Positions 1 to 34,455 of a DNA stretch of 34,455 nt are shown one piece after another. The notes beneath the pieces were generated by a model. The model searched no databases. It saw nothing but the letters and a program-made list of their open reading frames with translations, and had not been told where the DNA came from. The translations under genes and the position numbers were made by a program. The DNA comes from an uncultured Acidimicrobiales bacterium (GTDB taxonomy: Bacteria > Actinomycetota > Acidimicrobiia > Acidimicrobiales > SZUA-35). Numbering within the stretch: position 1 is the stretch's first letter; each line of letters starts with the position of its first letter. Location of the stretch: the NCBI GenBank assembly GCA_937958015.1, contig CALGOA010000123.1, positions 1 to 34,455 on the forward strand. Direction: 5' to 3'.

Positions 1-18
1 TGAAAAACTGACCCTAGG

Positions 19-960
19 TCACCCAGGCGACGGTAGTGGCGTTAGATCGGCGGTGCCGATCAACTCTCCGAAGCTGCGCACACCATGAGCTTCACACCAT
101 GCGCTGACCTCGTGCACCAATCGGAAGCAGGTGCGAGGGTCAGCAAAGTTGGACGTGCCCACCTGAACCGCTGACGCTCCCACCAACGCGAACTCGATCA
201 CGTCTTCGGCGGTAGCCACTCCCCCGGCCGCAAGGATCGCTGCCTCGGGTAGCGAACGATGAACGTCGGCCACCGCCTTGACCGCCAGCGGGTGAATCGC
301 CGGGCCGGAGACTCCACCGGCGCCGTTCCCGATTCGGGGGCGACGGGTCTCAGGATCGACGACCAGGCCCATGTAGGTGTTGGACACCGTCAGGGCATCG
401 GCACCGCCGATGAGGGCCGCTTCGGCCACCGGGACCAAAAGTGGTCCGGCGTTGGGGCTGAGTTTGGCCCAACGGGGACGGTTGGCGGAGGCGGTTGCGG
501 CCAACACCGCTTCGGTTGCCGCGGTCGAATGGGCAAACAACTCGTTGCCCTTCTCGGTATTCGGGCAGCTGATATTCACCTCGACCGCGATCACCTCGGC
601 CGGGAGTGCGGCGATCAGGGCAGCTGCCTCGGCGTACTCCTCAACGGATCGGCCCCAGATCGACACCACGATCGACGCACCCGCATCGATGAGGCCCGGA
701 AGTTCATCCCGGATCCACGCCGGAATACCCGTTCCCTGCAGTCCGACCGAGTTGATCATTCCACTGGGCGTCTGGTGAACCCGCACGGCCGCGTTGCCCG
801 GCCACGGCCCCGGCAGCATCGACTTGACCACAACCGCGCCAAGGGTGGACAGATCGCCGAAGGCGCCGAGCTCGGCTCCATGTCCGCCCGTGCCCGACGC
901 GGGCATGACGGGCGCGCCCAACCTCAGTGAGCCGACGTTCGTGCTGAGGTCGACCGCCAT
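19..960 (-). CDS. pyrD: Dihydroorotate dehydrogenase, class 1 (last visible gene of the pyr operon)
   Basis: Oxidises dihydroorotate to orotate, the fourth step of UMP synthesis, on an FMN-bound TIM barrel. The protein (313 aa) shows the FMN-barrel start GAPVMPASGTGGHGAELG, the substrate-loop motif NSVGLQ, and NISCPN with the Cys that is the catalytic base in class 1 enzymes; class 2 enzymes, as in Mycobacterium, have Ser there. The C-terminal phosphate-binding glycines are seen in AAGGVATAEDV and GASAVQVGT. I chose the ATG at 960 because homologues begin close to the AVDLST stretch; the frame is open to an ATG at 1020, which would overlap carB by 52 nt. Eight bases separate it from the carB stop, so it is probably co-transcribed. 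A class 1B enzyme would need PyrK for NAD; no pyrK is visible, though the operon may continue past the window edge. The 18 bases at 1-18 hold nothing I can name. Confidence 0.93.
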   Translation of the reverse strand: MAVDLSTNVGSLRLGAPVMPASGTGGHGAELGAFGDLSTLGAVVVKSMLPGPWPGNAAVRVHQTPSGMINSVGLQGTGIPAWIRDELPGLIDAGASIVVSIWGRSVEEYAEAAALIAALPAEVIAVEVNISCPNTEKGNELFAHSTAATEAVLAATASANRPRWAKLSPNAGPLLVPVAEAALIGGADALTVSNTYMGLVVDPETRRPRIGNGAGGVSGPAIHPLAVKAVADVHRSLPEAAILAAGGVATAEDVIEFALVGASAVQVGTSNFADPRTCFRLVHEVSAWCEAHGVRSFGELIGTADLTPLPSPG

Positions 961-968
961 GGTCGGCG

Positions 969-3900
969 TTACCGGCGAACCGACTGCAGCGAACGGACCT
1001 GCAGCGGCGTTTCGGCCCACTCGGTGAGACCCACCGCGATCACCCGAGCGGCGGCCACGGTGGTGATGAGCGGAACGTTGTGAATGGACGCTGCGGTGCG
1101 GATGTACGCGCCGTCGGCGCGGGCGCCTCGACCCTTCGGCGAGTTGATCACCATCGAGACCTCACCGGCCCGGATCACATCGAGGGCCGTACGGCCCTCG
1201 GGAACCGTGCCGTCGTCAGCGATCTTGAGGAGCACCTCCGCCACCTCTACGCCGGCCTCGGTCAACGCCGCCGCGGTGCCGGCGGTGGCGACGAATCGGT
1301 ACCCCAGCTTGGCCAGGCGTACCGCCACTTCGGTGCCAGCCTCCTTGTCACGGTCCGCCAGCGACAGGAAGATCGAGCCCTCCCGCATCGACTCTGGCGT
1401 CAGCTCCATCCCGGCGCCCAGCTGTGATTTCAGGAACGCAAGTCCGGGCGAAGAATCGAGACCCATCACCTCGCCGGTGCTGCGCATTTCGGGCCCGAGC
1501 AGGGCGTCGGTATCGGGGAAGCGGTTGAACGGCAGCACCGCCTCCTTGACCGCGTACAGACCGGATGGTTCGCTGTTCATGTCCACCAGCCCCTCCTCCT
1601 GAACTTCGGCCAGGGTTGCACCCGCCATTACGCGAGCCGCCACCTTGGCCAACGGCCGGTCGGTCGCCTTGGCGACAAAGGGCACGGTTCGCGACGCTCG
1701 GGGGTTCGCTTCGATCACGTACACCTGATCGGGTGAGCCGTTGCGGCCAACCTGCACGGCGAACTGCACGTTGATCGGTCCGACCACATGCAGCTCGGCC
1801 GCGATCGCCTTCACGTGATCCTCGAGGACCGAGATCGTGGCTGCGGAGAGGTTCGGAGGGGGCAACACGCAGGCGGAATCACCGCTGTGCACACCGGCCT
1901 CCTCTACGTGTTCCATCACTCCGCCGATCATCACCGCGCCGGTGCGGTCCCGAAGTGCATCCACGTCCACCTCGGTGGCGTCGTCGAGGAAACGATCGAT
2001 CAGAACGGGCCGCTCGGCCGAGAGCCCACCTTCTCGTCCCAGTGAACCGTCGCTCGCCATCGCTTTCATGGCCGCGGTGAGATCGTCGTCGTCGAACACG
2101 ATTTCCATCGCTCGACCGCCGAGGACGTAACTGGGGCGTACCAGTACCGGATACCCGACCTCGTTGGCGATGGCGGTTGCCTCCTCGATCGCCGATGCGG
2201 TTCCACCGGGGGGCTGGGGAATATCCAGCCGTTCACAGAGAGCGGCCCACTCTTCGCGATCCTCAGCGGCATCGATGCTGGCGGGTGATGTGCCAAGCAC
2301 CAGTTCGGGTGGCAGCAGATCGGCAAGCTTGAGAGGCGTCTGCCCGCCCAGCGAGACGATGACCCCTACCGGCTGCTCTACGTCGATGACGTTCATCACG
2401 TCTTCATAGGTGAGGGGTTCGAAGTACAGCCGGTCCGAGGTGTCGTAGTCGGTACTTACGGTTTCCGGATTGCAGTTGACCATCACGGTCTCATAGCCAG
2501 CGTCAGCGAGGGCGAAGCTGGCGTGTACGCAGCAGTAGTCGAACTCGATGCCCTGACCGATGCGGTTGGGCCCCGAACCCAGAATCACGATGCGTTCCTT
2601 CTCGCTCGGCCGCACCTCGCTGTCGTCTTCGTAGGTGGAGTAGTGATAGGGAGTGAACGCCTCGAACTCGCCGGCACAGGTGTCGACGGTCTTGAACGTC
2701 GGTGCAACACCGGCGGCCAGTCGAAGCGAGCGGACCTCAGCCTCGGTCGAGTTGAGGACATACGCCAACTGGGCATCTGAGAAACCGAGCTGCTTGGCCC
2801 GGCGCCAATGAGCCCGGGTGAGCGAGTCGGCGGTGCGGTTGCTCAGCGCAGCCGCCTCTTCGGTGATGTAGGACATCTGATCGACGAACCAGGGATCGAT
2901 CTGGGTGATCTCGACGACCTCTTCGATCGTCATTCCCCGCCGCAGACCCTCCTCGGCCTGAAAAAGCCGGTCGGGGGTGGCGATCGCCATCTCGGCCTTC
3001 AGCCGCTCGAGGGGGATGGCGGCGAAGCGTTCGGCGCCAGCGGTGTAGTTCAGCCCGGCGTGACCCTGCTCGAGGGAACGGCAGGCCTTCTGTAGGCTCT
3101 CGGCGAACGTGCGGCCGATCGCCATCACCTCGCCGACACTCTGCATCGCTGTACCCAGCACGTCGGCCGTACCCGGGAATTTCTCGAACGTCCAGCGGGG
3201 AATCTTCGTAACCACATAGTCGATCGCCGGTTCGAAGCTGGCTGGAGTTTCTCCAGTGATGTCGTTGGTGATCTCGTCGAGGGTGTATCCGACGGCAAGT
3301 TTCGCCGCGATCTTGGCGATGGGGAACCCGGTCGCCTTCGACGCCAGCGCTGACGAGCGCGAGACGCGCGGGTTCATCTCGATGACGACCATGCGACCCG
3401 TCTCAGGATGGGTGGCGAACTGAACGTTCGAACCGCCCGTTTCGACGCCAACTCTCTGCAACACCGCAAATGCGGCGTTACGCATTTCCTGGTACTCGAC
3501 ATCGGTCAACGTCTGGATGGGAGCAACGGTGATCGAGTCACCGGTGTGGACGCCCATCGGATCGACGTTTTCAATGCCGCAGATGATCACCTGGTTGTCG
3601 AGTCGGTCCCGCATGACCTCGAGCTCGAACTCCTTCCAGCCGGTGATCGACTCTTCCACCAGAATTTCGGTCGCAGGGCTTGCGTCGAGCCCGTTTTGAC
3701 AGACCTTCACGAACTCCTCGGGGGTGTTGGCAATGCCGGTTCCACGACCGCCCAGGATGTACGCCGGACGGATGATGACGGGCAGATCGATGGTCTCGAG
3801 AACCTTATGGGCCTCCTCCATCGTGGTGGCGATACCGCTCCGGGGCACGTCGAGGCCGATTTCGAGCATGGCCTCTTTGAATTGGCTGCGATTCTCGGCG

Positions 3901-4274
3901 GTGGCGATGGCCTTGGCATCAGCGCCGATCATCTCCACGCCGTGTTCGGCGAGCACACCGAGTTCGCTCAACTCGATGGCAAGGTTGAGGGCCGTTTGAC
4001 CACCGAGGGTGGAGAGCACTGCATCCGGCTTCTCCTTCTCGATGATCTTGGTGAGAATCGATGCGTTGAGAGGTTCGACGTAGGTTGCATCTGCGAAATC
4101 GGGATCGGTCATGATCGTGGCTGGATTGCTGTTCGCCAGGATGACCCGGTACCCCTCCTCTCGCAGAACGCGGCACGCCTGGGTGCCCGAGTAGTCGAAC
4201 TCGCATGCCTGGCCGATGATGATCGGCCCCGAGCCGATCACGAGGATGTTGTGAATGTCCGTGCGCTTGCCCAT
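969..4274 (-). CDS. carB: Carbamoyl-phosphate synthase large subunit
   Basis: Makes carbamoyl phosphate from bicarbonate, two ATP and ammonia tunnelled from CarA. At 1101 aa it has normal length and the expected internal duplication: an amino half opening with [17 protein letters not shown] and carrying an ATP-grasp domain ([14 protein letters not shown]), and a second half from about residue 560 with [17 protein letters not shown] and [13 protein letters not shown]. The last ~150 residues form the MGS-like regulatory domain (starting near [14 protein letters not shown]), where UMP and ornithine act in E. coli. The ATG shares one base with the carA TGA (TGATG), indicating translational coupling. 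All parts look intact. Because this is the only carAB set visible, it may also serve arginine synthesis (inference). Confidence 0.98.
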
Positions 4275-5401
4275 CAGTTCGCCTTGCTCCCGTTGGCCAC
4301 CATGAGATCTTCAAATCGTTGAAAGAGGTATCGACTGTCGTGAGGACCCGGGCTTGCCTCGGGGTGGTGCTGGACACTGAACGCCGGCGCGCCGATGACC
4401 TGAATTCCCTCACAGACACCGTCGTTGAGGTTGACGTGGGTGACGTGGGCTTTGCCCTCGATCGACGCCACATCGGTTGCAAAGTTGTGGTTCTGGCTGG
4501 TGATCTCCACCTTGCCGGTCGTCTCGTCCTTCACGGGGTGGTTCGCACCGTGGTGTCCAAACGGCAGCTTCACGATGCTGCCACCGATTGCGGTGGACAG
4601 AAGCTGGTGCCCGAGACAGATCCCGAAGATCGGGACCTGGCCGAGAAGCTCCTGAATCGCTGCGGTGGCGTAGGGCACGGTGCCCGGGTCGCCGGGCCCG
4701 TTTGAGAGGAACACACCATCGGGCGACTTCGCCAGCACCTCGGCTGCAGGAGTAGCGGCGGGCACAACTTCGACCTGTGCGAACTGCGCCAGCTGCTGAC
4801 CGATGGCCGTCTTCATTCCGAAGTCGTAAGCGACAACCTTCAGGCTGCTCTGACTAGGGATCGAGTACGCCGACGGCGTGGTAACGGTCGCGACCAGATC
4901 GATCCCATCGGTGCCTGGTTCGTTCGAAGCTGCGGCCTTCAAGGCCTCGGGGGTGGTTGCGTTTGGTCCCTCCACTGCTCCGAAGGCTCCCGGCATGGCG
5001 CCGTTGTCGCGGATCAGTCGGGTGAGGCGCCGTGTGTCCAGTCCACTGATGCCGGGCAGACCGTGGGAGGCCAGGAACGAATGGATGTCCATCTCGCTAC
5101 GCCAGTTGGAGGCTCGGCGGGACAGTTCGCGGACGATGACGCCACGGCTGAACGAGCCGCGACTCTCGGCGTCGACCCGATTCGTGCCGTAGTTCCCGAT
5201 ATGCGGGTACGTGAACGTGATGATCTGGCCGGCGTAGGACGGATCGGTGATGATCTCCTGATAGCCGCTGTGGGCGGTGTTGAAGACCACCTCGCCGGAT
5301 GCGATCCCCGACTCGGGGGCGGTGCCGACGAACTCGCCCTCGAACACCGAACCATCCGCCATGACCAGCGCTGCGCTCTGTGGATCGGAAGAAGTGGTCA
5401 T
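4274..5401 (-). CDS. carA: Carbamoyl-phosphate synthase small (glutaminase) subunit
   Basis: Class I glutamine amidotransferase that hydrolyses glutamine and passes ammonia to CarB. The 375-aa protein has the small-subunit N-terminal domain ([35 protein letters not shown]) and the C-terminal triad domain: nucleophile Cys in GICLGHQLL, and His/Glu in [10 protein letters not shown]. The frame is open 44 codons further upstream, but the ATG at 5401 overlaps the pyrC stop by four bases (ATGA) and gives the usual family length, so I take it as the start. It sits in the order pyrC-carA-carB, as in many Gram-positive pyr operons. Confidence 0.97.
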
Positions 5402-6693
5402 CGGGTGACCTCGAAGTTGTTGAGCACCTGTTCTCCTTGGAAGAAGGTATGACGGGCTTTGCCCTTGAGGGCGCGACCCTCGAATGGGGTGTTGATTGCG
5501 GGACTTGCCATTTCGCGCCCGGCGACCGACCACTCGTGGTCGAGGTCCAGCACGGCGATGTTGGCGGGGCGACCCGATTGCAGGCTGGCGCCATGACGGT
5601 CGCCGAGCCCGGCGACATCGGCGGGTCCCGAGGTAAACAGCGCAAGGAGTTCCTGGAGTGACATGTCCAACTCGTCGCGGGCCACGGCGAACGCCGTTTC
5701 GAGACCCAGCATCCCCGGCGGGGCTTCATCGAAGGAACGTTCCTTCGATTCAGGCGTGTGCGGAGCGTGATCGGTGGCGATCGCGTCGATCGTGCCGTCG
5801 GCAAGACCCTGCTTGATCGCGGCGACGTCCTCATCGGTACGGAGTGGAGGGTGCACTTTGAACACCGGATCGAAGCCGGCACAGCAGGCGTCGGTCAGGC
5901 TGAAGTGGTGTGGCGTGGCCTCGGCGGTAACCGGCAGGCCACCAGCTTTGGCGGCCCGAACCATGGCAACGGATCCCGCGGTCGAAAGGTGCTGGAAGTG
6001 AATTCGAACGCCGGTCAGGCGACACAGCGCGATGTCTCGCATAACCATGAGGTCCTCAGCCTCGGCCGGTTGTCCTCCGAGTCCCAGCCGAGCCGACCAT
6101 TCGCCTTCGTTCATCACACCGCCCTTGGAGAGCGCTTCGACCTCACAGTGTTGGGCGAGGACGACATGGTGACCGTCGTTGGGCAGGCCGCCGGCGTACT
6201 CCAGTGCCGAGCGCATGAACTTCGCATCCTGCACTCCGTTGCCATCGTCGGTGAAGATTCTGACGCCGCTGTCCATCAGTTCGGCCATCGGGCTCAGCTG
6301 CTCACCCTTGCGGTCAACCGAAATTGCGGCCGAGGGCACGATCTCACACAACGCCTTGCGACCGGCGGCGAGCACCTGCTCCACAACTGCGACCGAGTCG
6401 GTGGTCGGCGTGGTGTTCGGCATCGCTACCACTGCGGTGAAACCACCGCGGACCGCAGCCCGGCTACCGCTGAGGATCGTTTCGGCCGCTTCCAGACCGG
6501 GCTCACGCAGGTGGACGTGCAGGTCGATGAAACCGGGAGAGATCACCAGACCCTCACAGTCGAGTTCGTGATCGGCGGCCAACCCGGTTCCGACGGCGAC
6601 GATCAGACCGGTGTCCTGGTCGATGACCACATCGCCGGTGCGGTCGCCGTTGACGTCGATGATCCTGCCGTCCTTGAGTACCAGAGTGCTCAT
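5398..6693 (-). CDS. pyrC: Dihydroorotase, type I
   Basis: Cyclises carbamoyl aspartate to dihydroorotate. The 431-aa amidohydrolase has HVHLREPG (first metal pair), GGFTAVVAMPNTTPTTD, FTDDGNGVQD, two metal-ligand His regions (LAQHCE and IHFQHLS) and the catalytic Asp in ATDHAPHTPESK. The TDDG motif, as in Bacillus and Aquifex type I enzymes, marks it as this type and not the shorter E. coli type II. Its ATG overlaps the pyrB stop by four bases. Aquifex type I DHOase works as a complex with ATCase, so a similar PyrB-PyrC contact is conceivable here (inference). Confidence 0.96.
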   Translation of the reverse strand: MSTLVLKDGRIIDVNGDRTGDVVIDQDTGLIVAVGTGLAADHELDCEGLVISPGFIDLHVHLREPGLEAAETILSGSRAAVRGGFTAVVAMPNTTPTTDSVAVVEQVLAAGRKALCEIVPSAAISVDRKGEQLSPMAELMDSGVRIFTDDGNGVQDAKFMRSALEYAGGLPNDGHHVVLAQHCEVEALSKGGVMNEGEWSARLGLGGQPAEAEDLMVMRDIALCRLTGVRIHFQHLSTAGSVAMVRAAKAGGLPVTAEATPHHFSLTDACCAGFDPVFKVHPPLRTDEDVAAIKQGLADGTIDAIATDHAPHTPESKERSFDEAPPGMLGLETAFAVARDELDMSLQELLALFTSGPADVAGLGDRHGASLQSGRPANIAVLDLDHEWSVAGREMASPAINTPFEGRALKGKARHTFFQGEQVLNNFEVTR

Positions 6694-7763
6694 CCGATCC
6701 CCTCCATTTGTGTCTGATCGTTGCGCTGTTGTTCTTCGTTGATGGTCTCGTTGCTGTCGCCATCGGTTCCGCCGTCCTCGGTCGGGCTCGAGTCGTCGGT
6801 GGCGGCTGCGGCATCGACATCGACGATGTTGTCGTCGTCGAAACGTCCGGGGCCCAGTACCTGATAGAGCACCGCCATTCGCACCACCACACCGTTGGCG
6901 ACCTGTTTGGTGACGAGTGAACGTTCGCTGTCGGCGACATCACCATCGATCTCGACCCCTCGATTCATGGGGCCGGGATGCATGACCACCGCATGTTCGG
7001 CAAGACGATCGGCCCGTTCGGCCGTGAGACCGTAGGTTGACCGGTATTCCCGGAGCGTGGGAAGCGCCGCGTCTGCGATCCGTTCTCGCTGAACCCGCAA
7101 CATGTACGCCACATCGACCGTTGGGATGACCTCGTCGAGATTCCTTTCGACGGTGACCGGGTGGCCGAACATCATTCCGTTGCCGTGGGGCGGGAGCAGG
7201 GTGTGGGGCCCGCATACGACGACCTCGGCCCCGAGCTTGGTGAACAGTGAGATGTTCGACCGCGCCACCCGACTGTTCAGAATGTCCCCGCAGAGCAGGA
7301 TGCGCCGACCGGCGATGGGGCCGAGTGCATTCCGCATCGTGTACGCGTCGAGCAGGGCCTGGGTTGGGTGCTGATGGCGTCCGTCGCCGGCGTTGATGAT
7401 CGAGGCGTTCGTGAAACGGCTGATCGCCGACGGCACGCCGGGATGGGCATGGCGCACCACGATCGCGTCAACACCCATGGCGGTGATCGTCTCTACGGTG
7501 TCGCGCAGGGACTCGCCCTTGCTCAGCGAAGACGCCCCGGCGGCGAATGTCGCTACGTCGGCGGACAGTCGTTTCGCAGCGATGTCGAAACTGGACCGGG
7601 TTCTGGTGCTGTCTTCGAAGAACGCCATGACCACGGTCTTGCCCCGCAGCGCTGGAACCTTGGGCACCGAACGTTTCAGCACGACACTGAACGATTCGGC
7701 CAGGTCGAGAATGCCTTCGATTTCGTCTGACCCGAGGTCTTCGACGGAGATGAGTTGGCGCAT
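6690..7763 (-). CDS. pyrB: Aspartate carbamoyltransferase catalytic chain with an acidic C-terminal tail
   Basis: Joins carbamoyl phosphate and aspartate. The core (about residues 1-304) has the carbamoyl-phosphate motif DSTRTRSSF, the HPTQALLDAYT motif, and MHPGPMNRGVEI for aspartate binding. After the usual end of the fold (VLYQVLG) comes a ~53-residue tail with 16 Asp/Glu against two Arg, rich in Gly, Ser and Asn, so likely disordered; the protein is 357 aa against ~305-320 in the family. No pyrI regulatory chain is seen. The start is an ATG two bases after the pyrR stop, with a G-rich ribosome site (GAGGGGG) inside the end of pyrR. The tail is read right through to the pyrC overlap, so it is not an artefact of start choice. 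Confidence 0.96.
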   Translation of the reverse strand: MRQLISVEDLGSDEIEGILDLAESFSVVLKRSVPKVPALRGKTVVMAFFEDSTRTRSSFDIAAKRLSADVATFAAGASSLSKGESLRDTVETITAMGVDAIVVRHAHPGVPSAISRFTNASIINAGDGRHQHPTQALLDAYTMRNALGPIAGRRILLCGDILNSRVARSNISLFTKLGAEVVVCGPHTLLPPHGNGMMFGHPVTVERNLDEVIPTVDVAYMLRVQRERIADAALPTLREYRSTYGLTAERADRLAEHAVVMHPGPMNRGVEIDGDVADSERSLVTKQVANGVVVRMAVLYQVLGPGRFDDDNIVDVDAAAATDDSSPTEDGGTDGDSNETINEEQQRNDQTQMEGIG

Positions 7764-7765
7764 TA

Positions 7766-8335
7766 CTACCCCCTCTGCATCTCGCCGAGCTCCACCGACT
7801 CCATGGTGGCGCTCACCACTTCGGCCCTCCGGGTAGGGAGGTTCTTGCCGATGAAGTCAGGCCGGATCGGCAGCTCCCGGTGACCGCGATCGACCATGAC
7901 CGCCAGTTGCACCGCTCGGGCTCTGCCCTGGTCGATCAATGCGTCCAATGCCGCGCGGATGGTCCGGCCGGTGAACAACACATCATCGACCAGAACCACC
8001 GTTTGGCGGTCGACGTCGAAGGGAATGTCGGTCACCGCCTCGGGCAACACCGGCCGGATGTTGATGTCGTCGCGATAGAAGGCGACGTCGAGTTTGCCCA
8101 GCGGCACGTCGACCCCTTCGATGTCGGCAAGTTGTCGCACGATCGCCGAAGCGAAGGGCACACCGCCGGTCTGAAGGCCGACAACACACACGTTGTTCAA
8201 GCCTTCGTTCCGCTCGATGATCTCGTGCGCCATTCGCCTGACCGCACGAGCGACCGCATCGCGGTCCAACACGGTTGTTCGGGGTACAAAAACGCCCCCA
8301 TACGGGGGCGTTAGTCGTCGTTCGCGTTCAGCCAT
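7766..8335 (-). CDS. pyrR: Pyr operon RNA-binding regulator / uracil phosphoribosyltransferase
   Basis: PyrR binds pyr leader RNA when charged with UMP, and in many species also converts uracil plus PRPP to UMP. The sequence aligns along its length with Bacillus PyrR: RRMAHEIIERN, LGKLDVAFYRDD, the PRPP loop VVLVDDVLFTGRTIRAA and MVDRGHRELPIRPDFIGKN. The frame has three possible starts: TTG at 8350, ATG at 8335 (189 aa, chosen) and GTG at 8272. The ATG at 8335 overlaps the stop of a 10-codon leader ORF (ATGGCTGA), giving coupling. With that start the protein has ~15 extra N-terminal residues relative to B. subtilis, and those codons contain the terminator hairpin at 8288-8312. Start at GTG 8272 would put the hairpin wholly in the leader. 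Function certain, start less so. Confidence 0.95.
   Translation of the reverse strand: MAERERRLTPPYGGVFVPRTTVLDRDAVARAVRRMAHEIIERNEGLNNVCVVGLQTGGVPFASAIVRQLADIEGVDVPLGKLDVAFYRDDINIRPVLPEAVTDIPFDVDRQTVVLVDDVLFTGRTIRAALDALIDQGRARAVQLAVMVDRGHRELPIRPDFIGKNLPTRRAEVVSATMESVELGEMQRG
8288..8312 (-). terminator. Intrinsic terminator / attenuator at the 5' end of pyrR
   Basis: On the minus strand AACGCCCCC-GTAT-GGGGGCGTT forms a nine-base-pair stem with a four-base loop, ending in a run of five T (8288-8292, two of them in the stem). It lies 16 to 44 bases inside the pyrR frame counted from the ATG at 8335. Translation through it, or pairing with 8372-8381, would keep it open. Confidence 0.75.
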
Positions 8336-8360
8336 TACGGCCACCGCCAAAGTTCTTCAT
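8328..8360 (-). CDS. Leader peptide upstream of pyrR (MKNFGGGRNG)
   Basis: A 10-codon frame, ATG to TGA, preceded at good spacing by AGGAG (8366-8370, five bases before the ATG). Its TGA overlaps the ATG of pyrR at 8335 by eight bases. It starts 16 bases after the PyrR-site hairpin, so PyrR bound there would crowd its ribosome site. A translated leader peptide that decides whether a terminator can fold is known for the Thermus pyr operon; here the same role is inferred. Nothing in the peptide itself suggests a function beyond being translated. Confidence 0.6.
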   Translation of the reverse strand: MKNFGGGRNG

Positions 8361-8371
8361 GATGTCTCCTA

Positions 8372-8381
8372 CCCGTATGAG
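8372..8381 (-). promoter_or_regulatory. Antiterminator strand of the pyr leader
   Basis: CTCATACGGG here can form ten consecutive base pairs (one of them G-U) with CCCGTATGGG at 8297-8306 in the terminator hairpin. Its first five bases are the right arm of the PyrR hairpin, so the two structures exclude each other, the layout of Bacillus pyr attenuators. Confidence 0.6.
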
Positions 8382-8395
8382 CCTCTCGGACTCAT
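8377..8395 (-). promoter_or_regulatory. PyrR-binding hairpin (anti-antiterminator) in the pyr leader
   Basis: The minus strand reads ATGAGTCCGAGAGGCTCAT. ATGAG pairs with CTCAT around a loop that matches the PyrR site ARUCCNGNGAGGYU known from Bacillus, with one loop base fewer. The right arm CTCAT is also part of the proposed antiterminator, so folding or PyrR binding here would release the terminator. It lies six bases 5' of the AGGAG of the leader peptide. Confidence 0.75.
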
Positions 8396-8415
8396 TTCAC
8401 GGTTCTGCGCACCCG

Positions 8416-8444
8416 ACTCTAGCGGGGCCAACCCGGGACCAGAA
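8416..8444 (-). promoter_or_regulatory. Candidate pyr operon promoter
   Basis: TTCTGG (8439-8444) and TAGAGT (8416-8421) with a 17-base spacer on the minus strand. Transcription would begin near 8409, giving about 14 bases before the PyrR hairpin and about 49 before the leader peptide. The -10 fits the actinobacterial TANNNT pattern; the -35 is weak. Confidence 0.45.
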
Positions 8445-8459
8445 CGGGATTTTTCCGGT

Positions 8460-9251
8460 TCAGTATCCCGACAGCGAACCGCCAGCGGAGAGGCCCTCTC
8501 GAGCCGCAGAAATCGACGAGGTGGTGAGCAACTCGGCGGCTTGAATATCCGACGTCACCGTGACCATGCGGAATCCGAACGCAGCCCGGTCCGCCGACAT
8601 CGCCGGCGTGCTGTGCACTCCCGGCGCGATTCCGTTGGCCTCGGCCACCTCGATGATTCGTTTTGACGCATCGAGGAACCGCTGGTCCGTCTGCTCGAGC
8701 GACGGTGGGATACCAAGCGAGCGACTCATGTCCGACGGGCCCACGTAGAAGGCATCGATGCCGGGGACTGCGGCGATTTCCTCCACGTTTGTTAGTCCTT
8801 CGACCGTTTCGATCATCGGGATACACACGATGTGATCGTTCGTGTCGGGACCGCCGTAGCCCGGGCCGAGCGCGCCTGCGGCAACGATCGGGCCATTGCT
8901 TCGGGAGCCCAGCGGCGGATAGTTGCAGGCTGCGACGGCGGCTTGAGCCTGTTCGACCGTGTTGACCATTGGAATGATCACCCCCATCGCACCCGCATCG
9001 AGAACTCGACCGATGATGCCCGGTTCATTCCAGGGAACACGAACGATCGGCACGGCGGCCTGTCCTTCCATGGCCATCAGCATCGCGAGGGCGTCGGAAT
9101 AGTCAGCGGTGCCGTGTTGCATGTCGATGCACACGTAGTCGGCGCCGCTGGCGGCGAGCCGGCGCGCGATTAGCGGATCGGTTCCCGACACCCAGACCCC
9201 GAACGTGTTTTCTCCCCGGTTCCAGGCTGACTTCAAGGTGTTCTCGCGCAT
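8460..9251 (-). CDS. HpcH/HpaI family aldolase (class II, metal-dependent)
   Basis: A 263-aa member of the HpcH/HpaI (HHED) aldolase family, which cleaves or forms 2-keto-3-deoxy acids through a pyruvate enolate bound to a divalent metal. Family signs: the opening FGVWVSGTDPLIARRLAASG, the catalytic His region CIDMQHG, the Arg in VRVPWNEPGIIGRVLDAGA, the metal Glu in IPMIETVEGLTNVEEI and the metal Asp and phosphate/carboxylate contact in AFYVGPSDMSRSLG. The substrate cannot be named from sequence. The ATG at 9251 is chosen because a TAGGGT -10 box lies seven bases upstream; the frame is open 22 codons further. It is transcribed toward the pyr operon but has no obvious pathway link; the pyr promoter lies just after its stop. 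Confidence 0.88.
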   Translation of the reverse strand: MRENTLKSAWNRGENTFGVWVSGTDPLIARRLAASGADYVCIDMQHGTADYSDALAMLMAMEGQAAVPIVRVPWNEPGIIGRVLDAGAMGVIIPMVNTVEQAQAAVAACNYPPLGSRSNGPIVAAGALGPGYGGPDTNDHIVCIPMIETVEGLTNVEEIAAVPGIDAFYVGPSDMSRSLGIPPSLEQTDQRFLDASKRIIEVAEANGIAPGVHSTPAMSADRAAFGFRMVTVTSDIQAAELLTTSSISAAREGLSAGGSLSGY

Positions 9252-9258
9252 GCCGGGA

Positions 9259-9264
9259 ACCCTA
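9259..9264 (-). promoter_or_regulatory. -10 box of a leaderless aldolase promoter
   Basis: TAGGGT on the minus strand ends seven bases before the ATG at 9251, so the transcript would begin at or next to the start codon. No ribosome site is seen in between. Confidence 0.5.
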
Positions 9265-9338
9265 CTGGTTTCGTCCGGCCCTCTAGGACCTGTCCAGCAC
9301 TTGCGAGGCCAGAACACCGGGGTGTCGCGTGAGGGTCG

Positions 9339-9344
9339 TAGACT
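9339..9344 (+). promoter_or_regulatory. -10 box of the efp-nusB promoter
   Basis: TAGACT ends nine bases before the efp ATG. GGAGG (9345-9349) follows at once, so either a nearly leaderless transcript or a longer one using GGAGG is possible. The 13-mer CGTAGACTGGAGG also occurs, on the other strand, in front of alaS. Confidence 0.45.
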
Positions 9345-9353
9345 GGAGGCGCT

Positions 9354-9917
9354 ATGGCGATGAACACTTCAGACTTCAAAAACGGAATGGCGATCGATCT
9401 GGGGAGCGAAGGTCTCTACCAGATCAACGCGTTCCAGCACGTCAAGCCCGGCAAGGGTGGAGCGTTCGTCCGCACCACTCTTCGCAACATGCGTACCGGC
9501 GCCGTCGTCGACCGCACCTTCCGAGCGGGCGAGAAGATGGAGCGGGCGTTCATCGAGAAGCGTGATCAGCAGTTCCTCTACAAAGACGCCGACGGGTTCG
9601 TCGTGATGGATTCCGAGAGTTACGAGCAGCTCACCGTGCCGGCCGAAACCATGGGTGATGCTGGTAACTATCTCCGTGAGGGTGACACGATCACCATTCA
9701 GTTCTACGGCAACGAGATCGTGGGTTCCGACATGGCGGCCGCCGTTGAACTGACGATCACCGAGACCGAACCCGGCGTTCAGGGCGATCGAGTTTCGGGT
9801 GCGCGCAAACCCGCCACGCTCGAGACCGGTCTCGTTATCCAGGTGCCGCTGTTCGTCGAGCAGGGCGACGTCGTGAAGGTTGATACCCGCTCTGGCGAGT
9901 ACATCACCCGCGCCTGA
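9354..9917 (+). CDS. efp: Elongation factor P
   Basis: Rescues ribosomes stalled on consecutive prolines by entering next to the P site. The 187-aa protein has the three-domain EF-P layout: KOW-like domain I with the loop HVKPGKGGAFVRTTLRNMRTG, whose Lys34 is the tip residue; an OB domain; and C-terminal GDVVKVDTRSGEYITRA. The loop resembles the Bacillus form more than the PGKGP loop described for Corynebacterium, since the last Pro is Gly here. No EpmA or EpmB gene is in the window. Its TGA overlaps the nusB ATG by one base. In Mycobacterium efp follows pepQ on the same strand; here it faces pepQ, which points to a local inversion. Confidence 0.97.
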   Translation: MAMNTSDFKNGMAIDLGSEGLYQINAFQHVKPGKGGAFVRTTLRNMRTGAVVDRTFRAGEKMERAFIEKRDQQFLYKDADGFVVMDSESYEQLTVPAETMGDAGNYLREGDTITIQFYGNEIVGSDMAAAVELTITETEPGVQGDRVSGARKPATLETGLVIQVPLFVEQGDVVKVDTRSGEYITRA

Positions 9918-10348
9918 TGAAGGCCCAAGTCCGCGGCGAGATCGGTAGCCGCCGAGCCGCCCGCGAAAACGCGGTCGAACTGGCCTACGAACAAGAGATG
10001 CGCGGCCTCGACGTGGAGCAGCTGCTGGCCGAACGGGTTCTGCCACCCGATGATCTCACCGTGGCGCTGTTGACCGACTCTCAAACCCACCGCGCCGAAG
10101 CCGACCGTCGAATCGACGAGGCGTCCGACCACTGGGACCTTCACCGCATGCCCGTGATGGACCTCACCGTGCTCCGACTGGCGGTCGCCGAACTGCTTGA
10201 AGCAAAAACTCCTCCCGGCGTCGTTATCGCTGAGACGGTGTACCTCACCGGGCTGTTCTCCACCGAGGAAAGCAGCCGTTTCGTCAACGGCATCCTGGGC
10301 GCGATCAGCCGGACCCTCAGCACCACTCCCCCCGACGAAGAGGAATAA
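9917..10348 (+). CDS. nusB: Transcription antitermination factor NusB
   Basis: A 143-aa all-helical RNA-binding protein that pairs with NusE (S10) on boxA of rRNA operons. Recognised by SRRAARENAVELAYEQEMRG at the N-terminus and the C-terminal pattern MDLTVLRLAVAELL ... PPGVVIAETVYLTGLFSTEESSRFVNGILGAI. Coupled to efp through TGATG. The gene is followed, without a clear U-tailed terminator, by the repeat/nuclease cassette. Confidence 0.95.
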   Translation: MKAQVRGEIGSRRAARENAVELAYEQEMRGLDVEQLLAERVLPPDDLTVALLTDSQTHRAEADRRIDEASDHWDLHRMPVMDLTVLRLAVAELLEAKTPPGVVIAETVYLTGLFSTEESSRFVNGILGAISRTLSTTPPDEEE

Positions 10349-10363
10349 CTCGGATCGGGATCC

Positions 10364-10380
10364 CGAACCGCGTCGACACT
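10364..10380 (+). repeat. Collapsed copy of the 49-nt palindromic repeat
   Basis: CGAACCGCGTCGACACT looks like a full copy from which 29 bases between the two TCGA arms are missing: left end, one shared TCGA, then the right end ACAC. It lies 32 bases before copy A, and 61 minus 29 equals 32, so the spacer register is kept. Confidence 0.5.
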
Positions 10381-10395
10381 CCTGCTCCGCCCCAT

Positions 10396-10444
10396 CGAAC
10401 CGTGTCGACAAACGCCCGCTGAGCGAGCACTACTCGACACACCC
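10396..10444 (+). repeat. 49-nt palindromic repeat, copy A (5' flank)
   Basis: Outer arms GTGTCGA (10402-10408) and TCGACAC (10434-10440) are perfect inverted repeats; an inner imperfect hairpin GCCCGCTGAGCGAGC lies between them. The unit begins CGAACC and ends ACACCC. It recurs 61 bases later as copy B and near-identically as copies C and D beyond the nuclease gene. Confidence 0.85.
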
Positions 10445-10456
10445 ACGACCCTGCAC

Positions 10457-10505
10457 CGAACCGTGTCGACAAACGCCTACTGAACGAGCGCTACTCGACA
10501 CGCCC
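10457..10505 (+). repeat. 49-nt palindromic repeat, copy B (5' flank)
   Basis: Same outer arms (GTGTCGA at 10463-10469, TCGACAC at 10495-10501); the inner hairpin is more divergent (GCCTACTGAACGAGC). Twelve unrelated bases separate it from copy A. Confidence 0.85.
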
Positions 10506-10580
10506 GCGACCCCGGTGGAGAGCGCCCACGGAGGTCGAGGCTCGACGGTTCTGTCACAGGGCTTCGTTATGGTCGATTCT

Positions 10581-10606
10581 GGCTCGGACCGTGCGGTCCT
10601 TGAGCC
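10581..10606 (+). other. Strong hairpin in the leader of the nuclease gene
   Basis: GGCTC-GGACC, loop GTGC, GGTCC-TT-GAGCC forms a ten-base-pair stem with a two-base bulge. No T run follows, so it is not a plain intrinsic terminator. It lies between the 5' repeats and the nuclease start. The rest of the gene-free stretch 10349-10652 holds the repeats above and no other feature I can support. Confidence 0.5.
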
Positions 10607-10652
10607 CCTCGAGCTCGTCTCCTCAGATCAAAATCGTCGAAGGAGACATGCC

Positions 10653-11585
10653 ATGTCGTTCAAACGTCTCGATCAGGTGCGTGCCTATGCCCGAGCCTCG
10701 TCCGGCTTCATTACCACCAAGGAACTTGCCCAACTGCAGATTCCGAGTTCCACCGCCCGCCGTTGGGCCCAAGGCGGCCAGCTAGTGAGATTCCAACGAG
10801 GCGTCTACCGAGTCGACGACGGCCTCATCGGATTCGACGAGGCAGTCGACCTCGCAGCCAAGGTGATGGGCCCTGACCGGGCGATCTCGGGACGCTCTGC
10901 GCTCGCCCTTTGGGATCTCCCCGGTGGTTCGCGTTCGAAAGTAGAAGTCGTCGGCCCTCCAGGAGCCACATCGATCTCGAAACATCTGATCTGTCATCGG
11001 TCCCGCGACCTTCGTCCCAGCGATGCGACGTTAGTCAACGGAATCCCCGTGTGTACGCCAACCCGCGCTCTGATTGATGGCTCTGCGGCCTTGAGCGACC
11101 AAGTGATTGGGGATGCTCTCGTTCGTGGTCGCCAGCGATCGTTGTTCTCGATCGACGAGGTGTCGATCCGCGTGGCGGAGTTGACTCGACCAGGGCGAGG
11201 CGGACTTTCGAACATTCGTCGCGTCCTCTCGACGGCCATCGAAGACACTGAGTCGCTTCGGCCTCAAAACGGGTACGAGCAGATGGCGCAGCGACTCTTC
11301 GAGTCGTTCGGCCTTCCCAAGCCGGTGGCGCAAATGCGAATCGACAGCGGGCGACAGGTGTTCTACGTCGACTTCGCATGGCCCAGCTGGCGGTTGATCG
11401 TCGAGTGCGATTCGATCTTGGCTCACAGCACCCAGACTGACTTGCAACACGACCTTTCTCGCCAGAACGCGCTCGTTCAGGCGGGTTGGCGAGTGTTGAG
11501 ATTCTCCTACTTCGACATCCGGGACCGACCAGAGCACGTTGCCGCAGTCCTTCGAGCCGAGTTCAAATCGGCGCAGGCAATCTGA
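10653..11585 (+). CDS. AbiEi-like winged-helix plus DUF559-like PD-(D/E)XK nuclease
   Basis: A 310-aa protein of unknown role. Residues ~1-55 form an AbiEi-type helix-turn-helix (SGFITTKELAQLQIPSSTARRWAQGGQLVRFQRGVYRV), ~60-150 match the AbiEi middle region (ISGRSALALWDLPG, TPTRALIDGSAAL), and the C-terminal ~100 residues carry a DUF559/Vsr-like endonuclease core: YVDFAWPSWRLIVECDS, giving Asp and Glu-X-Asp at catalytic positions, then GWRVLRFSYFDI. AAGGAG (10640-10645) suits the ATG at 10653; an out-of-frame ATG at 10648 is ignored. The frame is open back into nusB but that part only translates the repeats. No AbiEii toxin neighbours it, so it is not a standard AbiE pair. Flanking direct blocks of palindromic repeats and an interruption of conserved gene order suggest acquisition or a cassette (inference). 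Confidence 0.8.
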   Translation: MSFKRLDQVRAYARASSGFITTKELAQLQIPSSTARRWAQGGQLVRFQRGVYRVDDGLIGFDEAVDLAAKVMGPDRAISGRSALALWDLPGGSRSKVEVVGPPGATSISKHLICHRSRDLRPSDATLVNGIPVCTPTRALIDGSAALSDQVIGDALVRGRQRSLFSIDEVSIRVAELTRPGRGGLSNIRRVLSTAIEDTESLRPQNGYEQMAQRLFESFGLPKPVAQMRIDSGRQVFYVDFAWPSWRLIVECDSILAHSTQTDLQHDLSRQNALVQAGWRVLRFSYFDIRDRPEHVAAVLRAEFKSAQAI

Positions 11586-11604
11586 CCACACGTAGACCGA
11601 GCGC

Positions 11605-11616
11605 TTGTCGACCAAC
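11605..11616 (+). repeat. Possible remnant of the repeat, 3' flank
   Basis: TTGTCGACCAAC resembles the left arm of the repeat and lies exactly 32 bases before the equivalent position of copy C, the same offset as the collapsed copy has to copy A. The match is short and could be chance. Confidence 0.3.
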
Positions 11617-11630
11617 CGAGATTCGCAGCG

Positions 11631-11679
11631 CCGACTGTGTCCGCAAACGCCCGCTGAACGAGCACTACTCGACACACCC
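11631..11679 (+). repeat. 49-nt palindromic repeat, copy C (3' flank)
   Basis: From AAACGCCC through CTACTCGACACACCC it matches copy A at all but one base (A for G in the inner hairpin). The left arm has decayed to GTGTCCG. It starts 46 bases after the nuclease stop. Confidence 0.85.
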
Positions 11680-11691
11680 GCGCCGCCACAC

Positions 11692-11740
11692 CGAACCGGG
11701 TCGAGAAACGCCCGGTCAGCGGGCACTAATCGACACACCC
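11692..11740 (+). repeat. 49-nt palindromic repeat, copy D (3' flank)
   Basis: Starts 61 bases after copy C. The inner hairpin reads GCCCGGTCAGCGGGC, giving five perfect outer pairs (GCCCG/CGGGC), where copy A has one mismatch. It ends ten bases before the pepQ stop. Confidence 0.8.
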
Positions 11741-11749
11741 CGCCAGCAC

Positions 11750-12844
11750 CTACAGGGACGGGGCGAGACCCTTTGGGAATCTAGTGATGGTTTCGGGGCC
11801 GTCGGGGGTGGCGATAACCAGGTCTTCAACCCGCACGCCACCGACGCCGGGGATGTACGCCCCGGGTTCGACGGTCAGGGTCATCGACGCTTCCACCAAC
11901 CCTTCGATTCGGGCGGACAGGATCGGCGACTCGTGGATGAACAGTCCCACCCCGTGTCCCGTGCCGTGGCTGTAGGTCCCCTCCTGTCCGGAGGCGGTCA
12001 GATGATCGTGCGTTGTGGTGTGAATCGACAACAACTCCGCGCCCACCTGCACCTGAGCGACACCGGCCTGCTGAGCATGCGCAACGTTCTCGTACCAGCG
12101 AACCTGCTCGGCCGTCGGCTCTCCGCCAACCACGAACGTTCGGGTCATGTCGGAGCCATATCCGTCGACGGTGGCTCCGAAGTCGATCACGACCAGATCG
12201 CCATCTTCCATCACTCGTTCGGTCGGCCGAGCGTGCGGCTTTGCACCGTTCGGCCCGCTGGCCATGATCGTGTCGAAACTGGTGCGCTCGGACCCCCGGT
12301 CCGACATCTCGGCCTCCAGGATCCTGGCGGCCTGCCGTTCGGTCACCCCCGCCCGCAGATGTGGCAACGTCGCCGCCAGCGCCTCGTCTGCGATCGTTGC
12401 CGCTCGACGGAGGCTGTTGAGTTCCGACTCGTCCTTGTGGCGGCGCAACTCCGCCAAAAGTCCGTCGACGGCGTGCCAGACAACATCCGAGCCCTCGAAC
12501 GCTTCGACAAGGGCCCCGTGGGTCGCCACCGTCATGTGGTCGGCCTCGAAACCTGATGCCCCGGAGCCGAGTAACCGGCGCAGATGATCGTTGGGCCGTT
12601 CTCCGTCGGTCATGCCGGTTATGACGACATCGACCGAAGCGTCGAGCTGTTCACGGGCCTGATCCTCATATCGGCTATCGGTGATGAGCGTCGCCGTGCC
12701 ATCGACAAGCGTGACCTGGGCGCTCGAGCCGGTGAATCCGGTGAGCCACCGGACGTTGAGCAGATTGGTGACCAGCAGACGGTCGATGATCTGATGCTCG
12801 GCCAACGCTGCGAAGGTCCGGGTCCGCCGGGTGCTGTGACTCAT
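11750..12844 (-). CDS. pepQ: M24 metallopeptidase, Xaa-Pro dipeptidase/aminopeptidase
   Basis: Cleaves peptides with proline in the second position, in the cytoplasm. The 364-aa protein has a creatinase-like N-terminal domain (~1-125) and a pita-bread catalytic domain with the dinuclear metal ligands in order: two Asp in VIDFGATVDGYGSDMTRTF, His in GTGHGVGLFIHE, Glu in LTVEPGAYIPGVGGVRVED (two Glu). Its ATG overlaps the aroKB stop by four bases. The pairing with aroB and efp is conserved in actinobacteria. The 3' end abuts repeat copy D; the 164 bases from the nuclease stop to its own stop contain only repeats. Confidence 0.93.
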   Translation of the reverse strand: MSHSTRRTRTFAALAEHQIIDRLLVTNLLNVRWLTGFTGSSAQVTLVDGTATLITDSRYEDQAREQLDASVDVVITGMTDGERPNDHLRRLLGSGASGFEADHMTVATHGALVEAFEGSDVVWHAVDGLLAELRRHKDESELNSLRRAATIADEALAATLPHLRAGVTERQAARILEAEMSDRGSERTSFDTIMASGPNGAKPHARPTERVMEDGDLVVIDFGATVDGYGSDMTRTFVVGGEPTAEQVRWYENVAHAQQAGVAQVQVGAELLSIHTTTHDHLTASGQEGTYSHGTGHGVGLFIHESPILSARIEGLVEASMTLTVEPGAYIPGVGGVRVEDLVIATPDGPETITRFPKGLAPSL

Positions 12845-14376
12845 CGGTTGAAGACTTCGAACGCAGCCAGGAGAAGGTCGCGATCATCGACCCGAACCGT
12901 TTCCACCCCGTTCGGCCCATCGAGGACGAAGGTGACACCCTCGAGCGCCTTCTTGTCTCTCGAGAAGAGATCGACCAGCTCGACGGGATCGACCCCGTTG
13001 GGCAACGACGCGTCCAGTCCATAGGCATCGAGCACCCGGAAGTGTTCCGCGACTGCGGCCTCGTCGATCCGACCAAGCCGACGCGCGACTTCGGCCGCGT
13101 ACGGCAGCCCGATCGCCACGGCCGACCCATGGCGCAGGGTGTAGTCCTTAGCGGTCTCCAATGCGTGGGCCAGGGTATGTCCGTAGTTGAGAATGGCGCG
13201 ACGACCCGACTCGGTCTCGTCCTCGGCCACGACGTCGGCCTTCAATCGAACGCAGGCCGCAACCCGCTCCGCCAGATCGAGTTCGTCGAGCCGGCCGCCT
13301 CCGAGGAAGTGATACTTCGCCAGTTCACCCAAACCCGCGTCGTAGTCGGCCGTGGGCAGGGTCTGCAACGTTTCGGTGTCACACAACACCGCAATCGGCT
13401 GCCAAAACGATCCCACGAGGTTCTTTCCTTCTGCGAGATTGACGCCACACTTGCCGCCGATCGCGGCATCGATCTGTCCGAGCAGCGTGGTGGGGACGTG
13501 GATGACGTCGACGCCCCGGTGATACACGGACGCAACGAACCCGGCGAGGTCGGTGACGACTCCGCCGCCGACGCTGACCACGATGTCGTTGCGGGTCATG
13601 CCCCAACGGGCCATTTCGCCCGTAATTGTCTCGACCGTCTCCAACCGTTTGGCGATCTCGCCGTCGGGGACATGGAACACGCGGTGTTCGACGCCGGGGT
13701 CGACGCTCCACGGGAGATGTTCCTGGGTGATGATCGCGACGCGCTTCACGGTCGCCGGTATCACCTCGGCCAAATGGTGACGAACGCCCGAACCAACGTG
13801 GACGTCGTAACTCCGCCCTCCGCCGACATCCACCGGTTCATAGAAGACCGGACCATCGGTACTCGATCGGTCTCCGACGAGCCGAGCGACCTCGTCCACC
13901 GCAGCTCCTACCGACAGACCGCCGACCTCCACAATGTGCTGTGAGACCTCCCGATAGAGGGACTGTCGCTCCCGTTGGAGATGAAGAAGTGCCTCCTCGG
14001 GGTCGGCGCCGAGAAGAGGCCGGTTCGGGTCAGACCCGATTCGGTCGGCCAGTACTGCGGGTTCTGCTTCGAGGAACACCACCGTGGCACCCGAGATCTC
14101 CAACGCTTTCCGGTTCGGTTCACTGAGAACCGCTCCACCGCCCGTCGCCAGCACGATGGTTCCGCCGTCGCCCAGCACTTCCAGTAGCGCGCCGGTCTCC
14201 CTGGTTCGAAAACCGGCTTCGGCCTCGGTTGCGAAGATTTCGGGAATGGACTTTCCCGAGCGCTGCTGGATGACGTCGTCGAGGTCGACAAACGTCCGAC
14301 CGGAGCGCCGGGCGAGCCGACGGCCGATGGTTGTCTTTCCCGAACCCATCAAGCCGACGAGCACTACCGATTCCAT
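12841..14376 (-). CDS. aroKB: Shikimate kinase / 3-dehydroquinate synthase fusion
   Basis: Two shikimate-pathway enzymes in one 511-aa chain. Residues 1 to ~165 are shikimate kinase: P-loop GLMGSGKTT at 8-16, the shikimate Asp in FVDLDD, and ATGGGAV. After a short link, ~180 to the end is 3-dehydroquinate synthase: VSVGGGVVTDLAGFVASVYHRG (NAD), IHVPTTLLGQIDAAIGGKCGVN, EGKNLVGSFWQP, ELAKYHFLGGG, and zinc His in NYGHTLAHALE and LRHGSAVAIGL. They catalyse steps 5 and 2, so the fusion does not join consecutive reactions. An AroKB fusion is also known in Thermotoga; in Mycobacterium the genes are adjacent but separate. Both active sites look complete. The ATG lies 13 bases from the CoA-transferase stop and six after a TAACCT box. 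Confidence 0.95.
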   Translation of the reverse strand: MESVVLVGLMGSGKTTIGRRLARRSGRTFVDLDDVIQQRSGKSIPEIFATEAEAGFRTRETGALLEVLGDGGTIVLATGGGAVLSEPNRKALEISGATVVFLEAEPAVLADRIGSDPNRPLLGADPEEALLHLQRERQSLYREVSQHIVEVGGLSVGAAVDEVARLVGDRSSTDGPVFYEPVDVGGGRSYDVHVGSGVRHHLAEVIPATVKRVAIITQEHLPWSVDPGVEHRVFHVPDGEIAKRLETVETITGEMARWGMTRNDIVVSVGGGVVTDLAGFVASVYHRGVDVIHVPTTLLGQIDAAIGGKCGVNLAEGKNLVGSFWQPIAVLCDTETLQTLPTADYDAGLGELAKYHFLGGGRLDELDLAERVAACVRLKADVVAEDETESGRRAILNYGHTLAHALETAKDYTLRHGSAVAIGLPYAAEVARRLGRIDEAAVAEHFRVLDAYGLDASLPNGVDPVELVDLFSRDKKALEGVTFVLDGPNGVETVRVDDRDLLLAAFEVFNR

Positions 14377-14382
14377 GGACGA

Positions 14383-14388
14383 AGGTTA
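14383..14388 (-). promoter_or_regulatory. -10 box in front of aroKB
   Basis: TAACCT on the minus strand ends six bases before the aroKB ATG, in the 13-base gap after the CoA-transferase gene. This would give aroKB-pepQ its own leaderless transcript. Confidence 0.35.
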
Positions 14389-14389
14389 G

Positions 14390-15502
14390 CTACTCGGTTG
14401 GAGGGCCAGCGTGAGGATTCAAGGTCGGGGCCGGTCGGCGCACGATCTCGACCGCGGAGCCGCCGAACAGTCCGGGGTAGCGAACCTGGAGGAAGGTTCC
14501 GGTGCCGGGGTCGGCCACCTCGGCATAGGTGCCATTGTGGGCGACCTGTTCATCGGCCATGTGGGTTTCAAAATCGCTGACGACGGTCACGGGTACATCG
14601 GCTTCGGTGAACCGGCGCTCCCATCCCTCGGCTGAATCGGTGGCGAGAGCGGGCTCGAGCAACGCCACCATGCGGGTCCAGATGTGTTCGGCCCCATCCG
14701 ACTTCACGTACGCCCACTGGTCCGAATGCCCGATGGCTTCAAGAACACCCCGCAGTTGTGCACCGGTGACCGGCACGAGCGCGATCCAGCCATCCCCGGT
14801 CTCGAACAACACTCGGCCCAAACTGGTGCGGGCCGGGAACGGATCGGCCTCAGCGCCGGGGATGCGATGTCCGGTGCTGATGTCGCCGCCGTAGAAGTAG
14901 GCGTTCGCATCGACCATCGAGACATCGCAGACCATGCCTTCGCCGCTGGTGTTGCGGGCCAGCAGGGCGGCCGTTGCGGTCTGAGCCGCGGTCATTGCTG
15001 TGATCTTGTCGGCGACGTTCGAGTTGGCTTCGAACACATCGCCGTCGGCGCCGGTGGAGAGCATCGCCCCCGACCGGGCATGAATCACATTGTCGTAGGC
15101 GGGGCTGGTGGCCTTCGGACCCGTTTGCCCGTAGCCCGAGACCCGCACCCAGATCAGCTGGGGGAAGTCGCTTCGAATCGCTTCTGCCGTGAGCCCCATC
15201 GACTCGGCCACACCCGGACGCCAGTTGGTGAGGAAGACATCGGCTTGAGACAACAGCCGTTTCAGCTCGGCCATACCATCGGCCGACTTCAGATCGAGCG
15301 CCACCCCTTCCTTGTTCTGGTTGACGCCGCGAAACAACAGGGAGGAGTCTCCGTACAGCCGTCCCAGCCTTCGGTAGGTTTCGCCCCGCGGCGGTTCGAC
15401 TTTGATCACGTCAGCACCCAGGTCGGCCATGATCATCGTTGCGAACGGACCAGCGATGAACGCCGAGGCTTCCACAACTCGGATGCCTGCGAGCGGGGTC
15501 AT
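14390..15502 (-). CDS. CaiB/BaiF family (class III) CoA-transferase
   Basis: Moves CoA between an acyl-CoA and a free acid through an aspartyl-anhydride. The 370-aa protein has the family start LAGIRVVEASAFIAGPFATMIMADLGADVIKVEPP, NQNKEGVALDLK, the VSGYGQTGP motif and the likely nucleophile Asp at about residue 198 in CDVSMVDANAYF. Substrate unknown. The ATG at 15502 overlaps the dehydrogenase stop by four bases; the longer open frame upstream lies inside that gene. Pairing with an acyl-CoA dehydrogenase suggests a short catabolic step on an organic acid (inference). The pair stands where aroC is found in related genomes. Confidence 0.9.
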   Translation of the reverse strand: MTPLAGIRVVEASAFIAGPFATMIMADLGADVIKVEPPRGETYRRLGRLYGDSSLLFRGVNQNKEGVALDLKSADGMAELKRLLSQADVFLTNWRPGVAESMGLTAEAIRSDFPQLIWVRVSGYGQTGPKATSPAYDNVIHARSGAMLSTGADGDVFEANSNVADKITAMTAAQTATAALLARNTSGEGMVCDVSMVDANAYFYGGDISTGHRIPGAEADPFPARTSLGRVLFETGDGWIALVPVTGAQLRGVLEAIGHSDQWAYVKSDGAEHIWTRMVALLEPALATDSAEGWERRFTEADVPVTVVSDFETHMADEQVAHNGTYAEVADPGTGTFLQVRYPGLFGGSAVEIVRRPAPTLNPHAGPPTE

Positions 15503-16617
15503 GATCGGGGAAGACCGAGCACTCGATCGCCGATGATGTTGCGCATGATGTCGGAGGTTCCGCCCATGATCGTGTAGCTCGGTGCGTACATGAGATTCGT
15601 GCTGTAGACGTTGGCCAGGGTGGCCTCGGCTCCGAGGACCCGACCCGCAAAGTTCGCGACCCGCTGTTCGTGTTCGGTACAAAAGGCCTTCGTAGCGGCG
15701 CTGAAGCCCCGGGGCGCCTGTTTCAGAACTTCGCGATAGACCATCAGCCGACCGACGCGGTAGTCGATCTCGAGCTGGGCGATCTCGTTTCGGATTCGAG
15801 GGTCTGAGGTGTCGGCGACCGAGACGGCATGATCAAATATGAGACGGTTGGAAACCAGACGATCGATGCCGCCCCGTTCGTGTTCCAGTTGCACCATCGT
15901 CTGCTTGAAGGCGTTGCCCTCGACCCCAACCAGGTTGACCGCTGGCACCCGCACGTCGGTGAAGAAGACTTCGCAGAAGTGACTGTTGGCGATGGCGTCC
16001 TTGATCGGTCGGACCTCGACACCGGGCAGGTCCATCGGTACCACAATCTCGCTAATGCCTTTGTGCGGAGGGCCATCGGCACTGGTGCGGCAGATCAGGT
16101 AACAAAAGTCCGCCAGGGCCGCGTACGAGGTCCAGATCTTCTGACCGTTGATGATGAAGTCGTCACCATCGCGAACGGCCGACGTCTTGAGCGACGCCAG
16201 ATCTGAGCCGCTGTTTGGTTCACTCATCCCGATGCACCAGGTCGTCTCGCCCGAGAGCATTCCCGGCAGATATTCCGCCTGCTGATCGGGGGTCCCGTAC
16301 GAGATGAACGACGGCCCCATCTGCCGGTCGGCGAACCAACTGCCGCCGATGGGGGCGCCGATACTGATCATCTCCTCGGCCATGATGACCCGTTCGATTG
16401 CGGGCCGTCCGCCACCGCCGTGTTCGGTCGGCCAGGTCATGCCGATGAACCCCTCCTCCGAGAGGGTCTTCGAAAAGGCCGGCGAGTGGCTGTTGAGCCA
16501 ACAATCGACATGGGCGCCGTAATCGGCAACACCCTGTTGCGCCACCTTCCGGGCCCGATCCCGTAGTGCGAGGAGGTCGGGGCTAAGGGAGAAGTCGAGG
16601 CCGGTCACGCGAGCCAC
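15499..16617 (-). CDS. Acyl-CoA dehydrogenase (FadE-like)
   Basis: FAD flavoprotein introducing a double bond into an acyl-CoA. The 372-aa protein shows WPTEHGGGG, the FAD/substrate segment CIGMSEPNSGSDLASLKTSA, DDFIINGQKIWTSYA, and the C-terminal YTIMGGTSDIMRNIIGDRVLGLPR. The Glu of the MCAD-type YEGT motif is not present at that place (Ile-Met), as in many actinobacterial FadE proteins, so the catalytic base cannot be assigned from sequence. The start is GTG at 16617 with GGAAG upstream. The 92 bases up to the prepilin peptidase stop hold no feature I can identify. Confidence 0.92.
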   Translation of the reverse strand: MARVTGLDFSLSPDLLALRDRARKVAQQGVADYGAHVDCWLNSHSPAFSKTLSEEGFIGMTWPTEHGGGGRPAIERVIMAEEMISIGAPIGGSWFADRQMGPSFISYGTPDQQAEYLPGMLSGETTWCIGMSEPNSGSDLASLKTSAVRDGDDFIINGQKIWTSYAALADFCYLICRTSADGPPHKGISEIVVPMDLPGVEVRPIKDAIANSHFCEVFFTDVRVPAVNLVGVEGNAFKQTMVQLEHERGGIDRLVSNRLIFDHAVSVADTSDPRIRNEIAQLEIDYRVGRLMVYREVLKQAPRGFSAATKAFCTEHEQRVANFAGRVLGAEATLANVYSTNLMYAPSYTIMGGTSDIMRNIIGDRVLGLPRS

Positions 16618-16709
16618 GGTACTTCCGTTCGGCTACTCACCCGAAACCTGGCTGTCGGGGACCATGCGAATCCGAGCCGAGATTCACCCGAGTGCAGTCG
16701 GTGACGAGA

Positions 16710-17453
16710 TCAGATTCCGGCGGGAGCGGAGGTTGCGATGAGCAACAAGGTTCCCAGCGCCATGAAGGGACCGAACGGCACCTCGGCCTTGCGGCTGCGT
16801 TTGGCGAGGATCCCAACAACGCCGCCCAGCAACAACCCGATCACAACCGCGTACAACATCCGGTTCACCGCAATAAACGAATCGTCGTACAGCCAGCCGA
16901 CGGCGAGGCCCAGCGACGGTGCCAACTTGACGTCCCCGAAACCCATACCGGCCGGGTACACCCGGTAGACGATGAGGAAGAACAGGCCGTACAGTCCGCC
17001 GGCCCACAACGCAGGTGCGATCCCTTCGGCAAAATCGTTTGGAGCGCTGAGTGCAAGCACGGCAAACAACATCGCTCCGAGGGTCGGAAAGGTGAGGATG
17101 TCGACGAGCAGCTTGGTCTCGAAATCGATCACGCTCATGGCCACCAGAAGCAGTCCGAAGCCAAGGTAGGGCCAGAGCTGCCAGGAGAACCCGAACACCC
17201 ATCCCATCACCGCAAACGTGACGGCCGTGGTGATATCCACGATTGGATACCGCTGTGATCGGTGTCCATTCGGACACCGGGCGAACCACGACCGAAGCGG
17301 CACCAGTGAACCGGCGCCCAGTGACTGGCCGCAGTGTTGACAGCGAAGGTGGGCCTCAGGTGATTCGCGTTCGACGGCGCGATCAACGATGATCCCCACG
17401 AACGGGCCCACGACGAGCCCGGCGAGGAAACAGAGCGCCGCTGCGAGCGGCAT
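16710..17453 (-). CDS. Prepilin peptidase (A24 family)
   Basis: A 247-aa membrane aspartic protease that cuts, and often methylates, type IV prepilins. It has about seven hydrophobic segments. The N-terminal part carries a cytoplasmic CQHCGQ ... CPNGH segment (three Cys plus His in place of the usual two CXXC pairs). The two catalytic Asp are in SVIDFETKLLVD and in GMGFGDVKLA. It follows the DUF4388 gene by four bases and belongs to the alaS-ruvX-mltG-aroE run, the place it also has in Mycobacterium. No pilin genes are in the window, so its substrates are elsewhere. Confidence 0.93.
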   Translation of the reverse strand: MPLAAALCFLAGLVVGPFVGIIVDRAVERESPEAHLRCQHCGQSLGAGSLVPLRSWFARCPNGHRSQRYPIVDITTAVTFAVMGWVFGFSWQLWPYLGFGLLLVAMSVIDFETKLLVDILTFPTLGAMLFAVLALSAPNDFAEGIAPALWAGGLYGLFFLIVYRVYPAGMGFGDVKLAPSLGLAVGWLYDDSFIAVNRMLYAVVIGLLLGGVVGILAKRSRKAEVPFGPFMALGTLLLIATSAPAGI

Positions 17454-17457
17454 GGTG

Positions 17458-18369
17458 CTAGCTCTCGCTCTGGAGGTACTTCATCAGCAGACTGGCCTCA
17501 TCATCGGCAGCTGCTGAACCGTCGGCGTTCACACCCAGCTCGGACTTCTCCGGAGGAGGGGGTGGCGGTGGCGGGGTGTCGCCCAGGGCTGAAACGTCAT
17601 CGACCGATTCGGAGAACTGACGAATCTCATCCGGGGACGGCGGCGCGGGCGGCGGTGTCGGTGGGACCGCGGCCACGATGGGCGCTGCGATCTCTTCGAT
17701 TTCGGCCTCTACCTCGGCCTCGGCCGGGGCGACGGGAAGCGAAAGAACGTTGGAGGGGGCGGAGTCGACCACTGCCTCATTGAGGGCAGCGGGGCTGTCG
17801 AGATCTCCCGAGGAGCGACGGGTGGTAGGCGGCTCGATACCGACAAGACCACGTTCGACGACGCTCTTGATACGACGGCAGCCCTTCAGCTCACCGACGT
17901 GCAGCGCAGTGCAGGTCTGACCCACGGACCGGCCTTCGCCGATGGCGATCACGGTCTCCCACTCGGCGTTGGTCAACATGACCTGTTCGCTCGGCAGGCT
18001 CGCGACCGGCGTGAGGAAGTGATCGGGTGACTTGACGACCGCTTCGATCGAGTTCCACTCGACCAGAAGTTCACGACCGCGTTCGATCAGGGGTTCGATG
18101 TCTAGAGCGTCGTCGGGTGAGGGTGCTGCCTCATCAGCGACGAACGAGAAGTTTCCGCTCTCGAACCGAAGCAGTTCGAACATGACGTCTTCCCAGTCAC
18201 CGCCAGCGACGACGTTGGACGCCTCGGCCTGAACGAGGAGACCCTCGTCGACCCAGAGCGATCCGGTGCCACGGTCGCCGCTGAGGCGGAGGTGGCCGGT
18301 TTTCATCGTGCCCGACAGCAGATTGAGCACCTCGTCGAGGGTGAAATTGTCGAGTGATCCCTGAAGCAT
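17458..18369 (-). CDS. DUF4388 (PATAN-like) domain protein with polyproline tail
   Basis: A 303-aa cytoplasmic protein without a named function. Residues 1-~105 match the DUF4388 pattern, a small fold often seen in signalling and gliding/pilus regulators: MLQGSLDNFTLDEVLNLLSG, KTGHLRLSGDRGTGSLWVDEG, and FELLRFESGNFSF. Residues ~120-180 look like a small helical (winged-helix-like) segment also common in these proteins. The rest is Pro/Ala/Glu-rich and likely disordered, with eight prolines in a row at residues 266-273. Tight spacing on both sides (four bases to each neighbour) ties it to aroE and the prepilin peptidase; a role in pilus-linked signalling is only a guess. Confidence 0.75.
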   Translation of the reverse strand: MLQGSLDNFTLDEVLNLLSGTMKTGHLRLSGDRGTGSLWVDEGLLVQAEASNVVAGGDWEDVMFELLRFESGNFSFVADEAAPSPDDALDIEPLIERGRELLVEWNSIEAVVKSPDHFLTPVASLPSEQVMLTNAEWETVIAIGEGRSVGQTCTALHVGELKGCRRIKSVVERGLVGIEPPTTRRSSGDLDSPAALNEAVVDSAPSNVLSLPVAPAEAEVEAEIEEIAAPIVAAVPPTPPPAPPSPDEIRQFSESVDDVSALGDTPPPPPPPPEKSELGVNADGSAAADDEASLLMKYLQSES

Positions 18370-18373
18370 TTCC

Positions 18374-19216
18374 TTACTCTCCGTTTAGAACTGCCCGCCG
18401 CATAATCTTCACTGGAGCCGGTTGCCCAGTCCAATGAGTGTATTGGCGTGCTGCTTGGTGGACGAGCATTTCCACCCCTCCGAATACGGTTGCCCCCCGC
18501 TGGCGTGCCAAGGCCATCAAGGGTGTCTCCCGCGGTTCGTAGACGATGTCGTGCACGAATTGATGTTCGCCTATCAGTTCGGCAGGAAGAGGGATGCCGT
18601 GAGGATTCACTCCACCAGCCATTCCGACCGGTGTTGCATTGACGAGCAGGTCTGAACGTTTCGCCTGCTCCACGGGACCTGCAACGGCAATCTCCGACAC
18701 CAGCGCGGCGGTTTGCGCCGTTTCGTTCGACCGGGACCACACGTGAATCGCCGCCGCTCCGCGGCGGCCCAATGCTTCGATGATCGCCCGGGCCGCTCCC
18801 CCGCCCCCCAGAACCGTCACGGTGAGGCCCTCGATCGAACGCCCCGATTCGAACTCGAAGGCATCGACGAAACCGTCACCGTCGGTGTTGTCGCCACAGA
18901 TCGTGTCGCCGTCCCAATACACGCAGTTGCAGGCATTCAGGGCTACGACAGCGGCGCTCGGCTGATCGACCGCGGCCGCAACATCGGCCTTGTGAGGCAT
19001 GGTGACCGAGTAGCCGCCGATGCCCAGTGTTCGCATGGCCCCGATCGCGGCTGCACCCGACCCCTCGGGAACCTCCAGCGCCACATACGTCCAGTCCACT
19101 CCGGCCTCGGCGAAGGCCGCGTTGTGGATCGTTGGCGACAGTGAATGTCGGACCGGCGAACCGATTACGGCCGCGAGGCGCGTCTTTCCAGTTGGCAGCG
19201 GAACCGACGAGCTCAG
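18374..19216 (-). CDS. aroE: Shikimate dehydrogenase with a non-standard CTG start
   Basis: Reduces 3-dehydroshikimate with NADPH. The conserved N-terminus is plainly encoded: TRLAAVIGSPVRHSLSPTIHNAAF from about residue 12, then SVTMPHK with the catalytic Lys, NTDGDGF with the catalytic Asp, and the dinucleotide motif VLGGGGAARAI. The first ATG, GTG or TTG in frame is the GTG at 19099, which would delete the SLSP substrate site, so it cannot be the true start. The best solution is CTG at 19216, which overlaps the mltG TGA by three bases (CTGA), mimicking the ATGA overlaps elsewhere in the window, and gives 280 aa, the usual length. A neighbouring CTG at 19219 or a sequencing error in an ATG are alternatives. 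Confidence 0.88.
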   Translation of the reverse strand: MSSSVPLPTGKTRLAAVIGSPVRHSLSPTIHNAAFAEAGVDWTYVALEVPEGSGAAAIGAMRTLGIGGYSVTMPHKADVAAAVDQPSAAVVALNACNCVYWDGDTICGDNTDGDGFVDAFEFESGRSIEGLTVTVLGGGGAARAIIEALGRRGAAAIHVWSRSNETAQTAALVSEIAVAGPVEQAKRSDLLVNATPVGMAGGVNPHGIPLPAELIGEHQFVHDIVYEPRETPLMALARQRGATVFGGVEMLVHQAARQYTHWTGQPAPVKIMRRAVLNGE

Positions 19217-20388
19217 CAGAGTCCCAGGTCCTGACAGATCTGCTTGGCTGCGAGGAATTCCTCTTCGGTCTCGGCGAAGGTGTGTCGGCCGTTCGGATCC
19301 GTGAGCACGTAGTAGAACAGATCCGTGTCAGCTGGGTTCAGCGCAGCCTCAAGCGATGCTCGACCGGGCGAATTGATCGGGGTCGGCGGCAGGCCCACCG
19401 ATGCGGCGCCACGGCAAGCGTACGGACCGTCGTCCTGGAGACCGGTTGCATTCGTGAGTGCGATGCCCCGTTCTCCCTGGGCATAAACACAGGTGGCATC
19501 GATTCCGAGCGGCCACTGCTCCCGGAGACGGTTGTAGATCACCGAAGCGACCAGCTCGCGCTCATCATCGACCCGGGTTTCGGCCTCGATCAGCGACGCC
19601 ACGATCAGCACTTCGTAGGCGGAGTAACCGAGTTGGGTGTCGGCCGCGCCGTACCCGACCGCCCCGGTTACCCGCGCGAATTCGTCGCTCATCTTCTGCA
19701 GCACCTCGCGGGCGGTGGCGTCTTTGTTCACCTCGTAGGTGTCGGGGAACAACAGACCCTCCCACGACGGCTCGCCCTCGGGTCGATACCGGGTGGAGAT
19801 GTCGTTGTTGTCCAACACCGCCTGCAATTGTGCCTCGGTAACGTTTGGCAGCTGGCTCGCCATCTGACTGACGATCTCTTTGGTCCACAGGCCCTCTCGG
19901 ATCTGGAACGATTGGACCTCCGGCGGCTTCGGGCCGCCGTTGAGCACTGCGATGGCATCGTCGGCGGACGAGTTCATATAGAACGTGTACTCGCCGGCCT
20001 GGAAGTTGCCCTCGTTCTTCCACTCCACGTAGTACCGGAAGAACGTGCTGTTGGGGATGATGCCACGGTCGGCCAGCTGCACGCCGATGTCCGACGTGGT
20101 CGCTCCTCGCGGCACCTCCACGACCACTGCGGCACCGGGTTCGCCAGCAGGATCGAGCTGTCGGTCGTACCAATCACGTCCGAAGTTGATCGCCGTATAG
20201 CCGGCGTAGATGATGAGCACGGCCGATAGCAGACCGCCGATGAGGCGCCACGCGCCGTGACGCACTCGAACAAATTCGTCTTCGTCATCCCAGGTGAGCT
20301 TGTCTGGCGGCTCGGAGACTGGGGGCTTTGTCGGTGCCGTCACGCCGAACATCGTACTCAAACCGTCCCCGTCGGAGGTGGCAACCAC
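19213..20388 (-). CDS. mltG: Endolytic transglycosylase MltG (YceG-like)
   Basis: Cuts nascent peptidoglycan strands at the membrane and sets their length. The 391-aa protein has a cytoplasmic N-terminal tail of ~50 residues, one membrane helix (LIGGLLSAVLIIYAGYTAI), a LysM-like region (VEVPRGATTSDIGVQLADRGII), and the YceG catalytic domain with the Glu in IVASLIEAETRVDDE and the closing SVGLPPTPINSPGRASLEAALNPADTDLFYYV. The start is uncertain: GTG at 20388, 14 bases after ruvX, or ATG at 20352. Standard position between ruvX and aroE. Confidence 0.94.
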   Translation of the reverse strand: MVATSDGDGLSTMFGVTAPTKPPVSEPPDKLTWDDEDEFVRVRHGAWRLIGGLLSAVLIIYAGYTAINFGRDWYDRQLDPAGEPGAAVVVEVPRGATTSDIGVQLADRGIIPNSTFFRYYVEWKNEGNFQAGEYTFYMNSSADDAIAVLNGGPKPPEVQSFQIREGLWTKEIVSQMASQLPNVTEAQLQAVLDNNDISTRYRPEGEPSWEGLLFPDTYEVNKDATAREVLQKMSDEFARVTGAVGYGAADTQLGYSAYEVLIVASLIEAETRVDDERELVASVIYNRLREQWPLGIDATCVYAQGERGIALTNATGLQDDGPYACRGAASVGLPPTPINSPGRASLEAALNPADTDLFYYVLTDPNGRHTFAETEEEFLAAKQICQDLGLC

Positions 20389-20402
20389 CTAGGGCGATAT
20401 CG

Positions 20403-20861
20403 CTAGTGGTCCGTGGTGGACTCGGCCGGCCCGTCGATCCACGTTTGCAGAATCACCGCTGCGGCGATCTGGTCCACCATCTGGCGACGGCGCGGGCCCT
20501 TGATCCCCATCTCGGTAAGACGTTGCTCGGCGGTGACACTGGTGAGCCGTTCGTCCTGAAAGTGCAGCTCACAGCCCTCGGGCAGAACCTTCCGGAACAC
20601 CTCGGACTCCTCCAGGATCGCCTCGGCCGCCGCTCCGACGCTCCCGTCGCGCAGTGCGTACGGAACTCCGACCACGACAAATGCGGCTTCGGCTTCGTCG
20701 ACCAACGCCAAGAGGCGTCGATGATCAGATGCGACGTTGCCGCTGCGCTGGACCGTTTCGTACGGGGTCGCCAAGGTGCCGTTGCTGTCACACAACGCCA
20801 CCCCTATGCGTTTCGTGCCGAAGTCGATGCCGAGTCCGCGGCCCGGGAAACGATCGGCCAT
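20403..20861 (-). CDS. ruvX: Holliday junction resolvase-like RuvX (YqgF)
   Basis: A 152-aa RNase H-fold protein; in E. coli it takes part in 16S rRNA 5' processing, and in Mycobacterium it cuts Holliday junctions. Motifs: GLGIDFGTKRIGVALCD with the first catalytic Asp, VVVGVPYALRDGSVG, FQDERLTSVTAEQRL and the final Asp in VDQIAAAVILQTWID. Its ATG shares one base with the alaS TGA (TGATG). Confidence 0.95.
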   Translation of the reverse strand: MADRFPGRGLGIDFGTKRIGVALCDSNGTLATPYETVQRSGNVASDHRRLLALVDEAEAAFVVVGVPYALRDGSVGAAAEAILEESEVFRKVLPEGCELHFQDERLTSVTAEQRLTEMGIKGPRRRQMVDQIAAAVILQTWIDGPAESTTDH

Positions 20862-23461
20862 CAGCTGTCGGCGAGGACCTTCCGAGCGACCTCGAGCGCA
20901 GCGTCCAGACCATCGGGATTCTTACCGCCGGCCATGGCGAAGTCTTTGCCCTTGCCACCGCCGCCCTGGATCTCTTTGGCGGCCGGGGCCACCAGCGCGC
21001 CCGCTTCGACCGATGCGTCGGCGGTCACCGCTCCCACGACTGCCGCGCCACCGCCGGCCGGAGCACCAGCCAGAACGACGACGTCGATTCCCGGTTGGTC
21101 ACGCACGGCGACGGCAAGATCCTTGAGGTCGTTGCGTTCGATCCCGTCGACGCGGGCGAAGACGGCCCTGTTATCGGCCTGGGCCGCCAGTTCGACCGAC
21201 CGGCCCGAGGCCAACTGGCGACGAAGGTCGGCGATCTCGGCCTGTTGTTGCTTCTGCTCTGCCAACCGCTTCTCGATGCCCTCGACCAGGGAACCGACGG
21301 GAACGTTGAGCAGTTCCGCGGCTTCGTGCAGGCGTTGCTGTTCGGATCGGATCAGCTTGATCGTTTCCTCCCCGGCCACGGCTTCGATCCGTCGGATGTT
21401 CGAACCGATCGAACCTTCCGAGACGATCTTCACCGGACCGATGTCGCCCAGCGCGTGAACATGGGTGCCACCACAGAATTCGACGGACGGGCCAGCGCTG
21501 AGCACCCGGACCCGGTCGCCGTACTTGTCTCCGAAGAAAGCGATCGCTCCCATCTCCTCGGCTTCGTCGCGCGATACCTCGGGATGTGGGCTCTCCGGAT
21601 TCTTCAGGATTTCCGCATTGGCCAGATCCTCGATCCGTTGGATCTGCTCGGCGGTCAGAGCCTCATAGTGCGAGAAGTCGAAGCGCAGGCGATCGGGCGC
21701 AACGAGTGAACCCTGCTGTTTTGCCCCTTCGCCCAGAACCTCGCGGAGTGCCCAGTGGATCATGTGGGTAGCGGTGTGGTGACGACGGATCTTGTCGCGT
21801 CGCTCAACATCGATCGAGGCGACGACCGTGTCGCCGGCGCCGAAGTCTCCGGACACGATTTCAACGATGTGGCGATGAATCCCGGGCACGGCGTAGACGG
21901 TGTCGAGTACCCGCGCCTCGGCGATCACGGCACCGGCGTCGTCGGTTTTCACGATCGATCCGGTGTCGCCGATCTGGCCACCAGCCTCGGCGTAGAACGG
22001 ACTCTGGTCGAGGAAGATGCTGACCGGTTCGTCGTCACCGCCGGTAACCGCAAGCGTCTCGGCTGCGACATTGGTGAGGTGATCCCGACCGACGAAGACG
22101 GTGAGTTGGCCGTCTTCGACCAGTTCTGCGACCGCATCGGCATCGGATGCGATCACCGCCCCCTTCTGAGCTGCTTTGGCACGCTTGCGCTGCTGGGACA
22201 TCTCGATATCGAACCCGGCCAGATCCACCCCGAAGCCTCGCTCGGCGGCCACCTCTGCCGTCACCTCTTTGGGGAAGCCGTAGGTGTCGTGGAGCAGGAA
22301 GATCGTCGATCCCGGCACATCGGCCCCCGCCTCGAGATCGGCGAGTTCATCGTCGAGAATCTTGAGACCATTGGCCAGGCGTTTGCGGAACTGGGTTTCC
22401 TCCCGCTCCACCACCTGGCGTATGAGCTCGTGGTTCTTGACGATCTCGGGATAGTCGGCACCCATGATCTCGACGACCGCGTCGATCAGGGTGGGTGAGA
22501 TGATGTCGGTGACACCGAGCAGGTAGGCGAATCGGGTAGCCCGGCGCATGATGCGCCGCAGCACGTAGCCGCGATCCTCGTTGCTCGGAAACACACCGTC
22601 GGAAATCAGGAACGTGGTGGTGCGGGCGTGTTCGGCCAGCACCCGAAGGGCGAGGTCGCTGTTGTCGTCGGCGCCGAGGGCATAACCCGTCACGTCCGAA
22701 GCCACCTGGACGAGCCGTTCCATCTCGTCGATCTCGAAGACGGTGTCCTTGCCCTGCAGCACGCTGAGGATGCGTTCGAGGCCTGCGCCGGTGTCGATGC
22801 TCGGTTTCGGCAGCGGTTTGGAATTGCCCTCCGCATCGGTCTCGAACTGCATGAACACCAGATTCCAGATCTCGATGAAGCGATCCTCGGCATCGGGATT
22901 CTCGGGACCACCATCGGGGCCGTACGCCGGACCCTTGTCCCAGAAGATCTCCGAACACGGACCATTGGGACCGGTGTCGGCCATGCGCCACCAGTTGTCC
23001 TCGTCGAGACGTTGAATACGGTCGCGTGGCACACCGACCTTCTCGTGCCAGATGTCGGCTGCCTCATCGTCGGTCAGATGAACGGTGATCCAGATCCGGT
23101 CGGGATCGAGACCGAGCACGTTCGTGACAAACTCCCAGGCGTTGGGAATGGCGGTCTCTTTGAAGTAGTCACCGAAGCTGAAGTTGCCCATCATCTCGAA
23201 GAAGGTCAGATGACGGGTGGTTCGGCCAACCTCGTCGAGATCGTTGTGTTTGCCACCGGCCCGCACACACTTCTGGATGGTCACCGCTCGCGGCGACGGG
23301 GGTTTCTCATCGCCCTGGAAGTAGGGCTTGAACGGCACCATGCCCGAGTTGGTGAACAGCAGGCTGTTGTCGTGTGGGATCAGGCTGGCCGAAGGAATCG
23401 GCTGGTGGTCTCGCTCCACGAAGAAGTCGGAAAAGGCTTTGCGGAGTTCCTGGGCACGCAC
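20861..23461 (-). CDS. alaS: Alanyl-tRNA synthetase
   Basis: Charges tRNA-Ala. At 866 aa it has all domains: the class II catalytic core (TNSGMVPFKPYF, TFFEMMGNFSFGDYFKE, NGPCSEIFWDKG), the tRNA-recognition helices, the editing domain with HHTATHMIHWAL and CGGTHVHALGD as zinc ligands, and the C-terminal DHHA1 part with GGGGKGKDFAMAGGKN. The start is GTG at 23461, six bases after a TAGACT -10 box. First gene of the run alaS-ruvX-mltG-aroE. Confidence 0.98.
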   Translation of the reverse strand: MRAQELRKAFSDFFVERDHQPIPSASLIPHDNSLLFTNSGMVPFKPYFQGDEKPPSPRAVTIQKCVRAGGKHNDLDEVGRTTRHLTFFEMMGNFSFGDYFKETAIPNAWEFVTNVLGLDPDRIWITVHLTDDEAADIWHEKVGVPRDRIQRLDEDNWWRMADTGPNGPCSEIFWDKGPAYGPDGGPENPDAEDRFIEIWNLVFMQFETDAEGNSKPLPKPSIDTGAGLERILSVLQGKDTVFEIDEMERLVQVASDVTGYALGADDNSDLALRVLAEHARTTTFLISDGVFPSNEDRGYVLRRIMRRATRFAYLLGVTDIISPTLIDAVVEIMGADYPEIVKNHELIRQVVEREETQFRKRLANGLKILDDELADLEAGADVPGSTIFLLHDTYGFPKEVTAEVAAERGFGVDLAGFDIEMSQQRKRAKAAQKGAVIASDADAVAELVEDGQLTVFVGRDHLTNVAAETLAVTGGDDEPVSIFLDQSPFYAEAGGQIGDTGSIVKTDDAGAVIAEARVLDTVYAVPGIHRHIVEIVSGDFGAGDTVVASIDVERRDKIRRHHTATHMIHWALREVLGEGAKQQGSLVAPDRLRFDFSHYEALTAEQIQRIEDLANAEILKNPESPHPEVSRDEAEEMGAIAFFGDKYGDRVRVLSAGPSVEFCGGTHVHALGDIGPVKIVSEGSIGSNIRRIEAVAGEETIKLIRSEQQRLHEAAELLNVPVGSLVEGIEKRLAEQKQQQAEIADLRRQLASGRSVELAAQADNRAVFARVDGIERNDLKDLAVAVRDQPGIDVVVLAGAPAGGGAAVVGAVTADASVEAGALVAPAAKEIQGGGGKGKDFAMAGGKNPDGLDAALEVARKVLADS

Positions 23462-23467
23462 CCCTCC

Positions 23468-23473
23468 AGTCTA
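23468..23473 (-). promoter_or_regulatory. -10 box of the alaS operon promoter
   Basis: TAGACT on the minus strand, six bases (GGAGGG) before the alaS GTG. At this distance the GTG itself would be the first transcribed base, so the GGAGGG would not act as a ribosome site unless a longer transcript exists. Confidence 0.5.
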
Positions 23474-23551
23474 CGGCCGACAACCCGACCGTCCCCGATC
23501 AAATAGCTGTCGATCGAGTCACGGGACTTCCAGCCAAAGGAGCCTGATGGT

Positions 23552-23557
23552 TAGACT
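23552..23557 (+). promoter_or_regulatory. -10 box of the otsB-GH15 promoter
   Basis: TAGACT ends eight bases before the ATG at 23566; the transcript would have one or two leader bases at most. It faces the alaS box about 80 bases away. Confidence 0.45.
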
Positions 23558-23565
23558 CCCAAACG

Positions 23566-26115
23566 ATGACCAGTGACAGTCTGAGCCTGCTCGGCGAGGC
23601 GATCCGACGGCTGGCCGCCGCGCCGGTGTTGCTGGTCGCAAGCGATTACGACGGGACGATCGCCCCACTGGTCGACGACCCCTCGCAGGCAACAGCTCAC
23701 CCCGAATCGGCAGCGGCCCTGCGTGCGCTGGCGAGCGCCGACCACACCTTTGCGGCGCTGATCTCGGGTCGAAGCCTGCACGATCTGCGCCGGGTGGCAA
23801 CGATGGACGAGTCGGTCCGGCTGATCGGTAGCCACGGAAGCGAGTACGACGTCGGCTTTGCCGAAGATCTCGACTCCGGCGAAGTTTCTCTTCGCGAACG
23901 CCTGCTAGAGGAAATGCATCAGATCGCTGCAGACGACGGTGGACGGGTGGAAGAGAAGCCCGCGGGACTGGCCTTTCATCTTCGCGGCCTCGACATCAAC
24001 CACGCGGCAACGATCATCGACCGGATCAACGAGGGCCCCGCCAACTGGGACGGCGTGTACTCCCGAGCCGGACACGATGTGATCGAACTGACGATCACGT
24101 CAACCAACAAGGGCACCGCCCTCGAACGGCTGCGGGGCGAGGTGGGTGCAACCGCGGTTCTGTTCATCGGTGACGACACCACCGACGAAGACGCGTTCGC
24201 CACATTGAGTGGACCCGATGTCGGCATCCGGGTCGGAACGGCGCAGACCACCGCCGAGTTTCGCGTCGACTCACCCGAGACCGTCGCTCGCATCCTGGCG
24301 TTGATCGCCGAACTCCGAGCCGACTGGTTGAGCGGCGCCGGCCTGCAACCCATCGAGAACCACTCGATCCTTTCCGATAAACGCACAGCAGCGATCGTGG
24401 ACCCCGATGCAAAGGTCGTGTGGATGTGTGTTCCCCGGATCGATTCGGGCGCGGTCTTCGCCGAGCTGCTCGGCGGCCCGACCGGTGGATCGTTCTCCAT
24501 TGCTCCGAGGAACGGATCGCCAGCTCTGGGTCAGCAGTATCGATCCGGCTCGATGATCCTCGAAACCCGCTTCGAAGACTTCACCGTGACCGACTATCTC
24601 GACGTGTCCAGCAACCGTTCGCTCGAGTTCGCGGGACGTACCGATCTGATCAGAGTGATCGAGGGCACCGGCGAAGCCGTGATCCGATTCGAGCCGAGGT
24701 TGGACTTTGGCCGAATCCCCACAGCTCTCGAGCTGGCCGATGGTGGTGTGCGCATCTCAGGAGCCGTGGATCCGCTGGTCCTGCGCAGCAGCGGTCGCGG
24801 GTGGGAGGGCGCCGATTGGGTTATCGAGACAGTCGGGCACCATCACTCGGCCTCGGCTGTCGTGGACCTTATGAAAGGACCTGTGGTGCTGGAGATGCGG
24901 GCCGGTACCGATTCGATCGAACCCCACCCCCGGCCCGAGCTGGACCGCCAGGCTGACTCGCATCAGTTCTGGCTCGACCGCTCCGAGCCGTTGGACCGCA
25001 CGCCCCACTATCCGGACCTGGTATCCCGAAGCGCCTCGATCCTTCAGTCACTTCAGCATGGACCAACCGGCGCCATAGTTGCGGCTGCTACTACCAGCCT
25101 GCCCGAGTATCTCGGTGGCGTTCGGAACTGGGATCTGCGGTACAGCCGTGTACGCGATGCCGCGCTTTCGTGCATGGCACTTCTGGAACTGGGGTCCACA
25201 AACGAGGCGCGACGGTTCGTCGACTGGATGATTCGAATCTTCGACGTCCGACCCGAGACCGATCGACTCTCTCCGATCTATCTGGTGACCGGACGCCATC
25301 TTCCACCCGAGGCCGAGATCACCGGCCTCTCCGGGTACGGCGGCTCTCGACCGGTTCGGGTCGGCAACGCCGCGGATATGCAGGTGCAACTCGATCTGTA
25401 CGGCTACCTGCTCCAGCTCATCAATGCGATGCGAAATCGCCGTGTGCAGTTGACGATCAGCGACTGGCGGCTCGTCGAAAACCTCGTCGTCTCCACCGCC
25501 CACCGCTGGAACGAGCCCGACCACGGCGTGTGGGAGTCTCGGGTTCACGCTCGCCACTACCTGCATTCGAAGGTGTATTGCTGGCTGGCGGTCGACCGGG
25601 GAATCCGCATCTCAAAGTCGTTCTGTGATCGCGTGCCTTCCACGTGGCTCAAGCTGCGGGACGAGATCGCCGAGGATGTGCTGGAAAACGGGTGGAACGA
25701 GGATCGTCAAACCTTCACCGCCTGGTACGGCAGCGACGATCTCGACGCTGGGGCGCTATCGGTCGGACTATCCGGCCTGCTGGCCCCCGACGATCCACGT
25801 TTCGTGTCCACCGTCGATGCGGTCAGCCGCGAACTGCTGGTCGACGGCACGGTGATGAACTACCACACCGACGACGGCCTTCCGGGGCGACGTCATGGCG
25901 TGCACCTCGCTACCTCGTGGTTGGTGGATGCATTGTCGCTCGTTGGTCGTGCCAGTGAAGCAAGCGAGCTTTTTCATCGACTCGCCGCCGATGCCGGTCC
26001 CACCGGTCTCTTCAGCGCCCAGATCGATCCTGAAAAGCGTCGTGCCTTGGGCAACGCGCCGTCCGCCGCCGCCCACGCCGGATTCATCATGAACGCAGTA
26101 CATCTGAGTCGATAG
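23566..26115 (+). CDS. Trehalose-6-phosphate phosphatase fused to a GH15 trehalase/glucoamylase-like domain
   Basis: An 849-aa two-enzyme chain. Residues 1-~245 are an OtsB-type HAD phosphatase with all four motifs: SDYDGT (Asp27, Asp29), ISGRS, the Lys in TNKGTALERL and FIGDDTTDEDAF. Residues ~265-849 follow the GH15 pattern of actinobacterial trehalases: KVVWMCVPRIDSGAVFAELLGG, LPEYLGGVRNWDLRYSRVRDAAL, GYGGSRPVRVGNAADMQVQLDLYGYL, HGVWESR with the likely general acid Glu, HSKVYCWLAVDRGI. Near the end, where the family has GLLAEE or GLLSEE (general base Glu), this protein reads GLFSAQID, so the base Glu seems replaced by Ala (~818); the following LGNFPQAFSH is also changed to LGNAPSAAAH. The GH15 half may be inactive, regulatory, or act on another sugar. 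No otsA is nearby. Confidence 0.88.
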   Translation: MTSDSLSLLGEAIRRLAAAPVLLVASDYDGTIAPLVDDPSQATAHPESAAALRALASADHTFAALISGRSLHDLRRVATMDESVRLIGSHGSEYDVGFAEDLDSGEVSLRERLLEEMHQIAADDGGRVEEKPAGLAFHLRGLDINHAATIIDRINEGPANWDGVYSRAGHDVIELTITSTNKGTALERLRGEVGATAVLFIGDDTTDEDAFATLSGPDVGIRVGTAQTTAEFRVDSPETVARILALIAELRADWLSGAGLQPIENHSILSDKRTAAIVDPDAKVVWMCVPRIDSGAVFAELLGGPTGGSFSIAPRNGSPALGQQYRSGSMILETRFEDFTVTDYLDVSSNRSLEFAGRTDLIRVIEGTGEAVIRFEPRLDFGRIPTALELADGGVRISGAVDPLVLRSSGRGWEGADWVIETVGHHHSASAVVDLMKGPVVLEMRAGTDSIEPHPRPELDRQADSHQFWLDRSEPLDRTPHYPDLVSRSASILQSLQHGPTGAIVAAATTSLPEYLGGVRNWDLRYSRVRDAALSCMALLELGSTNEARRFVDWMIRIFDVRPETDRLSPIYLVTGRHLPPEAEITGLSGYGGSRPVRVGNAADMQVQLDLYGYLLQLINAMRNRRVQLTISDWRLVENLVVSTAHRWNEPDHGVWESRVHARHYLHSKVYCWLAVDRGIRISKSFCDRVPSTWLKLRDEIAEDVLENGWNEDRQTFTAWYGSDDLDAGALSVGLSGLLAPDDPRFVSTVDAVSRELLVDGTVMNYHTDDGLPGRRHGVHLATSWLVDALSLVGRASEASELFHRLAADAGPTGLFSAQIDPEKRRALGNAPSAAAHAGFIMNAVHLSR

Positions 26116-26147
26116 ACGTCGGCGGCGGCGCTGCCATATTGCGTCGC

Positions 26148-26211
26148 GCCAGCACATTCTTCGGTTCTGTCGTTCTCAGAGCACACCCAGTGTGCTGGCC
26201 CGACGATTTTT
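26148..26211. terminator. Convergent intergenic region with two competing hairpins
   Basis: GCCAGCACA (26148-26156) is the perfect inverted repeat of TGTGCTGGC (26191-26199); the latter can instead pair locally in AGCACAC-CCA-GTGTGCT (26180-26196). Five T follow on the plus strand at 26207-26211, ten or so bases past the stem. The position between the stops of two convergent genes fits a terminator for the plus-strand gene, perhaps for both, but the T run is displaced. Confidence 0.4.
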
Positions 26212-26219
26212 GGGTGGGT

Positions 26220-28160
26220 TTAGCCGAGCTTTTCGAGGGCGGCTTCCCACTCGGTCAGACTTCGTTGAAGTCGACGTTCCACCGTGTCGTTCTTGTCGAT
26301 CAGCTCGTGCATCCGCTCGGTGTCGGCGTACACCTCCGGGTCGGCCAACTGCCCCTGCACCTCGGCCAATTCGGCCTCGAGTTTCTGGACCGCAGCCTCC
26401 AGTTTGTCCACCCGCTTGCGCAGTTGGCGTTCCTCGTTCCCCGACATCGCCGGCTTCTTCTTCGATGGCGGTGCTGGCTTCTTCGGACTTGGGGGTTTGC
26501 TGACGGCCGAGCCATTGTCGACAGCCTTGGTCGGCGCGGCCTTCTTGATCGCGCCGGCCTTGCGACTGAAGAGATGTTCCTCGATCTCGTCGTAGAACAC
26601 CGCCTTGCCGTCCCGCACTTCCAACACCTGCTCGGCAACGTTGCGAATGAGATGACGGTCATGGCTGACGAGCAGGACGGTGCCGGGATACACCCGCAGG
26701 GCGTCCTCGAGAACGTCGCAGCTGGGGAGATCAAGGTGGTTGGTGGGTTCGTCCAGGATCAGGAGATTCACCGGATTACACATGGTCTCCGCCAGTGCCA
26801 GTCGAGTTCGTTCGCCACCCGACAATTGGGACACTCGCCGCTCGACTGCGTCACCGCGGAATCCGAATGAACCCAGCACGCTGCGAACGTTGCGTTTGGC
26901 ATCGAGGCTTTCACCAACCGACATCCGGAACTCCTGCTCGACCGTGTAGTCGAGGTTCAAAGCATCAACTTGGTGCTGAGCGAAGTAGGAGATGTCGACG
27001 TTGGTCCCGATGGTGATATCACCACTGCGCGGTTGCAGCTGCCCGAGGATGGCCTTGAGGATCGTGGACTTGCCAGCACCGTTGGGCCCGATCAGGGCCA
27101 GTTTCTGGCCCCGCTCGACCACGATGTTGACGTCGCTCACGACGGAAGGTTCGTCGTCGTACCCGAAGTCGCCGTCTTCGATTTCCACTACTACCCGGGA
27201 GGACCGCCGGGGTTCGGGATAGGAGAACCTGAGCTTCAGATCGGCGTCCCTCGGGACCTCGATCTCCTCCAGTTTCTCGAGCGCCTTAATCCGACTCTGC
27301 ACCTGACGGGCCTTGGTGGCCTTGTACCGGAACCGTTCGATGAACTTCTCAGCGTGGGCTCGCTGGCGAGCCTGATTGGCAGCCTTCGCTTCGATCTGGG
27401 CCAAGCGCTCCTCCCGCTGAACCACGAATTCAATGAACCCCCCGACGTATTCGGTGGCGGTTCCCCATGCGACCTCGACGACCCGTTCAGCTACGGCATC
27501 GATGAAGTCTCGATCGTGACTGACGAACAGCAGCGAACCGGGAAAGGCGTTGAGTTGGTCCTCGAGCCAGCCGACGCTGTCGACGTCGAGATGGTTCGTC
27601 GGCTCGTCGAGCACCAGTACATCGGGCTTCTGCAGAAGCAGGCGGGCCAGCGCCGCCCGCATTTGCCAACCGCCGGACAGCTCCTGTAGCGGCCGGTCCA
27701 TGGCCTGGGTTGTGAAACCCAGACCACCGAGGATTCGTCGCGCTTCGGCTTCGATCTGATAGCCGCCCATCTGCTCGAACCGGCTTTGCAGCGATCCGTA
27801 TCGTTCGAGCCGCTCTTCGTAGTCGGGGTGATCGAACTCACCCAGCAGAGCGCCGACGTCGTTGATCTCCGCTTCCATCTGGCGGAGATGGTTCGCCCCG
27901 CCCAGCACTTCGTCGAGCACCGTCCCGGTCCAGGACTCGGTGAGCTCCTGGGGCAGGTACCCGATCACGTAGTCGCTCGGTTTGTGAACGGTGCCGGCGT
28001 CGGCTTCCTGAACACCCACGACGATCTCCATCATCGTGGTCTTTCCGGCCCCGTTACCGCCGATCAGTGCGATCCGGCGGCCGGGACGCAGTTCGAACGT
28101 GACGTTGTCGAACAACAGCCGGTTTCCGTGTTCCTTCTTGAGTCCTGACACGGTGAGCAA
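26220..28160 (-). CDS. ABC-F family ATPase (Uup/EttA-like)
   Basis: A soluble twin-ATPase of the ABC-F class, which act on ribosomes and not in membranes. The 646-aa protein has two ABC units with Walker A GGNGAGKTT and GPNGAGKST, signatures LSGGWQMRAALA and LSGGERTRLALAE, and Walker B LVLDEPTNHLD and LILDEPTNHLD. A charged linker (RYKATKARQVQSRIKALEKLEE) joins them, and after a Lys/Pro/Ala-rich stretch there is a C-terminal coiled coil (VDKLEAAVQKLEAELAEVQGQL ... VERRLQRSLTEWEAALEKLG) as in Uup. The frame is open far upstream, over the divergent gene; I place the start at TTG 28160 because a TACACT box lies seven bases before it and homologues begin at about LLTVSGLKK. GTG 28151 is the alternative. 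Confidence 0.93.
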   Translation of the reverse strand: MLTVSGLKKEHGNRLLFDNVTFELRPGRRIALIGGNGAGKTTMMEIVVGVQEADAGTVHKPSDYVIGYLPQELTESWTGTVLDEVLGGANHLRQMEAEINDVGALLGEFDHPDYEERLERYGSLQSRFEQMGGYQIEAEARRILGGLGFTTQAMDRPLQELSGGWQMRAALARLLLQKPDVLVLDEPTNHLDVDSVGWLEDQLNAFPGSLLFVSHDRDFIDAVAERVVEVAWGTATEYVGGFIEFVVQREERLAQIEAKAANQARQRAHAEKFIERFRYKATKARQVQSRIKALEKLEEIEVPRDADLKLRFSYPEPRRSSRVVVEIEDGDFGYDDEPSVVSDVNIVVERGQKLALIGPNGAGKSTILKAILGQLQPRSGDITIGTNVDISYFAQHQVDALNLDYTVEQEFRMSVGESLDAKRNVRSVLGSFGFRGDAVERRVSQLSGGERTRLALAETMCNPVNLLILDEPTNHLDLPSCDVLEDALRVYPGTVLLVSHDRHLIRNVAEQVLEVRDGKAVFYDEIEEHLFSRKAGAIKKAAPTKAVDNGSAVSKPPSPKKPAPPSKKKPAMSGNEERQLRKRVDKLEAAVQKLEAELAEVQGQLADPEVYADTERMHELIDKNDTVERRLQRSLTEWEAALEKLG

Positions 28161-28167
28161 GTGGTCC

Positions 28168-28173
28168 AGTGTA
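28168..28173 (-). promoter_or_regulatory. -10 box of the ABC-F gene
   Basis: TACACT on the minus strand ends seven bases before the TTG at 28160. It supports the TTG as the start of a leaderless transcript. Confidence 0.45.
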
Positions 28174-28210
28174 GGAGTCGGGTCGCCCCGGCCCCCGGAC
28201 TCCGTCGACC

Positions 28211-28216
28211 TAAACT
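28211..28216 (+). promoter_or_regulatory. -10 box of the PH-domain gene pair
   Basis: TAAACT ends seven bases before the GTG at 28224; no ribosome site is seen between. It is divergent from the ABC-F box. Confidence 0.5.
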
Positions 28217-28223
28217 GAATGTT

Positions 28224-28682
28224 GTGAACCTGCTCCCCAACAGCGTGAAGAAACTCTGGCGCATCAGTGGCGCCGCAACCGGCGCGTTCCTCGGCCTCAT
28301 CGTGGCGGGAGTGCTCGGTGCGTTCATCAACGTGATGGAGTTTCCCGAGATCCTCTACATCGCGCTGATTCTGCCGTTCGCAGGCGGCATCGCGCTCGGC
28401 GTCTGGTGGGCGGGCGTGAAGTTCCGGAACTGGGGCTGGCAGATCACCGAACGCTGGATCGAAGCGAAACGCGGCGTCCTCGCCCATCACCGGGTTGTCA
28501 TTCCCCGCAATCGGATTCAGACGATCACGACCAATAGTGGTCCGATCGACCGGATGCTCGACCTCGAGACGATCACGGTTCATACCGCCGGCGCCGGAGC
28601 TCCAAACCTCACCATCCCGCATCTGGGAACCGCAACGGTCCGAGAGATTCGGACCGCACTGGGCCAGGGCGTCAATGACTGA
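28224..28682 (+). CDS. Bacterial PH-domain (YdbS-like) membrane protein
   Basis: A 152-aa protein with two hydrophobic helices (about residues 16-38 and 42-65) followed by one bPH2 domain (about 72-148: WQITERWIEAKRGVLAHHRVVIPRNRIQTI ... LDLETITVHTAG). This is the YdbS half of the YdbS-YdbT pair; in Bacillus that pair protects against a bacteriocin, but the general function is unknown. GTG at 28224 is preferred because it sits seven bases after a TAAACT box. It overlaps the next gene by eight bases. Confidence 0.85.
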   Translation: MNLLPNSVKKLWRISGAATGAFLGLIVAGVLGAFINVMEFPEILYIALILPFAGGIALGVWWAGVKFRNWGWQITERWIEAKRGVLAHHRVVIPRNRIQTITTNSGPIDRMLDLETITVHTAGAGAPNLTIPHLGTATVREIRTALGQGVND

Positions 28683-30348
28683 CCTACCCGCCGGATCGTC
28701 ACCTCCGCCGCATCCCTTCGACCAGGGCGCGGTCCCGCCTCCTGCGACCGCTCCGCCCCTCTCGACCCCCGTCACGACGCCCGATGCGTCGTCCGCCGTT
28801 CCACTCGATGGGCCTCCAACCGCAATCGGGGAGGTTCCGATCGGCGACGTCGAGTGGAAACGACCCCACCCCTACACCCTGATCATCGAGTTCATCTCGT
28901 CGGTGCGGGACCTGATCCTGCCCATCATTTTCATTTTCATGCAGGGAAGTGGCGACAGCGGCTCGGTCCTCGCCGAGGTGCTGCCCATGGTTGCGATCCT
29001 GCTTCCGGTGGGATTCGCCGTGGCCCGCTACTTCACCACCCGCTACGCCCTCACCGATGAAGCACTGCTGCACCAGTTCGGCGTGCTGAAGAAGAGCAAA
29101 CAGGTGCTCCCCCGGCGCAACATCCAGAACCTCTCCACCTCCGCAGGGCTCATCGCCCGAGCGACAAACCTCGTCGAGTTGACCATCAGCGATGCCTCTC
29201 AGGGCGGCGACATCACCCTGCGGCTCCTTTCGAACGAAGACGCCGAATCGTTGATGAGTCTGCTCCGGGAAACCTCGGCGGCCGCACTGGTGACACCGGA
29301 GTCCGCCGACGGCCAGACCTTGGATGGCGCCGCCGACGGGTTCGCTCCACCTTCGGCGGCACAGGTGATGGATTCGGATCCCATTCACACCCTCGACCTT
29401 GGAGACCTCTTCAAGTTCCGAACGGTCACCTCGGGCGGGCCGGTGCTCGCCATCGTGATGATCGTTGGGCTGGTGATCGCCTACTTCAGCTTCCCCGATC
29501 TGGCCGATGACCTCACGTTTTCCAGTGCGTTGTTCATCCTCGGCCCGCTGTCGGCGGTGCTCGTGCCGCTGCTCGCTCCCATGTTGTCGCTGGGTGGATT
29601 CCGCCTGTGGAGCGATCCGGACCGCCTGCGAATCAAGACCGGCCTGCTCACCGAGGTGCAGGTCAACGCCCGCCGGGAACGGATCCAGCTGGTGCAAGTC
29701 GACCGCCACGTACTGGCCCAGCGAATCGGGCTCGAGTCGGTCAAGTTTGAAACTGCCGACGTCGAGCAGGGCGGAGGCCAGATCTCATTCCTGGCTCCCG
29801 CCGTGGCCAGCGAAAGCTGGACAACGTTTGCGTCCGACGCTCTGGGCGAGGTTGAACTCGGCGAGGATGACCTTCAGAGGGTCAGCCCACTGACCCAGCG
29901 TCGTTCGCTGGTCCGATTCGGCTCTGGCGGAGTTCCCCTCGTCGCAGCTCTGATTGCAGCGACGATCGCCGCGCCGGGCAACAACGGTTTTGTGGTGGGT
30001 CTGGTCTCGCTGATCGTCATGGGTCTCTATGTGATGTTCGCGATGTGGTTCGCAGCCCGACGGGCCCGCCGTCTCGGATGGGCGGTAGGCCACGATCAGT
30101 TCCTGTTCCGGAACGGTGTCGTGGCCGAGAAGCTCATTCTGGTCCGCAAGGAGAAGCTGCAGGTACTTCGGATCAGTCAGAGTTTCTTCCAACGACGACT
30201 TGGCCTGGCAACGTTGACGCTGGGGACTGCCGGTCTGGGTCTCCTGGGTCTGGTCTCGCTCCCCGACCTCGAAACCGAGACGGCAGATCGACTTCTCCAC
30301 GAATTGGCCGAAGCGTCCGCCGCGACACCACTGGCTCGCACTCTCTAA
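28675..30348 (+). CDS. Bacterial PH-domain (YdbT-like) membrane protein with three PH domains
   Basis: A 557-aa partner of the preceding gene. After a ~55-residue Pro-rich cytoplasmic start come pairs of membrane helices (e.g. LILPIIFIFMQ, MVAILLPVGFAVA; VLAIVMIVGLVIAYF, ALFILGPLSAVLVPLLAPML; VPLVAALIAATIAA, VVGLVSLIVMGLYVMFAMWF), each followed by a bPH2 domain: YALTDEALLHQFGVLKKSKQVLPRRNIQ, RIKTGLLTEVQVNARRERIQLVQV, and FRNGVVAEKLILVRKEKLQVLRISQS. This helix-PH repeat is the YdbT layout. The ATG at 28675 overlaps the end of the preceding gene. The two probably form one membrane complex (inference). Confidence 0.86.
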   Translation: MTDLPAGSSPPPHPFDQGAVPPPATAPPLSTPVTTPDASSAVPLDGPPTAIGEVPIGDVEWKRPHPYTLIIEFISSVRDLILPIIFIFMQGSGDSGSVLAEVLPMVAILLPVGFAVARYFTTRYALTDEALLHQFGVLKKSKQVLPRRNIQNLSTSAGLIARATNLVELTISDASQGGDITLRLLSNEDAESLMSLLRETSAAALVTPESADGQTLDGAADGFAPPSAAQVMDSDPIHTLDLGDLFKFRTVTSGGPVLAIVMIVGLVIAYFSFPDLADDLTFSSALFILGPLSAVLVPLLAPMLSLGGFRLWSDPDRLRIKTGLLTEVQVNARRERIQLVQVDRHVLAQRIGLESVKFETADVEQGGGQISFLAPAVASESWTTFASDALGEVELGEDDLQRVSPLTQRRSLVRFGSGGVPLVAALIAATIAAPGNNGFVVGLVSLIVMGLYVMFAMWFAARRARRLGWAVGHDQFLFRNGVVAEKLILVRKEKLQVLRISQSFFQRRLGLATLTLGTAGLGLLGLVSLPDLETETADRLLHELAEASAATPLARTL

Positions 30349-30355
30349 GGCCGAC

Positions 30356-30832
30356 CTACTCCAGCGAGTCGAGGAGCGAGCGCAACTGTGTCGTGAGACC
30401 GGCGAGTTCGGTCCGGCTCAGGTGTGCGAAGAAGTCTTTCTCGAGGTCGTTCTGGCGTCGGTAGGTCCGCAGCAGGACCGCAGTTCCCTCGGGGGTCAAC
30501 CTCACCCGCCGCAGCCGCCGATCGTTGGAGTCCATTTCCTTGATAATGAGGCCAGCGCCTTCGAGTGTGGTCAGCACACCCGACACTGCCGCGGTCGAAA
30601 CTCCCGACAGTCGGGCAATCTGCCGCGGTTCCAACTCGTCGTAGACCCACACCGTAAACAGCACCCGAAAGCCGGCGGTCGAGATTCCCTCCGGTCGATG
30701 AACCGAGCTCTCGAGATGCCCCAGGTATTGGGTCGCCAATCGAAAGAGAAGAAACGATGCCGCGAACTCGTCGAGTTCGAAGCCACCCTCCTCGTCGAGG
30801 CGGTCCGTTGCTCTCTCCTCGAAGCGATCCAT
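30356..30832 (-). CDS. MarR family transcriptional regulator
   Basis: A 158-aa winged-helix protein, expected to bind DNA as a dimer and let go on ligand binding. The wHTH is at about residues 72-125: RQIARLSGVSTAAVSGVLTTLEGAGLI, then the wing MDSNDRRLRRVRLTPEGTAVL. Helices before and after would form the dimer part. The ATG follows the thioesterase TAG without any gap, so the two are co-transcribed, divergent from paaK. A near-perfect 18-bp palindrome in the divergent region, over the paaK -35 box, is its likely operator. It would then be the local phenylacetate regulator, where many actinobacteria use a TetR-type PaaR (inference). Confidence 0.9.
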   Translation of the reverse strand: MDRFEERATDRLDEEGGFELDEFAASFLLFRLATQYLGHLESSVHRPEGISTAGFRVLFTVWVYDELEPRQIARLSGVSTAAVSGVLTTLEGAGLIIKEMDSNDRRLRRVRLTPEGTAVLLRTYRRQNDLEKDFFAHLSRTELAGLTTQLRSLLDSLE

Positions 30833-31228
30833 CTAACGAGGTGTGATTTGCAGGGTTCGGCCGCGGAACTCGGCAACGACAGTTTCGGTCCCATCCGGGC
30901 CGACGGTTGCAACCGCAACGTCCCAAATGCCAAGTTTCTTTCGAGCCTGTCGACGCTGCGCCGTGGCGCGGAGCCGGCTACCGACCGGGACCGCCTCCAG
31001 AAAGTCCACCTCCGCATGACTGGCGAGGGACGGAACGGAAAAGTTGCTGGCCCGACCCATGGCCGCATCGGCCAGAAGAAACATGACCCCGCCGTGGCAG
31101 ATTCCGTGGGCATTGGCGAGCGACCCGGTGACCGTGACCTCAACGACGGCGGTTCCCTCCGACTGTGAAATCGGTTCGATTCCGAGCAACGCTTCAACCG
31201 GTTCTGGCACTGACGACTCCGCACTCAC
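30833..31228 (-). CDS. paaI: PaaI-type hotdog thioesterase
   Basis: A 131-aa hotdog-fold acyl-CoA thioesterase; in E. coli PaaI hydrolyses dead-end ring-hydroxylated phenylacetyl-CoA and frees CoA. The core NAHGICHGGVMFLLADAAMG includes the HGG turn and catalytic Asp of the family. The place next to the paa genes supports the name. GTG at 31228 lies seven bases after a TACGCT box. Co-transcribed with the MarR gene. Confidence 0.87.
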   Translation of the reverse strand: MSAESSVPEPVEALLGIEPISQSEGTAVVEVTVTGSLANAHGICHGGVMFLLADAAMGRASNFSVPSLASHAEVDFLEAVPVGSRLRATAQRRQARKKLGIWDVAVATVGPDGTETVVAEFRGRTLQITPR

Positions 31229-31235
31229 CGGCCGA

Positions 31236-31241
31236 AGCGTA
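31236..31241 (-). promoter_or_regulatory. -10 box of the paaI-marR promoter
   Basis: TACGCT on the minus strand ends seven bases before the GTG at 31228. The palindrome at 31266-31283 would lie just upstream of or over its -35 area. Confidence 0.4.
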
Positions 31242-31265
31242 GACCAACCGCCACAGGATCAATAA

Positions 31266-31283
31266 TCGTTAAGGCCTTGACGA
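31266..31283. promoter_or_regulatory. Likely MarR operator between paaI and paaK
   Basis: TCGTTAAGGCCTTGACGA is an inverted repeat of two nine-base arms with one mismatch. It covers the candidate paaK -35 box TTGACG at 31277-31282. Size and symmetry suit a MarR dimer. Confidence 0.6.
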
Positions 31284-31307
31284 CCAACCATGACGAGAAG
31301 CTAGAAT
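31277..31307 (+). promoter_or_regulatory. paaK operon promoter
   Basis: TTGACG (31277-31282) and TAGAAT (31302-31307) with a 19-base spacer. The -10 ends seven bases before the GTG of paaK, so the operon transcript looks leaderless. Confidence 0.55.
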
Positions 31308-31314
31308 CCTCGGG

Positions 31315-32598
31315 GTGACAGACGTAACGACCGGATTTCATCGCCACGAGATCGAGACGATGCCCCGGGACCAGCTGGAAACGATTCAACTGCAACGCCT
31401 CCAAACCACGGTCAAGCGACTACGGGATAAGGCGCCGCTCATGACCGAGCGACTCGACGGAATCCCGGACCCGTCTTCACTCGACGACCTGCGAACGTTT
31501 CCTTTTCTGCGCAAGTCCGACCTTCGCGACAACTACCCATTCGGACTCTTCACCGTCGAACGCCACGAACTCGCCCGCATTCACGCCAGTTCGGGCACCT
31601 CCGGCAAACCGACGGTTGTCGGTTACACCCGGGAGGACCTCGACATATGGCATGAGTGCGTCGCCCGGTGTCTCCGAGGAGCGGGGATCGAGCCGGGTTG
31701 GTGGCTACACAACGCCTACGGCTACGGACTCTTCACCGGCGGCCTTGGCCTCCACGGTGGTGCCGAGGCCGCGGGAATCGGCGTTGTTCCCGTCAGCGGC
31801 GGCAACACGGACCGCCAGCTCACGTTGATCGAGGACTTCGAACCCGAGGCGATCTGCTGCACGCCAAGTTATGCCCTGACCCTCGCAGAACACCTCGCCA
31901 ACCGTGGCGATGGAAACTCGCTGAAGGTTGGCGTTCTGGGAGCCGAACCCTGGACCGAGGAGATGCGTCAGTCCATCGAGGCTGCGCTCGACGTGATCGC
32001 AGTGAACATCTACGGGCTTTCCGAAGTGATCGGCCCCGGCGTCAGCTGTGAGACCGCCGACCGGCAGGGTCTGGTCATCATGGAGGATCACTTCCTCCCC
32101 GAGATCGTTGATCCCGAGACGGGTGAGCCTCTGCCCGACGGCGAGGTGGGAGTGCTGGTAATCACCAGCCTCACCAAGCAGGCGTTTCCGATCCTGCGCT
32201 ACTGGACCGGCGATCTGTGTTCCATCACCAGGGAACCTTCGCCATGTGGTCGAACCCACGCCCGAATGAGCGCCATCGTGGGCCGAGCCGATGACATGTT
32301 GGTCATTCGGGGCGTCAACGTCTACCCCAGTCAGGTTGAACACACCCTGCTGTCGATCGATGGCGTCAGCCCGCACTTCCAGCTGGTCGTGCGACGGGAA
32401 GGAACCCTCGACACCCTTACCATCCGGTGCGAGCGCACCGATGCTTCTAGCGACGCCGACGCCATTGCCAAGAACATTGCAGGGGCGATGAACTCTTCAC
32501 TCGGCATCGGCGTCTCGGTGTCGATCGAGGAGCCGGGTTCCGTGCCCCGATCAGAGGGCGGGAAACTCTCCCGCACCAAGGACGAAAGGAATCTATAG
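31315..32598 (+). CDS. paaK: Phenylacetate-CoA ligase
   Basis: Activates phenylacetate to phenylacetyl-CoA with ATP, the entry step of the pathway. The 427-aa adenylate-forming enzyme has the family P-loop ARIHASSGTSGKPTVVGYT, the aromatic-binding region LHNAYGYGLFTGGLGLHGGAEAAG, the adenine motif NIYGLSEVIGPGVSCE, the hinge area YWTGDLCSITREP and the small C-terminal domain (GRADDMLVIRGVNVYPSQVEHTLL). Starts at GTG 31315. Its TAG is directly followed by the paaA ATG. Confidence 0.96.
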   Translation: MTDVTTGFHRHEIETMPRDQLETIQLQRLQTTVKRLRDKAPLMTERLDGIPDPSSLDDLRTFPFLRKSDLRDNYPFGLFTVERHELARIHASSGTSGKPTVVGYTREDLDIWHECVARCLRGAGIEPGWWLHNAYGYGLFTGGLGLHGGAEAAGIGVVPVSGGNTDRQLTLIEDFEPEAICCTPSYALTLAEHLANRGDGNSLKVGVLGAEPWTEEMRQSIEAALDVIAVNIYGLSEVIGPGVSCETADRQGLVIMEDHFLPEIVDPETGEPLPDGEVGVLVITSLTKQAFPILRYWTGDLCSITREPSPCGRTHARMSAIVGRADDMLVIRGVNVYPSQVEHTLLSIDGVSPHFQLVVRREGTLDTLTIRCERTDASSDADAIAKNIAGAMNSSLGIGVSVSIEEPGSVPRSEGGKLSRTKDERNL

Positions 32599-33531
32599 AT
32601 GACTCGCACATGGTCTGACCTCGACGACTTCCAAGCCTTCATCGACGGGGGTGGCATGGTCGAACCCAACGACGACATGCCTGCGCCCTATCGGGATGAG
32701 GTGTTCCGATTCATAGAGTTCCACGCCAACTCCGAACTGATGGGTGGGCTCACAGAACGGGACTGGATCCCGCGAGCTCCCGGCGTCCGGCTCAAGCAGA
32801 TCTTCCTCGCCAAGACCCAGGATGAGATCGGCCACGCCCATCTGCTGTACCAGGTCGCCGCCGACATGGGCCTGAAGACACGAACGGAGATGCTGGAGCA
32901 ACTCTTCGACGGACGAAGCCGCTTCCACAACGTCTTCCACTACCAGGCCGTCACGTGGGCAGATCAGATTGCGATCGCCTACCTGGTCGATGCTGCCGCC
33001 TTTGCCTCACAACGAGCGGTTTTCGCAGAATGCACCTACGGGCCGTACAAGCGGGTTCTCAAACGAATCGTGTCGGAGGAGGGATTCCATATGCGTCACG
33101 GCGAGGAGATGCTCCTGCGTCTGGCCGAGGGCACCGACACCCAACGATCGATGTTCCAGGATGCCCTCACCCGATGGTGGTGGCCGGCCGTCCAACTCTT
33201 CGGCCCCGACTCTGACCCCAACGACCCGTTGTTGCGCTGGAAGATCAAGAGCCAGACCAACGAGACTCTGCGACACGCCTACATCCAGAAGTATGTTCCC
33301 CTGCTGCAGAGCTACGGCTTCGAGATCCCGGACGACAATCTGCGGTTTGATGCCGAAGCCGAAGACGGCAAGGGCGCCTGGCTCACGACCGACATCGACT
33401 GGGAACCACTGAAAGCAACCATGCGTCAGGGTGGGCCCGACAGCCGTCGACGTATCTCCACGGCTGCGGCCAACTACGCCGATACCGCGTGGGTGCGGTC
33501 GGCCCTCGAGCCGAAACCGGTCGCAGCGTGA
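32599..33531 (+). CDS. paaA: Phenylacetyl-CoA 1,2-epoxidase subunit PaaA (catalytic)
   Basis: Di-iron catalytic subunit of the multicomponent oxygenase PaaABCE, which epoxidises the ring of phenylacetyl-CoA. The 310-aa four-helix protein has iron-ligand motifs EFHANSELMGG, KTQDEIGHAHLL (E-X2-H) and SEEGFHMRHGEEM (E, H). Directly follows paaK without a gap and overlaps paaD by four bases. Confidence 0.96.
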   Translation: MTRTWSDLDDFQAFIDGGGMVEPNDDMPAPYRDEVFRFIEFHANSELMGGLTERDWIPRAPGVRLKQIFLAKTQDEIGHAHLLYQVAADMGLKTRTEMLEQLFDGRSRFHNVFHYQAVTWADQIAIAYLVDAAAFASQRAVFAECTYGPYKRVLKRIVSEEGFHMRHGEEMLLRLAEGTDTQRSMFQDALTRWWWPAVQLFGPDSDPNDPLLRWKIKSQTNETLRHAYIQKYVPLLQSYGFEIPDDNLRFDAEAEDGKGAWLTTDIDWEPLKATMRQGGPDSRRRISTAAANYADTAWVRSALEPKPVAA

Positions 33532-33983
33532 CCGCCCTACTCGATCGGGTTACCGCCGCGGTCGGTTCGGTCCACGACCCCGAGTACCCGGGGGTCTCCA
33601 TCGCGGAACTCGGTCTCGTTGAAGACGTGGCCGTCACCGGTGATCGAGCATCGGTGCAGATGATCCCTACGTACGGTGGGTGTCCGGCTCTGAACTTCAT
33701 CGCCGAGGACGTCCGGACGGCCGTCACCGCTGTTCCCGGGGTCGAGGTGTGCGACGTCGAATGGCTTCGGTCGCCGATCTGGACTCAGGACCGCGTGGCT
33801 CCTCATGTCGTTCAATTTCTCGAAAGCGAGTTCACCGTGACCCTCCGCCGTACGGACGGAACGCTGGTGTGCCCCGTTTGTGGTTCCGGCACCGTCCGCG
33901 ACACCAGTCCGATGGGCCCGAGTCGATGCCGCTCGCTGGCCTACTGCGACGACTGCCGCAACCCGGTAGAGGTCATGCGATGA
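33528..33983 (+). CDS. paaD: PaaD, iron-sulfur/maturation factor of the epoxidase
   Basis: A 151-aa DUF59/MIP18-family protein thought to help mature the Fe-S cluster of PaaE. The DUF59 core is DPEYPGVSIAELGLVEDV and IPTYGGCPALNFIAEDV with its conserved Cys; the C-terminus has the four-Cys zinc-like set CPVCGSG and YCDDC typical of PaaD. Start GTG at 33528 in a GTGA overlap with paaA; the frame is open 13 codons upstream. Confidence 0.93.
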   Translation: MTALLDRVTAAVGSVHDPEYPGVSIAELGLVEDVAVTGDRASVQMIPTYGGCPALNFIAEDVRTAVTAVPGVEVCDVEWLRSPIWTQDRVAPHVVQFLESEFTVTLRRTDGTLVCPVCGSGTVRDTSPMGPSRCRSLAYCDDCRNPVEVMR

Positions 33984-34258
33984 GAACCTTCGAGGTGTTC
34001 CTGAAACGTCCGGGCAAAGATGAGTTCCGGCATGTCGGGTCAATGCAGGCTCCCGATCCCGAGATGGCTCAGGTGCTCGCCCGCGACTCCTACTGCCGAC
34101 GGGGCGAGGGAGACCAGATGTGGTTGGTGGACCGGTCTGATGTGGTGGAGGTCGACCAAGAGGTTTTGGCCACCACGACCGACCTGGCCCATCGAACGAA
34201 TGACGGCAGCGCCGTCGCCGCCCGCCGCAAACAACTCCGGGCCGAGGGGGCATCATGA
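33980..34258 (+). CDS. paaB: PaaB, small subunit of the epoxidase
   Basis: A 92-aa protein of the PaaB family (FEVFLKRPGKDEFRHVGSMQAPDPEMAQVLARD, MWLVDRSDV), which bridges the PaaAC core in the epoxidase complex. ATGA overlaps on both sides, with paaD before and paaC after. Confidence 0.94.
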   Translation: MRTFEVFLKRPGKDEFRHVGSMQAPDPEMAQVLARDSYCRRGEGDQMWLVDRSDVVEVDQEVLATTTDLAHRTNDGSAVAARRKQLRAEGAS

Positions 34259-34455
34259 CATCGCTGGATCTTTCTCCCGCCGCCCGCAGCTACCTGCTCG
34301 CGTTCGCCGACGACGAACACATGGTGGGTTCACGCCATGCGAACTGGATCGGGATGGGCCCGTTCCTCGAAGAGGATCTGGCGTTCTGCTCGATCGCCCA
34401 GGACGAATTGGGTCATGCCTTGGCTCTCTTTGGGCTCTTCGTTCCACCTGAAGAC
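34255..34455 (+). CDS. paaC: PaaC, structural subunit of the epoxidase (cut by window end)
   Basis: The first 67 codons of PaaC, the non-catalytic di-iron-fold partner of PaaA. Recognised by AARSYLLAFADDEHMVGSRHANW and FLEEDLAFCSIAQDELGHALALF. The start overlaps the paaB stop by four bases. The 3' end is beyond the window, so it is partial, not truncated. Gene order paaK-A-D-B-C differs from E. coli paaA-B-C-D-E; paaE would be expected next. Confidence 0.93.
   Translation, partial: MTSLDLSPAARSYLLAFADDEHMVGSRHANWIGMGPFLEEDLAFCSIAQDELGHALALFGLFVPPED

Follow-up and report, generated by a model that had tools for sequence, protein, structure and literature searches.

The window analyzed here, a 34,455-nucleotide stretch of DNA from an Acidimicrobiales-like actinobacterium, contains four 49-bp palindromes with a 61-bp period that frame a gene for an AbiEi-nuclease fusion protein. 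Our preferred reading, which we consider probable though far from certain, is that the gene and its palindromes belong to a self-spreading nuclease-and-repeat system, in which the nuclease spreads its own sites in the manner of REPIN/RAYT systems but with non-homologous parts; the binding, cleavage, and copying that this entails are inferred. The evidence points to a system that has not been described before. To our knowledge, actinobacterial genomes commonly encode DUF559 and "AbiEi family" fusion proteins, for which no role is known. We found no paper in the open-access PMC literature that pairs DUF559 with AbiEi, and a description elsewhere is not excluded; as far as titles and abstracts reveal, open-access PMC papers naming DUF559 and "palindromic" or "homing endonuclease" make no such link.

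The upstream doublet comprises unit 1 (10396..10444, + strand) and unit 2 (10457..10505, +), and the downstream doublet comprises unit 3 (11631..11679, +), whose left arm is mutated, and unit 4 (11692..11740, +). The second unit of each doublet follows the first by 61 bp and all four share one orientation, exactly as the original prediction had placed them. That prediction also put the agreement between the flanks at about 88 of 110 positions; alignment of the reference doublet with the other flank gives a close value, 81% over 107 nt without gaps. The core pattern of the unit has a chance expectation of 0.00 within the window. Direct reading of the letters reveals a relic beside each doublet. 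The upstream relic (10364..10395, +) is a collapsed unit reduced to its arms, CGAACCGCGTCGACAC followed by spacer, with the center deleted and ∼29 bp of it missing relative to the 61-bp period. The downstream relic (11598..11619, +) is the right half of a unit, which keeps the 61-bp register and abuts the 3′ end of the gene, the latter occupying the place of the left half. Because one relic consists of collapsed arms and the other is a half unit, the two equivalent 142-base blocks proposed earlier are only partly equivalent: similar blocks do flank the gene, but their relics differ in kind. Three of the four units form imperfect hairpins that are better than those of shuffled sequences (z −2.0 to −2.8), while the unit at 11631, with its damaged left arm, has no better-than-shuffle fold. 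No Rfam family matched between positions 9900 and 12300 of the window.

The fusion gene itself (10653..11585, +) runs from an ATG at 10653 to a stop codon at 11585 and encodes 310 amino acids. Residues 2–180 (10656..11192, +) form an AbiEi-like, putatively DNA-binding part recognized by PADLOC (AbiEi, E 1.4e-27), and residues ∼209–310 (11277..11582, +) form a nuclease domain with conserved residues E209, D240, E251, D253, H258, and D267. Pfam identifies AbiEi_4 (1.7e-7) and DUF559 (5.6e-8) in the protein. In an AlphaFold2 model (pLDDT 87.7), the first half matches AbiEi (PDB 6y8q) and the second half matches the homing endonuclease I-Bth0305I (3r3p; TM 0.79 by target), 3hrl (0.74), and Vsr (1vsr; 0.53). 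The Pfam, PADLOC, and fold matches together confirm the coupling of an AbiEi-like DNA-binding part to a DUF559-like nuclease that had been read from the DNA. Judged from the predicted model, the nuclease fold is of the Vsr/EDxHD homing-endonuclease type; catalysis is inferred.

Inside the cassette lies a promoter-like element, TGTCACAG-N8-TATGGT (10552..10573, +), whose function is also inferred. TGTCAC[AG] is found upstream of 24 of 77 related genes, and the window and related genes have in common a promoter-like motif, yTGTCACAS-N8-NANNNT, between the upstream repeats and the start codon. Its spacing resembles that of the mycobacterial DNA-damage (PafBC) promoter. At the window locus we noticed no AbiEii (DUF1814) toxin gene adjoining the fusion gene, the neighbors being NusB and an M24 peptidase. 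The efp-nusB block (window 9354-10348) is inverted relative to three congeners (G001-G003, loci L095-L097), in which the order is aroKB>pepQ>efp>nusB>hpcH; the cassette borders this block at one end. The inversion could stem from a break made by the nuclease, or from assembly. Searches of phages and plasmids yielded no relatives beyond weak or partial ones. In scans of genome contigs, a single protein as query gave no relative and a six-sequence alignment gave nine loci, a wide alignment being too divergent to serve as a query.

We took DUF559 matches from 41 genomes (forty relatives and the window's own) and aligned the upstream flank of each gene with its downstream flank, using mismatched flanks and neighboring genes as controls. 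The same palindrome lies on both sides of 69 of the 110 AbiEi-nuclease fusion genes and of none of 18 AbiEi-type genes without the nuclease (Fisher p 1.7e-7); the latter were collected with PF13338, and a few of them are other HTH proteins. Mismatched flank pairs pass in 0.16% of cases. In the neighbor comparison, 36/73 DUF559 genes are flanked versus 2/80 neighboring genes, and each of these two neighbors lies next to a cassette, with which it shares an additional repeat copy. Flanking by a gene-private palindrome depends on the nuclease fusion. The flanks are not always direct, since those of the L057 cassette are inverted, and a strict direct-repeat rule is rejected on this ground. Similar flanks accompany similar proteins: over all pairs, this holds for 8 of 9 above 60% identity and for few below 50%. 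At this sensitivity 41 of the 110 fusion genes have no flank repeat, which suggests decay, domestication, or single-flank cases. At L070 (413-1583) and L071 (2737-3775), an extra cassette palindrome past the neighboring gene frames that neighbor too.

Some Actinomycetota genomes from beyond the order show the pattern again, and it is also clear in Salsipaludibacter albus. Short DUF559-only genes tested outside the order do not show it, the single exception being a match, below threshold, to a 16-bp palindrome that is common. One short DUF559-only gene (L315, in G193) is framed by TGTTTCACGTGAAACA, which is unlike the palindromes described here and resembles a ParB parS site.

The genome of the window (4.17 Mb, in a fragmented assembly of 252 contigs) contains several such families. 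All five DUF559 genes are surrounded by palindromic repeats, each by its own, different ones, although the repeats of the C132 gene are diverged and under the statistical threshold. Repeats also flank three additional AbiEi genes (C49, C146, and C99) that are as long as the nuclease fusions. The closest paralog, on C8, whose protein is 51% identical, is laid out in the same way around another stem, GCACGAG..CTCGTGC in place of the GTGTCGA..TCGACAC of the window. With up to three mismatches allowed, the pattern of the window unit occurs only in the four window copies and at one gene-less place, and BLAST adds a second gene-less doublet; the whole family in 4.17 Mb is thus the four window copies plus two doublets, on C82 and C235, both verified as gene-less by tblastn. 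A common intergenic repeat without enrichment near DUF559 genes would have refuted the original prediction; instead, the copies are few and flanking is enriched at AbiEi-nuclease genes. Copies per family range from a few up to ∼35, the C130 (L010) family being the most abundant in this genome with ∼35 dispersed copies. At the C130 gene itself the array period is 110 bp.

Comparison with relatives leads us to conclude that the repeats were gained and are not ancestral. The dnaJ-hspR junction of G026 holds a doublet, and in the relatives read (two of them congeners) these genes are no more than 52 bp apart. Empty counterparts without a palindrome exist for three cassettes: the recG site in G045, the L064 site in G042, and the L076 site in G041. 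The nusB region (nusB-pepQ) in the window's genus has neither the gene nor the repeats, and supplies the empty site that the original prediction had envisaged; relatives carrying the gene without repeats would have spoken against it, but relatives without the gene also lack the repeat. The original interpretation is therefore supported, with mobility and cleavage still a matter of inference. None of the five families of the window's genome occurs in its four congeners. At dnaJ-hspR and the cassette sites no target-site duplication was readable, the relatives being too distant in intergenic DNA.

The recG site provides evidence of concerted change. Here the fusion genes of G026 and its congener G042 are orthologs (69% identical) with different palindromes around them, the two flanks agreeing within each genome. 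Each palindrome has about a dozen dispersed copies in its own genome and no more than three weak matches in the other genome, a double dissociation, and a search of four congeners found neither palindrome in G041 or G043. The dispersed copies of each genome match its own gene, and a cognate pairing is well supported. Between these two orthologous cassettes, both flanks have changed together with the dispersed copies.

Dispersed copies are common away from the genes. In the complete genome G026, which has eight DUF559 genes, at least 29 loci among the matches listed (40 of 242 candidates were scored) lie away from all eight, mostly as whole doublets. A random 400-kb sample of G026 contains copies of the eighth family (L028), and therefore all eight families have gene-less copies. 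At the dispersed loci checked, tblastn detected no AbiEi-nuclease gene, and none of eight dispersed copies read in G042 contains such a gene. Units are somewhat more alike within a doublet (0.89–0.92) than between doublets (0.83–0.87). G026 also holds palindromic doublets without a recognized DUF559 gene (L223:17340, L223:18929, L224:4751, L229:2585, and L229:15121), suggesting extinct or undetected partners.

The architecture of the sites resembles that of known operators. In 53 flanked genes the palindrome spans ∼44–50 bp, with pairing strongest 12–21 bp from the center and a mean of 16.5 of 24 pairs versus 11.4. Doublets are head-to-tail and, in ∼15 families from several genomes, have periods of only 61–63 or 71–73 bp (Rayleigh p ∼3e-6), equal to six or seven helical turns. 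From these restricted periods we infer, without an assay, that the units are likely to be protein sites in duplex DNA, lying on one helical face, and not RNA or single-strand hairpins. AbiEi binds two 23-bp arms spaced 3 bp apart, 49 bp in all; in the Rv2827c promoter there are two such pairs, the gaps being 13 bp and 4 bp and the period 63 bp (PMC7319586). Unit size and doublet period match these operators, and the 49-bp inverted-repeat type is present upstream of the gene. Since site size and phasing match known AbiEi biochemistry, that the fusion proteins bind these palindromes is a strong inference by analogy, for which there are no binding data. Most palindromes begin at their outer ends with a CGWWC-like motif (CGTTCTGG, CGAACCG, and others), perhaps the common half-site core of AbiEi-nuclease proteins.

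This match also admits an alternative in which an autoregulated AbiEi-nuclease commands a regulon, with the dispersed doublets as its operators and the nuclease incidental. Phased doublets suit protein binding, the upstream doublet stands directly before the promoter-like motif, and a regulator with many operators would also yield cognate dispersed sites, a point against our preferred reading. However, we consider the alternative unlikely: a doublet lies downstream of the gene too, relatives lack the sites where their orthologous loci can be compared, and gene-less doublets sit just 3′ of genes, usually no more than 25 bp from a stop codon, with 0 of 15 classifiable cases in divergent gaps compared with 38/164 in the background. 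The absence of the pattern from AbiEi-type genes without the nuclease (0/18) also leads us to reject an AbiEi operator alone as the explanation.

A nuclease that is silenced by the palindromes, forming a one-gene toxin-antitoxin- or restriction-like module for defense or addiction, with the dispersed copies as decoys or host adaptations, is less likely still. AbiEi is a type IV antitoxin module, and the distribution of gene and repeat is patchy and genome specific; but no AbiEii partner was noticed beside the window gene, decoys leave the concerted flanks and recurrent empty sites unexplained, and the spread in copy number, from a few to ∼35 per family, also argues against it. We regard as improbable the proposal that another enzyme (RAYT or IS) spreads the palindromes and that AbiEi-nuclease genes insert into them or hitchhike on them. 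The G026 doublets without a recognized cognate gene would fit it, but the family found on the two flanks is particular to each fusion gene, and repeat identity switches along with the orthologous gene; insertion of a cassette into pre-existing repeats is rejected because no palindrome is present at the empty sites. An origin by chance, or as generic intergenic repeats (terminators, slippage), can be dismissed, since, although palindromes after stop codons can serve as terminators, such repeats are refuted by the expectation of 0.00 in the window and by the mismatched-flank, neighbor, and nuclease-free AbiEi controls.

In the self-spreading nuclease-and-repeat system that we favor, the AbiEi-type part would bind its private 44–50-bp palindrome in duplex DNA, often two on the same helical face, and the Vsr/EDxHD homing-type nuclease would cut or nick at or beside it. 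Repair of the break, by homing-like copying or gene conversion, or else a transposition reaction could then copy the doublet, or the doublet-gene-doublet, to new intergenic places and preserve the likeness of the two flanks. In addition, the upstream doublet probably serves the gene in autoregulation, like AbiEi operators. We note that a cassette with its own sites intact is unusual for a homing endonuclease, and that protection or a non-lethal reaction is needed. A more far-reaching hypothesis, to which we give slightly less than an even chance, is that these cassettes are a new class of selfish DNA, in which an AbiEi-type operator-binding protein captured a Vsr/homing nuclease and, needing neither transposase nor recombinase, spreads its own duplex operator doublets by break and repair, whether or not the gene travels with them; fast co-evolution of site and protein would then give rise to many independent families per genome.

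The fusion proteins are tied to a specific DNA substrate, so that their function can now be tested directly. Should the inferred mechanism be true, unrelated enzymes would have given rise to REP-like dispersal on two or more occasions, an operator of toxin-antitoxin origin would have turned into a selfish element, and genomes would offer many nucleases already paired with a cognate 49-bp site.

Among known systems, the AbiE type IV toxin-antitoxins (AbiEi and M. tuberculosis Rv2827c) share the N-terminal fold, the 23-3-23-bp inverted-repeat site of 49 bp, and two tandem pairs with a 63-bp period (PMC7319586). Here, in contrast, a nuclease is fused, no AbiEii partner is seen at the window locus, and the sites both frame the gene and are scattered through the genome. 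I-Bth0305I (EDxHD) and Vsr have the same catalytic-domain fold and residue pattern, but here there is no intron or intein and the DNA-binding part is AbiEi-like. Unlike that of a homing endonuclease, the gene does not interrupt its own site, full copies of which stand on both flanks, and the empty sites carry no palindrome, whereas empty alleles of homing endonucleases have an intact recognition site. CGTC REPs, which have no known transposase (PMC3733652), are likewise dispersed palindromes of unknown agent, but their stem-loops are shorter, form mainly head-to-head dimers, and occur in other taxa.

The window system is not a member of the REPIN-RAYT family, because none of its parts is homologous. 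The enzyme here combines AbiEi with an EDxHD/PD-(D/E)XK nuclease, whereas RAYT (TnpA-REP) is an HUH (Y1) tyrosine enzyme; units are 44–50 bp long, compared with 20–40 for REPs, and follow no GTAG rule; and dimers are head-to-tail and helically phased, whereas REP dimers are mainly head-to-head or tail-to-tail, HT dimers being absent or under-represented (PMC3733652). The REP/RAYT precedent invoked in the original prediction needs correcting in its details, given probable AbiEi-type duplex sites in place of single-strand hairpins, a Vsr/EDxHD fold, and an orientation that is not always direct, but it stands as a good functional analogy. In both systems, palindromes are dispersed between genes and a cognate nuclease gene lies between its own palindromes; a genome has several families, the repeats usually occur as dimers, and their gain in genomes is evident.
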